Assembly (NCBI RefSeq): GCF_000010525.1
Contig: NC_009937.1
Location: 811,501-875,500, forward strand
Direction of reading: 5' to 3'
Source of the DNA: Azorhizobium caulinodans ORS 571
GTDB taxonomy: Bacteria > Pseudomonadota > Alphaproteobacteria > Rhizobiales > Xanthobacteraceae
DNA: 64,000 nucleotides
A model generated the notes under the pieces. That model saw nothing but the letters and a program-made list of their open reading frames with translations. It did not search any database and was not told the origin of the DNA. Both the position numbers and the translations under genes were made by a program. Positions 1-64,000 of the stretch are shown piece by piece. The first letter of the stretch is position 1, and each line of letters starts with the position of its first letter.

Positions 1-1307
1 CCGATGATGCCGCCCACCGCACTCTCGAATTCGGCGGCGAGCTTCAGCATCCCCTCGCGCCGCTCGGCCTCGGCCTGCACGTGGGCGGCCTTGGCCTCGG
101 CTTCCAGGGCCGTGTTGCGGGCCATCTCTTCCTTGAAGACGAGCACGGCCTTGGCCATGGAGCCCACTTCGTCGTGGCGTCGGGTGCCGGCCACGTCCAC
201 CGCGAGATCCCCGTCGGCGAGGCGCTGCATGGTGGCGGTGAGGCCGGAGATGGGCCGGGTGACGCGGCGGATCACCACCACGAGCCCGGCGCCGGCGATC
301 AGGAGGGCCACCACCAGCAGCCCGGCATAGAGCGCGAGGGACGCGCGGGCGCGTCCGGCGGCGGCACCCGCAGCGTCGGCCATCTCGTCCATGGCGGTAA
401 TGGCGACGGCACCGATGGTTTCCAGCGCGGGCACGGCGGCGCTCCGCCACTGGTCGAGCGTCAGCGGTGGCTTGCCGCCGTTGCTCAGGGTCTTAAGCGT
501 GTCTTCCTTCAGCGTCTTGAAGCTGCCGGAGAAGAAGGCACTGTCGGCCTTGGCGACGGCCTCCCGCAGCGAAGCCGGGATGTCCTTGTTGTCGACCTCT
601 TCCTTGACCATCGACCAGCCGAGCTGGCCGCGCACCTCTTCCGCCTGGACCTCCGTGAGATCCTTCGGCGCGAGCGGCTCGCCCTTGCGCAGGGCATTGC
701 TGACGGCAAGAACGGTGTTGCCTTCGGAATTGCGCACGATGCCTGTGGTGCCGCGCACGGAGAGATAGGGCGTCAGCGAGATGTCGAGGCTGCGGATGCG
801 CTTGCCGATGTCCTGCGAAACGTCGTCGAGCCGATCCAGCTCGCGGACGGTCACGTCATAGATGCGGGTGCTCAGCGTCTTGTCGCGGCTGTCGGGCGGC
901 AGCTGGAGGGCGCGGTCGATGTCCGCGCGCAGATCCTTGATGGCCTTGCGGATGCCCTCCACGCGGCCGGCGAGATCCTTCGCCTCCGGCGTCCCCTGGC
1001 TGGACAGTTCTGTGAGAGCGACTGCGAAGCCGGCGTCCACCTTCTCCCGGCGCTTGGCGATGCCGGCCACCAGCGGCGGCATGGCGTCGAGTGGGCGGGA
1101 GAGCGCGGCGGCGCTGTCCGAGCGCTCGGTGCGCAGGGTGGTGAAGGCCTGGAACAGCCCGCGGTCGATTTCCGCATAGGCCTGTGCTTCGGCGGCGGCG
1201 AGATCGCGCTTGTAGGCGGTGAGCAGCGAAGAGCCGCAGAGCGCGGCCATGATCAGGCTGACCAGCCCGAACAGCGCCAGCAGGGTGAGCTTGATGGACA
1301 GGCGCAC
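1..1307 (-). CDS. Methyl-accepting chemotaxis protein, 3' end outside window
   Basis: Inner-membrane chemoreceptor. About 435 residues are visible and the reading frame is open to the window edge, so most of the signalling domain is missing. A GTG start at 1307 follows a GGGGG-type ribosome site. Residues about 7-28 form the first membrane helix. A long alpha-helical periplasmic sensor follows, then a second helix near 322-345, a HAMP linker (VTRPISGL), and the start of the methylation helix. It is the last gene of a tandem set of three related receptors on the same strand. Its HAMP and downstream region resembles the other two but is more diverged than they are from each other. The ligand cannot be read from sequence. 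Confidence 0.9.
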   Translation of the reverse strand, partial: MRLSIKLTLLALFGLVSLIMAALCGSSLLTAYKRDLAAAEAQAYAEIDRGLFQAFTTLRTERSDSAAALSRPLDAMPPLVAGIAKRREKVDAGFAVALTELSSQGTPEAKDLAGRVEGIRKAIKDLRADIDRALQLPPDSRDKTLSTRIYDVTVRELDRLDDVSQDIGKRIRSLDISLTPYLSVRGTTGIVRNSEGNTVLAVSNALRKGEPLAPKDLTEVQAEEVRGQLGWSMVKEEVDNKDIPASLREAVAKADSAFFSGSFKTLKEDTLKTLSNGGKPPLTLDQWRSAAVPALETIGAVAITAMDEMADAAGAAAGRARASLALYAGLLVVALLIAGAGLVVVIRRVTRPISGLTATMQRLADGDLAVDVAGTRRHDEVGSMAKAVLVFKEEMARNTALEAEAKAAHVQAEAERREGMLKLAAEFESAVGGII

Positions 1308-1401
1308 GGAAGCCCCCTGATAAGTCAGTTACCCTTCCCTATCCTGTGAGCCTTGTCCGAACCTTGTGGGTACCTTTGGTTGTGGTGTCTTGCCGGCAAA
1401 C

Positions 1402-1424
1402 CGCCGGGCGTCGGACGCCCGGCG
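1402..1424 (-). terminator. Perfect hairpin after chemoreceptor gene
   Basis: A 9-bp perfect stem (CGCCGGGCG / CGCCCGGCG) with a 5-nt loop lies 16 bases past the stop of the chemoreceptor ending at 1440. The following T tract on that strand is short, so termination strength is uncertain. Confidence 0.45.
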
Positions 1425-1436
1425 TCTCTCCTTCCC

Positions 1437-2360
1437 GCCTCAGGCGGCGCGGACTGTGCCGAGGAAGCGCTGCATTTCCGCTTCGAGGCGCTTGGCCTGA
1501 TCGGTGAGGGCGGCGGCGGCGGTGAGCACCTGCCCGGCGGCGGAACCGGTCTCGTCGGCGGTTTGGGCCACTTCCGAGATGTGGGCGGTCACGCTGTTGG
1601 TGCCGGTGGCGGCCTGGTCGACGTTGCGGACGATTTCGCGGGTGGCGACGCCCTGCTCCTCGACGGCGGCGGAGATGCTGGTGGCCACGTCGCTCATCTT
1701 GCGGATCTGCGAGCCGACGCCCTCGATGACCTGCACCGCCTGCTTGGTGGTGGCCTGGATGGCGCCGATCTGGCTCTCGATCTCTTCCGTCGCCTTGGCG
1801 GTCTGGGTGGCCAGCGCCTTCACCTCGGAGGCGACCACCGCGAAGCCCTTGCCGGCGTCGCCGGCTCGCGCCGCCTCGATGGTGGCGTTGAGGGCGAGGA
1901 GGTTGGTCTGCTCGGCGATGGAGGAGATGAGCCCCACCACGTCGCCGATGCGGGACGCGGCCTGCGCCAGATCCTGGATGACCGTGCCGGTCTTCTGCGC
2001 CTCGGCGACGGCGACGTTGGACATCTCGGCCGACTGCTGCACCTGCCGGCCGATCTCGTCCACGGAGGAACCCAGTTCCTCGGCGGAGGAGGCGACCATG
2101 ACCACGTTGGTGGAGGCTTCCTCGGCGGCCGCTGCCACCGCCGTGGACTTCTCCGAGGTGCGGCGTGCGGCTTCCGCCATCGTGCGGGCAGTGCCGTGGA
2201 GCTGGGTGGAGGCGGAGGCCACGCTGCCGATGATGCCGCCCACCGCGCTCTCGAACTCGGCAGCGAGGCGCATCATGCCTTCGCGGCGCTCCGCCTCGGC
2301 CTTGAGGCGGGCCGCCTCGGCTTCGGCTTCCAGAGCCGCATTCCGGGCCATCTCCTCCTT
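1437..2360. repeat. Long direct repeat, copy A (chemoreceptor 3' half)
   Basis: This stretch matches 3650-4573 at an offset of 2213 bases. The first roughly 420 bases (1437-1856) look identical. A short cluster of differences follows around 1857-1880, then near identity resumes. It encodes the methylation and signalling helices of two neighbouring chemoreceptors. The patchy pattern suggests gene conversion or a recent partial duplication. Confidence 0.85.
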
Positions 2361-3533
2361 GAAGACTAGAAGGGCCTTGGCCATGGCGCCCACCTCATCG
2401 TGCCGCTCGGTATTCGGTACCGCCACATCGAGATTGCCGCCCGCGAGGGCCTGCATGGTCGAGGTGAGGCCGCTGATCGGCCGGGTGACACGGGTGATGA
2501 CCACCAGGAGACCGGCCACCACCATGGCCAGCGCGAACACGATCAGGCCGGCATAGAAGAACAGGGTCTTGCGAGCCCCGTCGGCGATGGCTTCGGCCTC
2601 TTCCGAGAGACTGACCATGGCGGCGAGGCTGATGTTGGTGAGGTCGTCGAGCGCGGGAATGATCTTGTTGCGCCAGTCGTCGATGCCCGTCGTCTTCACC
2701 GGGGCGGTGGCAAGGCTCTTGGCGAGGTCGTCCCGCATGGCCTTCACCGGATCCACGAAGAAGGTGCGCTCGGCCGTGGCGACGGCGCTTCGGATACCGG
2801 CGGGCATGTCCACGGCATTGCCGAAGCTGCGGGTCTGCGACCAGGCAAGGTCGATCTTGGCATTCGCGCCCGTGATCGTCGCCGTTTCCGCCGCCGTGAA
2901 GGCGCGGCCCTCGCGCAGCGCGACGCTGATGAGCAGCGCCGCATCACCGGCGGCGGTCCGCAGGGCGCCGGCCGAACTGCGCAGCGTGATGAAGCGCAGG
3001 AGGCCGGCCTCCACCATGCGGATCTCGGTGTCCACCGCCTCCATGGTGGCTTCCATGCGCTTGATGACGTCCGCCATCTCCTTCATGTAGCGCGGCAGCA
3101 GCGCGGGATCGCGGCTCTCCTTGGGCCGCTGGAGCGCGCTGTCGAGGTCCGAGCGCAGGTTCTGGATGGTCTGGTAGTCGCCGGAAACCTGCCGGAGCAG
3201 CGCCTTCGCCTGCGGCAGATCGAGCTTCTGGAGGGCTGCGACCGTCCCGTCCATGCCCGTGTTCACGGTCTTGCGGCGGGCATTCATGGTCTCGATGAGC
3301 GGGCCCATCTTGTCCGGTGTCGCCGGCAGGGCAAAGCCGCCGTCGGCCCGTTCCAGACGCAGGTTGCTGTAGGCGGAAAACAGATCGTGGGCGGCGGTCA
3401 CATACTGGAGCGCGGTCGCCGCGTCGCTGTTGCTCTTCAGGGCCGAAGACAGCGAGCCGATGCACAGGGCGGCAATGGTTGCGCTGATGACGGAAAACAG
3501 ACCGATCAGGGTCGTCTTGATGGTCAACTTCAT
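1440..3533 (-). CDS. Methyl-accepting chemotaxis protein (697 aa)
   Basis: Inner-membrane chemoreceptor. Residues about 7-28 are the first membrane helix. A helical periplasmic sensor domain of about 290 residues follows, then a second helix near 324-345, a HAMP domain (VTRPISGLT), and a cytoplasmic signalling domain. The conserved hairpin tip is present ([20 protein letters not shown]). The protein ends in FLGTVRAA and has no CheR/CheB-binding pentapeptide. The sensor domain differs clearly from those of the flanking receptors, whereas the last about 320 residues are almost identical to the receptor at 3653-5746. The three receptors therefore probably sense different ligands through the same output. 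No che genes are nearby. Confidence 0.95.
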
Positions 3534-3649
3534 GGACGCGTCTTCCCTTGGCGTGGCCGGCCTTGAAGGCCGTCAGGCGTCTCAGCGCGGCAAAGCACCG
3601 GCTGAATTTTATCGGGCGATCTTGATGTCGCTTTGGGGAAACGGTGCGC

Positions 3650-4573
3650 GCCTCAGGCGGCGCGGACTGTGCCGAGGAAGCGCTGCATTTCCGCTTCGAG
3701 GCGCTTGGCCTGATCGGTGAGGGCGGCGGCGGCGGTGAGCACCTGCCCGGCGGCGGAACCGGTCTCGTCGGCGGTTTGGGCCACTTCCGAGATGTGGGCG
3801 GTCACGCTGTTGGTGCCGGTGGCGGCCTGGTCGACGTTGCGGACGATTTCGCGGGTGGCGACGCCCTGCTCCTCGACGGCGGCGGAGATGCTGGTGGCCA
3901 CGTCGCTCATCTTGCGGATCTGCGAGCCGACGCCCTCGATGACCTGCACCGCCTGCTTGGTGGTGGCCTGGATGGCGCCGATCTGGCTCTCGATCTCTTC
4001 CGTCGCCTTGGCGGTCTGGGTGGCCAGCGCCTTCACCTCGGAGGCGACCACCGCGAAGCCCTTGCCGGCATCGCCCGCCCGCGCGGCTTCGATGGTGGCG
4101 TTGAGGGCGAGGAGGTTGGTCTGCTCGGCGATGGAGGAGATGAGCCCCACCACGTCGCCGATGCGGGACGCGGCCTGCGCCAGATCCTGGATGACCGTGC
4201 CGGTCTTCTGCGCCTCGGCGACGGCGACGCTGGACATCTCGGCCGACTGCTGCACCTGGCGGCCGATCTCATCCACGGAAGAACCCAGTTCTTCGGCGGA
4301 GGAGGCGACCATGACGACGTTGGTTGAGGCTTCCTCGGCGGCTGCGGCGACCGCCGTGGACTTCTCCGAGGTGCGGCGTGCGGCTTCCGCCATGGTGCGG
4401 GCGGTGCCGTGGAGCTGGGTGGAGGCGGAGGCGACGCTGCCGATGATGCCGCCCACCGCGCTCTCGAATTCGGCAGCGAGGCGCATCATGCCTTCGCGGC
4501 GCTCCGCCTCGGCCTTGAGGCGGGCCGCCTCGGCTTCGGCTTCCAGAGCCGCATTCCGGGCCATCTCTTCCTT
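3650..4573. repeat. Long direct repeat, copy B (chemoreceptor 3' half)
   Basis: Second copy of the 1437-2360 repeat, in the same orientation. At protein level the two copies differ by very few residues, for example Asn versus Ser after the QQSAEMS segment. Confidence 0.85.
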
Positions 4574-5746
4574 GAAGACGAGCACGGCCTTGGCCATGGA
4601 GCCCACTTCATCCTGACGGTGGGTATTGGGGATCTCGATGGCGAGATTGCCGCCGGCCAGCGCCTGCACCGCGGCCGTCAGCCCGGAGATGGGGCGCGTC
4701 ACCCGGCCGATCACCACCACGAGGCCAATGATCGCGGCCGCCAGAGAAACGATCAGCAGGCCCGCATAGGTGAGCAGCAGATGCCAGGCGTCCGAGGCGA
4801 GGCCGTCGGCGGCCTTGGCGAGGCTGTCCACGGCGGCAAGCCCGACCGCAGCGAGGCTTTCCAGCGCCGGGACGGACTGGCCGCGCCAGGTTTCCGCATC
4901 CACGTTGGCCAGCTTGCCGTTGGACAGATCCTCGGCGAGCTGGTCGCGCAGGGTCTTCACGGGGCCGGAGAAATAATGGTCCTGCGCCTTGGCCATGGCG
5001 GACTTCAGCGTCTCCGGCATGTCCGGAGCATCCACCATCGTCTTCACCTCGGTCCATCCGGTCTGGACCTGTGCATTATGAGCGGCGAAATTGATGGTGT
5101 TGGCCGGCGTGAAGACACGCTTTTCGCGCAGGGCGGCGCTGATGATCAGCGACGCATCGCCCGCGCCCATGCGCGCGGTGCCGGCGGCGGCGCGCACCAC
5201 GATGAAGCGCAGCAGGCTCGGTTCCAGAATGCGGATCTGGCGTTCCACCGCGTCGGTGGTCTGTTCCATCTGGCTGAGCAGGCCGAGGGATTCGGTCATG
5301 ATCCGTCCGCCGAGCTTGCTGTCGCGTGCCTCCAGCGGAAGCTGGAGCGCGGCGTCGACGTCGGCCCGCTGCCGCTTGATGGCGGCGTGGACGGTGCGCA
5401 GCTTTTCGGCGATGGCGCGCGCCTCTGGCACGCCGAGCGCGTCAAGCTGCGCGAGGGCGACGCCGATGCCGGTATCGGAGGTCACGCGGCGCTGCATCAT
5501 GCCGGTGATGACCGGCTGGGCCCTTTCCGCGGGAAGGGGGAGGACCGAGCCGGCGTCGGCCCGTTCCAGCCGATAGGCCGAATAGGCGCCGAAGAGACCG
5601 TGGTCCGCGCGGACGTAGCGGACCGCGTCTTCCGCGGTCTGGTTGTGGCGGTAGGCCGTGAGCAGAGACGTGATGCAAATGGCCGCCAGAATGGCGCTGA
5701 TCACCGAGAAAAGTGCGATCAATGTGGTTTTGATCGATAAATTCAT
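3653..5746 (-). CDS. Methyl-accepting chemotaxis protein (697 aa)
   Basis: Inner-membrane chemoreceptor of the same length and layout as its downstream neighbour: first membrane helix at about 7-28, periplasmic helical sensor, second helix near 329-352, HAMP (VTRPISGLT) and a full signalling domain. The reading frame continues far upstream of the likely start. I chose ATG at 5746 because GGAGGT lies 5 bases before it and because the first residues ([13 protein letters not shown]) align with the other two receptors. It is the first gene of the tandem set, so the promoter should lie in 5747-6159. No pentapeptide tail is present. Confidence 0.95.
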
Positions 5747-6159
5747 GCCCGACCTCCGTACCCATTCCGTCGAGTAAGGCGCCGGGCTGTTGCGAAGCTT
5801 GCATTTGAAGGCGGCTGTACGCGCTAAAGTGGCGCCGGTCCGTGTAGACGGGAGCGCGTTGCCTGCGTTTTCGTCGGCTGAAGAAAGAAAAGAGCCTGTG
5901 CGCTCGGCTTTTATCTTGAGAGACAGGACGGCCGGGGATGATGTGCGAACTGCAATCGGCGATTGCAAAGGTGCCCGTACCCCCGTGAAAAGGGCCAATA
6001 TGTCGCAATTTCTAGTTGGCGAGGACGCCGGCCACCCGCCTGTTTTCTTGCCAAAGTACCGGCGGCGCGCCGTTTTTTCGGCCCGCGTCTTGTCCAGTGT
6101 CAATGTGGTGACATGCACACCCATTAGTCCGGCCTGCGGATGAAAGCCGGAGGGGCGGG
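5747..6159. other. Divergent intergenic region, no gene seen
   Basis: This 413-base gap separates the chemoreceptor set (minus) from the amino-acid ABC importer (plus). It should hold promoters for both. No convincing flagellar-type sigma-28 promoter was found upstream of the receptors. The only strong signal is the palindrome at 5951-5967. A 117-residue open frame across it has no recognisable features. Confidence 0.6.
5951..5967. promoter_or_regulatory. 17-bp near-perfect palindrome, possible operator
   Basis: TGCAATCG and CGATTGCA are exact inverse copies around a single central G. The site lies about 205 bases from the chemoreceptor start and 193 from the ABC gene start, so either side could be controlled. 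No cognate regulator can be assigned from this window. Confidence 0.4.
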
Positions 6160-6912
6160 ATGCAGCCGATTGTTCAGGCGAGCGACGTGCGCAAGCATTT
6201 CGATACGCACTGCGTGCTCGATGGCGTGAGCCTCGCTGCGCTGGAGGGGCAGCTCATCTCCCTCATCGGCCCCGCCGGCTGCGGAAAATCAACGCTGCTG
6301 CGGTGCCTCAACGGCCTCGACGTGCCGGATTCCGGCACCATCGAGATCGACGGCGTGACCTGGGCGCGCGCGGCCGGCGGGCGCGCACCGGCACCGGAGG
6401 TGGCGCACGAGCTGCGCCGGACGGTCGCCATGGTGTTCCAGGGCGACAGCCTCTTTCCCCACCGTACGTTGCTCCAGAATGTGATGATGGCGCCCATGAT
6501 GGTGCTCGGCGTATCCCGCGACGAGGCGGCCATGGGCGCCGAGCTCCTGCTCAGGAAGGTGGGGCTGTTCGCGGAGATGGACCGCTATCCCGCCCATCTG
6601 TCCGCTGGCCAGCAGCAGCGCGGCGCCATCGCCCGCGCGCTCGCAATGAGCCCCAAGGTGATGCTCTATGACGAGCCGACCTCGGCCCTCGACGGCGGCA
6701 TGGCACAGGAGGTGCTGGACACCATCGCCCTGCTGAAGGACGACGGCCTGACCCAGATCATCGCCACCCACGAACTCGGCTTCGCGCGGGCCGCCTCCGA
6801 CAGCGTGATGTTCATGCAGAACGGTGCGGTGGTCGAGACCGCGCCGGGCGATGCCATGTTCCGCGCGCCGCAGGATGTCCGCGTGCAGCGCTTTTTCCAG
6901 CTCTTCGCCTGA
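6160..6912 (+). CDS. Amino-acid ABC transporter ATP-binding protein (GlnQ/HisP family)
   Basis: Cytoplasmic ATPase, 250 residues, typical for the polar amino-acid importer family. The Walker A motif GPAGCGKST is at residues 37-45, the signature LSAGQ at 147-151, and Walker B VMLYDEP at 167-173, followed by the D-loop SALD. The ribosome site GGAGGGGCGGG directly precedes ATG 6160. The next gene starts about 30 bases downstream on the same strand and encodes a fused binding protein and permease, so the two genes together make a complete importer. The substrate is not readable; a polar amino acid or derivative is the family expectation. Confidence 0.93.
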
Positions 6913-6942
6913 GCGGCTGGCTGGTCCCTTTCCTCTTTGCGG

Positions 6943-8553
6943 ATGAACCCCATGCGTGCGGTCCTTGCGGCCTTGGCCCTGGCAGTGCTTGCGCTGCCGG
7001 CCGGCGGGATGATGGCGGCGGCTCCGGCCCGCGCCCAGAGCATCTCCTCCCTCACCGACTATCTCACCCGCGACACCACGGCGAAGGCGCCGCCGCCGGC
7101 GCTGACCGCGCCACCGCCCGTCCTGCGCTATGGCGCCGACGTGGGCCGGGGCGCGCCCTATATTTTTCGCGATCCGGCGGCGCCGGCGCGCATCGTGGGC
7201 TTCGAGGTGGACCTGATGGCGCAACTGGGCGCGCGTCTCAGTCGCCTGCCGGTGCTGGTGCAGAGCGAGGCCGAGACCCTGCGGCCGAGCCTCGTCTCCG
7301 GCCTCTACGAACTGGCGGTCGGGGGCCTCGACGTGGCGGCGCCGGGGCAGGCCGGCGTCGAGTTCACCATTCCCTATTACGCGACCTTCGGGCAGATCGT
7401 GATCCGCCGGGACCAGCCGGCCATCAACCGGATCGACGCGCTCAAGGGCATGACCATCGGCGTGCTGAAGGGCAGCCGCCTGCGCGACACGCTGGCGGCC
7501 GTGCCGGATGTGGTGCTGCGGGTCTTCGACACCGCGCCGGAGGCCTATGCGGCGCTGAAGGCGGGGAGCCTCGAAGCCGTGGTGACGGACTATCCGGTCG
7601 CCCTCTACCACGCCCAGCATGACCCAGCGGTGATGTTCACCGGCCCGCCGGTGGGGCGCATCGAATACGGCCTGGCGCTGAAGGCGGGCGCGCAGCCCGC
7701 CCTGCTCGGTGCCCTCAACACCGCCATCTACGCCATGTCCCGCGACGGGACGCTGCGCGAATTGCTGGACCGCTGGGAATTGTGGACGCCGGTGATGGCG
7801 CAGGAGACCGGCGACACGCGCCCGCTCCAGGCCCAGCCCACGGCCCGCGAATATGTGCTGGCGCTCACCATGCCCGACGGCATCGTGCCGCGTCTCGAGC
7901 GCTATGTGCGCTTCCTGCCCCAGTTCGTGCGCGCGGCGCTGACGACGCTGGAGGTGGCGGTGCTCGGCCTGCTGCTGGCCCTCGCGGCCGGCGCCCTGCT
8001 GGCGGTGCTGCACGCACGGGGCGGCCGTCTGCTGCGCGGGGCGACGGGCGCCTATGTGGACGTGATCGGCGGCACGCCGCTTCTCGTGCTGCTGCTGTTC
8101 GTCTGTTACGGCCTGCCCGAGGCGGGGCTGCCCATCGGCCCCTTCCTCGCCGGCGTCCTGGCGCTCGGCCTGCATCATGCGGCGGGCATGGCGGAAGCCT
8201 ATCGCACGCGGCTTGCGGTGGTGACCCGCACGCAGATGGAGGCGGCGGTCTCGCTGAACATGTCGAGGGGGCAGGCATTCAAGGCGGTGGTGCTGCCGCA
8301 GGCGGTCCGCGCGCTTCTGCCCTCGACCGCGCGGGGCTTCGTGCTGGTGCTGAAGGATTCCTCCCTCGTCAGCGTCATCCTGCTCGCCGATCTCACCCGC
8401 ACCTATGAGAGCGTCGCTTCGGTTCACCAGGACTTTCTCGGCATCGGCCTGCTGGTGGCGGCGATCTATCTGGTGCTCGGTCTGCCCTTCGCGCGGCTTG
8501 CTGCCTGGGCGGAGCGGGTGGCGGAGGAGACATTGCCGCCGGTACGCGGCTGA
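6943..8553 (+). CDS. Fused solute-binding protein and permease of amino-acid ABC importer
   Basis: About 536 residues. A signal peptide (hydrophobic core ending near ARAQS) precedes a type 3 periplasmic binding domain at about residues 56-285. A permease domain with several membrane helices follows at about 330-525 and contains the EAA-type loop (EAAVSLNMSRGQAFKAVVLP). In most systems these are separate polypeptides. The fusion tethers binding protein to permease. The start is ambiguous: ATG 6943, ATG 6952 and an upstream TTG at 6937 are all in frame. Paired with the ATPase gene just upstream. Transcription runs toward the aminotransferase on the other strand. Confidence 0.9.
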   Translation: MNPMRAVLAALALAVLALPAGGMMAAAPARAQSISSLTDYLTRDTTAKAPPPALTAPPPVLRYGADVGRGAPYIFRDPAAPARIVGFEVDLMAQLGARLSRLPVLVQSEAETLRPSLVSGLYELAVGGLDVAAPGQAGVEFTIPYYATFGQIVIRRDQPAINRIDALKGMTIGVLKGSRLRDTLAAVPDVVLRVFDTAPEAYAALKAGSLEAVVTDYPVALYHAQHDPAVMFTGPPVGRIEYGLALKAGAQPALLGALNTAIYAMSRDGTLRELLDRWELWTPVMAQETGDTRPLQAQPTAREYVLALTMPDGIVPRLERYVRFLPQFVRAALTTLEVAVLGLLLALAAGALLAVLHARGGRLLRGATGAYVDVIGGTPLLVLLLFVCYGLPEAGLPIGPFLAGVLALGLHHAAGMAEAYRTRLAVVTRTQMEAAVSLNMSRGQAFKAVVLPQAVRALLPSTARGFVLVLKDSSLVSVILLADLTRTYESVASVHQDFLGIGLLVAAIYLVLGLPFARLAAWAERVAEETLPPVRG

Positions 8554-8561
8554 ACGGACGC

Positions 8562-8594
8562 AAAAAAAACGCGCGGCAGGCGACTGCCGCGCGT
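8562..8594 (-). terminator. Rho-independent terminator of aminotransferase gene
   Basis: An 11-bp perfect stem (ACGCGCGGCAG / CTGCCGCGCGT) with loop GCGA is flanked by eight A residues at 8562-8569. Read on the minus strand this is a hairpin followed by a T run, positioned right after the aminotransferase stop at 8617. It may also slow plus-strand transcripts from the ABC operon. Confidence 0.8.
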
Positions 8595-8616
8595 CTGGTG
8601 AAGGGTCCGAAAGGGC

Positions 8617-9966
8617 TCAGGCCGCGTCGCGGATGAGCTTGCGCAGGATCGCCACCATGTCCTTGATCTGCTGCTCGGTGGAGATGAAGGGCGGCGAGAA
8701 CGCGAGGCTCTCGCCGGTGTAGCGCATGTAGAGGCCCTGCTTGAGACCGGCCTCGAAGATGCTGAGCGCCCGCATGCTCGGGCCGGCAGCGGAGGGCGAG
8801 AGCTCGACCGCGGCGGTGAGGCCGAAGTTGCGCACGTCCACCACGTTGGGCTCGCCCTTGAGGCTGTGGAACTCGGCTTCCATGAGGGGCTCCAGCGCCC
8901 GCACGCGGCCGAACAGATCCTCTTCCTCATACACGTCGAGGGTGGCGTGGGCGGCGGCGGCGGCCATCGGGTGACCCGAATAGGTGTAGCCGTGGCAGAA
9001 CTCGATGGCAGCCGGCGGGCCGCTCATGAAGGCCTCGTAGATCTCCTGGCGGGCGATCACGCCGCCCATGGGGATGATGCCGTTGGTGATCGCCTTGGCG
9101 AAGGTGATCATGTCCGGGACGACGCCGAGGCGCTGGGCGGCAAACGCCCAGCCGGTGCGGCCGAAGCCGGTGATCACTTCGTCGAAGATCAGCAGGATGC
9201 CGTGCTTGGTGCAGATTTCGCGCAGGCGCTCGAGATAGCCGATTGGCGGCACGATGACGCCGGCCGAGCCCTGCATGGGCTCCACGATCACGGCGGCGAT
9301 GGTGGAGGCGTCGTGCAGCGCAACGATGCGCTCCAGTTCGTCGGCGAGATGCGCGCCCCAGGCCGGCTGACCCTTGGAGAAGGCCATCTTCGACTGGTCA
9401 TAGGTGTGGGGCAGGTGATCGACGCCGTTCACCATGCCGGGGGCAAACATCTTGCGGTTGGCGACGATGCCGCCCACCGACATGCCGCCGAAGCCGACGC
9501 CGTGATAGCCCTTTTCACGGCCGATGAAGCGGGTGCGCGTGGCGTTCCCCGTAAGCCGGTGATAACCCATGGCGATCTTCAGCGCCGTATCCACCGCTTC
9601 CGAGCCGGAATTGGCAAAGAACACGCGGTTGAGGCCCTCGGGCGCCATCTCGGCCACGCGCTCGGCGAGCTGGATGGTGGTGGCGCTCGCCACCTGGAAG
9701 GACGGGGCGTAGTCGAGCGAGCGGACCTGCTTGGTCACCGCTTCGACGATGCGCGGGTGGGAATGGCCGAGCGGCGTGCACCACAGGCCCGAGGAGCCGT
9801 CGAACAGCTTCACGCCATTGGCATTGGTGAAGTAGCAGCCTTCCGCCGAGATCATCGTGCGGTCGGACGGGTCGGCCTTGAAGCGGCGGTTGGAGGTAAA
9901 CGGCGCCCAGTAGGGATCCACATTGAGCTGACGCGCGAGCGCGCCGGTGTCGGTCACCTGATCCAT
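8617..9966 (-). CDS. Class III PLP aminotransferase (omega-amino acid--pyruvate type)
   Basis: Cytoplasmic aminotransferase, 449 residues. The N-terminal part has the family's substrate-pocket segment (WAPFTSNRRFK). The central part carries the conserved FDEVITGFGRTG segment that holds PLP, and the Schiff-base lysine is in ITFAKAITNG. The family moves amino groups from beta-alanine, 4-aminobutyrate or similar omega-amino acids to pyruvate. The exact donor here is not determined. I chose ATG 9966 because AGGAGAG lies just upstream; an in-frame extension to 10020 has no such site. The divergent MocR regulator at 10242 makes it a likely target of that regulator. The gene ends at a clear terminator. 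Confidence 0.9.
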   Translation of the reverse strand: MDQVTDTGALARQLNVDPYWAPFTSNRRFKADPSDRTMISAEGCYFTNANGVKLFDGSSGLWCTPLGHSHPRIVEAVTKQVRSLDYAPSFQVASATTIQLAERVAEMAPEGLNRVFFANSGSEAVDTALKIAMGYHRLTGNATRTRFIGREKGYHGVGFGGMSVGGIVANRKMFAPGMVNGVDHLPHTYDQSKMAFSKGQPAWGAHLADELERIVALHDASTIAAVIVEPMQGSAGVIVPPIGYLERLREICTKHGILLIFDEVITGFGRTGWAFAAQRLGVVPDMITFAKAITNGIIPMGGVIARQEIYEAFMSGPPAAIEFCHGYTYSGHPMAAAAAHATLDVYEEEDLFGRVRALEPLMEAEFHSLKGEPNVVDVRNFGLTAAVELSPSAAGPSMRALSIFEAGLKQGLYMRYTGESLAFSPPFISTEQQIKDMVAILRKLIRDAA

Positions 9967-10038
9967 TGTTCTCTCCTGAAAGGTCGCGCGTCCGCCGCAG
10001 CGAAATTGGCCTGAGCACAATAGACCCCGCGGCGCTTT

Positions 10039-10050
10039 TGTATATATACA
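10039..10050. promoter_or_regulatory. Perfect palindrome TGTATATATACA, candidate MocR operator
   Basis: A 12-bp perfect palindrome in the divergent region between the aminotransferase and the MocR-type regulator, 73 bases upstream of the aminotransferase start. Its GTATA core recurs as GGTATACC at 11692-11699, on the other side of the regulator gene. Confidence 0.45.
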
Positions 10051-10241
10051 GATGCGCGACCGCCTGCTGAAGCTGTTATGGTCGCCTGACCGATACAGTG
10101 AAGGGGCGGCCAGCGTCGTCTGGCCTTTGTCCGTGAACCGTTTGTCAGCCTGCCTGCGCCTTGGGCGGCGGTGGCCGCGATAAGCATCAGGCTGAACTGT
10201 ACATAGGCGCTCACGCCGCGCCGGAGCGGGAGGCTCCCGAC

Positions 10242-11663
10242 ATGCTTTCGATCACGCTCGATGCCGGTGGCAAGGTGCCGCTCGTCTCGCAGATCGTGGC
10301 GGCGGTGGCGGAGCAGATCGCCGAGGGCGTGTTGGCCCCCGGAGCGCGCCTGCCTTCGGTGCGGCAACTGGCCGCCGAATGCAGCGTCAGCACGCTCACC
10401 GTCTCCAATGCCTATAACCGGCTCGTGGCGGAGGGCTATCTGGAGGCGCGCCGGGCCAGCGGTTATTACGTCGCCATGCGGAAGGCGGCGCGGGAGCCGC
10501 AGCGGCGGCAGGCGCAGAATTCGGTCCCCATCGATGCCCTCTGGCTGCTCCAGCGCGTCTATGAGGACGACCCCAACCTGCTGAAGGTGGGCTCGGGATG
10601 GCTCCCGGAAAGCCATCTCTTCACCGACGGGCTGCGCCATTCCCTGTCCGCGCTCGCCAAGAAGCCGGCTTCGGCCGTCTCGCGCTACGGCAATCCCCAT
10701 GGCTATGAGCCGCTGCGGCGGGCCATCCAGATGCTGCTCGCCCAGCGGGCCATCGACTGCGAGCCGGACAACATCATCCTCACCCATGGCGCCTCGCAGG
10801 CCCTCGACATCGCCGCGCGCGGGCTGCTCCAGGCGGGCGACACCGCCTTCGTGGACGATCCCGGCTATTGCAACCTCTTCCCGACGCTACGGGCGCTTGG
10901 CGTGCGGATCATCGGCATTCCCCGCACGCCGCAGGGGCCGGACGTGGAGGCGCTGGAGGCTCTGGCGGAACGCTATCGCCCCCGCGTCTTCTTTACCAAC
11001 ACCATCCTGCACAATCCCACCGGCACCGGTTGCCCGCCGGCGGTCATCTACCGCGTGCTGCGAGTGGCGGAGGACTTCGACTTCCACATCGTGGAGGACG
11101 ACATCTTCGCCGGCATGGCCCCGGACCAGATGCCCAGCATCGCCAGCCTCGACCAGTTCCGCCGGGTGCTCTATGCCGGCTCCTTCTCCAAGACCATCTC
11201 GCCGAGTCTCCGCGTCGGCTATCTGGTGGTGGGGCGGGATCTCGTGGAACGGATGCTCTATCTGAAGCTCGCCGGCGGCCTCACCAGTTCGGAAATCAGC
11301 GAGCAGGTGGTGCATTCCATCCTGGTGGACGGCCACCACCGGCTGCATCTGGCACGCCTGCGCGACAAGCTTGCGGTGGCGCAGAAGACGGTGTGCGCCG
11401 GCCTTGAGAATGCAGGCCTCTCCATCTTTCATCGGCCGAACGGCGGCATGTTCGTATGGGCCGCCTTGCCCGGCGCACCGGACATGGAGGCGGTGGCCCA
11501 TCAGGCCATGGAAGAAGGCATCATGCTCGCACCGGGCGCCCTGTTTCGCGCCGACCAGAAGGCCACCCCCTTCATGCGCTTCAATGTGACCCACGCCGAC
11601 CATCCAAGGCTCTATCGCTTCCTCGAACGGGTTTGCGAGCGAGCGCTGCGAGAGAAGGCTTGA
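10242..11663 (+). CDS. MocR-type transcriptional regulator (GntR HTH plus aminotransferase fold)
   Basis: About 473 residues. The N-terminal winged helix-turn-helix of GntR type spans roughly residues 10-75 (RLPSVRQLAAECSVSTLTVS). A fold-type I aminotransferase domain fills the rest, with the PLP lysine in GSFSKTISPSLRVGYL. MocR proteins use PLP-bound ligand as effector and often control nearby amino-compound genes. ATG 10242 is preferred because GGGAGG sits 8 bases upstream; the frame extends to 10161 without a good ribosome site. Divergent from the aminotransferase and followed after 80 bases by the DapA-like gene, so it probably regulates both sides. Confidence 0.92.
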   Translation: MLSITLDAGGKVPLVSQIVAAVAEQIAEGVLAPGARLPSVRQLAAECSVSTLTVSNAYNRLVAEGYLEARRASGYYVAMRKAAREPQRRQAQNSVPIDALWLLQRVYEDDPNLLKVGSGWLPESHLFTDGLRHSLSALAKKPASAVSRYGNPHGYEPLRRAIQMLLAQRAIDCEPDNIILTHGASQALDIAARGLLQAGDTAFVDDPGYCNLFPTLRALGVRIIGIPRTPQGPDVEALEALAERYRPRVFFTNTILHNPTGTGCPPAVIYRVLRVAEDFDFHIVEDDIFAGMAPDQMPSIASLDQFRRVLYAGSFSKTISPSLRVGYLVVGRDLVERMLYLKLAGGLTSSEISEQVVHSILVDGHHRLHLARLRDKLAVAQKTVCAGLENAGLSIFHRPNGGMFVWAALPGAPDMEAVAHQAMEEGIMLAPGALFRADQKATPFMRFNVTHADHPRLYRFLERVCERALREKA

Positions 11664-11688
11664 TCCGCAGACCGATATGGTTCACTCG

Positions 11689-11713
11689 GGTGGTATACCG
11701 TGTGTAAACCACC
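11689..11713. promoter_or_regulatory. Inverted repeat upstream of DapA-like gene, candidate operator
   Basis: GGTGGT and ACCACC flank a 13-base spacer, and the left side overlaps a perfect GGTATACC palindrome (11692-11699). It lies 31 bases before the start of the DapA-like gene, where a repressor or activator site would be expected. Confidence 0.4.
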
Positions 11714-11743
11714 CTCTCCCGCGCTTCCAGACGGAGTTTTCCC

Positions 11744-12682
11744 ATGCGCCTCACCGCCGATGCCAGCGGCCTCTTCCCGATCGCGCCCACCCCGTTCCAT
11801 GCGGACGGCCGCATTGATGAAGCCTCCCTCGACACGCTGATGGAGCGCTATATCGCGGCCGGCGCCACCGGCGTGACGGTGCTCGGCATCATGGGCGAGG
11901 CGCCGAAGCTGGAGCCGGACGAGAGCCTCAACATCGCCGCCCGCTTCGCAAAGGGCATGGCCGGCCTGCCGGTGATTGTCGGCGTCTCGGCGCCGGGCTT
12001 TGCCGCCATGCGCTGGCTCGCCCGCAACGCCATGGACAAGGGTGCCGCCGGCGTGATGATCGCCCCCGTGCCGAGCCTGCGCACCGACGACCAGATCATC
12101 ACCTATTACCGTCAGGCCATCGAGGCCATCGGCACCGACATCCCTTTCGTCATCCAGGACTATCCGCTCACCCTCTCGGTGCAGATGACGCCCAAGGTCA
12201 TCCGTGCCATCGTCGAGGAGCACCCCTCCTGCGTGATGCTGAAGCATGAGGACTGGCCGGGCCTCGAAAAGATCTCGACCCTGCGTGGCTTCCAGAAGGA
12301 AGGCACCATGCGCCCGATCTCCATCCTCACTGGCAACGGCGGCATGTTCCTCGATTTCGAGATGGAACGCGGGGCCGACGGCGCCATGACCGGCTATGCC
12401 TTCCCCGAGATGCTCTCCGACGTGGTGAAGCTCCAGAAGGCGGGCAAGCGCGACGAGGCGCACGATCTGTTCGACGCCCACCTGCCGCTCCTGCGCTACG
12501 AGCAGCAGCAGGGCGTGGGCCTTGCCACCCGCAAGTATGTGCTGATGAAGCGCGGCTTCATCTCCTCCGACGCCCAGCGCAAGCCCGGCGGCACGCTCTC
12601 CGCCACGGCGCGCGCCGAGGTGGATTACCTGCTGGCCCGCCTCGCCAAGATCGACGCCCGCGCCCTGCCGCTGGCGGCCTGA
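11744..12682 (+). CDS. Dihydrodipicolinate synthase (DapA) family aldolase/lyase
   Basis: TIM-barrel class I aldolase or dehydratase, 312 residues. The Schiff-base lysine is in CVMLKHED and the conserved tyrosine in FVIQDYPL. The GMGEA-like segment near residue 47 is LGIMGEAPKL. The gene is not near lysine biosynthesis genes and sits in a catabolic set, so true DapA activity is unlikely. A 2-keto acid aldolase or dehydratase role is more plausible. The start ATG 11744 has an ACGGAG site upstream. The SDR gene follows after 189 bases and the DSD1-type gene after that. Confidence 0.85.
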   Translation: MRLTADASGLFPIAPTPFHADGRIDEASLDTLMERYIAAGATGVTVLGIMGEAPKLEPDESLNIAARFAKGMAGLPVIVGVSAPGFAAMRWLARNAMDKGAAGVMIAPVPSLRTDDQIITYYRQAIEAIGTDIPFVIQDYPLTLSVQMTPKVIRAIVEEHPSCVMLKHEDWPGLEKISTLRGFQKEGTMRPISILTGNGGMFLDFEMERGADGAMTGYAFPEMLSDVVKLQKAGKRDEAHDLFDAHLPLLRYEQQQGVGLATRKYVLMKRGFISSDAQRKPGGTLSATARAEVDYLLARLAKIDARALPLAA

Positions 12683-12871
12683 TCCGACAGAGCCGATCCG
12701 GGCCCCTCGCAGCGCAAGGCGCTCGATGGGCCCGGAGAAGCCGGCCTTTTTCAACGAGATAACGGGCAGATTTTCTGCGCAGCTTGATGCAGTCTGCGGG
12801 AATCACATTCCCATCCGCCGCGCGGGCTTCGTCTGGGCGGCCTCTGTCTCGGTTCCTTCCGGAGAAGTGCC

Positions 12872-13600
12872 ATGCCCCGCCACGCTCTCGTTACCGGCGC
12901 CTCCCGCGGCATCGGCCGCGCCACGGCCCTGCGTCTCGCCCGTGACGGCTTTGCCGTCTCCGTGGGCTATGCCGGACAGGCCATCAAGGCGCAGGAAGTG
13001 GTGGCAGAGATCACCGCTGCCGGCGGGCAGGCCATCGCCCTTCAGGCGGACATTGCCAAGGCCGCCGATGTGGACCGGATGTTCGGCGATGCGGAATCCG
13101 CCTTCGGGCCCGTGAACGTGGTCGTGAACAGCGCCGGCGTGCTGAAGATGGTGTCCATGGCCAAGGCCAGCGACGCCGATCTTGCCGCCATCCTCGCCAC
13201 CAACGTCACTGGCGCGTTCAACGTGCTGCGGGCGGCGGCGAACCGGGTGCCCGATGGCGGGCGCATCATTTCGCTCTCCACCACGGTGGTCGCCACCGCC
13301 TTCCCGAACTACGGCCTCTATTCGGCCTCCAAGGCCGCTGTGGATCTGTTCACCCGCACGCTCGCCAATGAGCTGCGCGGCCGCAACATCTGCGTGAATG
13401 CCGTGGCACCGGGCCCGACGGGCACGGAACTCTTCTTCGAGGGCAAGTCGGAGGAACTGGTGGAGCGCCTCGCCAAGGCGCCCCCGCTGGAGCGCATCGC
13501 GACGCCCGAGGAGATCGCCGCCGTCATCGCCTTCCTCGCCGGTCCGGACGGCGGCTGGGTGAACGGCCAGATCGTCCGCGCCAATGGCGGCCTCGCCTGA
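12872..13600 (+). CDS. Short-chain dehydrogenase/reductase
   Basis: Cytoplasmic NAD(P)-dependent oxidoreductase, 242 residues, classical SDR length. The cofactor motif TGASRGIG is near the N-terminus, NSAGVL follows strand 4, and the catalytic Tyr/Lys pair is in YSASKAAVD. A GGAGAAG ribosome site precedes ATG 12872. It closely resembles FabG-like reductases, but its position between a DapA-family lyase and a PLP aldolase suggests oxidation or reduction of a hydroxy or keto intermediate in the same catabolic route. The next gene begins 22 bases after this stop. Confidence 0.88.
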   Translation: MPRHALVTGASRGIGRATALRLARDGFAVSVGYAGQAIKAQEVVAEITAAGGQAIALQADIAKAADVDRMFGDAESAFGPVNVVVNSAGVLKMVSMAKASDADLAAILATNVTGAFNVLRAAANRVPDGGRIISLSTTVVATAFPNYGLYSASKAAVDLFTRTLANELRGRNICVNAVAPGPTGTELFFEGKSEELVERLAKAPPLERIATPEEIAAVIAFLAGPDGGWVNGQIVRANGGLA

Positions 13601-13622
13601 ACCGCCCCAAGAGGACCAACCG

Positions 13623-14732
13623 ATGCTTCAGCTTCCCCCCGCCGAACCCGGCATGCGCGAGGACGAGGTCGATACCCCGGCTCTCATCCTTGATCTCGAT
13701 GCCTTCGAGGCCAATCTCGACACCATGGCGGCTCTGCTGAAGCCTACGGGTGCGAAGCTGCGTGCGCACGCCAAGACGCACAAGAGCGCGGTCATCGCCC
13801 GTTTGCAGATGCAGCGTGGGGCGGTGGGCCAGTGCGTGCAGAAGGTGGGCGAGGCGGAGGCGCTCGCGCAGGCCGGTATCAACGACATTCTGGTCAGCAA
13901 CGAGGTGGTGGAGCCGCGCAAGCTGAAGCGCCTCGCGGCCTTGTCCTCCATCGCCCGCGTGCAGCTCTGCGCCGATGATCCGGCCGCGATCCCGCCGATC
14001 GAGGCGGCGGCCGAGGCGGCGGGCATCCGCCTGTCCGTGCTGGTGGAGATCGAGGTGGGCGCCAAGCGCTGCGGCCTTGAGCCCGGTGCGCCGGCGGCGG
14101 AGCTCGCCGCGCGCATTGCCGGCTCGAAGCACCTCACGTTCGGCGGCCTCCAGGCCTATTACGGCAGTGCCCAGCACAAGCGCCAGCCGGAGGAGCGGCG
14201 GCAGGCCATCGCCTTCGCCGCCGGCTGCGTGGAGCAGACGCTGGACGCGCTGAAGACACGCGGGCTCGACTGCCCGATCATCGGGGGCGGCGGCACCGGC
14301 ACATTCGCCCATGAGGCGGCGAGCGGCCTGTGGAACGAGATCCAGGCGGGCTCCTATGCCTTCATGGATGCGGACTATGCCCGCAACGTCGAGCCGCCAC
14401 CCTTCCGCCAGTCGCTCTTCATCCTCGCGCAGGTGATGAGCGCGCCGAAGGGCACGGGCCGCGCCGTGGTGGACGTGGGCCACAAGGCCGCCCCGGTGGA
14501 CAGCGGCTATCCGCTCGTGGCCGGGCGCCCGGACCTGGCCTATGTGGGAGCCTCCGACGAGCACGGCGTGATCGAGGCCAAGGACGGCCCGCTGCCGGTG
14601 CTGGGCGAGAAGCTGCGCCTCGTGCCCGCCCATTGCGACCCGACGGTGGACCGCTACGACTGGTATGTGGGCGTGCGCAAGGGCCGGGTGGAGTGCCTGT
14701 GGCCGGTGACCGCCCGGGGCCTGATGACCTGA
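13623..14732 (+). CDS. DSD1-family PLP enzyme (D-threonine or 3-hydroxyaspartate aldolase-like)
   Basis: About 369 residues. An alanine-racemase-type barrel holds PLP through the lysine in LRAHAKTHKS. The C-terminal domain carries the metal-binding His and Asp in PAHCDPT and ends in WPVTARG, as in the D-threonine aldolase / 3-hydroxy-D-aspartate aldolase family. From memory it looks close to BhcC of the beta-hydroxyaspartate pathway, but the other bhc genes are absent. Such enzymes split beta-hydroxy amino acids into glycine and an aldehyde or glyoxylate. ATG 13623 follows AGAGGACC; the frame extends upstream to 13584 inside the SDR end. Confidence 0.85.
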   Translation: MLQLPPAEPGMREDEVDTPALILDLDAFEANLDTMAALLKPTGAKLRAHAKTHKSAVIARLQMQRGAVGQCVQKVGEAEALAQAGINDILVSNEVVEPRKLKRLAALSSIARVQLCADDPAAIPPIEAAAEAAGIRLSVLVEIEVGAKRCGLEPGAPAAELAARIAGSKHLTFGGLQAYYGSAQHKRQPEERRQAIAFAAGCVEQTLDALKTRGLDCPIIGGGGTGTFAHEAASGLWNEIQAGSYAFMDADYARNVEPPPFRQSLFILAQVMSAPKGTGRAVVDVGHKAAPVDSGYPLVAGRPDLAYVGASDEHGVIEAKDGPLPVLGEKLRLVPAHCDPTVDRYDWYVGVRKGRVECLWPVTARGLMT

Positions 14733-14869
14733 GCGGGGCGCTTTCGGCGTCTCGCCCGCTACCGGCTCGTGCGGGAGCCCGATCCCGTCTCGGGCGTCTC
14801 GACCTTCACCACGACGTTCGACCGTGGGGCCCTCTTCGATGCGCCCCAACTTCAGGATAAAGGGCCGCG

Positions 14870-16138
14870 CTAACGCACCTCGTCCAGCAGCACGCGGTTC
14901 TCGACCGCGAGCGCAACAGCGCCGGTATGTCGTACCCGGAATTCGAGATCGGTGGCGGTGAGCCCCAGGTGGAACGGCAGTTCCACGGGATTGTAGTCCC
15001 CGGGCTTGAGATCGCCCGCGGTCAGTGTGCGCGTCGCGTGGAGGTGCGCGCCGCCGCCGGAGATGATGTCCACCTCGGCGATCGGCGTATCCTCGGCCGG
15101 CAGTGACTCCGGCTGGCCAAATCCCAAATGGAAGGTCGCACGATAGGCGCCCTTCCGCAGGCGCGTGTAGGGGCCGAACAGGAGATAACCCGGCTCGCCC
15201 ACATCGCCGTGGATGCTCGTCCGTGCGTAATGCTCAATCCGGCGGCCGACCGTATGATGAAAGCGGTCGAAGGCACGGGGGCGCTCGCCGATCTGGGACA
15301 GAAAACGCGCGCGTGCGGTGTCATAGACGACGGTGTCGAGCCGGGTGCGCAGCGCCAACAGCTGTTCCGTTTCCTCGTCGATCTCCAGCGCATCCAGCGC
15401 TTCGAAATTCTGCGGGTCTGCGGCGTAATTCTCGCGCGTGATGTTGGTCCACATCACCTCCCGCGGCGGCGCCAGATCGAAGGTCCGGCAGGCCAGGTCC
15501 ACGCTTTCGGGCAGATATTCGTAAATGCCGCAGAAATCGATCCGCTCCAGATTGGCGAGCGCCGCTTCCAGCATCTCCTGGTCATCCCGCCACGGCATGC
15601 CTTGCGCGTTGAAATATTTTCCGCTCAGAAGCCGGGTGGTGAGATTGTCGATCTCGGGCAAAAGCGCCGGTACAGGAAGTTTCAGGAAATCCCCGAGGCT
15701 GTAAAGCTTGGCGAGCCGGAGCAGGTGGATATTGTTGCGGTTGATGACTTCGTCGCGATATGAGCGCCAATAGAGGTAATGCGACAGAAGCCGATCGATC
15801 GGCTCACGCAGAACAGTCAGCATCTGCCACGGCGGCGCGACGTGCTGAAGGTTCTGATAGCTGTCATGCATGGAAAAGAATTGATACTGGCGAATTTGCT
15901 CTCCAGACCAAAAGCGGATTCCGTCCAGGCGTTCCGGGCAGATCTTGTCCGGATCGTAATAATTCCGAAAGATGCGATCGATTGTCGTGCCTGCGGTCTT
16001 CGGAACGTGCAGAAAAATGAGCCGCGGCAGGCTGGATGCAATACCGCGGTTGGGGTTGCCTGTCGGCAACCGGGCCTCGTCCAACATGTCAGACTTTGAG
16101 ACGGACAGAAGGTTCGGATCCCCGAGGGCTAAGCGCAT
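14870..16138 (-). CDS. Sulfotransferase family protein
   Basis: About 422 residues. The N-terminal segment FLHVPKTAGTT is the phosphosulfate-binding loop of PAPS-dependent sulfotransferases. A second cofactor-binding segment is LREPIDRLLSHYL, with the expected Arg and Ser. This points to sulfation of a glycan or other surface molecule. The C-terminal 130 residues look like a beta-rich extra domain that I cannot name. ATG 16138 has an AAGGCGG site upstream; an in-frame ATG at 16207 has none. The 5' half and upstream DNA are clearly more AT-rich than neighbours, which suggests horizontal acquisition. The acceptor is unknown. Confidence 0.82.
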   Translation of the reverse strand: MRLALGDPNLLSVSKSDMLDEARLPTGNPNRGIASSLPRLIFLHVPKTAGTTIDRIFRNYYDPDKICPERLDGIRFWSGEQIRQYQFFSMHDSYQNLQHVAPPWQMLTVLREPIDRLLSHYLYWRSYRDEVINRNNIHLLRLAKLYSLGDFLKLPVPALLPEIDNLTTRLLSGKYFNAQGMPWRDDQEMLEAALANLERIDFCGIYEYLPESVDLACRTFDLAPPREVMWTNITRENYAADPQNFEALDALEIDEETEQLLALRTRLDTVVYDTARARFLSQIGERPRAFDRFHHTVGRRIEHYARTSIHGDVGEPGYLLFGPYTRLRKGAYRATFHLGFGQPESLPAEDTPIAEVDIISGGGAHLHATRTLTAGDLKPGDYNPVELPFHLGLTATDLEFRVRHTGAVALAVENRVLLDEVR

Positions 16139-16207
16139 GGGGGTACCGCCTTCCATATCCTGCGACGTTCGGGCGATCTTGTTGTCATGATTGGCAAAAT
16201 TCGGCAT

Positions 16208-16741
16208 GCTTTTGAGTGTGCAAGCAATCTGAATGGCAACTTAAATCGCGTCACATTTTGTGAGTGATATGATTCATTATTTCATTATTCCCATTTTCAC
16301 GCTCCGGAGAAGAGAAAATTTGTCCCGCCCGGTCAGGTGCGCTGTTTGTTTTTTTGCAGTGCTTCGGCCGGATAAAATATCCCTTCGCCGGAAGATGCGG
16401 AAATCACATCTGAAATATAGGCTTGAGCTTTGCCGTTGTGTGATTGGGCATGCGGCATCTCGTGCGAATTTGGAACGGCATCAGCGGATGTTGCATGTGA
16501 TGCCTGATGATCATACCGGATGAGCCTCGTCCCGGCGTCTGGCGGAGGCTCAGTGGCGCGGTCGAGGCCGCCCATCTGCGTTCCCGGCACGCGGGGCGTG
16601 ATGTCCCTGCGGCCCCTTTCGGTGTGCCTTCGCACGGCGCGGATTTGCAGTGTCGAATAATAAGTGCGTGAATACTTATGGGGAGCAGCCGATCTTCCGG
16701 GGCGCCTCGCCCCGGTCCGTCACGGTCGTGGCCGCAGGCCC
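16208..16741. other. AT-rich intergenic region, no supported gene
   Basis: This 534-base gap is markedly richer in A/T than the rest of the window between about 16200 and 16500. It holds only a weak 87-residue open frame at 16260-16523 with no ribosome site or recognisable features. TCACA-TTT-TGTGA at 16251-16263, upstream of the sulfotransferase, resembles half of a CRP/FNR-type site. Confidence 0.5.
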
Positions 16742-17383
16742 TTACGCCTCCGGCGCGTCCGCCCAGCGGGTGCCGGTGCGGCCCTTGGGGGTGAGGAGGC
16801 CGCGGAAGAAGAGATCCAGCGCCTGCTCAAAGGCGTCCCTGGCGGTGGTGCCGCTGCGGGTGAGCAGATCGGGCTCGTGAATGGCCTTCACGATCTGGAG
16901 CCAGTATTGGGTGACGAACTGCGGATCGATGTCCGGCCGGATCATGCCCGCCTCCATTCCCATACCAAGCAGCTGCCCGAATACGATGGGGATATTCTCC
17001 TCCTTGATGGCATTGATCCGGGCGTGGATCTCCGGCGCGTGGCGCGCCACGTCCTCCACGAAGGCGGGGGACATGGTGGCGAAATAGCTGGAGATGATGC
17101 GGAAGACCGTCTCCAGTTTCTCCGGATAGGCGACCGGCGCGGCGAGCGCCTCCATGACCCTGCGGCGGACCGTTGTGCCCGTGGCCGCGAGGATGGCGCC
17201 GACGATGGCCTGCTTGGAGGAGAAGTGCTGGTAGATGGTCTTCTTGCTCATGCCGAGCGCGAAGGCGAGCCGGTCCATGGTGAAGCCGCTGTAGGCCTCG
17301 CGCAGCAGCATCTCGCGCGCCGCCGTCAGGATGCGACCCGCAGGCCCGTCTTCCAGATCGAGGGGCGGCAAGGGCTCGGACAA
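16742..17383 (-). CDS. TetR family transcriptional regulator
   Basis: About 213 residues. The N-terminal helix-turn-helix (FALGMSKKTIYQHFSSKQAI) is typical for TetR repressors, followed by an all-helical ligand domain of variable sequence. I chose the TTG at 17383 because AAGGAGG lies about 9 bases upstream and the start then falls close before the first TetR helix. The frame also extends to 17686 inside the next gene. It lies about 90 bases downstream of the FAD monooxygenase on the same strand and probably represses it, with the operator candidate at 19110-19137. Confidence 0.88.
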   Translation of the reverse strand: MSEPLPPLDLEDGPAGRILTAAREMLLREAYSGFTMDRLAFALGMSKKTIYQHFSSKQAIVGAILAATGTTVRRRVMEALAAPVAYPEKLETVFRIISSYFATMSPAFVEDVARHAPEIHARINAIKEENIPIVFGQLLGMGMEAGMIRPDIDPQFVTQYWLQIVKAIHEPDLLTRSGTTARDAFEQALDLFFRGLLTPKGRTGTRWADAPEA

Positions 17384-17475
17384 GATGCGGGGGCCTCCTT
17401 CTCCGGCCGGGCCGGAGGGGCCAAGGGTCCGGCCGGAACGCAACACGGGCGCGCCGGCCGGATCATCGCGGCATG

Positions 17476-19068
17476 TCAGGCCGACAGCGCCATCTGCGCC
17501 GGCCGTACCACACGATCGAGGTAGTTGGCGAGGCCCGTCAGGTTGCCCGCGTCCCCCCGCGCCGCCACCACCTGATCGGGCCGGATCAGCACCCAGCCGG
17601 CCTTGCGGATGCGGTAGCGCTCGCGCACCAGTCCTTGCGGATCGCTGGAGGGTGGGATGCTGAGGATGCGCAAGGCCTCGCCGCATCCCACCGTCGCGGC
17701 TTCCACCGTGAGGGGCGTCTGCGCGTCGGGAAAGAGCAGCAAGGTGTGCGCGGTGCCGCCGATCAGCGGCCAGAGCGCGGTGGTGACGCCACTGCGGGGA
17801 TCGGCGAACAGCGCCTCCAGCGCGCGGGTGCCGACCTCCGTGCGCTGCGGACTGCGGGGTGGCGCGCCGAGGGCTACCAGAGGCCCCTCGTGATAGGTGA
17901 TGGCGGTCTCCGACAATTCGGTCTGGAGCTTCTTCTGCGCGGTGGAGAGATTGCCGATCACTGTCACCGCCACATCGCGGACGAACTGGGTGATGCGGCT
18001 GCCGGCGAAGGCGACGTGCAACTTCTGGGCGGCGCCCTTCACCACGTCGCGGGCGACGGGGCGGCGCTCGGCCTCATAGCTGTCGAGTAGCAGTTCCGCA
18101 TCCCCCCGGCCCAGCAGCGCATAAGCGAGTTTCCAGCCGAGATTGAAGGCGTCCTGCACGCCCGTGTTCATGCCCTGTCCGCCGGCGGGCGAATGGATGT
18201 GTGCCGCGTCGCCGGCAAGGAAGACGCGGCCGTTGCGATAGCGGGCGGCGAGGCGCTCGTTGGTGCGGAAGGCGGAGAGCCAGGTGGCGTCGCGCAGGCG
18301 GCAGCCGGGCGGGCCATGGCGGTCCATATAGGCCTGAAGCTCCTCCAGCGTCGGAGGGGCGTCGTTGGTTGCGTCGGTGCGGGCGCCGAAGATGCGCCAG
18401 GTGTCTGTCTCGAAGGGAAAGAGGGCAGCGGTGGCGCCGTTCTGCCACCAGATGTAGATGCTGCGGTGATCGAGCGCGCCGCCGTCGATCTTCACGTCGC
18501 CCAGCAGGAAGGTCTGTGGCTCCGTATAGCCCTCGAAGGCGATGTCGAGGCCCTGGCGCACGCTGCTGCGGGCGCCGTCGCAGCCCACGAGATAGGCCAC
18601 CCGCATCTCCTCCCGCCGGCCGTCCGCATGGGTCAGGGTGGCGGTGACGCCGCCGGTATCCTGCGTGAAGCCGGAGAGTTCGACCGTGCGCTCGATCTCG
18701 GCGCCCAGCGCCGCGAGCCGCTGCGTGAGGATGGCCTCGGTGCGCGACTGCGGCAGCAGCAAGGGGAAAGGGTAGGGGCTGTCGATGCCCTCGCCCACCG
18801 CCAGCGTGGCGAGTGGCTTGTGGCCCTCGCCCACGATCAGCGAATTGAGATGGGCGCCCTCGGCCATGAAGGCCTCCACGGCCCCCATGGCGCCGAGCGC
18901 CTCCAGGCTCGCGCTCCACACTGCCAGGGCCTTGGAGACCGTGGCCGCCTGCGGGGCCTTGTCGATGAGGCGTACGTCGATCCCGAATTGCCGCAGGACG
19001 ATGGCCAGCGACAGGCCGGTGGGGCCGGCGCCGGCAATCAGCACCGGCCCCGTGGTGGCTTGAGACAT
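17476..19068 (-). CDS. FAD-dependent aromatic monooxygenase (PheA/TfdB family)
   Basis: Flavoprotein hydroxylase, 530 residues. The dinucleotide fold GAGPTG is at residues 13-18, the DG motif segment is VGCDGARSSVR, and the second FAD motif is GDAAHIHSPAGGQGMN. A C-terminal thioredoxin-like domain is usual for this family and the length fits it. Members hydroxylate phenols and related aromatics with NAD(P)H and oxygen. The substrate here is unknown. The start at 19068 has a strong GGGGGAGG site. The co-directional tetR downstream suggests inducible expression by the substrate. Confidence 0.9.
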   Translation of the reverse strand: MSQATTGPVLIAGAGPTGLSLAIVLRQFGIDVRLIDKAPQAATVSKALAVWSASLEALGAMGAVEAFMAEGAHLNSLIVGEGHKPLATLAVGEGIDSPYPFPLLLPQSRTEAILTQRLAALGAEIERTVELSGFTQDTGGVTATLTHADGRREEMRVAYLVGCDGARSSVRQGLDIAFEGYTEPQTFLLGDVKIDGGALDHRSIYIWWQNGATAALFPFETDTWRIFGARTDATNDAPPTLEELQAYMDRHGPPGCRLRDATWLSAFRTNERLAARYRNGRVFLAGDAAHIHSPAGGQGMNTGVQDAFNLGWKLAYALLGRGDAELLLDSYEAERRPVARDVVKGAAQKLHVAFAGSRITQFVRDVAVTVIGNLSTAQKKLQTELSETAITYHEGPLVALGAPPRSPQRTEVGTRALEALFADPRSGVTTALWPLIGGTAHTLLLFPDAQTPLTVEAATVGCGEALRILSIPPSSDPQGLVRERYRIRKAGWVLIRPDQVVAARGDAGNLTGLANYLDRVVRPAQMALSA

Positions 19069-19109
19069 TCCATCCTCCCCCGTTGACGAGGCACCAGTGG
19101 GCCTGATGA

Positions 19110-19137
19110 GGAAACTATAGAAACGATATCAGTTTCC
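19110..19137. promoter_or_regulatory. Inverted repeat GGAAACT-N14-AGTTTCC, candidate TetR operator
   Basis: Exact 7-bp arms in an otherwise GC-rich setting, 42 bases upstream of the monooxygenase start. The interior contains a further GAAAC and GATATC. The position fits a repressor site overlapping the promoter of the monooxygenase-tetR pair. Confidence 0.5.
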
Positions 19138-19266
19138 TTGGTTTCCGCAAGTAGGCCCGTGACCCTCTGGCGTAAGCGGGGCGGCAAAGGGTCGCGTGCC
19201 GGGGCGTAGCTTGTGCTGACAGACGCTTCATGTCAGCAACCGAGGAGGCAGAGGCGACGAGGACGG

Positions 19267-20658
19267 ATGATGGTGGACCAGCAGCAGGGTGCAGGGCTGG
19301 CCGCGACCAAGGCGGGCGAGCCCGCTGGCGGTGCGGCGGATCTCGTCATCGGCGAGGGGCGCACCCTCTCGGCCCACGCCATGCGGGCTGCCGTGATGGG
19401 CGAACTGCACGCGCGCCCGTTCTTTCCGGTCGAAACACCCCGCCGCTTCCTGCACGTGGCTTTCCTCACCTCGCCGGCCGATGCGCAGACCGAGCGGGCG
19501 CTGGTGACCGAGCTGTGCGCCAGCCGGGGCGTCCCCGGCCCGCTGCCGGGCGCCAAGCATCACCGCGTTTCGTTCGGCGGGGCCACACTGCGCTGGGAGG
19601 CCCATGCGGAGTTCTCCACTTATACGTGGGATCTGCCGGCCGTTGAGGCAACGCCCAACCAATTGCCGTTTCACCCGGCCGCTGCCGCTCTGGCGAGCCC
19701 GCTCACCCAGTTGCCGCAGCCGGGGCCTCTGCTTGTGGCGGTGGACCTGCACCTCGTCACCGACACCATGGAGGATGTGCAGCTCGATGGCGTGTTCGAT
19801 CGCGGGAGCCTTGCCCGCTCGGACGTGAATGACGGTGCCGCCGAGATCGCCACCGATTTCAAGCCGGACCCGGCGGGCTTCGTGCGCATCCTCGTGCGCG
19901 ACCGCGGCCTCGGCGCCGAGGCGGCCGGCGCCCTGGTGCAGCGGGTGCTGGAGATCGAGACCTATCGCACGCTGGCGCTGCTCGGCCTGCCGGAGGCGCA
20001 GAAGCTGGCACCGCTCATCTCCAAGATCGAGGCGCGGCTCGCGCAGGCCACCGCCGAGATGACCCGCTCGGTCGGCCTTTCCGCCAACAACCGTCTGCTC
20101 GACGAACTGGTCGCGCTGGCTGCCGAGCTGGAGGCGGACACCGCCCCGTCGCTGTTCCGCTTCGGCGCCAGCCGGGCCTATGCGGAGATCGTGCGGCTGC
20201 GCCTCGCCACCATCCGGGAGGAGGCGGTGCAGGGCTTCCCCACCTGGCAGCAGTTCCTTGACCGGCGGATGGCGCCGGCCATGCGTACCTGCCAATCGGT
20301 GGAGGAGCGGCAGGGCAACATCGCCGCCAAGCTCGCCCGCAGCGCCGATCTCCTGCGCACCCGCGTGGACGTGGAACTGGAGCAGCAGAATCGCGACCTG
20401 CTCACCTCGATGAACGAGCGCACCCGCCTGCAACTGCGGTTGCAACGCACGGTGGAAGGTCTCTCCGTCGCGGCGATCTCTTATTATGTGGCGAGCCTCG
20501 TGCACCTGCTCGCCGAAGGCCTGCACGCCAGCGGGGTCGTGATTTTCGGGCACCATGTCAATCCCGGCACGATCACAGCAATTGCTGTACCGATCTCGGT
20601 GATCGCCGTATGGTACGTCGTCAGGCGTATTCGCAACGCCCACGGTGAACATGAGTAA
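19267..20658 (+). CDS. DUF3422 family membrane protein
   Basis: About 463 residues, matching the DUF3422 family in length and in the N-terminal segment (GELHARPFFPVETPRRFLH). The middle is helical and probably coiled (LEAD..., QSVEERQGNIAAKLARSADL). Two membrane helices lie near the C-terminus (ISYYVASLVHLLAEGL and ITAIAVPISVIAVWYVV), followed by a short basic tail. The biochemical role of the family is not known to me. Start is uncertain: ATG 19267 and 19270 are adjacent, and GTG 19213 is in frame. Divergent from the monooxygenase gene. Confidence 0.85.
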   Translation: MMVDQQQGAGLAATKAGEPAGGAADLVIGEGRTLSAHAMRAAVMGELHARPFFPVETPRRFLHVAFLTSPADAQTERALVTELCASRGVPGPLPGAKHHRVSFGGATLRWEAHAEFSTYTWDLPAVEATPNQLPFHPAAAALASPLTQLPQPGPLLVAVDLHLVTDTMEDVQLDGVFDRGSLARSDVNDGAAEIATDFKPDPAGFVRILVRDRGLGAEAAGALVQRVLEIETYRTLALLGLPEAQKLAPLISKIEARLAQATAEMTRSVGLSANNRLLDELVALAAELEADTAPSLFRFGASRAYAEIVRLRLATIREEAVQGFPTWQQFLDRRMAPAMRTCQSVEERQGNIAAKLARSADLLRTRVDVELEQQNRDLLTSMNERTRLQLRLQRTVEGLSVAAISYYVASLVHLLAEGLHASGVVIFGHHVNPGTITAIAVPISVIAVWYVVRRIRNAHGEHE

Positions 20659-20847
20659 CCGCGTCTCCGCCAGCGTTACGATGGCGGAGTGAACCCACCC
20701 GCGCAGGGGCGTCCGGGAACCGGAGCCGGCCCGCGCGGCTTGAGCCCGGATGCGGCCAGCAGCTCGCATCCTCGACAAGACCGGCCGCCGCCGTCCGGCG
20801 CGTGGCCCTCGGCCCTCGGCCGCAAGCTCAAAGAAAGGGGGTAAGCA

Positions 20848-21696
20848 ATGGATTACGAATCCGAATACGACAACCGTGCCCGCGTGCCGGAATTCCCGGA
20901 GATTGTTGCCGGCTGGATTTCCCGCTCGGCCCATCTGCGCGGCGATGTCGCCGCGGCCGATCTTGGCATCCCCCACGGGCCTTCGCCCCGCCAGTTCCTT
21001 GACATCCTGTGGCCCGACGCCACCCGGCAGGCGCCGGTCGTCCTGTTCTTTCATGGCGGCTACTGGCAGCGCCAGCACCCGCGCGAAGTCACCTTCGTCG
21101 CGGAGGGCTGCCTGGCCCATGGCGTCGCCGTCGCGCTCGCCGGCTATGACCTTGCCCCCCACGTCCCGGTCGGCAACATCGTCGCGCAGGCGCGCGGCGC
21201 GGCCATCTGCCTGCACCACCGCATCAAGCGGCGCATCGTCGTAAGCGGCCACTCAGCGGGCGGTCATCTGGCTGCCGCGCTCACCGCGACCCGCTGGCAC
21301 GACATCGACGTGCGCGGCGCCGACGACATGGTGACCTCCGGCCTCGGCATCTCCGGCGTCTATGATCTGGAGCCGCTGGTGTCCACGCGCCTCAACGAGG
21401 CCCTGCGCCTCAGCGAGGCCGAGGCGCGGCGGCTTTCGCCGATCCATTGGGAGGTGCCGGCCGGCCGCACCTTCTCCGCCTTTGTCGGTGCCGAGGAGAG
21501 CGCGGAGTTCCGCCGCCAGAGCCGCGATTTCGCGGTGGCCTGGGGCGAGCAGGGCGCGGTGGCGGACAGCGTCGAAGTGCCCGGCGCCAACCACTTCACG
21601 GTGCTCGACCAACTCGCGGATCCGGCGTCCGCCATGGTCACCCGTCTCGTCGAACTGGCCCGTGCCAGCGAGGATGCGGCGTCCCTCGCCGCCTGA
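20848..21696 (+). CDS. Alpha/beta hydrolase (esterase or arylformamidase-like)
   Basis: Cytoplasmic serine hydrolase, 282 residues. The oxyanion segment FFHGGYW and the nucleophile elbow GHSAGGH are both present. The catalytic acid and His are expected near PGANHFTVLD at the C-terminus, which contains a suitable His. The pattern is that of kynurenine-formamidase-like and carboxylesterase-like hydrolases. No tryptophan-degradation genes are nearby, so the substrate is open. AAAGGGGG precedes ATG 20848. Stands alone between the DUF3422 gene and a secreted protein. Confidence 0.85.
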   Translation: MDYESEYDNRARVPEFPEIVAGWISRSAHLRGDVAAADLGIPHGPSPRQFLDILWPDATRQAPVVLFFHGGYWQRQHPREVTFVAEGCLAHGVAVALAGYDLAPHVPVGNIVAQARGAAICLHHRIKRRIVVSGHSAGGHLAAALTATRWHDIDVRGADDMVTSGLGISGVYDLEPLVSTRLNEALRLSEAEARRLSPIHWEVPAGRTFSAFVGAEESAEFRRQSRDFAVAWGEQGAVADSVEVPGANHFTVLDQLADPASAMVTRLVELARASEDAASLAA

Positions 21697-21785
21697 CGGC
21701 TGCCGGGCGCGACAGGCGGGGGAATGCCCTTGCGCCCGGGCTCGGCCGGTGTGAAAGCTCTCGCGGTACAAGCGGGGGCTTTTCC

Positions 21786-22880
21786 ATGACGACGCTTCAC
21801 CTTGGCGGAGATCGGGGACGTCCGGTCGCCACCGCCCGACGTCCCGCATCAGGCAGGGTCGCGATCGCGATGGTGTTCGCGGGCTGTCTGGCTGTTGGAC
21901 CGTCCCCCGTCATGGCCCAGACGGCGGAGGCCCCCCGCACCGCGACCATTCCCCTGCTCAAGCGGCCCGACCGCAGCGGCTTCTCCAATTTCATCGCGGT
22001 CACGGCCAGCGGAGGGGCCGGCGGCACGGTTCTGCTCGATACCGGCTCCACGGGCCTGCGCATCCGCCAGGAGGCGCTGGGGCCGGATGTGAAGCTCACC
22101 GACATTCCGGTCGAATATTCCTATTCCAGCGGCAACGTTCTGCACGGCGTGCTTGGCTACGCGGTGGTGGCCTTTCCCGGAGCCTCGCCCGCGGTCGCCA
22201 CCGCCAGGCCCATTGCCATCCAGGTGGTGCAGTCCATCACCTGCAAGCCGGAAAAGCCGAACTGCCCCAAATGGAAGCCGACGGAAGTCGGCGTGATGGG
22301 CGTGGCCTACAGCGGCGTCGCCGCCTTCAACCCGCTGGCCCAGCTTCCGGGGAACCTCTCCACCGGCTTCATCGTCCATGCCAACGACAAGGCGGACCCG
22401 AACCTCGTGCCGCATCTGGAAGTGGGGCTCACGCCGGAGAATTCCGCCGGTTATGCCTTCGCCGCCTTCCAGCCGGCGCAGGGCAACCAGCAGCCGGACG
22501 GCCTGAAGGCTTGGAACACCAAGAGCATCCCCACCTGCTTCCGCGTGGATGACGGTCCGGCCGGCTGCTATGCGACCGTGTTCGACACCGGCGCCGGTCT
22601 CGGCAGCTTCGAGACGCCGGGCCTGCCGCGCTCGCGCCTCAACAAGCGCGTGCCGCCGGGCCGCACGGTCACGACCTCGGTGGAGGGGGTGATGCAGCTC
22701 ACGGTCACCGCCGGCCGCCGGCCCTGGCTCAACCGCTATCGCTACGAGCCGCCCCACGGCAGCGTTCCCGGGTTCAATTCCGGTGGCCTCGTCTTCCGGC
22801 ATTACCGCGTGCTCTATGATGGTGTGAACGGGCGCATCGGTTTCTCGCCGACGACCCCCGTGGATGCCGCCGCGCGGTGA
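21786..22880 (+). CDS. Secreted pepsin-like aspartic protease candidate
   Basis: About 364 residues with an N-terminal signal peptide (hydrophobic segment ending near SPVMAQ). Two aspartic-protease motifs are visible: LLDTGSTGLRI with Asp85 and VFDTGAGLG with Asp267. Their spacing of 182 residues is close to that of the two catalytic aspartates in two-lobed pepsins. Cys pairs occur around residues 155-165 and in the region before the second motif. A C-terminal segment (GRIGFSP) resembles the end of pepsin lobes. Bacterial pepsin-type proteins are uncommon. I cannot exclude a non-catalytic relative. ATG 21786 is chosen because the signal peptide follows it; the frame extends upstream into the hydrolase gene. 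Confidence 0.7.
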   Translation: MTTLHLGGDRGRPVATARRPASGRVAIAMVFAGCLAVGPSPVMAQTAEAPRTATIPLLKRPDRSGFSNFIAVTASGGAGGTVLLDTGSTGLRIRQEALGPDVKLTDIPVEYSYSSGNVLHGVLGYAVVAFPGASPAVATARPIAIQVVQSITCKPEKPNCPKWKPTEVGVMGVAYSGVAAFNPLAQLPGNLSTGFIVHANDKADPNLVPHLEVGLTPENSAGYAFAAFQPAQGNQQPDGLKAWNTKSIPTCFRVDDGPAGCYATVFDTGAGLGSFETPGLPRSRLNKRVPPGRTVTTSVEGVMQLTVTAGRRPWLNRYRYEPPHGSVPGFNSGGLVFRHYRVLYDGVNGRIGFSPTTPVDAAAR

Positions 22881-22966
22881 TTAGCGGTTTTCATCCCGGC
22901 CCTTTCATGCTCTGAAAGGCGCCTGTTCCGGCCGCCGCGCGGCCTTCCTCCAGTTCCGGATGCTCC

Positions 22967-23614
22967 ATGCAGCCCATCCAGATCGCCGTGGTGCCTGTCA
23001 CGCCCTTCGACCAGAACTGCTCCATCCTGTGGTGTACCGCCACCAAGAAGGGCGCGGTCATCGATCCCGGCGGCGACCTGCCCCGCATCGAGGCGGCGCT
23101 CAAGGAAACCGGCATCACGGTGGAGAAGATCCTGCTCACCCACGGCCATGTGGACCATGCGGCGGGCGCGGCGGAACTCTCCGAGACTCTGGGCGTGCCG
23201 ATCGAGGGGCCGAACGAGAAGGACCAGTTCCTGATGGACGGCCTGGTGGACTCCGCCGCCCGCTTCGGCATGGAGGGCGCGCGGAACGTCACGCCGACCC
23301 GGTATCTGAAAGAAGGCGACACCGTCACCATCGGCGAGGTGACGCTGGAGGTGCTGGACGTGCCCGGCCACACGCCCGGCCATGTGGTCTTCGTCCACAA
23401 GGGCACCAATGTCGCCATCGTCGGCGACACGCTGTTCCGCGGCTCCGTCGGACGCACGGATTTCCCCTATGGCGATCCCGAACTGCTCATTTCCGGCATC
23501 GTCTCGAAGCTCCTGCCGCTCGGTGATGCGGTGGTGTGCCTGCCGGGCCACGGGCCGGTGACGAGCATCGGTGACGAGCGCCGTTCCAACCCATTCCTGA
23601 ACGGCGCGGCCTGA
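22967..23614 (+). CDS. Metallo-beta-lactamase-fold hydrolase (glyoxalase II-like, YcbL type)
   Basis: Cytoplasmic metal hydrolase, 215 residues. The metal motif THGHVDHAAG supplies the HxHxDH residues. Further ligands are in PGHTPGH and VGDTLF, with a final His in PGHGPVTS. The short length fits the YcbL group, which lacks the C-terminal substrate domain of true GloB. Thioester hydrolysis, such as of S-lactoylglutathione, is the family expectation. Convergent with the diguanylate cyclase gene, whose stop is 22 bases away. Confidence 0.88.
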   Translation: MQPIQIAVVPVTPFDQNCSILWCTATKKGAVIDPGGDLPRIEAALKETGITVEKILLTHGHVDHAAGAAELSETLGVPIEGPNEKDQFLMDGLVDSAARFGMEGARNVTPTRYLKEGDTVTIGEVTLEVLDVPGHTPGHVVFVHKGTNVAIVGDTLFRGSVGRTDFPYGDPELLISGIVSKLLPLGDAVVCLPGHGPVTSIGDERRSNPFLNGAA

Positions 23615-23635
23615 GCGATCGCAGCCTGCGGGCGT

Positions 23636-25336
23636 TCAGCCCTGCAGGCTCGGCTCGGGTGAGATGACGATGCGATTGCGGCCGGAATTCTTGGCCTCGT
23701 AGAGGGCAAGGTCCGCGCGCTCGATCACCTTGTGCATGTCGCGGTCCTGATCGTGCGCCAGTGCAGCGCCGATGGAGATGGTGACGGCGATGGCCTGATC
23801 CTCGAAGACCACCTTTGTCGCCGCCACCGCCTCGCGCACCCGCTCCGCCAGGGCCTGCATGCCGGCGATGTCGGTATCCTGAAGCAGGGCCACGAATTCC
23901 TCGCCACCGAAGCGGGCGAGATGGTCGTGTGCGCGCAGGGTTCTGACGAAGGTGTCCGCCACATGCTTCAGCACGGCGTCGCCGGCGGCATGCCCGTAGG
24001 TGTCGTTCACCTGCTTGAAGTGGTCGATGTCAGCCATGAGGATGCCGAGCTGGCCCGTGGCATGGGCACTATCCAGCGCCACATCCGCCATGGCGAGGAA
24101 GGAGCGCCGGTTGAGCAGGCCGGTCAGCGGATCGGTATCCGCCAGTTCCTTCAGTGCCGCCACATCCTGCTCGTGCTTGCGGCTGAACATCTCATAGCGC
24201 GTCTCGGCCGAGGTCAGGCGCCGCAGGAGCGAGCGCAGGGCGTAGGAGAGGTGCATCACGTCCGCATTGCCGCGCAGGCGCGGCAGCATCGTGATCTTGG
24301 GGTCGCGGCCGATTTCCTCCGCGGCGAGGGCGAGCTGGCGCAGCGGGCGGCCCAGCCGCCGGGCGAACCACAGCGTGAGGCCGACGCACACCAGCAGCGC
24401 GATGGCGCCGTAGCCGATGATGCGGAATGCGACGTGATAGGCTGAGGCGAAGGCATCCTCTGCCGGCTGCTGGGCGACCACGATCCAGCCGAAGCCCGGG
24501 AAGTCCTGCTCGCCGTCGGAGATCGCATAACCCGTCAGGAGGTCGCCTGCCGGGCTCTTCTGGACGAAGGCACCGGTGCGGGTCACGGACATCCGCGCGA
24601 TTCGATCCTTCGTAAAGGGCGTATCGCCACGTTCGGGGCCGAGCAGGACGATGCCTTCGGAGGACATCACCACGATATTCACGCCCGGCTGGGCCTTGAG
24701 AACCGTGTCGCGCAGGCCCTCGACCCAGCGGAAATAAAGATGCGCGCCCAGCACGCCGAGCAGGCGACCGTCCCGCGAGTGAACCGGAAAGGCGATATCG
24801 ACGAAGCGCTCCGGATCGCCGGTCGCGCCGAGATTGGGGAGGAGCTTCGCCAGCAGCACGGCCTCGTGCAGATCGCCGACCGTGGGGCCTTTCAAACCAT
24901 CCCGGAACCATGGGCGGGAGAAGACGGACGTGCCCTCCAGCATGCCTTGCGTCGCCGCCACCACCTGGCCGTCGGGGCGGGCAAAGCCGATCCAGGCGAA
25001 ATGGCGCATGCCGGACTGGGCCTGGTTCAGCGCCGCGCGCAGCAGGGCGGCATCGCCCTCCCAGGCGATGTCCAGGGCCCGCAACTGCGCCAGATTCCGC
25101 ACCTCGCGGTAGCGCTCGAACATGTCCACGTCCAGCCGGTCCGCGATGGTCGCGGCGGTGAGGGACATGTTCTGCTGGATGCGTTCGGCGATCGCCCACC
25201 CGCTCAGGCGGGCGGAGAAGATGGACACGACGATCAGGCCCAGGATGCACACCACGCTCAGCACCACGCCGAGCTGCTGGGCGATACTGGTGCTGTCCTG
25301 GAGCTTATGGAGCCTGTGCCGCAGGGCTTCTCGCAC
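23636..25336 (-). CDS. Membrane diguanylate cyclase with periplasmic dCache-like sensor
   Basis: 566 residues. A membrane helix at about 22-46 and another near 300-322 enclose a periplasmic sensor of the double-Cache type. A HAMP-like linker and a short coil lead to a GGDEF domain. The active site reads GGEEF, which is a functional variant. RAHD five residues upstream matches the RxxD product-inhibition site, so c-di-GMP feedback is likely. The enzyme makes c-di-GMP from two GTP and usually promotes surface attachment. The GTG start at 25336 has AAAGGACC upstream. Divergent from the MarR gene. Confidence 0.92.
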   Translation of the reverse strand: MREALRHRLHKLQDSTSIAQQLGVVLSVVCILGLIVVSIFSARLSGWAIAERIQQNMSLTAATIADRLDVDMFERYREVRNLAQLRALDIAWEGDAALLRAALNQAQSGMRHFAWIGFARPDGQVVAATQGMLEGTSVFSRPWFRDGLKGPTVGDLHEAVLLAKLLPNLGATGDPERFVDIAFPVHSRDGRLLGVLGAHLYFRWVEGLRDTVLKAQPGVNIVVMSSEGIVLLGPERGDTPFTKDRIARMSVTRTGAFVQKSPAGDLLTGYAISDGEQDFPGFGWIVVAQQPAEDAFASAYHVAFRIIGYGAIALLVCVGLTLWFARRLGRPLRQLALAAEEIGRDPKITMLPRLRGNADVMHLSYALRSLLRRLTSAETRYEMFSRKHEQDVAALKELADTDPLTGLLNRRSFLAMADVALDSAHATGQLGILMADIDHFKQVNDTYGHAAGDAVLKHVADTFVRTLRAHDHLARFGGEEFVALLQDTDIAGMQALAERVREAVAATKVVFEDQAIAVTISIGAALAHDQDRDMHKVIERADLALYEAKNSGRNRIVISPEPSLQG

Positions 25337-25519
25337 CGTTTTGGTCCTTTCTCCGCCTCGAATTACAACTTAGAGGTATTATAACCTCGAATGACTGCTC
25401 TAGGTTCTTTGTGCGTTGCGGGTCGGTGGAAACAGGGGACGCTCTGCGTGCAGCAGATTTTTCCGATTTACGCTTGGAAAGGTCAACACGCGGCCGGGCG
25501 AGAACGAGAGGCTAGAAAG

Positions 25520-25532
25520 TAAGTTTAACTTA
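25520..25532. promoter_or_regulatory. Short palindrome upstream of marR-type gene
   Basis: TAAGTT-T-AACTTA lies 18 bases before the MarR start, overlapping an AT-rich stretch. This is the usual place for an autoregulatory MarR site. An additional inverted pair GAGGT/ACCTC lies at 25373-25388, near the diguanylate cyclase start. Confidence 0.4.
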
Positions 25533-25550
25533 TCGTATTGTGGGGGAGAT

Positions 25551-25997
25551 ATGTCTGAGACTCCGTTGGGATTTCTTTTCTTCGAGGTGTCGCGGCTCTA
25601 CCGGGCGCGCACGGACCGTGCGTTCGAGCAGGGCGGCCTCGGCATCACCTCCGGTGAGGCCCGCACGCTGATCTACATCAATCAGCATCCGGGCCTGCGC
25701 CAGACGGCTCTTGCCGAGAAGATGAGCGTCGAGCCCATGACGCTGGTGGCTTCTCTCGATCGTCTCGAGGCGCAGAGCCTCGTGAAGCGCGAGCCCGATC
25801 CCACCGACCGCCGGGCGAAACGCGTTCTGCTGACGCCGGCCGCCGCGCCGCTGATCGCGCGCATCACCTCCATCGCGCTCGCCGCGCGGGAGGAAATCCT
25901 CAACGGCCTCTCGGAAGACCAGATCGCCAATTTCAGGACCGCCCTCGACCGGATGCGCGTGAACCTGGTGGCGGGGAGAGATGCGGACGACGCATGA
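25551..25997 (+). CDS. MarR family transcriptional regulator
   Basis: 148 residues, the usual MarR size. The winged helix includes RQTALAEKMSVEPMTLVASLDRLEAQSLV and the wing carries DPTDRRAKRV, the conserved DxRxKR-type segment. ATG 25551 follows GGGGGAG; the open frame starts earlier at 25416 without support. The stop overlaps the start of the exporter gene by 4 bases (ATGA), so the two are translationally coupled. The expected role is ligand-released repression of its own operon with the exporter. Confidence 0.92.
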   Translation: MSETPLGFLFFEVSRLYRARTDRAFEQGGLGITSGEARTLIYINQHPGLRQTALAEKMSVEPMTLVASLDRLEAQSLVKREPDPTDRRAKRVLLTPAAAPLIARITSIALAAREEILNGLSEDQIANFRTALDRMRVNLVAGRDADDA

Positions 25998-27292
25998 AGC
26001 CAGTGATGAGTGAAAGCCGCACGGCGGTCATCGGTGCGATGATCGTCGTGCTGGGGCCGATCAGCATGTCGCTCTACACACCGGCCATGCCGGCGCTGGT
26101 GGAGGCCTTTCACACCACGCCGGCCCTGTTGAAGCTCACGCTCTCCGTCTATTTCTTCGGCTTCGCCTTTTCCCAGCTCGCCTGCGGGCCGCTCTCCGAT
26201 GCCTTCGGGCGGCGGCCCACGGCGCTCGGCTTCTTCGCCATCTATCTGGCGGGCAGCGTGGTGGCGGCCTTCGCGCCGGACATCACCGCGCTGATCATCG
26301 GCCGCGGCCTTCAGGGGATCGGCGTGGCTGCGGGCCCCGCCGTCTCCCGTGCCATCGTGCGCGACCAGTTCACCGGCCAGCCGTCCGCCCGCATCATGAA
26401 CCTGATCGCCACCATGCTGGCGATCGGGCCCGCCATCGCCCCGACGCTCGGCGGCCTCATCCTCTCGACCGTGGGCTGGTCGGCCATCTTTCTCGTGATG
26501 GTGATCTATGGCCTCGTGCTCGTGCTGCTGCTGGCGGTCCTTGTACCGGAGACCAATGCGGCCCCGCTGCGGGCCAACGCCCATCCGGCCACGGTTGCCC
26601 GCAATTATGGGACGCTGCTGTCGGACCGGCGCTTTCTCCAGCCGAGCCTGGTGATCGGTTTCACGCTCGGCGGCATCTATACGCTCGCTGCCATCCTGCC
26701 CTTCGTGCTCATCGAGCGGGTGGGCCTCTCGCCCATCGGCTTCGGCATCGCCATGATCTGCCAAACCGGCTCGTTCATGACGGGCTCGCTGGTCACCGGC
26801 CGGCTGCTCAGGCGCTTCAAGGCGGAGGCACTGGTGCCCTTCGGCCTCGCTATCGTGCTGGCGGCGGCGGTCGGCATGGCCTTCGCGACCCGCCTGTGGC
26901 CCCTCTCGGCGGTGGCCACCATGCTGCCGGTGGCGGTCTGGGCCTTCGGCATCGCCGTGCTGCTGCCCGGCGGCACCACGGGCGCGCTCGCCAATTTCCC
27001 GAGGATGGCCGGTGCGGCTTCCGCCATGATGGGCTTCATGCAGATCGGCGGCGGACTGCTGGGCACCATGCTGGCGAGTGCCTTCGCGGTGCCCGGCGAC
27101 GCGCTGGTGATCGTGGTGCCGGGTCTCGCGGCGGCTGCGCTCGTCGCCTTTGTCTTGCTGCGACCGGCGGAGCCGTCCCGCGTGGCGGCCCGCATCAGCG
27201 AGCCGGATCTCGAGATCTCCACGGACCCCGCCGGCATCGTCGGCGCTGCAGGCGACGAGATCGAGGCCGAGGTCTTCCGCAAGCGCGCCTGA
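25994..27292 (+). CDS. MFS drug exporter, Bcr/CflA family
   Basis: Inner-membrane proton antiporter, 432 residues with about 12 membrane helices. The loop 2-3 motif reads GPLSDAFGRRPTAL, and motif C-like glycines occur in the fifth helix (AIGPAIAPTLGG). The N-terminal SLYTPAMPALVEAF is typical of the Bcr/CflA group (bicyclomycin and chloramphenicol-type efflux). A C-terminal acidic tail of about 35 residues follows the last helix. Coupled to the marR-type gene by ATGA overlap, which supports a substrate-inducible efflux operon. Confidence 0.9.
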   Translation: MKPVMSESRTAVIGAMIVVLGPISMSLYTPAMPALVEAFHTTPALLKLTLSVYFFGFAFSQLACGPLSDAFGRRPTALGFFAIYLAGSVVAAFAPDITALIIGRGLQGIGVAAGPAVSRAIVRDQFTGQPSARIMNLIATMLAIGPAIAPTLGGLILSTVGWSAIFLVMVIYGLVLVLLLAVLVPETNAAPLRANAHPATVARNYGTLLSDRRFLQPSLVIGFTLGGIYTLAAILPFVLIERVGLSPIGFGIAMICQTGSFMTGSLVTGRLLRRFKAEALVPFGLAIVLAAAVGMAFATRLWPLSAVATMLPVAVWAFGIAVLLPGGTTGALANFPRMAGAASAMMGFMQIGGGLLGTMLASAFAVPGDALVIVVPGLAAAALVAFVLLRPAEPSRVAARISEPDLEISTDPAGIVGAAGDEIEAEVFRKRA

Positions 27293-27347
27293 CGCGCCCG
27301 CTGCCGGGTTCTCGGGGAGCGGCGCCTGCCTCGGACCTGTGCGGGCG

Positions 27348-29831
27348 CTACTTCAGTTCGATCTTGTACATCTGCGTGAGGCAGTTGCCCGGCTTGCCGT
27401 CCTTGAGCCGGAAGGCCCACTGGTACGACTGCTCGGGAATTTCCTGGCCGTTGATGCGCAGCGTCAGCGTGCCCGTGCACACCGGCCCCTTGCGGCTGTC
27501 GATCTGCACCAGAAGGGTATTCTCCCCCTCCTTCAGCAAGGGTTTGATCGCGACCCAGCGGCTGCGCAGCGAACCCTCCGCGATCGCCACCAGCTCGCCG
27601 TTCAGCGTGATTCGCATGCTGTCCTGCACATGCTCGGCGAGCAGTTCCGCGCTCCGGATGTTCTTGAACACCATCGGGTCGGGTTTGCACATCACACCGG
27701 CGGTGCTGCAGGCCTGCGAGGAAATGGTCTCGCGCATCATAAAGGCGCCGCCGGCGAGCCCGCCACCGACCACGACGACGCTGCCGCCGACGATCGCCAG
27801 CGTCTTGACCGACGGCTTCTTGAACTTGAGGCCGAATTTCCCCTTGGCCGTCGGTGCCGCCTCGTCCGTCTTCGCGGACGGGGCGGGCATGGGAGGCGGA
27901 GCGGCCTTGGCTTTCGCCTTCGACTTGCGGAAGGACGGCAGTTTCAGCTTGGGCAGGCCAAACTTCGGCAGCCGCAGCCATTTGCGCTTGGGCTTGGCCT
28001 TGACGGGTTCCGGTGCCGGGGCGGGCGGCTCCAGCATGTCCGGCATGGGTGGAAAGGCCGGCGCATCGTCATCGGCGTCGTCCGCCGGATCAGCTGCGGC
28101 GCGCTTGCTCTCCTCCGGGGGCGTCGCCTCGGCGGGGGCGACATCGGCCTCCGGCTCTTCCTCTTCGACGACCGGCTCGGGGCCACCGGTGAAGTCACCG
28201 TTGAGAAGCGCGTCCAGTTCCTTCTGGCTGAGCGGCTTGCCCGCACGTCCCGCGGCGTCCTCCGGCTTCGGCTCGGCCTTCTTGCGCGGCGGCGGCGAGA
28301 AGCCGTCGTCCATCAGCGCATCCAGCTCCTTCTGGGAGAGGGGCTTATCGGACTTCGGGGCGGGCGCTTCGTCTTCGACCTTCTTCTTGCGCGGCGGCGG
28401 CGAGAAGCCGTCGTCCATCAGCGCATCCAGCTCCTTCTGGCTGAGCGGCTTGTCGGACTTCGGGGCGGGAGCTTCGTCCTCCGTCTTCTTCTTGCGTGGC
28501 GGCGGCGAGAAGCCGTCGTCCATCAGCGCATCCAGCTCCTTCTGGCTGAGCGGCTTGTCGGACTTCGGGGCGGGAGCTTCGTCCTCCGCCTTCTTCTTGC
28601 GTGGCGGCGGCGAGAAGCCGTCGTCCATCAGCGCGTCCAGCTCTTTCTGGCTGAGGGGCTTGTCGGACTTCGGTGCCGGGGCCTCGTCCTCCGCCTTCTT
28701 CTTGCGCGGTGGCGGTGAGAAGCCGTCGTCCATCAGCGCGTCCAGCTCCTTCTGGCTGAGCGGCTTATCGGACTTCGGGGCGGGCGCGGGTTCCTCGACC
28801 TTCTTGCGCGGGGGCGGGGAGAAGCCGCCATCCATCAGCGCATCGAGCTCTTTCTGGCTGAGCGGCTTGTCGGACTTCGGTGCCGGGGCTTCCTCGGCCT
28901 TAGGCTCGGGCTTCTTGCGCGGCGGCGGCGAGAAGCCGCCATCCATCAGCGCATCCAACTCCTTCTGGGAGAGGGGCTTATCGGACTTCGGGGCAGGCGC
29001 GGGCTCTTCGGCCTTGGGTTCTGGCTTCTTACGCGGGGGCGGCGAGAAGCCGCCATCCATCAGCGCATCCAGCTCCTTTTGGGAGAGGGGCTTATCGGAC
29101 TTCGGGGCAGGCGCGGGGTCTTCGGCCTTGGGCTCGGGCTTCTTGCGCGGCGGCGGGGAGAAGCCGTCGTCCATCAGCGCATCCAGCTCCTTTTGGGAGA
29201 GGGGCTTGTCGGACTTCGGTGCGGGGGCTTCCTCGGCCTTGGGCTCTGGCTTCTTGCGCGGCGGCGGCGAGAAGCCGTCGTCCATCAGAGCGTCCAGCTC
29301 CTTCTGAGAGAGGGGCTTGTCGGACTTCGGTGCGGGGGCTTCCTCGGCCTTGGGCTCCGGCTTCTTGCGCGGGGGCGGGGAGAAGCCGCCATCCATCAGC
29401 GCATCCAGCTCTTTCTGGCTGAGCGGCTTGTCGGATTTCGGGGCGGGCTTGGGCGCCGGCTTGGGCTTGGGTTCCGGTTCGAACTTGCGGCGCGGCGGCG
29501 GGCTGAAGCCCTCGTCCAGGAGCGCCTTCAGGCTCTTCTTGCTGAGCGGAACATAGTTCGAATCGCCCTGATCGCCGCCGTCGCCCTCGTCGGGATCTTC
29601 CGGAGCGGTGCCGTCCGGCGACGCTGCGGTCGCGTCGGAGCCGGAGGCCTTGGTGTCGTCAACGGCGAAATGGCGGGCCGGCCCTTCGGCACGGAGGGCG
29701 TCCATGGCGAGCGACATCGCTCGCTTGAGCCAGGAGGGCAGGCCAAAACGCGGCAGCCGGAGCGTAGGCTCCGGCAGCCAGAACGTGAACTGGTACTCCC
29801 TCAGCGAAGCGACGCTGGAGGTCACCGCCAT
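27348..29831 (-). CDS. Membrane protein with 13 tandem FliM-like LSQKELDAL repeats
   Basis: 827 residues, no family that I recognise. Residues 1-90: a basic, Trp/Leu/Pro-rich segment (LRLPRFGLPSW, about 24-34) then an acidic linker. Residues 95-547: one degenerate and twelve near-exact copies of a 34-38 residue unit, each KPLSQKELDAL-MDxGFSPPPRKK followed by a Pro/Glu/Lys linker. The last copy reads LSQKELDALLNGD, very close to the CheY-P-binding N-terminus of FliM. Residues 548-610: acidic. Residues 618-636: a second basic segment (WLRLPKFGLPKLKLPSF). Residues 678-698: one membrane helix. Residues 699-827: C-terminal domain with four Cys (708, 715, 785, 817), probably disulfide-bonded in the periplasm. 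Lys-rich flanks before the helix support cytoplasmic repeats. Function unknown. Confidence 0.85.
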   Translation of the reverse strand: MAVTSSVASLREYQFTFWLPEPTLRLPRFGLPSWLKRAMSLAMDALRAEGPARHFAVDDTKASGSDATAASPDGTAPEDPDEGDGGDQGDSNYVPLSKKSLKALLDEGFSPPPRRKFEPEPKPKPAPKPAPKSDKPLSQKELDALMDGGFSPPPRKKPEPKAEEAPAPKSDKPLSQKELDALMDDGFSPPPRKKPEPKAEEAPAPKSDKPLSQKELDALMDDGFSPPPRKKPEPKAEDPAPAPKSDKPLSQKELDALMDGGFSPPPRKKPEPKAEEPAPAPKSDKPLSQKELDALMDGGFSPPPRKKPEPKAEEAPAPKSDKPLSQKELDALMDGGFSPPPRKKVEEPAPAPKSDKPLSQKELDALMDDGFSPPPRKKKAEDEAPAPKSDKPLSQKELDALMDDGFSPPPRKKKAEDEAPAPKSDKPLSQKELDALMDDGFSPPPRKKKTEDEAPAPKSDKPLSQKELDALMDDGFSPPPRKKKVEDEAPAPKSDKPLSQKELDALMDDGFSPPPRKKAEPKPEDAAGRAGKPLSQKELDALLNGDFTGGPEPVVEEEEPEADVAPAEATPPEESKRAAADPADDADDDAPAFPPMPDMLEPPAPAPEPVKAKPKRKWLRLPKFGLPKLKLPSFRKSKAKAKAAPPPMPAPSAKTDEAAPTAKGKFGLKFKKPSVKTLAIVGGSVVVVGGGLAGGAFMMRETISSQACSTAGVMCKPDPMVFKNIRSAELLAEHVQDSMRITLNGELVAIAEGSLRSRWVAIKPLLKEGENTLLVQIDSRKGPVCTGTLTLRINGQEIPEQSYQWAFRLKDGKPGNCLTQMYKIELK
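28191..29549. repeat. In-frame tandem repeat array, 13 units of about 102-114 bp
   Basis: The array encodes residues 95-547 of the repeat protein. Four consecutive units (residues 356-495) are 105 bp each and differ by single codons. Units in residues 135-321 are 111-114 bp with a PEPKAEE linker. The unit at 322-355 is shortest. The core coding LSQKELDAL is almost invariant, while linkers drift. All length changes are multiples of three, as expected under selection for the reading frame. Confidence 0.92.
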
Positions 29832-29893
29832 GACATCCGCCCTTCTTCACGGGGATACCTCCCCCTGGAAGGATGGATATAGCGGCCCGAGCT

Positions 29894-31120
<1,227 letters not shown>

Positions 31121-31223
31121 CTAATCACTCGAAGGCTTGAGCGGAGCCCGGCAAGGGCGCCCGCTGCGGTTGGGTCGAAGGCCACCCGCGCCATCCGGGG
31201 CGAGGGGCGAAAATCCGCGCGGA

Positions 31224-32060
31224 CTATAGGCCCGCGCCGCGCCGTGGCAAGTAGCGTGCGGCAAGACGCGACGCCTGCCGCCACAGGAAGCGTGCCGTAG
31301 CGGCGCTCCACCGCCAGAGGCGGGCGGCGAGCCGGTGCAGGGCGACGCCGATCCGCGCCACCCAGGCCTCCGCCTCGGCATCCGTCGGCGCCCCGCGCCG
31401 GTCGAACAGCCACCAGCGCAGCAGCACGATGATCATCACCACCAGCACGCCGGAAAAGATGACGTCGGTGAAGAAATGCCCTCCAAAGGCGAGGCGCAGC
31501 CCGCCGGCGGCAAGTCCGAAGACCACCGCGGCCCCCAGCGCTACGGGGCCGAGGGGGCCGGGCACGAGGCTGGCCGGTGCCACCGTCCAGAAGCCGAGCG
31601 CGCCTTCGCCGGAGACGAAGGAGCAGTTGGCGGGGCATGTGCCGGCGGTGGAGTACCAGGGCGTGAAGGCCTTCTGCCCCCCGAACTCCTCCACATGCAC
31701 CGGGCGCGGCCGGCCCCACTTCTCTTTCAGGATGCCGTTCACCATGAGGCCGGGGCCGAGCGCCATGGCGAGCGCCAGCAGCAAGGCGGGGCGGGCCGGC
31801 ATGAACATGCGGCGCGCAGGGAACAGCAGCTTCAGGATCAGTGCGGCGAAGGCCGGGGCGGCGATGAGCCAGGGCAGGACGTTGCCCGCCTGCCGCAGCG
31901 TCTTGCCCCAGCCCGTGCCGGCCCAGGGGAAGCTGTTGGTCGTCTTGTCCCAGAACCAGGCGGTGATGGTGAGGTCGAGGCTCGGAAACAGTGTGAAGAG
32001 GATGAGAACGGCCGCACCCGCCAACAAGGTGAGGAACACCAGCCACCGCACGCCGCCCAC
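31224..32060 (-). CDS. PAP2-superfamily membrane phosphatase, possibly lipid phosphatase
   Basis: 278 residues with about six membrane helices. Motif 1 is KEKWGRPRP, matching K-x6-RP. Motif 3 is RLAFGGHFFTD, matching R-x5-H-x3-D. Motif 2, usually SGH, reads SGE here. The family removes phosphate from lipids such as undecaprenyl diphosphate, phosphatidylglycerophosphate or lipid A on the periplasmic side. A LpxE-like role is possible. A C-terminal basic tail of about 50 residues follows the last helix. The start is uncertain: GTG 32060 is used, the frame stays open upstream, and a GTG at 32051 is also possible. Confidence 0.82.
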   Translation of the reverse strand: MGGVRWLVFLTLLAGAAVLILFTLFPSLDLTITAWFWDKTTNSFPWAGTGWGKTLRQAGNVLPWLIAAPAFAALILKLLFPARRMFMPARPALLLALAMALGPGLMVNGILKEKWGRPRPVHVEEFGGQKAFTPWYSTAGTCPANCSFVSGEGALGFWTVAPASLVPGPLGPVALGAAVVFGLAAGGLRLAFGGHFFTDVIFSGVLVVMIIVLLRWWLFDRRGAPTDAEAEAWVARIGVALHRLAARLWRWSAATARFLWRQASRLAARYLPRRGAGL

Positions 32061-32172
32061 TCCCGTCTTGCCGGCCGCCGCCGGCGGCGGGGACGATGGA
32101 TTTTGATCTCGGTCGTTGCCGGATGCACGATCCGGCGCGACAGTCGGCCCGATGTAAGCGGAGGAAACGGCA

Positions 32173-32799
32173 ATGAGAAGGCCAAGCCTGGATTTCTATT
32201 ACGAGTTCTCCTCCCCCTATTCCTACCTCTCTGCGGTGCGCATCGGCCCCCTGGCCGAGGCGGCGGGGGTGCATGTGACGTGGAAGCCCTTCCTGCTCGG
32301 TCCCATCTTCGCCGAACTCGGCTATTCCTCCTCGCCCTTCGTGGACGTGCCGCTGAAGGGGGAGCACATGTGGCGCGACGTGCAGCGCCTCGCCGTCCAT
32401 TACGGACTGCCGGACGTGGTACGGCCGGACTTCTTCCCGCTGAACACGCTGCTCGCCGCCCGTGTGGCGCTCCATCTCAACGACGCTTCACGCCCGGGCT
32501 TCACGGTGGCCGCCTTCAAGGCGCTGTTCGCGAAGGGGCGGGACATTTCGGACCGGGAGGTGGTGCGGCAGGTACTGGCCGGTCTCGGACACTATTGCGA
32601 TCACGTAATCGATGCGGCCGAGACGGCCGAGAACAAGGCGGCGCTCAAGGCGCGCGTGGAAGAGGCGCGCGCGGCGGGCGTCTTCGGCGCGCCGACCTTC
32701 ATCACCGATGACGGTGAACTGTTCTGGGGCAACGATCGGCTGGAGATGGCCATCGCCCATGCGGCGGCCGGCGGCGCGACTGCGGCCAAGGCCTCCTGA
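32173..32799 (+). CDS. 2-hydroxychromene-2-carboxylate isomerase family protein
   Basis: 208 residues, thioredoxin-fold protein of the DsbA/kappa-GST type. The N-terminal DFYYEFSSPYSYL is the family signature, with Ser in place of the redox Cys. The C-terminal GAPTFITDDGELFWGNDRL is the conserved cis-Pro and active-site region. True members isomerise an intermediate of naphthalene degradation with glutathione; many are general glutathione-dependent isomerases. No aromatic ring-cleavage genes adjoin. The start has a strong GGAGGAAAC site. Divergent from the PAP2 gene. Confidence 0.88.
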   Translation: MRRPSLDFYYEFSSPYSYLSAVRIGPLAEAAGVHVTWKPFLLGPIFAELGYSSSPFVDVPLKGEHMWRDVQRLAVHYGLPDVVRPDFFPLNTLLAARVALHLNDASRPGFTVAAFKALFAKGRDISDREVVRQVLAGLGHYCDHVIDAAETAENKAALKARVEEARAAGVFGAPTFITDDGELFWGNDRLEMAIAHAAAGGATAAKAS

Positions 32800-32809
32800 G
32801 CGGCGACGC

Positions 32810-33292
32810 TCAGGCGAAGGCGCGGGAGAAGCCCGAGGGGGCGCGCTGGAAGCCGGCGTTCCAGCCCGCCACGGCCCAATAGGCGATGCCGCCCACGAGC
32901 CCTGCGGTCAGGAGGTTGTCGGCGCTGATCGCGGGCAGCCCGGCCGCCCAGCCCAGCGAGAAGAGCTGGCCGGTCAGCCAGCCGCAGGTGGCGCCGTTGG
33001 CAGCGTGGAACATGAAGGAGCGGACGCCGAAATATTCCGACACCGCAATGCCGACGATCGCGAGCTTCCAGATCGTCACCACTTGCGTGGCGGCGCAGGC
33101 GAGCAGGAGCGAGAAGGGCAGCTTGCGCGAGGCGAAGATCTCGCTCGGGTCACGCAGCCAGATGCTGTCCACAGGGGGCTTCGGGGTGATGAAGGCGCCG
33201 TAGGTCGCAACCAGCGCGCCCGAGAGGGCGGCGAGGACGAGGCCGATGCTGATGACCAGCAGGCGCGTCAGAAGTGGGCTGTGCGACGGCAA
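32810..33292 (-). CDS. Small four-helix membrane protein, paralogue 1 of 3
   Basis: 160 residues, unknown family. About four membrane helices: near 8-31, 60-85, 95-120 and 127-146. The C-terminal part has FMFHAANGA and then GGIAYWAVAGWNAGF. The same pattern occurs in the two genes at 33469-33990 and 34047-34547. The TTG start at 33292 is preceded by GGGGA. No catalytic motif is visible. The three copies lie on the same strand with gaps of 176 and 56 bases. Confidence 0.75.
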   Translation of the reverse strand: MPSHSPLLTRLLVISIGLVLAALSGALVATYGAFITPKPPVDSIWLRDPSEIFASRKLPFSLLLACAATQVVTIWKLAIVGIAVSEYFGVRSFMFHAANGATCGWLTGQLFSLGWAAGLPAISADNLLTAGLVGGIAYWAVAGWNAGFQRAPSGFSRAFA

Positions 33293-33468
33293 GGCGATCC
33301 CCGCTTGAGCTGTCCGGACGACCCGGTCCCCGATGCCGCTGGCCGGAATCGTTGGCTCGGGATCAGCCCGGGACTCGATCCGTATCCAGTCGTGCCATCA
33401 TAGGCCGCGCCCCAAGGCTGGCCAAGGCGCGTAAGGGCCGAGGCTTGGCTCAGGCTTGCATCCGCATC

Positions 33469-33990
33469 TCAGGCCGGCGGCGGGGGCCGGTCTCCGGGGC
33501 GGGTCTTATCGTCGTGTCCAGTCTTGCGTCGGCTGCCGGCGCCGCGCCCCGCGATCAGCCAGTAGGCGAAGCCTCCGGCGGCTGCGGTGGCGAGGATGTC
33601 CATCGGGAATGGCCCGGCGGGGTTGCCGAGGTCCAGCAAGGCGAGGAAGCCCGCGCTCGCGAGGCCTGCGGCCAGCCAGCATCCCATGTGGAAGACGATG
33701 GAACTCTCGCGGCGCACCTCCGCCACCACCGCGCCCGCGACGCCCATCTGCCAGACCAGATACGTGTTCATGTAGGGCTGGACGGCAGTGAGCACGAGGC
33801 TGACGGGCAGCAGGATCGCGGCCACGATGACGTCGCTCGCGGTCCATTCCGCCGGCGTGGAGCCGGGCGGCGGGCCGAGCACATGCAGGGTCATGAAGTG
33901 CAGCGAGACGAACGCGCAGGCCGCCAGCGCCCCCGCGAGCCCCAGCACCACGACCACGATGCGTGGCAGGAAATCATCGAGCTTGGGCAG
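33469..33990 (-). CDS. Small four-helix membrane protein, paralogue 2 of 3
   Basis: About 173 residues, unknown family. The first helix (RIVVVVLGLAGALAACAFVS) aligns with those of the neighbouring paralogues, and the end has GGFAYWLIAGRGAG followed by a charged tail. There is no ATG, GTG or TTG at the right place. A CTG at 33990 with GGGAG six bases upstream places the start exactly where paralogues begin, so I infer a rare CTG start. A longer frame reaching 34449 overlaps the next gene and is not supported. Confidence 0.65.
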   Translation of the reverse strand: MPKLDDFLPRIVVVVLGLAGALAACAFVSLHFMTLHVLGPPPGSTPAEWTASDVIVAAILLPVSLVLTAVQPYMNTYLVWQMGVAGAVVAEVRRESSIVFHMGCWLAAGLASAGFLALLDLGNPAGPFPMDILATAAAGGFAYWLIAGRGAGSRRKTGHDDKTRPGDRPPPPA

Positions 33991-34046
33991 GGGATTCTCC
34001 CAGGGGCGTGGGGGAAGCCGGATGCGATGGCACCCGGCCGAGCCAA

Positions 34047-34547
34047 TCAGGCCGCTGAGGCAGGGGGCTGCGGCGTGGGGGACGGGGGGCGTGAGCGCAC
34101 AGGCTTCCAGAAGCCCGCGCTCCAGCCGGCGACGAGCCAGTAGACGAGCCCGCCCGCGAGGCCGGCCGCGAGGATGTAGAAGGGATCGGCTGGGGCCGTG
34201 GCCTCTCCGCTGATGCGAGGGAAGAGCCGCGCGCCGACGAAGGCCGAGACGGCGCCGTTGGCCACGTGGAACAGCCACGAGCGGGCCGCGAACACCTCGG
34301 CGAACAGCACGCCCACCAGTGCCACCAGCCACATCACGCTCACCAGGAAGGTGACGAGGAAGGTGCCCGTGAACAGCGCCTCCATGATCGCCACCCAGGT
34401 TTCCGGTGCCAGCCCGAGCGACTGGTTGGCGAGCGCCCCGATACGCCACTGGCCGAACAGGATGACGGCCACGCCGGCGAGAATCGCGGCGAGCAGGCCG
34501 ATGGGAATGACGAGGATGCGCAGCAGGAGGCGGAAGACGGAATCCAA
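34047..34547 (-). CDS. Small four-helix membrane protein, paralogue 3 of 3
   Basis: About 166 residues, unknown family. The first helix is RILVIPIGLLAAILAGVAVIL. The middle has WLFHVANGAV, and the end GGLVYWLVAGWSAGF, matching the other two paralogues. The TTG at 34547 lies directly after the stop of the VOC gene at 34552; an ATG inside that gene (near 34580) is an alternative. The order of the three genes and their conserved YW-x2-AG ends suggest tandem duplication. Role unknown. Confidence 0.7.
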   Translation of the reverse strand: MDSVFRLLLRILVIPIGLLAAILAGVAVILFGQWRIGALANQSLGLAPETWVAIMEALFTGTFLVTFLVSVMWLVALVGVLFAEVFAARSWLFHVANGAVSAFVGARLFPRISGEATAPADPFYILAAGLAGGLVYWLVAGWSAGFWKPVRSRPPSPTPQPPASAA

Positions 34548-34551
34548 GGGA

Positions 34552-34938
34552 TCAGACCGGATGGTGGCACACCGCCTCGACATTGTTCCCGTCAGGATCA
34601 AGGACGAAAGCGGCGTAGTAATTCGGATGATAGTGGAGGCGGAGGCCGGGCGCGCCGTTGTCGCGTCCGCCCGCCGCCAGCGCGGCCGCGTAAAAGGCAT
34701 CCACCGATGCCCGGTCCGGGGCGGCGAAGGCCACGTGCAGCGGACCGCTCACCGGCGTGGCATCGCTGATCCAGAAGGATGGCTTGCCCGCAACGCCGAA
34801 GCCGATATGGGCGTGCCCGCCGCTCTCCTGCGCGCTCACCTGCATCTGCACCGTGGCGCCGATCGGGCCGAGCGCTGCGAGATAAAAGGAGCGGGAGCGC
34901 TCAAGATCGCTGACGGCAAGGCCCAGATGGTCGATCAT
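34552..34938 (-). CDS. VOC (glyoxalase/bleomycin resistance) family protein
   Basis: 128 residues, the size of a two-module vicinal-oxygen-chelate protein. The first module starts with MIDHLGLAVSDLERSRSFY, with His4 as a likely metal ligand. The second includes LHVAFAA and ends in DPDGNNVEAVCH, with the Glu ligand. Members are lyases, dioxygenases or resistance proteins; the substrate cannot be told. It lies just downstream of rlmN on the same strand, 21 bases away. Confidence 0.88.
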   Translation of the reverse strand: MIDHLGLAVSDLERSRSFYLAALGPIGATVQMQVSAQESGGHAHIGFGVAGKPSFWISDATPVSGPLHVAFAAPDRASVDAFYAAALAAGGRDNGAPGLRLHYHPNYYAAFVLDPDGNNVEAVCHHPV

Positions 34939-34959
34939 GCCAACTCCCTTGGCCGGGTG

Positions 34960-36180
34960 CTACTCCGCCGCGGCCGCCATGGCCCGGAGTGCGAGGCGCT
35001 CGCGGGCGGAGAGTTTCTCGGTCTCGCTCTTCAACTGGCCGCAGGCGGCGAGGATGTCGCGCCCGCGCGGGGTGCGCACCGGGCTCGCATAGCCGGCGCG
35101 GAAGACGATGTCCGAGAACTTCTCGATCGTCTCCCAGTCCGAGCACTCATATTTGGTGCCGGGCCAGGGGTTGAAGGGAATGAGGTTGATCTTGGCCGGC
35201 ACGCCTTCCAGCAGCTTCACCAGGGCGCGGGCGTCCGCCGGGCTGTCGTTCACGCCCTTCAGCATCACATATTCAAAGGTGATGCGCTTGGCGTTGGAGG
35301 CGGCCGGATAGGTGCGGCAGGCCTCCATCAGCTCGGCGATGGGATACTTCTTGTTGATGGGCACCAGCACGTCGCGCAGGTCGTCGCGCACCGCGTGCAG
35401 CGAGATGGCGAGCATGGGACCGACCTCGCGGCCGAGCTTCTCGATCTCAGGCACCACGCCCGAGGTGGAGACGGTGATGCGGCGTTTGCCGAGGCCGAGG
35501 CCGTCGCCATCGGCCAGGATCTCGATGGCCTCGGCGACCGAGTCATAGGCATAGAGCGGCTCGCCCATGCCCATGAAGACGATGTTGGTGACGAGGCGGT
35601 CGCCTTCCGTGGGCAGGCCGGGGCCTACCGCGCGCTCACGGCCGGGATAGTCGCCCAGCCGGTCGCGGGCGACGAGCACCTGCGCCACGATTTCGGCGGC
35701 GGTGAGGTTGCGCACGAGCCGCTGCGTGCCGGTGTGGCAGAAGGCGCAGTTCAGCGTGCAGCCCACCTGGCTGGAGACGCACAGCGTGCCGCGATCCCGC
35801 TCGGGGATATAGACCGCCTCCACTTCGTGGGGGCGCTCGCCGGGCGTTTCCGCCGGCAGGCGCAGCAGCCACTTGCGGGTGCCGTCCTGTGACACCTGCT
35901 CCACCACGATCTCGGGCCGGGCGAGGGAATAATGCTCCGCCAGCTGCGTCCGCAACGTCTTGGAGACGTTGGTCATTTCCGCAAAGTCGGTGGCGCCGCG
36001 CAGGTAGATCCAGTGCCATAGCTGGTTGACGCGCATCTTCCGCTCGCGCTCCGGCACGCCGATGGCGGCGAGCGCAAGCCCCAGCTTCTCCCGGTCGAGA
36101 CCGGCGAGGGAGGGCAGAATGGAAAGCGCCGCCACGGGGGCGGCCACGGCAGTCGGCGAAGGCATCATGGGCGCATACAT
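34960..36180 (-). CDS. rlmN: Dual-specificity 23S rRNA/tRNA adenine-C2 methyltransferase
   Basis: Radical SAM enzyme that methylates A2503 of 23S rRNA and A37 of some tRNAs. 406 residues, normal for alphaproteobacteria. The iron-sulfur motif C-x3-C-x2-C is in [12 protein letters not shown]. The SAM-binding GMGEPL segment follows. The substrate-lysing Cys pair includes the C-terminal Cys in AACGQLKSE. Start ATG 36180; ATG 36168 is also possible. It is followed by the VOC gene on the same strand, and the ialB-type gene lies upstream with a gap of about 88 bases. Confidence 0.96.
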
Positions 36181-36268
36181 AATGAATTCCCGCCCGTCCG
36201 GCTACCGCGCTTCAAGCATGAGGGGCCTGCCGGCGGGGCCGGCAGGCGGGTCGGGCCGTTTCAGGCGG

Positions 36269-36805
36269 TCAGCGGCATTCCTGCGCCACGCGGTCGAGCG
36301 CCTGACCGATACCGTTCAGCGAGTATTTGTCGGTGGTCGGATTGCCGCGCGAGGAGCTGGACACCACGATGGCATCGCGGCCCTTGCGCAGGGTGTCCAC
36401 GAGACGGCCTTCGTCCGCCACGTTCCGGACCCAGGCGCCTTCGGACTTGGTGTAGAGCTCGAACGTGGTGCCGCCAACGGTGACCTTGGCCTCGCTGCCC
36501 TCCTTGAGCGGGAAGCCCATGGTGAAGCTCACCTCGTTCTTCACATTCTCGCCGGGGCGGGTGCTGATGAAGAAATAGGCCGGATCACGCTTCAGGCCGC
36601 CGGGCTGGCGATCCTTCGGCTGGGAAATGGCGTAACAGACCTTCGGAGCACTCGTGCTCACATAGACGCTCCAGTCGCCGAACTGGGCGACGGCCTTGGA
36701 CGAACCCTGGCCCTGGGCCGAAGCCGTGCCGGCCGCGCAGGCCATCAAAGCGGCGGCCATCAGGGTGAGGCGCGCCCGGTTGAAGCTGGCACGATGGTGA
36801 GCCAT
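36269..36805 (-). CDS. Invasion-associated locus B (IalB) family protein
   Basis: Secreted periplasmic protein, 178 residues. The signal peptide (hydrophobic core ending in GTASAQ) follows ATG 36805, which has AGGAGA upstream. The mature part carries the family pattern FGDWSVYV, KVCYAISQP and a late SLNGIGQALDRVAQEC, with two Cys that may pair. IalB-type proteins are widespread in alphaproteobacteria and in Bartonella contribute to entry into red cells; the general role is unclear. Divergent from the quinone oxidoreductase gene across about 270 bases. Confidence 0.9.
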   Translation of the reverse strand: MAHHRASFNRARLTLMAAALMACAAGTASAQGQGSSKAVAQFGDWSVYVSTSAPKVCYAISQPKDRQPGGLKRDPAYFFISTRPGENVKNEVSFTMGFPLKEGSEAKVTVGGTTFELYTKSEGAWVRNVADEGRLVDTLRKGRDAIVVSSSSRGNPTTDKYSLNGIGQALDRVAQECR

Positions 36806-37077
36806 GGCATCTCCTGAACGAGGTATGCGGTCCGCGCGCATTGACGCAAACATGAAGTCCGTTGCGGGTAACGGTGCCTCCGTAATGGGGGAGGCGGCCG
36901 AAAAAATGGCACACACAACGTTTCCCTTTTGATTAATCTCGCGCAAAAGGCGCCGAAAAAGGACGCCGGTTACAGGTTTTTGATGGGAGCCGGTTCCAGG
37001 GTGTGGCGTGCCTGCGGCAGCGCCCGCGTCTGATGGATCAGGGGCGCTCATCCACGGAAGGGGAGACGAATCGTCCC

Positions 37078-38058
37078 ATGAAGGCTGTCCTGTGCGTCCG
37101 CCACGCTCCGCCCGAGGCTCTTGAGATCGTGGACCTGCCCGATCCCGTGGCCGGTCCCGGCGAGGTGGTGGTGGAAGTGGCCGCCGTCGGCCTCAATTTC
37201 TTCGACACCCTCATCATCCGCAACCTTTATCAGCAGAAGCCCGATCTGCCCTTCTCGCCCGGTGGCGAGTTCGCCGGCCGTGTCCTGGCGCTGGGGCCGG
37301 GCGTGACCGGGCCGAAGGTCGGCACCCGCGTCTGCGGCAACGTCGGTTATGGCGCGGCCCGCGAGCGCCTCGTGGTGCGCGCCGACCGGCTTGCGGTCGT
37401 GCCGGACGATCTCGATCTCGTGCGCGCCGCCGGCCTCATCATCACCTATGGCACCAGCCTCTATGCCCTGCGCGACCGCGGCGAGCTGAAGGCCGGCGAG
37501 ACGCTGGTGGTCCTGGGAGCCGCTGGCGGCGTCGGTCTCGCGGCGGTGGAACTGGGCAAGATCCTCGGCGCCCGCGTCATCGCCTGCGCCTCCTCTCCGG
37601 ACAAGATCGCCTTCGCCCGCAGCCACGGTGCCGATATCGGCATCGATTACACCACGGAAAACCTGAAGCTGCGCCTCAAGGAACTCACCGGCGGTGAGGG
37701 TGCGGATGTGGTCTACGATCCGGTGGGCGGCGACCTCTCCGAACAGGCGCTGCGCTCGCTCGGCTGGTGCGGGCGGCTGCTGGTCATCGGTTTCGCGGCG
37801 GGCGAAATTCCGAAGCTGCCGCTGAACCTGCTGCTGCTCAAGAATTGCGACGCGCGGGGCGTCGCCTTCGGCACGCAGGCCATGCGCGATCCCGCCTGGC
37901 TGACGGCGACCATCACCGAACTCATGGGCTATGCCCGCTCGGGAGCCATCTCCGCCCATGTGGACGCGACCTTCCCGCTGGAGCGCTGCGCCGAGGCGCT
38001 GGGCGAGATCGCCGGCCGGAAGGTGAAGGGCAAGGTGGTGCTCACCACCGGCCTGTGA
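37078..38058 (+). CDS. Zinc-independent quinone oxidoreductase (MDR superfamily)
   Basis: Cytoplasmic NADPH-dependent oxidoreductase, 326 residues. The GroES-like N-terminal domain (VGLNFFDTLIIR) is followed by a Rossmann fold with GAAGGVGLAAVELGK. No catalytic zinc cysteine set is present, as expected for the quinone reductase group. It probably reduces quinones or enoyl compounds. ATG 37078 starts the conserved MKAVL sequence; the frame is open upstream to 37003. Convergent with the ykvA-type gene. Confidence 0.92.
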   Translation: MKAVLCVRHAPPEALEIVDLPDPVAGPGEVVVEVAAVGLNFFDTLIIRNLYQQKPDLPFSPGGEFAGRVLALGPGVTGPKVGTRVCGNVGYGAARERLVVRADRLAVVPDDLDLVRAAGLIITYGTSLYALRDRGELKAGETLVVLGAAGGVGLAAVELGKILGARVIACASSPDKIAFARSHGADIGIDYTTENLKLRLKELTGGEGADVVYDPVGGDLSEQALRSLGWCGRLLVIGFAAGEIPKLPLNLLLLKNCDARGVAFGTQAMRDPAWLTATITELMGYARSGAISAHVDATFPLERCAEALGEIAGRKVKGKVVLTTGL

Positions 38059-38064
38059 CCGGCG

Positions 38065-38454
38065 TCAGCCCTCTCGGGCCCGCCGCAGGGCCTCATCGGC
38101 CGCTTCGCGATGGTGCGGCTTGATGTGGTTGGCGAGCAGCTGGAGCGCGCCGAACAGCACCGCCGCATCGTCCCCGAAACCGACGATGGGGATGAAGTCG
38201 GGCACCGTGTCGATGGGTAGCACGAAATAGGCGAGGGCGCCGAGCAGCGCCGCCCGCACGCGCAGGGGCGTCTCGCGGTCGAAGGCGGCGTAATAGGCCG
38301 CGATCGCGTCGCCCGCGAAGGGCACGCGCGCGGCACCACCCTTCAGCTTCTGCCAGAAGCCCGAGCGGACCCGCGCTTCGTCTTCGGCCGCACGGCTGCG
38401 GTCATCGCCGGGAAGGTCGCCCCAGTCGGTGTCGGAGGTGTGGCTGGTGTTCAT
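38065..38454 (-). CDS. YkvA family protein (DUF1232)
   Basis: 129 residues. The conserved core AYFVLPIDTVPDFIPIVGFGDDAAVL identifies the DUF1232/YkvA family, a short membrane-associated segment with Pro and Asp. The N-terminal 40 residues are charged and variable. Function is unknown in general. It lies between the convergent quinone oxidoreductase and the tamB stop. Confidence 0.9.
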   Translation of the reverse strand: MNTSHTSDTDWGDLPGDDRSRAAEDEARVRSGFWQKLKGGAARVPFAGDAIAAYYAAFDRETPLRVRAALLGALAYFVLPIDTVPDFIPIVGFGDDAAVLFGALQLLANHIKPHHREAADEALRRAREG

Positions 38455-38514
38455 GACCGATCACATGGGAAAGGCCGGCCCGGCGCGCAAGACGGATGCC
38501 ACTGAAGGCCCGTC

Positions 38515-41500
38515 TCAATAATCCCACTGGGCACCGACGCCCACTTCGCCGGAGCCGTCCGCCCCGGCGCCGCCCTGGATGCGGATGTTCTTGGTCACGT
38601 CCACATCGATGGTGGCGCGGCTGGAGCCGGCCGTCGTGCCCTGCCGCACGCCGAGATAGACCTTGTCGTTGATGCGCCGGCCGAAGCCCACCTCGCCGCC
38701 ATTGCCCTCGGCATTGGCGCCGATGCTCAGGCTGTCGAGGCCGAACTGACGGCGCAACTGGTCGATCTGCGCGCCGCCGCCCGAATATTGCGCCAGCGCC
38801 TGCGCGAGCTGGAGGGCCTGGCCCGTGGAGAGCTGGCCCGTGGGCTTGCCGAACAGGAGGCGGGCGATCACCTCGTCCTCCGGCAGGCTGGGCGAGGAGG
38901 TGAAGGTGATGTCGGGGTCCGAGGCGCTGCCGGTCACGTTCACCCGCGCGGTCACGTCGGAGGCGCTGCTCTCGGCGGTGAAGTCGAGTTCCGGGTCTGT
39001 GGAGCCCCGGAAGGTCAGGATGCCGCGCGTGAAATCGAGCCGTCGGCCGAGGATGTCGAAGCTGCCGCGCCGCATCTGGAAGCCGCCGTTGGCGATGGGA
39101 TCGGCATTGGTGCCGGAGAGTGCGATCTGACCGCCCAGCTCCGCATCGATGCCCATGCCGCGCACGAACACCCGGCTCGGTGCGGCCACCGTGAGATTGA
39201 GGCCCAGAACGAACGGACGGGGAGCGCTGGCGCGGGCGGTGCGCTTGCCGCGATCATTGGCCCGCATGCCGCGCGCCTGCGCCGCCCGCGGCTCGCTGAC
39301 CTTGGTGCCGGGCGCCACATTGACGTGCCGCACGTTGATCTGCGCGCCGGCGGAGGTGAGGCGGTCGGGGATGTTCACGTCGAGGCTGCGCACGTCGATG
39401 CGCCCGCCGACGGTGGGGCGGGTCGCGAGCGCGCCGGTCACATTCAGTCGGCCGTCCACAACGAGGCGCATGAGGTCGCTGTTCACGACGCCCGCATTCT
39501 GGAGCGTGATGTCCGCCTGTCCGGGGAAACCGGCGGCGGGGTCCAGCGCCACGCTGCCGCGCCCGGTGATGCTGCCGCCGTTGAGGGTGCGGGCGCTGAA
39601 GGAGGAGAGCGTCACCGAACGGTCGGTACCGGTCAGCGTCGCCTCGATCCGGTCGATGGTGACGCCATTGGGCGCGTCATCGTAGCGGCCGTTGGTGACA
39701 CGCACCGTGCCGCCTGCGCTCGGCGCCTCATAGGTGCCGCGCAGGGTCATGTCGACGGCGGCGTTGCCGCTCGCCCGTGCGCCGGAGACGGCAAGCACCG
39801 CATTGGCGATGCCGAGGCTCACCTGACCGCGCAGCACCAGATCCATATTCCCCGCGCCCATGGGCACCGAGCCGTTCAGCGTCACGCCCGAGAGCGAGGG
39901 GCCGCTGATGCTGGAGCGGATCGTCGCCCGCCCGTCCGCGAAGGTGCCGTCCGCCCGGATGTCGAGCTGGCTGACGCCAGCGCTCTGCATGTCCGGCTGG
40001 GTGATGCGGGCGAGGATCAGGTTATAGCGGCCGGTGGGCGCGCTGGCCGGGCCGGAGATTTGGGCCTGACCCGACAGCGTGCCGGCGAGGCCCTGCGTGG
40101 GCGTCGCGATCGCCAGCAGCGAGAGGGGCAGGTTGCGGATGTCCGCCGAGAGATTGAGCGTGTCGCCCACGCGACCCTGCACGACTGCCGAGCCGCCACC
40201 GCTCTGGAGGGCGAAGCGGTCCACGGCGATCGCCCCGTCCGCAGAGGTGAAGGTGGCGGGGGCGGTGAGGGTGGCAGTGGCTCCGCCATTGGCGAGCCGC
40301 AGCGTGTCGAGCCGCAGGGCATAGCGCGCCGGGTCAGTGGTGGCGCGGCCGGAGGCGGCGATGGTCGTGCCCTGCACCACGCCGTCGAGCCGCAGGTTGG
40401 TGGCGTTGGCGCCGGCCGGGCTGGCGTCGAGGGTCGCGCGGTCGATCCGGAAGCCGTTGCTGTCGATCCCCGCAAGCACTGCCCGGCCGGTGAGGCTCGG
40501 CGCCTTTGCCGGGTCGATCAGGGTGAGATTGATGTCGCTGCGGTCGAGCCGCACGCCCGGAGCTGTGACATTGGTCGCATTGGCCTGAAGGGCGATGCGC
40601 TGACGCCAGGCGTCCACATCGAGGACGAGGGTGGCATTCACCGCCCCGCCCATCTCGGTGAGGGCCAGAGCGGAGAGGTCCGCCACATTCGGAGCAGCCA
40701 GCTGAAGCCGACCGGTCATGAGGCCGGAGGCGGCGCGGGAGACGGCGCCTTGTGCGCGGGCGCTGCCGAGCGTGAGATCGAGCCCGTTGAGGCTCTGGCC
40801 ACCATCCGCCGCCGTTGCGAAGGCGCCCTTTCCGGTGAGCGCCTTGCCGCCGATGGTTCCGGAGGCCGCCAGAGTGCCCGCAGGCAGATGGGTGAGGTCG
40901 CTGCCGGTGACATCAATGCGAAGGTCGCGCACGTCGCGGCCCATGGCCTTGCCCTGCGGCACGGCGAGCCGGGCGGTGACACCGAGCTTTTCCAGCGAGC
41001 CGGAGAAAGCGGCGTCCGCCTCAAGCCGCCCGGCGACACGGCTGTCCACCTTGCCGATCTCGGCCAGCGACACGACGGCCCGAAGGTCGGCGGCGGTGCG
41101 GTCGATGCGGCCGTTCACGGCCACGTCGAGGCCGTTGGAATTGAGCTTGAGGTCGCGCACCGCCACCGCCCCGTCGGCGCCATAGGCGAGCGCGCCGGTG
41201 AGGCGGGCCGTGCGGCCCAGCATGCCGTCGATGAGAGGCTCCGACGTGGTGATGCCGCGCCCGGAGCCGGAAATGTCCGCCGCGAAGCCGCCGCCGCTCG
41301 GCCGGCTCAGCTTGGCGGTCAGCATCATCTCGCCGGTCAGCGGACGGCCCGCCAGCGGCGAGAAGGCGGCGAGGTCGAGGCGGGTGATGGAGAAGGTGCC
41401 GTCCAGCGCATCGCGGGCGGCCCGGCCATCGAAGGTCATCTCCAGCGGCAGCAGCGCGGCCTTGGCGGTGCGCACATAAGGCGCGCCGGTCTGCGGCAGG

Positions 41501-42819
41501 CCGCCGGCGGCGGAAATCGTGCCGCCTGCCGGGCCGAGGGCCGCATTCACCTTGGGATCGGCGGCGCTGAGCCCCTCCACCGTCGCATCCACCATCCAGC
41601 CGTAGCCGGCGGCGTCGGGCGTGAGGCGCAGCTTGGCCTTGGTGCTGCGCGCGCCATAGCCCCGGCCGCTCGCGCCGGTCACGGCCGCATGGGCGACGAG
41701 GCGGGGCGTCGCCAGCGCGCCGTCCAGCGTGCCGTTGACGGTCAGAGCCTGGAAGGAGGCGTCCGGCAGCGCCGCTGAGAAGCGCGAGCCGTCCGGCACT
41801 TCGGCGGAAAAGGTGAGGGCGAGCGTCCCGCCCTTCAGGTCCGCCGTGCCGCTGGCCCGCGCATTGCCGGCGGCTGCATAGGCCACCACGCGGGAGAGGG
41901 AGAGGGCGAGGTCCTGCGTGATGCGGGCATCGCCTTCGAGCGTGACACGATCCCCCGCCAGCGGCCGGTAGGCCGGCGGCAGCGCCCGCGCGACATCGCC
42001 TTCGGCCGAGAACTGGAGGCGATGGGTATCGCCCTCGCTCTTGATCCATGCGGTGGCCTGCACGCCGGCGAGCGTGCCGGCGCGCACCTGCAGATTGCCC
42101 TGCCAGGCGTCGATGGGGCCAACACCACGAATCTCCGCATCGAGTGCCGGCAGGCCTTCCAGCCCCAGGAGGCGCGCCACGAGGCCGCCCGGCGGCTCAT
42201 GGGCCTGCATCTCCAGCATCAGGATGCGGGCATCCGGGGCGTAGCTCGCCTTGCCGCCCACCGTGCCGGGCTGGTCCTTACGCGTGAGGGTGAAGGCGAG
42301 GGAAAGGCCGCGCTGCGGCTCCATCAGCGAGGCGGAGCCGTCGAGCGCGAGCTGTGCGCTCTGCCCGGCAACGGGCTCGGCGAGGCGGATGTCCGCCGCC
42401 GCGAGGTGCTGGAGGACGATCCGCGGCAGGGGCGCGGAGCCGCCGCGTGCAGCGGGCCTCGGGGGCAGGTCGGGCCGGCGCAGCACGTCCACCCTCTCCG
42501 CCGTCAACGCATGCACCTTGACGGTGCCGGAGAGAAGGGCGGCCGGCGCCCAGGAGAGGGAGAGGCCCTCGATGCGGGCGAACGGTCCCTGCGGATCGGA
42601 CAGGGCGATCTCGCCGATGCCGATGTTCCACGGCACACCGCCCGTGAGGTCGCGGATCTGGACCGTGAGGCCGTTGCCAGAGGCGAGACTGCCGGCAAGC
42701 TGGGCCAGCAGCGCCTTGCCGGGCGGCGTCTGCACCGCGCCGAAGAGCACGAGCACGAACAGGATGAGCCCGAGCACGGCACGGAACAGGACGCGGGCAA
42801 GAAGATCGAGCGCGCGCAT
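38515..42819 (-). CDS. tamB: Translocation and assembly module inner-membrane protein TamB
   Basis: About 1434 residues. A single N-terminal membrane helix (residues about 8-28) anchors the protein. A long repetitive beta-rich periplasmic body follows, and a conserved C-terminal DUF490 domain carries RGSFDILGRRLDFTRGILTF. It ends in GVGAQWDY. TamB spans the periplasm and works with TamA, and AsmA-like proteins of this type move lipids to the outer membrane. The ATG at 42819 overlaps the tamA stop (TGATG), so the genes are translationally coupled. A longer frame into tamA is not used. Confidence 0.95.
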   Translation of the reverse strand: MRALDLLARVLFRAVLGLILFVLVLFGAVQTPPGKALLAQLAGSLASGNGLTVQIRDLTGGVPWNIGIGEIALSDPQGPFARIEGLSLSWAPAALLSGTVKVHALTAERVDVLRRPDLPPRPAARGGSAPLPRIVLQHLAAADIRLAEPVAGQSAQLALDGSASLMEPQRGLSLAFTLTRKDQPGTVGGKASYAPDARILMLEMQAHEPPGGLVARLLGLEGLPALDAEIRGVGPIDAWQGNLQVRAGTLAGVQATAWIKSEGDTHRLQFSAEGDVARALPPAYRPLAGDRVTLEGDARITQDLALSLSRVVAYAAAGNARASGTADLKGGTLALTFSAEVPDGSRFSAALPDASFQALTVNGTLDGALATPRLVAHAAVTGASGRGYGARSTKAKLRLTPDAAGYGWMVDATVEGLSAADPKVNAALGPAGGTISAAGGLPQTGAPYVRTAKAALLPLEMTFDGRAARDALDGTFSITRLDLAAFSPLAGRPLTGEMMLTAKLSRPSGGGFAADISGSGRGITTSEPLIDGMLGRTARLTGALAYGADGAVAVRDLKLNSNGLDVAVNGRIDRTAADLRAVVSLAEIGKVDSRVAGRLEADAAFSGSLEKLGVTARLAVPQGKAMGRDVRDLRIDVTGSDLTHLPAGTLAASGTIGGKALTGKGAFATAADGGQSLNGLDLTLGSARAQGAVSRAASGLMTGRLQLAAPNVADLSALALTEMGGAVNATLVLDVDAWRQRIALQANATNVTAPGVRLDRSDINLTLIDPAKAPSLTGRAVLAGIDSNGFRIDRATLDASPAGANATNLRLDGVVQGTTIAASGRATTDPARYALRLDTLRLANGGATATLTAPATFTSADGAIAVDRFALQSGGGSAVVQGRVGDTLNLSADIRNLPLSLLAIATPTQGLAGTLSGQAQISGPASAPTGRYNLILARITQPDMQSAGVSQLDIRADGTFADGRATIRSSISGPSLSGVTLNGSVPMGAGNMDLVLRGQVSLGIANAVLAVSGARASGNAAVDMTLRGTYEAPSAGGTVRVTNGRYDDAPNGVTIDRIEATLTGTDRSVTLSSFSARTLNGGSITGRGSVALDPAAGFPGQADITLQNAGVVNSDLMRLVVDGRLNVTGALATRPTVGGRIDVRSLDVNIPDRLTSAGAQINVRHVNVAPGTKVSEPRAAQARGMRANDRGKRTARASAPRPFVLGLNLTVAAPSRVFVRGMGIDAELGGQIALSGTNADPIANGGFQMRRGSFDILGRRLDFTRGILTFRGSTDPELDFTAESSASDVTARVNVTGSASDPDITFTSSPSLPEDEVIARLLFGKPTGQLSTGQALQLAQALAQYSGGGAQIDQLRRQFGLDSLSIGANAEGNGGEVGFGRRINDKVYLGVRQGTTAGSSRATIDVDVTKNIRIQGGAGADGSGEVGVGAQWDY

Positions 42820-44882
42820 CAGAAGGCCTGCCCCAGGCTGAGATAGACGCCATATTGCGAGCCGCCCGGAATGGGATTGAGCGGCACCGCGAAATCGAGG
42901 CGCACCGGACCGACGGCCGTGTAGTACCGAAGGCCGAGGCCCACCGAATAATACATGGCACTGAAGTCGGGCACATCGGAGGCGAAGGCGGCGCCCATGT
43001 CGAAGAAGGGCACGACGCCGATGGTGTCCGTGATCTTCACCCTGAGTTCGGTGGAGGCCGTGAAATAGCTGAGACCGCCGACGATCAGCCCGGTGGGCGT
43101 GCGCGGGCTGGCGGACTGGTAGTCGAAGCCGCGCAGCGTGCCGCCGCCGCCCACATAGAAGCGCCGCTGGGCCGGCACGTCGAGAAGCTCCGGCCCGATG
43201 ATGGAGCCGGCGGCCACCCGCCCGGCGAGGATCCAACGCTTGTCCTCGTCGAAGGCGTGATAGGCGGAGAGCTGGGCCTTCAGCATCACCGGCCCGGCGC
43301 CGCTTTCGCCAAAGGCGACGAAGGGTTCTACGGTGGCGCTGAACTTGTAGCCTTTCGAGGCGTCGAGGGGATTGTCGGTGGTGTCGGCATTGAGGCCGAG
43401 CGGAATGCCGGCGATGAAGGGATCGGTGGTGCCGAAGGCGTCCTGCACCGTCGATTGCTCGAGATCGACACCGATCTGCCCGTTCCAGTCATCGTTGAAG
43501 CGGTGCTTCACGGCGGCGGTGAAGGTGCCGCCTTCCCGCACATAGGCGTCCGTCACTTCCCGCAAGGCGGCCGCTTCGGCGACGAGGTCCTCATTGGCGG
43601 TCAGGATGCCGGGCTTGGTGAAGGTGGCGGCCAGCCGATAGCCGAAGGGATCGGCCGTGGGCACGGAGTCGGAGCCCTGCGCATACCAGGTGAGCTGTGC
43701 ATCAAGGCGCAGCGTCTCGCCGCCGCCGAACAGGTTGCGGGCGCCCCAGAAGGCATTGGCAGAGGAGCCGTCGGTGTTGGAATATTTGGCGCCGAAGCCG
43801 ACATAATGTTGCTCGCGCTCGGAGATCTCCACCTGGATGGGCAACTGGCCCTGTGCGTTCAGATGGTCCGCTTCCCGGAATCGCACCGAGCCGATGATTT
43901 CGTACGACGCGAGGCGGCGGCGCAGCGCGTCCAGCCGTTCGGGCGAATAGGGCTCGCCGGGACGGATGTCGATGCGGTCCAGCACGAATTTCGGATCGAC
44001 GGACTTCGTGCCCGAGACAGTGAAGGGGCCGAAGATGGCGACCGGGCCGGGATCGACCTTGAAGGTCACGTCCAGCGTCTGGGAGGCGTGATCGGCCACC
44101 ACGTCCTTGCCCAGAACCTTGGCGAAGGGGCGGGACTGCGCGCGCAGGCGATCCACGATGACGCGCTCGGCCGCCGTGATGGACGTGGCGCGGGCCCGCT
44201 CGCCGGGTATCACCCGCATCTCGCGCGGGGTCGGCGCCCCGGCCACGGGGCGGCCGGCGGGATCGATGACGCGCACCGCGCCGAAGGTGAAGGCGGGGCC
44301 GCTGTCCACATCCACGACAACCGGGACAGGGCCGGCTTTCCGGACCCGCTCCACCGTCTCGAAGACGGTCGGGGCATCCACAGGCACGCCCGCGACGGTG
44401 ATGGTGATGCGGCCGCCGTAATAGCCCTCGGCATAGAGGGCCGCGATGATGCGCTCGCGGTCCGCCAGCGCCCGGCGCACGAGACCGGCGGCGCCCGAGG
44501 GAGCCGTGTTCCGCAACCGCTGGAGGTTGGAGGCATCGGTGATGGCGCTGCGAACGGAACTGTCGCCCGTGACGTTCAGCGTCACCGTATAGGGCGTCGC
44601 GTCCGGCACCGGGGCGGCGGATTTCGCGCGGCTGGGATCGAACCAGGCGAGCGCCTTGTCGAAGAAGGCGGCGGCATCGTCGGCGGGAGAGGAAGTGCTC
44701 TGCGCGCGTGCGTCGGACGCGGCCAGGAGGACTGCGGCAATGAGCGCGGGCGCGCAGGCGTGCGAGAGCGCGACGCGAGGGCCTCGAAGCCCGCGCGGTC
44801 GTCCCAACGCCTGTGACCGCCGCCGCTTCAGTCCCTGCCGCAAACCACCCCCACTACGCAACGAGCCCTCATTATGGTCCAA
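42819..44882 (-). CDS. tamA: Translocation and assembly module outer-membrane protein TamA
   Basis: Outer-membrane beta-barrel of the BamA/TamA family, up to 687 residues. A signal peptide (ALIAAVLLAASDARAQ) lies near residues 46-61. POTRA domains follow in residues about 100-350, and the barrel covers the rest, with an aromatic C-terminus (YLSLGQAF) as in other barrels. The start is uncertain: TTG 44882 gives a long basic leader before the signal peptide, and a later start is more likely in practice. Operon with tamB, which overlaps the stop by one base. Confidence 0.93.
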   Translation of the reverse strand: MDHNEGSLRSGGGLRQGLKRRRSQALGRPRGLRGPRVALSHACAPALIAAVLLAASDARAQSTSSPADDAAAFFDKALAWFDPSRAKSAAPVPDATPYTVTLNVTGDSSVRSAITDASNLQRLRNTAPSGAAGLVRRALADRERIIAALYAEGYYGGRITITVAGVPVDAPTVFETVERVRKAGPVPVVVDVDSGPAFTFGAVRVIDPAGRPVAGAPTPREMRVIPGERARATSITAAERVIVDRLRAQSRPFAKVLGKDVVADHASQTLDVTFKVDPGPVAIFGPFTVSGTKSVDPKFVLDRIDIRPGEPYSPERLDALRRRLASYEIIGSVRFREADHLNAQGQLPIQVEISEREQHYVGFGAKYSNTDGSSANAFWGARNLFGGGETLRLDAQLTWYAQGSDSVPTADPFGYRLAATFTKPGILTANEDLVAEAAALREVTDAYVREGGTFTAAVKHRFNDDWNGQIGVDLEQSTVQDAFGTTDPFIAGIPLGLNADTTDNPLDASKGYKFSATVEPFVAFGESGAGPVMLKAQLSAYHAFDEDKRWILAGRVAAGSIIGPELLDVPAQRRFYVGGGGTLRGFDYQSASPRTPTGLIVGGLSYFTASTELRVKITDTIGVVPFFDMGAAFASDVPDFSAMYYSVGLGLRYYTAVGPVRLDFAVPLNPIPGGSQYGVYLSLGQAF

Positions 44883-45196
44883 ACGCGCCAGGGATTTAAC
44901 CCCATCGGCCGAATCAGCCGGACCGCTGCCGCGAGCGGCATTTGCTGAATTGAACCTTGCGCCAGGACAGCTAGGGACCTTCCGGCGCCCCCCGACAACC
45001 CCTGCTGCCGAACAAGGTTAAAGCTCCGGCGCGCAAGCCGGTTCCTCTGCACGCGGAAGGAGGTGGCGTGGTGCGGGCGGGCGTGGCTGTTCTGCCACAC
45101 GAGGCGTCCGCATCGCTACCCAAGCGCAAGGCCTCGCTCTAGAACGGTTGACGGGCAGATGCCCGCCTTGAGGTTTTCTTCGCCGAGGAGTTGCCG
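44883..45196. other. Divergent intergenic region, no gene seen
   Basis: The 314-base gap between tamA (minus) and the 2-hydroxyacid dehydrogenase (plus). It contains two small perfect inverted repeats, TGCCGC-GA-GCGGCA (44927-44940) and CGGGCA-GA-TGCCCG (45152-45165). The latter sits 20 bases before the dehydrogenase ribosome site. No promoter is convincing by eye. Confidence 0.5.
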
Positions 45197-46111
45197 ATGC
45201 GTGCCGTATTCGTGGATGCCAGCCCGACCCTCGCCGGCGTAGCCGAGCGGCTGCACCGTGCCGACGACATTCCCCTCGGCATCCATCGCAATCCGGACGT
45301 GACGCCTGCCGAACTGCCCGCCGTGCTCGATGGCGCCGAGATCGCCATCATCGACCACACTGCCTTGCCCACCGACATCGCCCGCACCTGCAACGGGCTG
45401 AAGCATGTGGTCTTCCTCGGCACCGGCGCGCGCAGCTACATGAACCCGGAGGAACTGGCGGCGCTCGGCATCTCCGTCCACATCATCAAGGGCTATGGTG
45501 ACACGGCGGTGGCCGAATGCGCCTTCGCCTTGATGTGGGCCGCAGCCAAGGGCTTCGCTTACATGGACCGTGGCGTGCGGGCCGGAAAATGGCTGCGGAC
45601 CGACGGCGTGGAACTCACCGGCAAGACCATCGGCCTCATCGGCTATGGCGGTATCGGCGCCGAGATGGCGCGCCTCGCCAAGGGCGCGGGCATGCGCGTC
45701 ATCGCCTGGAACCGCACGCCGAAGGACGAGCCGGGCGTGACTTTCGTCCCGCTGGAGACGCTGCTCGCCGAGAGCGACGTGGTGTCCCTGCATCTCCTGC
45801 TCAATGACGAGACGCGCGGCTTCCTCTCCCGCGAACGGCTCGCGCAGCTCAAGCCCGGCGTCATCCTCGTGAACACGGCGCGCGGCGCCCTGATCGACGA
45901 AGAGGCGCTGGTGGAGGCGCTGAAGTTCGGCAACGTGCGCCATGCGGGGCTCGACGTCTTTGTGACCGAGCCGCTGCCCGCCGACCATCCCTTCACCGCG
46001 CTGGAGAATGTGACGCTCTCCGCCCATTCCGCCTTCCGCACGCCGGAGGCCAGCGACAACCTCATCGAAGCCGCGCTCAACCACTGCCGACGGATCGCTG
46101 CCGGAGGGTGA
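45197..46111 (+). CDS. D-isomer-specific 2-hydroxyacid dehydrogenase
   Basis: Cytoplasmic NAD(P)-dependent dehydrogenase, 304 residues. The nucleotide motif is GYGGIG near residue 152. The catalytic Arg is in NTARGALIDEEAL, the Glu in VFVTEPLP, and the His in LSAHSAFRT. Members act on D-glycerate, hydroxypyruvate, phosphoglycerate and similar acids. The substrate is not determined. ATG 45197 follows GAGGAG by six bases; an in-frame TTG at 45191 overlaps that site. Convergent with the sigma-54 activator gene, with 15 bases between stops. Confidence 0.9.
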   Translation: MRAVFVDASPTLAGVAERLHRADDIPLGIHRNPDVTPAELPAVLDGAEIAIIDHTALPTDIARTCNGLKHVVFLGTGARSYMNPEELAALGISVHIIKGYGDTAVAECAFALMWAAAKGFAYMDRGVRAGKWLRTDGVELTGKTIGLIGYGGIGAEMARLAKGAGMRVIAWNRTPKDEPGVTFVPLETLLAESDVVSLHLLLNDETRGFLSRERLAQLKPGVILVNTARGALIDEEALVEALKFGNVRHAGLDVFVTEPLPADHPFTALENVTLSAHSAFRTPEASDNLIEAALNHCRRIAAGG

Positions 46112-46126
46112 GCGTCCGCGGCCGTT

Positions 46127-48060
<1,934 letters not shown>

Positions 48061-48061
<1 letters not shown>

Positions 48062-48114
48062 TACGAATTTTCGCCAGTGGGATCTGAAGTATCGTAAATG
48101 ACGAAAATTCGTAA
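48061..48114. promoter_or_regulatory. 13-bp perfect inverted repeat, candidate enhancer site
   Basis: TTACGAATTTTCG (48061-48073) and CGAAAATTCGTAA (48102-48114) are exact inverse copies separated by 28 bases. A further TCGTAAATGACGA lies between them. The centre is about 110 bases upstream of the predicted sigma-54 start site, the usual distance for an activator site. The left arm overlaps the regulator's start codon. Confidence 0.65.
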
Positions 48115-48171
48115 ATCCAGTCGCTGGCGTGAAATCCTTCGCCGTCCTTGATCGCACGGCTCGGTGGGCGC

Positions 48172-48187
48172 TGGCACGTGGCTTGCT
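48172..48187 (+). promoter_or_regulatory. Sigma-54 (-24/-12) promoter of the cyanate importer operon
   Basis: TGGCACG-N4-TTGCT matches the sigma-54 consensus at every key base, with the GG and GC pairs separated by 10 bases. The predicted transcription start is near 48198, about 38 bases before the ATG of the binding-protein gene. Together with the divergent GAFTGA-containing activator this is a coherent control unit. Confidence 0.85.
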
Positions 48188-48235
48188 TAGCGTAAGGACC
48201 CACTCCGGCATCTCCTTCTGCGAGCGAGGCGGTTC

Positions 48236-49597
48236 ATGGCGCGCTTTGATCCTGTGCGGCGGTTTTCACGCTTGTTATCCGGCTGCTCCTGCGGCCGGCA
48301 TCGCTCCGCGGCCGAACATGACGGCGCGGCCGCCGCGCGTGACGCGGAAGCGCGTTATGCGGGTGCCGTCGAGAAGACCGTGCTTCAGGCCCTCTTTCCG
48401 CAGGCCGTGCAGCGCCGCGCCTTCCTCAAGGCCATTGGCGGCTCGTCGGTGGCGGCTGCGCTCGCCCCCTTCCTCAATCTCGGGGCGGTGACGGACGCAT
48501 TCGCGCAGGGCGCCGGAGCCATTGAGAAAAAGGATCTCAAGATCGGCTTCATCCCGATCACCTGCGCCACGCCCATCATCATGGCCCACCCGCTCGGCTT
48601 CTATACCAAGCAGGGGCTCAATGTGGACGTGGTGAAGACCGCCGGCTGGGCGGTGGTGCGCGACAAGACCATCAACAAGGAATATGACGCGGCGCACATG
48701 CTCTCGCCCATGCCCATCGCCATCTCGATGGGTCTTGGCTCCAATCCCATTCCCTTCTCCGTCCCGGCCATCGAAAATGTGAACGGGCAGGCGATCACGC
48801 TCGCCATGAAGCACAAGGACAAGCGCAATCCGAAGGACTGGAAGGGCATGAAACTCGCCGTGCCCTTCGATTATTCCATGCACAATTACCTGCTGCGCTA
48901 TTATCTGGCGGAAAACGGCATCGATCCCGACACGGATGTGCAGATCCGCTCCGTGCCGCCGCCGGAGATGGTCGCCAACCTGCGCGCGGACAATATCGAC
49001 GGCTTCCTGGCGCCCGATAATGTGGCCCAGAGGGCGGTCTATGACGGTGTGGGCTTCATCCACATCCTCTCCAAGGAGATCTGGGACGGGCACCCCTGCT
49101 GCTCCTTCACCGCCAGCCAGGAATTCGTGACCGCCAATCCGAACACCTATGCGGCGCTGCTGCGCGCCATCATCGACGCCAGCGCCTATGCGCAGAAGCC
49201 GGAGAACCGCAAGGAGATCGCCGAGGCCATCGCCCCGGCCAATTATCTCAACGCGCCGCCCATCGTTCTGGAGCAGGTGCTCACCGGCACCTATGCGGAT
49301 GGCCTCGGCAACATCAAGAAGGATCCGGACCGCATCACCTTCGATCCCTTCCCCTATGAGAGCTTCGCGGTGTGGATCCTCACCCAGATGAAGCGCTGGG
49401 GGCAGGTGAAGGGCGAGGTGGATTATCAGGGCATCGCGAAGAAGGTCTTCCTCGCCACCGAAGCCTCCAAGGTGATGAAAGAAATGGGCCTGACGCCACC
49501 GGCTTCCGCGACCAAGACCTTCTCGGTGATGGGCAAGCCCTTCGATCCGGCGAAGCCCGAAGACTATGTGGCGAGCTTCGCCATCAAGCGGGCCTGA
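48236..49597 (+). CDS. CmpA/NrtA/CynA-type ABC substrate-binding protein
   Basis: Periplasmic binding protein, 453 residues. A twin-arginine-type motif QRRAFLKAIGG is at residues 59-69, with a hydrophobic segment and cleavage after AFAQ. The 59 residues before it contain SGCSCGRHRSAAEHD, a leader that I recall from related proteobacterial proteins, which supports ATG 48236. The mature part follows the nitrate/bicarbonate/cyanate-binding fold (ITCATPIIMAHPLGFY). Permease and ATPase genes follow directly, and cyanase ends the block, so cyanate is the favoured substrate, with nitrate as the alternative. Confidence 0.88.
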   Translation: MARFDPVRRFSRLLSGCSCGRHRSAAEHDGAAAARDAEARYAGAVEKTVLQALFPQAVQRRAFLKAIGGSSVAAALAPFLNLGAVTDAFAQGAGAIEKKDLKIGFIPITCATPIIMAHPLGFYTKQGLNVDVVKTAGWAVVRDKTINKEYDAAHMLSPMPIAISMGLGSNPIPFSVPAIENVNGQAITLAMKHKDKRNPKDWKGMKLAVPFDYSMHNYLLRYYLAENGIDPDTDVQIRSVPPPEMVANLRADNIDGFLAPDNVAQRAVYDGVGFIHILSKEIWDGHPCCSFTASQEFVTANPNTYAALLRAIIDASAYAQKPENRKEIAEAIAPANYLNAPPIVLEQVLTGTYADGLGNIKKDPDRITFDPFPYESFAVWILTQMKRWGQVKGEVDYQGIAKKVFLATEASKVMKEMGLTPPASATKTFSVMGKPFDPAKPEDYVASFAIKRA

Positions 49598-49601
49598 CGC
49601 C

Positions 49602-50456
49602 ATGGGGTTGCCGCTGCGTCTCAGGGCCGGGTTGCTGTCGGTCCTGATCCTCGCCGTTTTCCTGCTCGCCTGGCAGGCGGCCACCGCCGGCTTCGGCGGG
49701 GGCTCCGCCAGCCTGCCGGCGGGGATGGATCCGGAATATGCCAAGCTGATGGGGCTGACCGCCACCGCCGGCAAATCGGCCATGCCCAGCCCGCTCGAAG
49801 TGGGGCGGCAGCTCTGGACGCTGCTCTCCAACCCCTTCTATGACAAGGGGCCGAACGACAAGGGCCTCGGCATCCAGCTCGCCTTCTCGCTGGCCCGGGT
49901 GCTCGGCGGCTACGGTCTTGCGGTGGCAGTGGCCATCCCGCTCGGCTTTGTCATTGGCATGTCGCCGCTCATGAGCCGTGCGCTCGATCCCTTCATCCAG
50001 GTTCTGAAACCCATCTCGCCCCTCGCCTGGATGCCGCTCGCCCTCTACACGATCAAGGATTCCAGTATTTCGGCGGTGTTCGTCATCTTCATCTGCTCGG
50101 TGTGGCCGATGCTGATCAACACCGCCTTCGGCGTCGCCAGCGTGCGCAAGGAGTGGCTGAATGTCGCCCGCACGCTGGAGGTGGGGCCGCTGAAGCGCGC
50201 CTTCACCGTCATCCTGCCCGCCGCGGCTCCCACCATCCTCACCGGCATGCGGATCTCCATCGGCATCGCCTGGCTGGTGATCGTGGCGGCCGAGATGCTC
50301 GTGGGCGGCACCGGCATCGGCTATTTCGTCTGGAACGAGTGGAATAACCTCTCGATCACCAATGTCATCATTGCGATCCTGGTGATCGGTGTCGTCGGCA
50401 TGGTCCTCGATCAGATCCTCGCCGCCGTCGCGCGGCTCGTGACCTTCCCGGAGTAG
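49602..50456 (+). CDS. ABC transporter permease (nitrate/cyanate type)
   Basis: Inner-membrane permease, 284 residues with about six helices, starting at residues 7-25. The cytoplasmic coupling loop holds the EAA-like segment (NVARTLEVGPLKRAFTVILPAAAP). ATG 49602 lies 4 bases after the binding-protein stop, and the ATPase gene begins 3 bases after this stop, so the three are one tight operon. Substrate as for the binding protein. An in-frame extension to 49566 overlaps the upstream gene and is not used. Confidence 0.9.
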   Translation: MGLPLRLRAGLLSVLILAVFLLAWQAATAGFGGGSASLPAGMDPEYAKLMGLTATAGKSAMPSPLEVGRQLWTLLSNPFYDKGPNDKGLGIQLAFSLARVLGGYGLAVAVAIPLGFVIGMSPLMSRALDPFIQVLKPISPLAWMPLALYTIKDSSISAVFVIFICSVWPMLINTAFGVASVRKEWLNVARTLEVGPLKRAFTVILPAAAPTILTGMRISIGIAWLVIVAAEMLVGGTGIGYFVWNEWNNLSITNVIIAILVIGVVGMVLDQILAAVARLVTFPE

Positions 50457-50459
50457 GCC

Positions 50460-51347
50460 ATGGGCGAGCGTTATCTCTCCATCGAGGGCATTGCCCGTCG
50501 CTTTCCCTCGGCAAAGGGCGAGACCACCGTGTTCGAGGACCTTTGGTTCTCCATGAACAAGGGCGAGTTCGCCTGCATCATTGGCCATTCCGGCTGCGGC
50601 AAGACCACGGTCCTCAACATCCTGTCCGGGCTCGAGGCGCCTGACGACGGCGCGGTCATCGTGGATGGCCGGGCCATCGAGGGGCCCTCTCTCGACCGGG
50701 CGGTGATCTTCCAGAGTCATGCGCTGCTGCCCTGGAAAAGCGTCCTCGGCAATGTCGCCTATGCGGTGGCCTCGCGCCATCGCGACTGGCCGCGCGACAG
50801 GGTGCGCGCCCATGCAGAACGCTTCGTGGAACTCGTGGGCCTCAAGGGCTCGGAGCACAAGAAGCCGGCGGAACTCTCCGGCGGCATGAAGCAGCGTGTG
50901 GGCATCGCCCGAGCCCTCTCCATCGAGCCGAAGATGCTGCTCATGGACGAGCCCTTCTCCGCCCTCGATGCCCTGACGCGCGGTACGCTGCAGGACGAGG
51001 TGCGGCGCATCTGCCTCGAGAGCGGGCAGACGGTCTTCATGATCACCCATGATGTGGACGAGGCCATCTACCTTGCCGACCGCATCGTGCTGATGACCAA
51101 CGGGCCGCAGGCCTGCATTGCCGAGATCGTGGAGAACCCGCTGCCGCGCGAGCGCCGGCGGCTGGATCTGCACAAGCAGACGGACTTCTACGCCGTGCGC
51201 AACCACCTCATCGACTTTCTGGTGGAGCGCTCGCGCACCTTCAAGAATAGCCTGCCAGCGGGCTACGACCGCCGCCGCCCGTCCGTGGTGCGGCCGTCGC
51301 TGGCGGGTGAGCCCGTCCTTTCGGCCACCCGGAGATCCGTCGTCTAG
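50460..51347 (+). CDS. ABC transporter ATP-binding protein (nitrate/cyanate type)
   Basis: Cytoplasmic ATPase, 295 residues. Walker A is GHSGCGKTT, the signature LSGGMKQR, and Walker [13 protein letters not shown]. The Q-loop and H-loop ([10 protein letters not shown]) are present. The length fits NrtD/CynD-type subunits. A C-terminal tail of about 50 residues after the nucleotide-binding domain is Arg-rich. Last of the three importer genes; cyanase follows after 148 bases. Confidence 0.92.
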
Positions 51348-51495
51348 CGGGGCATCGTCGCGCTGGGCCGCCGGTGCCGGTCGCCGTGTCATCCTTCCCT
51401 CTCCTGTTTCCGGGAGCGGGCTTTTGCCGGCCCGTGTGCGCACGGGAGCCGATGTCGCATGAAGACCCCAAGAAACGACCATAGGAGCGCGTCAC

Positions 51496-51978
51496 ATGAA
51501 GCGTGAACAACTCACCGAGAAGATCCTCGACATCAAGCGCGAGAAGGGCTGGACCTGGAAATACATCACCGATGAGATCGGCGGCATGTCGCCGGTGCTC
51601 GTGGTGGGCGCGCTGCTCGGCCAGATGAAACTGGTGAAGCCGCTCGCCCGGGCTGCGGCCGAGCTGTTCGGCCTCTCCGAGGTGGAGGAGCGCATGCTCA
51701 ACGAGGTTCCCTATCGCGGCATGCCCATGCCCCCTACCGATCCGCTGATCTATCGCTTCTACGAGATGGTGATGGTGAATGGCCCGGCGTGGAAGGCGCT
51801 GATCGAGGAGGAGTTTGGCGACGGCATCATGTCGGCCATCGACTTCGACATCGATATCGGCCGTCTCGAAAATCCCAAGGGCGACCGGGTGAAGATCACC
51901 ATGTCCGGCAAGTTCCTGCCCTACAAATACTATGGCGCGGAGCAGGGCACGCCGGAATACGGCTTCAAGGAAGCCTGA
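51496..51978 (+). CDS. cynS: Cyanate hydratase (cyanase)
   Basis: Cytoplasmic decameric enzyme that turns cyanate and bicarbonate into ammonia and two CO2. 160 residues, slightly longer than the E. coli enzyme. The catalytic triad is visible as Arg87 (IYRFYE), Glu90 and Ser113 (IMSAID), with the same 3 and 23 residue spacings as Arg96, Glu99 and Ser122 of E. coli. The N-terminal helical domain is intact. TAGGAG precedes the ATG. It ends the importer block and identifies its likely substrate. Nitrogen supply from cyanate is the expected role. Confidence 0.97.
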   Translation: MKREQLTEKILDIKREKGWTWKYITDEIGGMSPVLVVGALLGQMKLVKPLARAAAELFGLSEVEERMLNEVPYRGMPMPPTDPLIYRFYEMVMVNGPAWKALIEEEFGDGIMSAIDFDIDIGRLENPKGDRVKITMSGKFLPYKYYGAEQGTPEYGFKEA

Positions 51979-52054
51979 GCAGCAGGCGTCTCAAGGACCC
52001 GCCTCGCCTCGGCCTTCCACTCCCCCGGTCGATGCGAGCAAGGGCGCGGCGTGC

Positions 52055-52076
52055 GGGCGCTGCGCCCTTTCCCTTT
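52055..52076 (+). terminator. Weak terminator after cynS
   Basis: A short GGGCG/CGCCC stem with a three-base loop is followed by TTTCCCTTT. It sits about 77 bases past the cynS stop and abuts the end of the convergent IclR gene. The stem is short, so this is tentative. Confidence 0.4.
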
Positions 52077-52864
52077 CAGGCGCCCCGGTCGGCACCGAGC
52101 CGTGTGGACAGGGCCGAGGCGATCCGCTGCAGGCCGGCCCCCAATTCGTCCATCCGCTCCCGCGAGGCCTCGGCTTCCAGCAGGCTGATGGCGATGCCCG
52201 CCACGGTGCCGCCCGTGTAATCGCGCACCGGGATGCCGATGCACACCATGCCTTCCCGGATCTGGCCGTCGTCGATGGAATAGCCGCGGGCGCGGGTCGC
52301 CTCCATCTCTTCGAGCAGGGCCGGCAGCGAGGGCGTGCTGTTGGAGGTGAGGCGCTCGGGCCATGGTCCGGCGAGCAGGGCGCGCACCTTTTCCGGTGAG
52401 AAAGTGCTCAGCATGGCCTTTCCCGTGGCGGTGAATGGCGCCGGCAGGCGCATCCCGATGCGGAAGGTGAAGCCGAGCGGTGCGGCGCTGTTGCGGCACG
52501 CCAGATAGACCACGTCCGGCCCTTCGAGCCGCGTCAGGGTGATGGTGTAGTTCTCCAGCGCCGGCACGTCGGCGAAGACACGTCTGAACTCTCCCACCAG
52601 ATCCGATTGGCCGAGGAAGCCGCTTGCCCAGCGCATGATATGCGGTCCGAGGCGGTAGGTACCCTCGCTTGCCCGGTCGAGAAGCCCGAGGTCCAGCAGT
52701 GCCGAAATGAGCCCGTGCGCACTGCTTTTGGGCAGTGCAAGCGCGCGGGTGATTTCCGCTGCCGTCAGGGGCGCATTCGCGCTGCCCACATGGTCGAGGA
52801 TGCGCACGGCCCGCCGCAGCGCCGGCACGCTGTCCGTGGGAGAAGTCAAACCGTCAGTTGCCAT
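52076..52864 (-). CDS. blcR: IclR family regulator, BlcR-like
   Basis: About 262 residues. The N-terminal winged helix-turn-helix (TAAEITRALALPKSSAHGLISALLDLGLL) is followed by an IclR effector domain (TATGKAMLSTFSPEKVRALL). It is divergent from an operon equivalent to blcABC of Agrobacterium, where the IclR-type repressor BlcR (AttJ) is released by 4-hydroxybutyrate or succinic semialdehyde. The symbol rests on that arrangement. ATG 52864 has AAGGGTG upstream; a GTG at 52870 is in frame. The candidate operators lie at 52902-52937. Confidence 0.85.
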   Translation of the reverse strand: MATDGLTSPTDSVPALRRAVRILDHVGSANAPLTAAEITRALALPKSSAHGLISALLDLGLLDRASEGTYRLGPHIMRWASGFLGQSDLVGEFRRVFADVPALENYTITLTRLEGPDVVYLACRNSAAPLGFTFRIGMRLPAPFTATGKAMLSTFSPEKVRALLAGPWPERLTSNSTPSLPALLEEMEATRARGYSIDDGQIREGMVCIGIPVRDYTGGTVAGIAISLLEAEASRERMDELGAGLQRIASALSTRLGADRGA

Positions 52865-52901
52865 GATCACACCCTTGACGAACGAGCTTAGTCGATAAAT
52901 A

Positions 52902-52937
52902 GTTCATTACAAAGAACATAGTTCAACTAATTGAACT
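52902..52937. promoter_or_regulatory. Two inverted repeats, candidate BlcR operator
   Basis: GTTC-N8-GAAC (52902-52917) and AGTTCAA-CTAA-TTGAACT (52920-52937) lie side by side in the AT-rich gap between the IclR gene and the aldehyde dehydrogenase gene. The second is a perfect 7-bp repeat, 25 bases before the start of blcA. The shared half-site is GTTCA/TGAAC. Confidence 0.65.
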
Positions 52938-52961
52938 TGGGAAGCGTCAGGGAGAGACCGC

Positions 52962-54416
52962 GTGCTGCATCTCAAAAATCCGTCGCTGCATCAGGACGCC
53001 TGTCTCATCAACGGTGCGTGGCGCAAGGCGGCGAGCAACGCGCATATTGTCGTTCATAATCCGGCAAACGGGGCGTTGGTCGGTCATGTGCCGGACCTCT
53101 CTGCCTCCGAGGTGCGCGAGGCGGTCGATGCCGCGCAGGCGGCGTTCGGTCCGTGGTCGCGCAAGGCTGCGAAGGAGCGCTCCGCGCTGCTGCGCCGCTG
53201 GTTCGACCTCATCATCGCCAATGCGGATGACCTTGCGGCCCTCATGACCGCCGAGCAGGGCAAGCCGCTGGCCGAGGCGAAGGGGGAGGTGGTGTATGCC
53301 GCCTCCTTCATCGAATGGTTCGCGGAAGAAGGTAAGCGCGTCTATGGCGACGTGATCCCCGCGCCGACCACCGACAAGCGGCTCATCGTGCTGAAGCAAC
53401 CGGTGGGTGTCACCGCCGCCATCACCCCCTGGAATTTTCCCGCCGCCATGATCACCCGCAAGGCCGCGCCGGCGCTTGCGGCGGGTTGCGTCATGATCAT
53501 CAAGCCGGCGGAACAGACCCCGCTCACCGCGCTGGCGCTGGGCGTTCTGGCGCAGGAGGCCGGCATTCCGGCCGGCGTCATCCAGGTGGTGACGGGCGAT
53601 GCGCGGGAGGTGGGCGGGGTGCTCACCGGCAGCGATGTCGTGCGCAAGCTCTCCTTCACCGGCTCCACGGAAGTGGGGCGCATCTTGATGAGCCAGTGCG
53701 CCCCCACCATCAAGCGCCTGTCGCTGGAGCTCGGCGGCAACGCGCCCTTCATCGTGTTCGATGATGCGGACCTTGAGGCGGCCGTGGAAGGCGCCATCGC
53801 CTCGAAATATCGCAACGCCGGCCAGACCTGCGTCTGCGCCAACCGCTTCTATGTGCAGTCCAGCATCTATGATGCCTTCGCCGCCCGCCTCGCGGAGCGC
53901 GTGAAGCAGTTGCCCGTGGGCGTGGGCACCGAGCCCGGCGTCCTCATCGGCCCGCTCATCGACGAGGACGCCATCGCCAAGGTGAAGGCGCATGTGGCGG
54001 ATGCGGTGGAGAAGGGCGCCACCATTGCGCTGGGCGGAAAGATGCACGCCCTCGGCGGCACCTTCTATGAGCCGACCGTGCTCACCGGCGTCACTTCCGA
54101 CATGCGGGTCGCCCGCGAGGAAACCTTCGGCCCCGTCGCGCCGCTGTTCCGCTTCGAGACGGAGGAGGAGGCGATCTTCCTCGCCAATAACACCGAGTTC
54201 GGCCTCGCCGCCTATTTCTTCACCGAGAACGCCCGCCGGGCCTGGCGGGTGGCGGAAGGGCTGGAATACGGCATGGTGGGGCACAACACCGGCCTCATCT
54301 CCAACGAGGTCGCCCCCTTTGGCGGCGTGAAGCAGTCCGGCATCGGTCGCGAGGGCTCGAAATACGGCATCGAGGAATATCTCGAGATCAAATATCTCTG
54401 CTCGGCGGTGGGCTGA
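52962..54416 (+). CDS. blcA: Succinate-semialdehyde dehydrogenase, BlcA-like
   Basis: Cytoplasmic NAD(P)-dependent aldehyde dehydrogenase, 484 residues. The general-base Glu is in LELGGNAPFIV and the catalytic Cys in GQTCVCANRF. The N-terminal and C-terminal patterns fit the GabD/SSADH group (PWNFPAAMITRK, SGIGREGSKYGIEEYLE). It should oxidise succinic semialdehyde to succinate. The start is GTG 52962 with GGAGAG upstream. First gene of the three-gene operon behind the candidate BlcR sites; the same order is known in Agrobacterium. Confidence 0.92.
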   Translation: MLHLKNPSLHQDACLINGAWRKAASNAHIVVHNPANGALVGHVPDLSASEVREAVDAAQAAFGPWSRKAAKERSALLRRWFDLIIANADDLAALMTAEQGKPLAEAKGEVVYAASFIEWFAEEGKRVYGDVIPAPTTDKRLIVLKQPVGVTAAITPWNFPAAMITRKAAPALAAGCVMIIKPAEQTPLTALALGVLAQEAGIPAGVIQVVTGDAREVGGVLTGSDVVRKLSFTGSTEVGRILMSQCAPTIKRLSLELGGNAPFIVFDDADLEAAVEGAIASKYRNAGQTCVCANRFYVQSSIYDAFAARLAERVKQLPVGVGTEPGVLIGPLIDEDAIAKVKAHVADAVEKGATIALGGKMHALGGTFYEPTVLTGVTSDMRVAREETFGPVAPLFRFETEEEAIFLANNTEFGLAAYFFTENARRAWRVAEGLEYGMVGHNTGLISNEVAPFGGVKQSGIGREGSKYGIEEYLEIKYLCSAVG

Positions 54417-54584
54417 GACCGCGACCCCCGCTGGCCCCGCATGGGGCCGGCCGCGTGCCATGCGCCGTGGGAGACGGATCGTCTCGTCCCGGCCCCAGAT
54501 CACCATTCCGCATTCATAAAGCGGCGGCGCGAAGCCGCCCCATCGTGCCGGTCAAGGCACGCCCTGTGAGGAAGGAGGACCCCC

Positions 54585-55751
54585 ATGAGCGACGGTCTCA
54601 ATCCGTTTGAATTCCGTACCGTTCCCGCCATCCAGCTCGAATGGTCCGGCGCCAAGCGCCTTGGCGAGGTGGTGGGCGCGCGCTTTGCTGCCCGCAAGGC
54701 GCTGCTCGTCACCGATGGCGGGCTGGTGAAGGCCGGCATCATCGCGCCCATCGTCGCCAGCCTTGAGGCGAGCGGCTTTGCCGTGACGCTGTTCGACGAA
54801 GTGGTGGCGGACCCGCCGGAGCATGTGCTGCTCGCCTGCGTCGCCAAGGCGAAGGCGGCGGGCGTGGATATCGTCATCGGCCTCGGCGGCGGCTCCTCGC
54901 TGGACGTGGCGAAGCTCGCGGCGGTACTCCTCGTCTCAGAGCAGCCGCTGGCCGATCTCTATGGCATCGGCAAGGTGCAGGGTTCGCGCCTGCCGCTCAT
55001 CCAGGTGCCCACCACCGCCGGCACGGGCTCGGAGGTGACCAACATCACCATCCTCACCACTGGCGAGACCACCAAGATGGGCGTCGTCTCGCCCCAGCTC
55101 TATGCGGACTTCGTGCTGCTGGACGGCGAACTCACCGTGGGCCTGCCGGCGGTGCATACGGCGGCCACGGGCATCGACGCCATGGTGCACGCCATCGAGG
55201 CTTACACCAGCCGCCACAAGAAGAACCCGGTCTCCGACGCTCTGGCCCGCGAGGCGCTGCGGCTTCTCTCCGCCAACCTCATCGCCGCCTGCAAGGACGG
55301 CACGAACCGCAAGGCGCGCGAGGCCATGCTGCTGGGCGCCATGCTGGCGGGCCAGGCCTTCGCCAATTCGCCGGTGGCGGCCGTCCACGCGCTCGCCTAT
55401 CCGCTGGGCGGGCACTATCACGTGCCGCACGGCCTCTCCAATGCGCTGATGCTCGGCCCGGTGCTGCGCTTCAACGCCAAGGCCGCCGCCCCGCTTTATG
55501 CGGAACTGGCGGACGTGATCGCCGGCCCCGGAGCGGGTGGCGCGGAGGCGCGGGCGGATGTGTTCGTCGCCACCATGCAGAAGCTCATGGACGAGAGCGG
55601 CGCGCCCCGCCGCCTGCGCGATGTGGGCGTGACCGACAACACCCTCGCCATGCTGGCCTCCGACGCCATGAAGCAGACGCGCCTGCTGGTGAACAATCCC
55701 GTCGAGGTGACGGAAGCCGACGCGCTCGCGCTCTATCGCGAAGCGTTCTGA
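54585..55751 (+). CDS. blcB: Iron-containing alcohol dehydrogenase, 4-hydroxybutyrate dehydrogenase (BlcB-like)
   Basis: Group III NAD-dependent alcohol dehydrogenase, 388 residues. GLGGGSSLDVAKL is the cofactor-binding segment, and the metal ligands fall in AVHALAYPLGGHYHVPHGLSNA with its His residues. In the blc operon this enzyme oxidises 4-hydroxybutyrate to succinic semialdehyde, the substrate of the preceding dehydrogenase. The order SSADH, Fe-ADH, lactonase supports that role. AGGAGGA precedes ATG 54585. A different hydroxyacid substrate cannot be excluded from sequence alone. Confidence 0.88.
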   Translation: MSDGLNPFEFRTVPAIQLEWSGAKRLGEVVGARFAARKALLVTDGGLVKAGIIAPIVASLEASGFAVTLFDEVVADPPEHVLLACVAKAKAAGVDIVIGLGGGSSLDVAKLAAVLLVSEQPLADLYGIGKVQGSRLPLIQVPTTAGTGSEVTNITILTTGETTKMGVVSPQLYADFVLLDGELTVGLPAVHTAATGIDAMVHAIEAYTSRHKKNPVSDALAREALRLLSANLIAACKDGTNRKAREAMLLGAMLAGQAFANSPVAAVHALAYPLGGHYHVPHGLSNALMLGPVLRFNAKAAAPLYAELADVIAGPGAGGAEARADVFVATMQKLMDESGAPRRLRDVGVTDNTLAMLASDAMKQTRLLVNNPVEVTEADALALYREAF

Positions 55752-55860
55752 GCATCGATGGCGCCGGCGCGCGGCGCCGGTGCCTTCTCTCCCTCTCGGA
55801 CAATCGAAATCCCCCCGCATTGGCCGCGTGCCGGTGACGGGGGACCATTGGAGGAAACCA

Positions 55861-56651
55861 TGACCGACATCCGCCTCTATATGCTTCAGTCTGGCTCGCT
55901 GAAGTGCAAGGTTCACAACATCAAGATGAACCAGGGCAACGGCGCGGACTATGAGATCCCGGTGCCCTTCTTCCTCATCACCCACCCCAAGGGCCACACC
56001 ATCATCGATGGCGGCAATGCGGTGGAAGTCGCCACCGACCCGCGCGGACACTGGGGCGGCGTCTGCGACGTCTACTGGCCGGTGATGCGCGAGGACGAGG
56101 GCTGCGTGGCGCAGGTGAAGGCGCTCGGCATCGATCCGGCGGATGTGAAGTATGTGGTGCAGTCGCACCTGCATCTCGACCACACCGGCGCCATCGGCCG
56201 CTTCCCGAACGCCACGCACATCGTGCAGCGGCGCGAATACGAATACGCCTTCACGCCGGACTGGTTCGCCGGCGGCGGCTATATCCGCAAGGATTTCGAT
56301 CGTCCCGGCCTGCGCTGGCAGTTCCTGAACGCCGACGTGGATGACTATTACGACATCTATGGTGACGGCACGCTCACCACGGTCTTCTCGCCCGGCCATG
56401 CACCGGGGCACCAGTCCTTCCTGGTGCGCCTGCCGAAGTCCGGCCCGCTGCTGCTGACCATCGACGCCGCCTATACGCTGGATCATTGGAACGAGCAGGC
56501 CCTGCCCGGCTTCCTCGCCTCCACCGTCGATACGGTGCGTTCGGTGCAGAAGCTGCGTACGCTGGCCGAGCGCACCGGCGCGCAGGTCGTGACGGGCCAT
56601 GATCCGGATGCCTGGCCGTCCTTCAAGAAGGCCCCCGGCTATTACGACTGA
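55861..56651 (+). CDS. blcC: Lactonase of the AttM/BlcC family
   Basis: Cytoplasmic metallo-beta-lactamase-fold lactonase, 263 residues. The metal motif HLHLDHTG (HxHxDH) is present, with further ligands in PGHAPGHQ, TIDAAYT and VTGHDPDAW. The sequence closely follows what I recall of Agrobacterium AttM from the first residues on (MTDIRLYMLQSG). The enzyme opens gamma-butyrolactone to 4-hydroxybutyrate and can also open acyl-homoserine lactones, so it may quench quorum signals. AGGAAACC precedes ATG 55861. Last gene of the operon, ending at a strong terminator. Confidence 0.95.
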
Positions 56652-56697
56652 GCCTCCGGTGGCCCATCGCGGCTACCAATTCGACCGCAAGACATAA

Positions 56698-56729
56698 AAA
56701 GCCGGGACGGTCAGCGCCGTCCCGGCTTT
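56698..56729. terminator. Bidirectional Rho-independent terminator
   Basis: A 13-bp perfect stem (AAAGCCGGGACGG / CCGTCCCGGCTTT) with a six-base loop. A-rich and T-rich tails flank it on both sides, so it can end transcripts of blcABC from the left and of the MFS gene from the right. Confidence 0.92.
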
Positions 56730-56764
56730 CCTTTTACGTGGGAGCCTCGTTCACCCCGTGCGGT

Positions 56765-58171
56765 TTAAGGAGAAAGCTCCTCGAGAACGCGCCCCTTGGT
56801 CTCCACGGCGAAGGCGCCGACGAATGCGCCGGTCACCAGGATCAGCGCCGAGAAGATGACGAACACCCACTGGATGCCGCCGAGGCCCGAGAGCACCGCG
56901 CCCACCACCAGCGGACCCGCCGATGACCCAAGCCGCAGCCATGCGCTGCCGAAGCCGGTGGCGATGGCGCGGATGCGGGTCGGATACAGCTCCGCCGAAT
57001 AGAGATAGAGCGAGAAGGTGACGCTCTGGGTGATGGCGTAGGTGATGGCGGCGAAGAACAGCACCTGCGTGGCCGATGTGGCGCCCAGCCAGCCGAGCAG
57101 GCCCAACGGCACGGCGGCAAGAAGCAGGGCGTATGTGTACCAGCGCTTGCGGCCCACCCTGTCGATGAACATGGCGCAGGTGAGCGCGCCCACGACGCCG
57201 GCTCCCGATGTGGTGAAGCCGTAGGCGAGGCTGGTGGAGAGGGGCAGGTTGAACACCTGCCGGTAGAGTGTCGGCAGCCACGTGGCCATGCCGTTGTTGA
57301 CCACATGGGTGGCGAACCACAGGGGCCAGATCATGAGCGTGCGCTTCAGGTAGATGCCTCGGAACAGCTCCCGCCAGTCGCCCTTTCCGACCTGCGCGGG
57401 GCGCAGCGCGAGGGGGCGGGGCTCTTCCAGCACATGGCCGGCAGCGGTGGCGCTGCGCTCCAGATCGGACACGATGCGGTCCGCCTCCGCATAGCGGCCA
57501 CGGGAGGCCAGCCAGCGCGGGGATTCGGACAGGAACCAGCGCAGCGGGATCATGAGCACCGATGGCACGAGCCCGACGATGAACATAGCCCGCCAACCGT
57601 AAACCGGCACAAGGAAATAGCCGATGACTCCCGCGCCCACGAGGCCGAGCAGGAACATGACCTCATAGAGCAGGAAGAACCGCCCGCGCGTCCGCGCTCC
57701 GACATATTCGTTGATGTAAGCCGATGCCACCGGCACCTCGCCGCCGGTTCCGATGCCCTGCAGGAAGCGGAACACGATCATGGAGGTGGCGCTCCATGCG
57801 GTGAGGCAGGCGATGTCCATGCTGACGAACAGCAGGATGGTGAGCAGAAGCACATGAAGCCGGCCAATCCGCTCCGCGAGCCAGCCGAAGAAGATCGCCC
57901 CCACCAACTGGCCGATGTAGCCGAGAGAGAGGATCATGCCGATTTCCTGCGGCGAGAGCCCCCACTCCTTCACCAGAACAGGCATGGCATAGGCGATGGC
58001 AATGACGGTGTAGCCATCGAAGAAGGTGGCCGCGCCGATGATGTTGCGCGTCCAGAAGACCTTGCGGGTCATCGGCAGGCGTTCGATACGGGCGCTGATA
58101 TCCGCCTGACCGTCGAAGGCTGGATCTAGGGGGGTGGCCGCGTGGGGCGCGGCAGAGGCTGGCGTCGACAT
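56765..58171 (-). CDS. MFS transporter (sugar/aromatic-acid symporter type)
   Basis: Inner-membrane symporter, 468 residues with about 12 helices. The loop 2-3 motif is GWLAERIGRLHVLLL, the helix 4-5 region carries RFLQGIGTGGEVPVASAYINEY, and the loop 8-9 copy is DRVGRKRWY. A central cytoplasmic loop of about 60 residues separates the halves. The pattern fits the AAHS/sugar porter groups that import organic acids or sugars. The FAH-family gene upstream on the same strand (170 bases) may share its pathway. Substrate unknown. Confidence 0.88.
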   Translation of the reverse strand: MSTPASAAPHAATPLDPAFDGQADISARIERLPMTRKVFWTRNIIGAATFFDGYTVIAIAYAMPVLVKEWGLSPQEIGMILSLGYIGQLVGAIFFGWLAERIGRLHVLLLTILLFVSMDIACLTAWSATSMIVFRFLQGIGTGGEVPVASAYINEYVGARTRGRFFLLYEVMFLLGLVGAGVIGYFLVPVYGWRAMFIVGLVPSVLMIPLRWFLSESPRWLASRGRYAEADRIVSDLERSATAAGHVLEEPRPLALRPAQVGKGDWRELFRGIYLKRTLMIWPLWFATHVVNNGMATWLPTLYRQVFNLPLSTSLAYGFTTSGAGVVGALTCAMFIDRVGRKRWYTYALLLAAVPLGLLGWLGATSATQVLFFAAITYAITQSVTFSLYLYSAELYPTRIRAIATGFGSAWLRLGSSAGPLVVGAVLSGLGGIQWVFVIFSALILVTGAFVGAFAVETKGRVLEELSP

Positions 58172-58341
58172 TCCTCGCTCCTGCAGAGTTGTTTATTGGC
58201 CGGCGCTGCCTTGAAGGGCCCCGGCGGACGGAATGGGGAGAAGCGGGCGCGCGCCGGCCTTCACGTCCGGCTGGAGAGCCGCGCGCCCGTCAGGTCTGCT
58301 TGGGGTTGCGGATGGGGCCTGCCATCCGCCACCGTCATCGG

Positions 58342-59190
58342 TCAGGCTTCGTCGGCAACGCCGTTGCGCAGGATGCCGACGCGGTCGATCTCCACCTCGA
58401 CGATGTCGCCGGGCTTCATCCAAAGCGGAGGCGTGCGCTTGGCGCCGACGCCGCCGGGCGTTCCGGTCACGATGACGTCGCCGGGTTCGAGGTTGGTGAA
58501 GGTGGAGCAATATTCGATCTGGCAGGGGATATCGAAGATCATCTGCGAGATGAGCGCTTCCTGCACCACCGTCCCGTTCAGCCGCGTCTCCAGCTTCATG
58601 GTGGTGATGTCGCCCGCCTCGTCCGGCGTCATCATCCACGGGCCGAAGGCGCCGGTGCCGGGGAAGTTCTTGCCCGGTGCGAACTGGTGGGTGTGGCGCT
58701 GGAAATCGCGGATGCTGCCTTCATTGTAGCAGCTGTAGCCGGCGATGTGGCTCCAGGCGTTCTCGCGCGTGATGTAGCGGCCGGGCTTGCCGATGATGAT
58801 CGCAAGCTCACCTTCGAAATCGAGGTGCTGGGACACGCGCGGTCGGATGATGTGCGCCAGATGGCCGATCTGGCTGTCGGCGAAGCGGGTGAACACCGTG
58901 GGGTGTTCCACCACGGCCCGTCCTGTCTCCAGCCGGTGCATCTCATAATTGAGGCCGATGCAGAGCACCTTGTTGGAATCCGGGATGACCGGCAGCCAGG
59001 TGATCTCCGAAAGCGGATGGCGTGCGGCCTGCGGCAGGGCCGCTTCCACCTGAGACAGCGCATCGGCTGCCAAAACGGCCTTCAGGCTTCCATAGCGGTC
59101 CCGAAGCACGGCGCCGACGTCCAGCGCTTCATCTCCCGCGATGACGCCCCAGGTCGGCCGGGCGCCGATTTTGAATGTTGCGAGCTTCAT
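58342..59190 (-). CDS. Fumarylacetoacetate hydrolase (FAH) family protein
   Basis: 282 residues. The family's metal-binding segment is DFEGELAIIIG, and the C-terminal core reads GDVIVTGTPGGVG. Members cleave or decarboxylate 2-oxo-diacids in aromatic or sugar-acid catabolism. ATG 59190 (MKLATFK) is chosen because AGAAGGGAC precedes it; the frame extends to 59238. Divergent from a GntR regulator and upstream of the MFS gene, so a regulated uptake-and-degradation unit is plausible. Confidence 0.9.
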   Translation of the reverse strand: MKLATFKIGARPTWGVIAGDEALDVGAVLRDRYGSLKAVLAADALSQVEAALPQAARHPLSEITWLPVIPDSNKVLCIGLNYEMHRLETGRAVVEHPTVFTRFADSQIGHLAHIIRPRVSQHLDFEGELAIIIGKPGRYITRENAWSHIAGYSCYNEGSIRDFQRHTHQFAPGKNFPGTGAFGPWMMTPDEAGDITTMKLETRLNGTVVQEALISQMIFDIPCQIEYCSTFTNLEPGDVIVTGTPGGVGAKRTPPLWMKPGDIVEVEIDRVGILRNGVADEA

Positions 59191-59285
59191 GTCTGTCCCT
59201 TCTGCGATCGCACAACGCTGGATCGTCTGCTGCGTCACGCTCCGCTCGATGGCGCGACGACGGCAGGACAGGACTATATCGCTAA

Positions 59286-59306
59286 AAAATCTCTCAGACA
59301 GATTTT
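59286..59306. promoter_or_regulatory. Inverted repeat AAAATCT-N7-AGATTTT, candidate GntR operator
   Basis: Exact 7-bp arms in the AT-rich divergent region between the FAH gene and the GntR gene. It lies 96 bases upstream of the FAH gene and 135 bases upstream of the regulator gene. Confidence 0.5.
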
Positions 59307-59440
59307 ATGTATGAAACTGGCGCGCTGCGCCATAAAAATATATATTGACGCAGAACGGGTTCGTGAATATTTTCTGGGGCCCGTGCCGTGCCTTTAGGGC
59401 ATGGCGTGCCGTCTTTCGGGTGGAGTTGAGTCTTTTGAGG

Positions 59441-60172
59441 ATGGATCCGCGGCGCCGCAGCGACAGCACGGAAAAAGGGGCTGCCGCCGCCAACGATGCC
59501 GCAGCCCCCGTGTCTGCCGCGCCGGGTACCGTGACCATGCAGCTCTATCACCGCCTGCGGGAGGACATCATCCGCGGGGCGTTGGCGCCGGGGCAGAAGC
59601 TGAAGATCGACGAGCTGTGCCGCAGCTATGAGGTCGGCTCCAGCCCGCTGCGGGAGGCGCTGAACCTGCTCACGTCATTCGGCTTCGTGGAGCGCCTCGA
59701 ACAGCGCGGCTTTCAGGTGAAGCCCATCAGCGCGGATGAGTATGACGACATCGTCAGATGCCGCTGCTGGATCGAGGAACGGGCGCTCCGGGAAGCCATC
59801 GCCCACGGCGATGGCGCATGGGAGGAAGATGTCACGCTGGCGCTCTTCCGGCTCGACAGGGCTGCGCGCGTCCGGCACGCCGCCATAGATCCCGAGTGGG
59901 AGAAGCTGCACCACGCCTTTCACATGACGCTTCTGGCGCCCTGCGGCTCCAGCATCCTCATGGAATATTGCGAGCATCTGTTCACCCAGAGCATCCGCTA
60001 CCGGCAGATCGCCGGTCTTCTGGAGCTGTCCGTGCGCGATCCGCAGGCGGAGCACGCCGAGATTGCCAAGGCTGTTCTGGAGCGCGATGCCGATGCGGCG
60101 GTCGCCCTGCTATGCGCGCACTACCGCCGCACGCAGGATGCCCTGAAGGAGAAGCTGTTCGCTGCCGGGTGA
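59441..60172 (+). CDS. GntR family regulator with FCD domain
   Basis: About 243 residues. The N-terminal winged helix (YHRLREDIIRGALAPGQKLKIDELCRSYEVGSSPLREALNLL in part) is of the FadR subgroup. A helical FCD effector domain follows, with potential metal-binding His and Asp residues (EEWEKLHHAFHMTLL-like region). ATG 59441 starts a charged leader; the frame begins at 59345 without a good ribosome site. Divergent from the FAH gene, which it probably represses. Confidence 0.87.
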   Translation: MDPRRRSDSTEKGAAAANDAAAPVSAAPGTVTMQLYHRLREDIIRGALAPGQKLKIDELCRSYEVGSSPLREALNLLTSFGFVERLEQRGFQVKPISADEYDDIVRCRCWIEERALREAIAHGDGAWEEDVTLALFRLDRAARVRHAAIDPEWEKLHHAFHMTLLAPCGSSILMEYCEHLFTQSIRYRQIAGLLELSVRDPQAEHAEIAKAVLERDADAAVALLCAHYRRTQDALKEKLFAAG

Positions 60173-60260
60173 GCCGTGAGCGGAAGCGGCCGCAGGGGCG
60201 GCCACTTCGCGATTCCGAGCAGGGCAGAGGCGTCTGCCGCGCCTCGCCCCGCCGGCGTCT

Positions 60261-61847
60261 TCAGTAGCCGAGCGCCATGCCGTCCTTGCGGGGTTCCGAA
60301 CCGGCGGCGAGGATGCCGGTCTCCTGGTCGATCCAGATCATCTGCGCGCCGCCCAGCGGGTCCGCCGACCACTTGGCCGCGTGGCCGCGCTTCAGCATCT
60401 CGTCGAGCAGGCCGGGTTCATATTCCGGCTCCAGTTCCAGCGCACCGTTGTAGGCAAAGCTGCGCGGCGCCTCCATGGCCTGCTGCACGTCCATCCCGCG
60501 ATCGATAATGTTGGTCAGCAGTTCCACATGGCCCATGGTCTGGTACTGCCCGCCCATGACACCGAAGGGCGCGACGGTCTTGCCGTCCTTCATCACCATG
60601 CCTGGAATGATGGTGTGCAGCGGCCGCTTGGAAGGGCCGATGGCATTCGGGTGGCCCTTGATGAGGCGGAACTGCGCGCCGCGATTGTGCAGCAGGAAGC
60701 CGGACTTCGGTGCCGTGATGCAACTGCCGAACTGGTGGAAGATGGAGTTGATGAGCGAGATGGCGTTGCCGTCCTTGTCCACCACGCAGAGATAGACGGT
60801 GTCTGTGTGTGCCACCTTCGGCCACACGATGGGATCGGCCGCCTTGGCCATGTCCACGCGCGAGCGGGCAAAGGCCGCCCATTCCGGCGACAGCAGTTCG
60901 GCGACCGGCACGGAGGCCTGAACCGGATCTGCGAACAGATGGTCGCGGTGGTGATAGACCTGCTTGTTGATCTCCGCGAAGAGGTGGATGCGATCCGCCT
61001 CCCCAAGGGCGTCGGGCGAGAGGTCATAGCCCTCCAGCGCGTTCAGCATCATCAGCACGCCGAGGCCCTGGCCATTGGGCGGGCACTCATAGACGTCATA
61101 GCCGCGATAGTTGGTGGTGACGGGCGTCACATATTCCGCTTCGGCCGCAGCGAAATCCTCCAGCGTGTGGAGCCCGCCCAGTTCCTTCAGCCGGGCCACC
61201 GCATCCTCAGCCACCTCGCCCGTGTAGAAGGCATCGCGCCCGCCTTCCGCGATCTTGCGCAGCGTGGCGGCGAGCTTGGGCTGGCGGTGGACGTCGCCCT
61301 GGCCCGGCGCCTTGCCGCCCGGCAGGAAGATCTCGACGCTCACCGCGTCGCGCTGGAGGCGATGGGCATACTGCGCCCAGTCGCGCGCCACGCGGGGCTG
61401 CACCACATAGCCCTCTTCCGCGAGGCGAATGGCGGGGGCGAGCACGTCGGCGAGCGAGCGCGTGCCGTGGTCCGCCAGCAGCTTCGTCCAGGCGGCGATC
61501 GCGCCGGGAATGGTGACGGCATGGGGCGAATCGAGCGGGATCTCGGTGATGCCCTGCTCGATGAACCAGTCCACGTTCGCCGCCGCCGGCGCCTTGCCCG
61601 AGCCGTTGAGGGCAATGGGCGCGCTCGCGCCCTTCGGCGTGTAGAGCACGAAGCAGTCGCCGCCGATGCCGGTCATGTGCGGGTCGACCACACACTGCAC
61701 GGCCACGGCCGTGATGGCGGCATCCACCGCATTGCCGCCGGCGCGCAGCATGTCGAGCGCGGCAAGGCTGGAGAGCGGATGGGAGGTGGCCACCGCCGCA
61801 TTGCGCGCGAACACGGTGGAGCGGCCGGTCTTGAAGAAATTACGCAC
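60261..61847 (-). CDS. Gamma-glutamyltransferase family protein
   Basis: 528 residues, normal length for the self-cleaving GGT family. The catalytic Thr at the new N-terminus of the small chain is expected in VAHTDTVYLCVVD. The first segment ATSHPLSSLAALDMLRAGGNAVDAA is the family signature. No signal peptide is visible after the GTG start at 61847, so it may be cytoplasmic. Known members cleave glutathione or act on other gamma-glutamyl compounds and related acylases. It lies 30 bases after a dipeptide-type ABC ATPase, which suggests import followed by hydrolysis. Confidence 0.9.
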   Translation of the reverse strand: MRNFFKTGRSTVFARNAAVATSHPLSSLAALDMLRAGGNAVDAAITAVAVQCVVDPHMTGIGGDCFVLYTPKGASAPIALNGSGKAPAAANVDWFIEQGITEIPLDSPHAVTIPGAIAAWTKLLADHGTRSLADVLAPAIRLAEEGYVVQPRVARDWAQYAHRLQRDAVSVEIFLPGGKAPGQGDVHRQPKLAATLRKIAEGGRDAFYTGEVAEDAVARLKELGGLHTLEDFAAAEAEYVTPVTTNYRGYDVYECPPNGQGLGVLMMLNALEGYDLSPDALGEADRIHLFAEINKQVYHHRDHLFADPVQASVPVAELLSPEWAAFARSRVDMAKAADPIVWPKVAHTDTVYLCVVDKDGNAISLINSIFHQFGSCITAPKSGFLLHNRGAQFRLIKGHPNAIGPSKRPLHTIIPGMVMKDGKTVAPFGVMGGQYQTMGHVELLTNIIDRGMDVQQAMEAPRSFAYNGALELEPEYEPGLLDEMLKRGHAAKWSADPLGGAQMIWIDQETGILAAGSEPRKDGMALGY

Positions 61848-61877
61848 GGGGACGTTTCCTTGGGGTTCTGCTGGCCG

Positions 61878-62828
61878 TCAGCCGATGGCGGCCTGGGCGA
61901 CGAAATGCCCGGGCGCGGCTTCCACGAGCGCGTGGCTCGCCTCGTCGTCGGGCAGGTTGGCGATGGCGGGCAGGCGCGTGCGCGCCCGCTCGACGGCGGG
62001 GTCCGGCACCGGCACGGCGGAGAGCAGCCGGCGCGTGTAGGGGTGAAGCGGATTGGCGTAGAGCATCTCGCTCGGCGCGATCTCAACGATGCGCCCCTTC
62101 CAGATCACCGCGACCCGGTGGCAGAGGTAGCGCACCATCCGTAGGTCGTGGGAAATGAAGAGATAGGCGAGGCCCAGCTCTTCCTGCAGATCCTGCAACA
62201 GGTTCACCACCTGCGCCTGGATGGAGACGTCGAGCGCCGCGATGGGTTCGTCCGCCACGATGAAGGAGGGCTTCACCGCAATCGCGCGCGCGATGCAGAT
62301 GCGCTGGCGCTGGCCGCCGGAAAACTGGTGCGGGAAGCGCGCCATATAGCGCGGATCGAGCCCCACCTTGGCGAACAGCTCCGCCACGATGTCCCGTCGC
62401 TCGGCGCTGCTCGGCGCGATGTCGTGGATCAGCAACGGCTCTGCGACGAAATCGCCCACCGTCATGCGTGGATTAAGCGCGGAATAGGGGTCCTGAAACA
62501 CCATCTGCATGCGCTTGCGCATGGCCCGCATCTGCCGCTCGCTCTGCTGCGTCAGGTCCGTGCCCTCGAAGGCGACGACGCCGGAGGTGGGCGGGTTCAG
62601 CATGGTGACGGCGCGGCCGATGGTGCTCTTGCCCGAGCCGCTTTCGCCCACGAGCCCCAGCGTCTCGTTGGGCAGGATGTCGAACGAGACATTCTCCACC
62701 GCCTTGAAGACGGTGGTCTTGAAGCCCCAGCCGCTGCGCAGGGGATAGTGCTTGCACAGGTTGCGCACGGAGATGAGCGGATAGCCGCTTGGGGCGGCGG
62801 TCTCGGGGGAGGGGGAGTGGGCGGTCAT
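61878..62828 (-). CDS. Peptide ABC transporter ATP-binding protein, DppF/OppF type
   Basis: Cytoplasmic ATPase, 316 residues. Walker A is GESGSGKST, the signature FSGGQRQRICIARA, Walker B FIVADEPIAALD. The C-terminal extension after the nucleotide-binding domain (LHPYTRRLLSAVPVPDP) is typical of the DppF/OppF group. Its start overlaps the stop of the DppD-type gene by 4 bases. Binding protein and permeases would lie beyond the right edge, upstream on this strand. Glutathione or gamma-glutamyl peptides are a possible substrate given the GGT gene. Confidence 0.92.
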   Translation of the reverse strand: MTAHSPSPETAAPSGYPLISVRNLCKHYPLRSGWGFKTTVFKAVENVSFDILPNETLGLVGESGSGKSTIGRAVTMLNPPTSGVVAFEGTDLTQQSERQMRAMRKRMQMVFQDPYSALNPRMTVGDFVAEPLLIHDIAPSSAERRDIVAELFAKVGLDPRYMARFPHQFSGGQRQRICIARAIAVKPSFIVADEPIAALDVSIQAQVVNLLQDLQEELGLAYLFISHDLRMVRYLCHRVAVIWKGRIVEIAPSEMLYANPLHPYTRRLLSAVPVPDPAVERARTRLPAIANLPDDEASHALVEAAPGHFVAQAAIG

Positions 62829-63865
62829 GGCGTCGCCTCCGCGGCGAGAAGCTTCGGCAGGTCATACCAGGCGGCCACAAGATGGCCGGCCTCGGCACCG
62901 GGCGCCTGTGCGAGCGGCGGGCGCTCGGTGAAGCAGCGCGGCGTCGCATAGCGGTTGCGCGGCGCGAAGGGGTCGCCCGGCGGGGGAAAGCGCATGTCCG
63001 GCGGCGTGCCGTCGATCTGGGTGAGGCGCCGACGTTTGCCGGCCGGCGCCGTGAGATCGGGCAGCGAGCGCAGGAGGCCGAGCGTATAGGCGCTGCGGGG
63101 ATCGCGGAACACGTCATCCACCGGCCCGCGTTCCATCACCCGGCCGGCATACATCACCTGCACCGTGTCCGCGATGCCGGCCACCACACCGAGATCATGG
63201 GTGATCCAGATCACCGCCATGCCGATCTCGCGCTTCAGCTCCTTCACCAGCTCGATCACGTCCGCCTGCACGGTCACGTCGAGGGCGGTGGTGGCCTCGT
63301 CCGCGATCAGCAGCCGGGGACGACAGGAGATGCCCATGGCGATCATGATGCGCTGGCGCTGGCCGCCGGAGAATTCGTGCGGAAACTGGTCCACGCGCCG
63401 GGCGGCATCGGGCAGGCGCACCATGTCCATCAGCTCGATGGCGCGCTTGCGGGCGGCGTCGGCGCCGAGACCCAAATGGAGCATCAAGGGCTCCATGATC
63501 TGCCGCCCCACCGTCATGGACGGGTTGAGCGAACTCATGGGGTCCTGGAACACGAAGCCGATGGCGCCGCCCCGGATCTTGCGCAGCTCGGCGTCCGAGA
63601 GGGTGAGCAGGTCGCGCCCCTCGAACAGCACCTGCCCGCTGGCGATGCCGCCGGGCGGCATGGGGATGAGGCGCAGCATGGCGAGCACGTGCACGCTCTT
63701 GCCCGAGCCGCTCTCGCCCACGATGCCGAGGGTCTCGCCCTCCTTCAGCGTGTAGCTGACGCCGTTCACCGCATGGACGACGCTGTCCTTGTCGGCGAAG
63801 GCGACGCCGAGGTCGCGGACCTCAAGCAGCGGGGGCTTGGAGGGCGTGGAGGAGATGTCGGTCAC
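62825..63865 (-). CDS. Peptide ABC transporter ATP-binding protein, DppD/OppD type
   Basis: Cytoplasmic ATPase, 346 residues. Walker A is GESGSGKSVH, the signature FSGGQRQRIMIAMG, Walker B LLIADEATTALD. The C-terminal extension (AYTLGLLRSLPDL and PPDMRFPPPGDPFAPRN) fits the OppD/DppD group. Translationally coupled to the DppF-type gene by a 4-base overlap. It is the first ATPase of the pair; the gap upstream holds a GC-rich hairpin repeat. Confidence 0.92.
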   Translation of the reverse strand: MTDISSTPSKPPLLEVRDLGVAFADKDSVVHAVNGVSYTLKEGETLGIVGESGSGKSVHVLAMLRLIPMPPGGIASGQVLFEGRDLLTLSDAELRKIRGGAIGFVFQDPMSSLNPSMTVGRQIMEPLMLHLGLGADAARKRAIELMDMVRLPDAARRVDQFPHEFSGGQRQRIMIAMGISCRPRLLIADEATTALDVTVQADVIELVKELKREIGMAVIWITHDLGVVAGIADTVQVMYAGRVMERGPVDDVFRDPRSAYTLGLLRSLPDLTAPAGKRRRLTQIDGTPPDMRFPPPGDPFAPRNRYATPRCFTERPPLAQAPGAEAGHLVAAWYDLPKLLAAEATP

Positions 63866-63910
63866 AGGCGCTCTCCTCCGCGTGCGCTCACGAAGGTCGC
63901 ATGTGCCACC

Positions 63911-63950
63911 GTCTCCCTCCCCCCTTGTGGGGGAGGGCTGGGGAGGGGGG
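63911..63950. repeat. GC-rich intergenic hairpin repeat
   Basis: A CCCTCCCCC stem pairs with GGGGGAGGG across a short TTGT-containing loop, followed by a second G-rich tract. Elements of this look are common between genes in GC-rich alphaproteobacteria. Its position between transporter genes may reflect transcript processing or termination. Confidence 0.5.
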
Positions 63951-64000
63951 TGATGCCCTCTCCGCTCGCCCCACGGATGGGCTGACTCAAACCGGCAGCC

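Follow-up and report, generated by a model that had tools for sequence, protein, structure and literature searches.

The 64,000-nucleotide stretch of DNA analysed here (the window), which covers positions 811501-875500 of the single-contig genome (5,369,772 bases) of the stem-nodulating bacterium Azorhizobium caulinodans ORS 571, contains a gene for a predicted single-pass membrane protein with thirteen tandem copies of a short peptide. The repeated peptide is under selection, its motif recurs convincingly in only one other place of the genome, the tail of CheZ, the gene is restricted to the genus Azorhizobium, and the array has been replaced between sister species. Judging from sequence, we regard it as a real possibility, with somewhat less than an even chance, that the protein is an inner-membrane scaffold carrying a species-specific multivalent array, which in A. 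caulinodans would reversibly capture phosphorylated CheY (CheY~P) in a multivalent manner.

The open reading frame at 27348-29831 on the minus strand starts with ATG, is translated into 827 amino acids without an internal stop and displays a coding-like GC content by codon position (0.68/0.48/0.87); it is a genuine gene. It lies 62 bases downstream of argG (29894-31120, minus strand) and is convergent with the gene of an MFS transporter (25994-27292, plus strand). The locus in A. doebereinerae is organized in the same way, with argG, the MFS transporter and a diguanylate cyclase around the orthologue; argG is a conserved upstream neighbour, mentioned for context only. In the window the diguanylate cyclase, which possesses a Cache-like sensor region, occupies 23636-25336 (minus strand). 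No chemotaxis gene adjoins the array gene.

The motif copies start at residues 96, 137, 174, 211, 249, 287, 324, 358, 393, 428, 463, 498 and 534, that is, 34-41 residues apart. The first copy, VPLSKKSLKALLDEGFSPPPRRK (29484-29552, minus strand), is degenerate and is the sole one with a recognisable counterpart at the equivalent place in A. oxalatiphilum (SKRSLKALLDEGFSPPPVKK). It is followed by 11 near-identical copies of KPLSQKELDALMD[D/G]GFSPPPRKK (28278-29429, minus strand), joined by linkers of 11-15 residues composed of P, K, E and A, the repeat-unit peptide being KPLSQKELDALMDDGFSPPPRKK. The last copy, KPLSQKELDALLNGDF (28191-28238, minus strand), reads KPLSQKELDALLNGDFTGGP (short form LSQKELDALLNGDF) and is the nearest of all copies to the FliM consensus. 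The sequence-only reading had reported twelve near-exact copies and a degenerate one; the thirteen tandem copies, one of them degenerate, were recovered, and the near-exact ones were reduced to 11, since the second half of the last copy differs. At the DNA level, TRF detected the array at 28207-29448 with a period of 105-111 bp and 85-88% matches. Pairwise comparison of the 11 near-exact copies placed 244 of 342 differences at third codon positions, vs 40 and 58 at the other two, with a pN/pS of 0.10; the copies thus differ mostly silently, which indicates that the repeat peptide is under selection. A single-sequence AlphaFold model of the first four copies contained four short helices, one per copy, separated by unstructured linkers (pLDDT 64, a modest confidence), so that the array is predicted to be a string of short helices on a disordered chain.

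Orthologues were found at the same place in A. doebereinerae and A. oxalatiphilum, with the membrane helix and the periplasmic domain retained (52-56% identity of the domain) and with different arrays. In the A. doebereinerae orthologue (L007:6922-9417, minus strand) the unit, built around DPFDFSKANRERRLAAEAKRAAAEAAAKA (DPFDFSKANRERR...), is exactly 48 residues long and occurs at least 10 times; these copies are extremely constrained (pN/pS 0.02). In the A. oxalatiphilum orthologue (L008:7015-9598, minus strand) at least 18 units of 20-22 residues follow the consensus VSASIDDGFSPPPRKK, i.e., K/D-VSA[S/D]I[D/N]DGFSPPPRKK; this array is broken by an assembly N run and its pN/pS varies between 0.25 and 0.40 by segment. 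It also contains two DDMDALIA[QE]MEAKEAKA copies and retains one KKDLDALIDEGFSPPPRKK copy along with the SLKALLDEGFSPPP copy. The latter two point to an ancestral unit that was probably [S/D]L[K/D]AL[L/I]DEGFSPPP, the SQxELDAL form having presumably spread later in A. caulinodans. Different arrays in the same gene of sister species look like a tether with the bait swapped between species.

The possibility that the array has no specific partner and acts as a stretchable charged spacer or a crowding bristle, expanded by slippage and important for its bulk properties alone, agrees with the P/K/E/A-rich linkers and with the different array sequences that sister species carry at the same place. Against it, a peptide that stays fixed while the silent sites have diverged (pN/pS as given above for A. 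caulinodans and A. doebereinerae) implies a constraint on the exact sequence in at least two species, and gene conversion alone is insufficient to produce copies whose silent sites differ around a fixed peptide. We consider this possibility unlikely.

The repeat had been described in the sequence-only reading as similar to the CheY-binding N-terminus of FliM, and a search of the unit against FliM N-terminal profiles had been proposed there. The array did match the N-terminal positions of the NCBIfam models of FliY (positions 3-42, summed E 3.5e-6) and FliM (positions 3-35, summed E 5.5e-5), both sums being helped by repetition, as no copy is significant alone. Among the arrays of the three species such a match was limited to A. 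caulinodans; the arrays of A. doebereinerae and A. oxalatiphilum matched neither profile and include no SQxELDAL-type array. Neither the FliM middle domain nor the SpoA (FliN-like) domain was matched in the 827-residue protein with Pfam and NCBIfam, the scores being far under the family cut-offs. A six-frame search of the whole A. caulinodans genome at the DNA level with the pattern S/T-Q-x-[DE]-h-D-x-L-h yielded 14 places, of which 12 are in the array gene, one is the CheZ C-terminus (VSQDDIDSLFA) and one belongs to a frame of 89 codons; the reversed pattern, used as a control, had no matches in this genome. The 89-codon frame is not gene-like and was set aside, leaving two convincing places, the array copies and the CheZ tail. 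The C-terminal docking-tail motif S-Q-x-[DE]-h-D-x-L-h in 12 copies is a shared motif and does not signify CheZ membership: Pfam detected no CheZ domain in the 827-residue protein, and cheZ is a separate gene (G000:C1:693661). The usual N-terminus of FliM is LSQxEIDALLNG; that of the A. caulinodans FliM, MNAAHSHQDIRDMLLDAAG, contains no such motif and does not match the repeat unit, so that the FliM-like reading holds only in part and the array is better described as CheZ-tail-like. As a separate observation, the CheZ-tail profile assigns a score of 15 to the C-terminus, LNQEFVDDILPR, of the FliM encoded at G000:C1:714240-714794 (L006, minus strand), whose N-terminus is devoid of the usual peptide.

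The likeness to the CheZ tail was quantified with a profile built from 36 distinct non-Azorhizobium alphaproteobacterial CheZ tails. On this profile the repeat obtained 11.5 bits, the corresponding values being 17.5 for the last copy, 34.0 for the organism's own CheZ, 27.9 for E. coli FliM and 23.8 for E. coli CheZ; 11.5 bits were reached by 5 of 192,194 background windows, and 14 of 20,000 shuffled units equalled the repeat. With SQ followed by K, L in place of I and M in place of F, the repeat is a weak match to the docking consensus, and Lys after SQ occurs in none of the 36 tails. On the receiving side, D57 is conserved in CheY1, whose gene adjoins cheZ. The docking face of CheY has eight listed residues (A90, K92, I95, A99, Y106, V108, K119 and K122; PMC8225110), of which CheY1 retains A90, Y106, V108 and K119, the positions of K92, I95, A99 and K122 being occupied by S, V, K and T, respectively.

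The FliM N-terminus is identical and the CheZ tail (VVSQDDIDSLF) unchanged in all three species, and both sister species retain FliM, CheZ and the adjacent CheY. Since the arrays nevertheless differ, CheY docking, if this is the job of the array, would be species-specific. The same comparison bears on the proposal that the envelope-anchored scaffold serves a partner other than CheY, such as a protein of cell polarity, of the cell wall or of the flagellum, or the scaffold itself, the D-x-GFSPPPRKK half being the recognition element and the CheY-like helix a capping-box accident; we find this nearly as likely as CheY~P capture, again with somewhat less than an even chance. The D-x-GFSPPPRKK half, which is common to the arrays of A. 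caulinodans and A. oxalatiphilum, lies outside the CheY-docking core, and the helix half is not common to them; the copy recognisable in both species, SLKALLDEGFSPPP, lacks SQxE and D; and the A. doebereinerae unit is wholly different and under even stronger selection. A best PDB hit of the unit to SF3b155 (LSDEELDAMF, E 0.38, the only one obtained) represents a similar capping-box helix with no link to CheY and warns that this helix type is common. A precedent exists in HubP/FimV, which have a peptidoglycan-binding domain in the periplasm, one membrane helix and, in the cytoplasm, disordered repeats that vary in composition and copy number between close species (PMC12918733). A partner other than CheY leaves unexplained, on the other hand, why the CheZ tail is the one other place in the genome that has the motif, as well as the match to the FliM/FliY profiles.

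The array protein shares with HubP/FimV a periplasmic domain (perhaps glycan-binding), one helix and long variable cytoplasmic repeats, but its chain order is opposite and its repeats are not mainly acidic. Pfam scans detected no LysM in it, giving weak matches to GH2 sugar-binding-like domains instead, and in place of the C-terminal TPR/FimV domain it ends with a predicted periplasmic beta-sandwich. With no LysM, no TPR and a reversed order, it is not a HubP.

Hydropathy analysis revealed one hydrophobic segment, the single predicted transmembrane helix (residues about 675-699; VKTLAIVGGSVVVVGGGLAGGAFMM, 27735-27809, minus strand), preceded by a basic juxtamembrane stretch (KWLRLPKFGLPKLKLPSFRKSKAKAKA ... 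KKPSVK, 27810-27980, minus strand) that would be cytoplasmic by the positive-inside rule. The C-terminal domain of ca. 128 residues (27351-27734, minus strand) was modelled as a beta-sandwich (pLDDT 79). Cys 708, 715, 785 and 817, invariant across the three Azorhizobium species, all lie on the C-side of the helix, and the periplasmic sandwich is probably held by disulphides. Its resemblance to GH2 sugar-binding domains is weak and stayed under the threshold whether sequences or folds were compared (24.3 bits against a cut-off of 27 for Pfam PF22666; GH2 enzymes on top in Foldseek, E 0.014, TM 0.3-0.4). The single membrane helix, the basic flank and the four Cys were thus found as the sequence-only reading had claimed, and with the flank inside and the Cys outside, the predicted topology favours cytoplasmic repeats. 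Export of the N-terminal part, which would make the array a surface or periplasmic repeat, would agree with its proline/lysine-rich composition, such repeats being common in TonB-like and surface proteins. Yet no N-terminal signal was seen in the 827-residue protein, and the basic stretch that precedes its sole membrane helix and the four invariant Cys that follow it both speak against export, which we regard as very improbable.

Under the reading of CheY~P capture, the periplasmic C-terminal beta-sandwich would anchor the scaffold in the envelope, and the long disordered cytoplasmic tail would present a short helical docking peptide in many copies. The peptide differs by species and in A. caulinodans resembles the CheZ-tail helix and the FliM/FliY N-termini. 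CheY~P would be captured reversibly at the membrane, in a local sink, buffer or tether competing with CheZ and the motor; in A. caulinodans, the polar location of CheZ does not depend on CheA (PMC7750401). The narrower proposal of an approximately 12-valent membrane-anchored CheY~P trap (a sink or a localiser), arisen in one species by an array swap on a genus-specific scaffold, with the sister species catching other partners on the same chassis, is a tentative one, which we hold to be rather doubtful. Binding of CheY~P would make the array a sink fixed at the membrane, whose dozen sites compete with the motor and the phosphatase, a kind of signal shaping that is absent from the literature searched. 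Even with another partner, one scaffold bears three different peptide arrays in three sister species, with clear selection at the protein level on two or more of them, and forms a small natural experiment on the origin and replacement of multivalent docking arrays.

Among the closest known systems is the CheZ docking tail (VSQDDIDSLF in A. caulinodans, ASQDQVDDLLDSLGF in E. coli), which shares with the array the SQ-x-x-h-D-x-L-h pattern and the placement of a short helix on a flexible tail; the trailing GF of the E. coli tail recurs in the array unit, and some alphaproteobacterial CheZs have two copies. Unlike CheZ, the array protein has neither the four-helix bundle nor the phosphatase motif (DxxxQ), carries 13 copies with Lys after SQ and is membrane-anchored. 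The N-terminal CheY-binding peptide of FliM/FliY (LSQAEIDALLNGD in E. coli FliM) is comparable with the last copy, which reads LSQKELDALLNGD, but the array protein has no FliM/FliY domain and the A. caulinodans FliM has no such peptide.

The periplasmic domain was detected in 3 of 300 family genomes, all of Azorhizobium, and a scan of the genome collection with the C-terminal domain retrieved nothing beyond the two sister species; a match of this part in one further genome (G036) was a FliL-like membrane helix and was rejected. Homologues in genomes lacking CheY and flagella, which the sequence-only reading had named as contrary evidence, were not encountered; since FliM, CheZ and CheY are present in each of the three carriers, a test by CheY-less homologues has no force. 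No paper describing the array protein was found in the open-access literature, where absence is not proof. An array search of 387 class genomes matched a single other genome (G094), through a CheZ with two such motifs in a P/A-rich tail; CheZ tails in the family and the class read ASQDDIDALF, VSQADIDALF and similar. When the phylum was searched with an idealised docking array, no further membrane protein of this kind emerged; the loci opened comprised the CheZ of G094, linkers of CheA proteins and one FliM, the remainder being unrelated or low-complexity frames. Pfam matches of the array to Phage_TAC_6, TY-Chap3 and Frankia_peptide, as well as PHROG matches, were summed over the repeats with no single significant stretch and were not taken as homology. 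Among the PHROG families, phrog_31201 and phrog_8774 fit the repeat helix when scores are summed, and some phage proteins may begin with an LSQxELDAL-type peptide. Four alphaproteobacterial CheZs (L016, L105, L110 and L116) have two CheY-docking-like motifs in their P/A-rich tails (e.g., AQDEVDKLM ... SQADIDALF). Two CheA proteins (L125 and L127) bear three tandem [DE]EF[DE]xLLDxLH-like helices (EFxxLLDxLH) in the P/A-rich linker after P1, an arrangement of helical peptides in a chemotaxis protein that is reminiscent of the array, although these CheAs, unlike the array protein, are cytoplasmic kinases.
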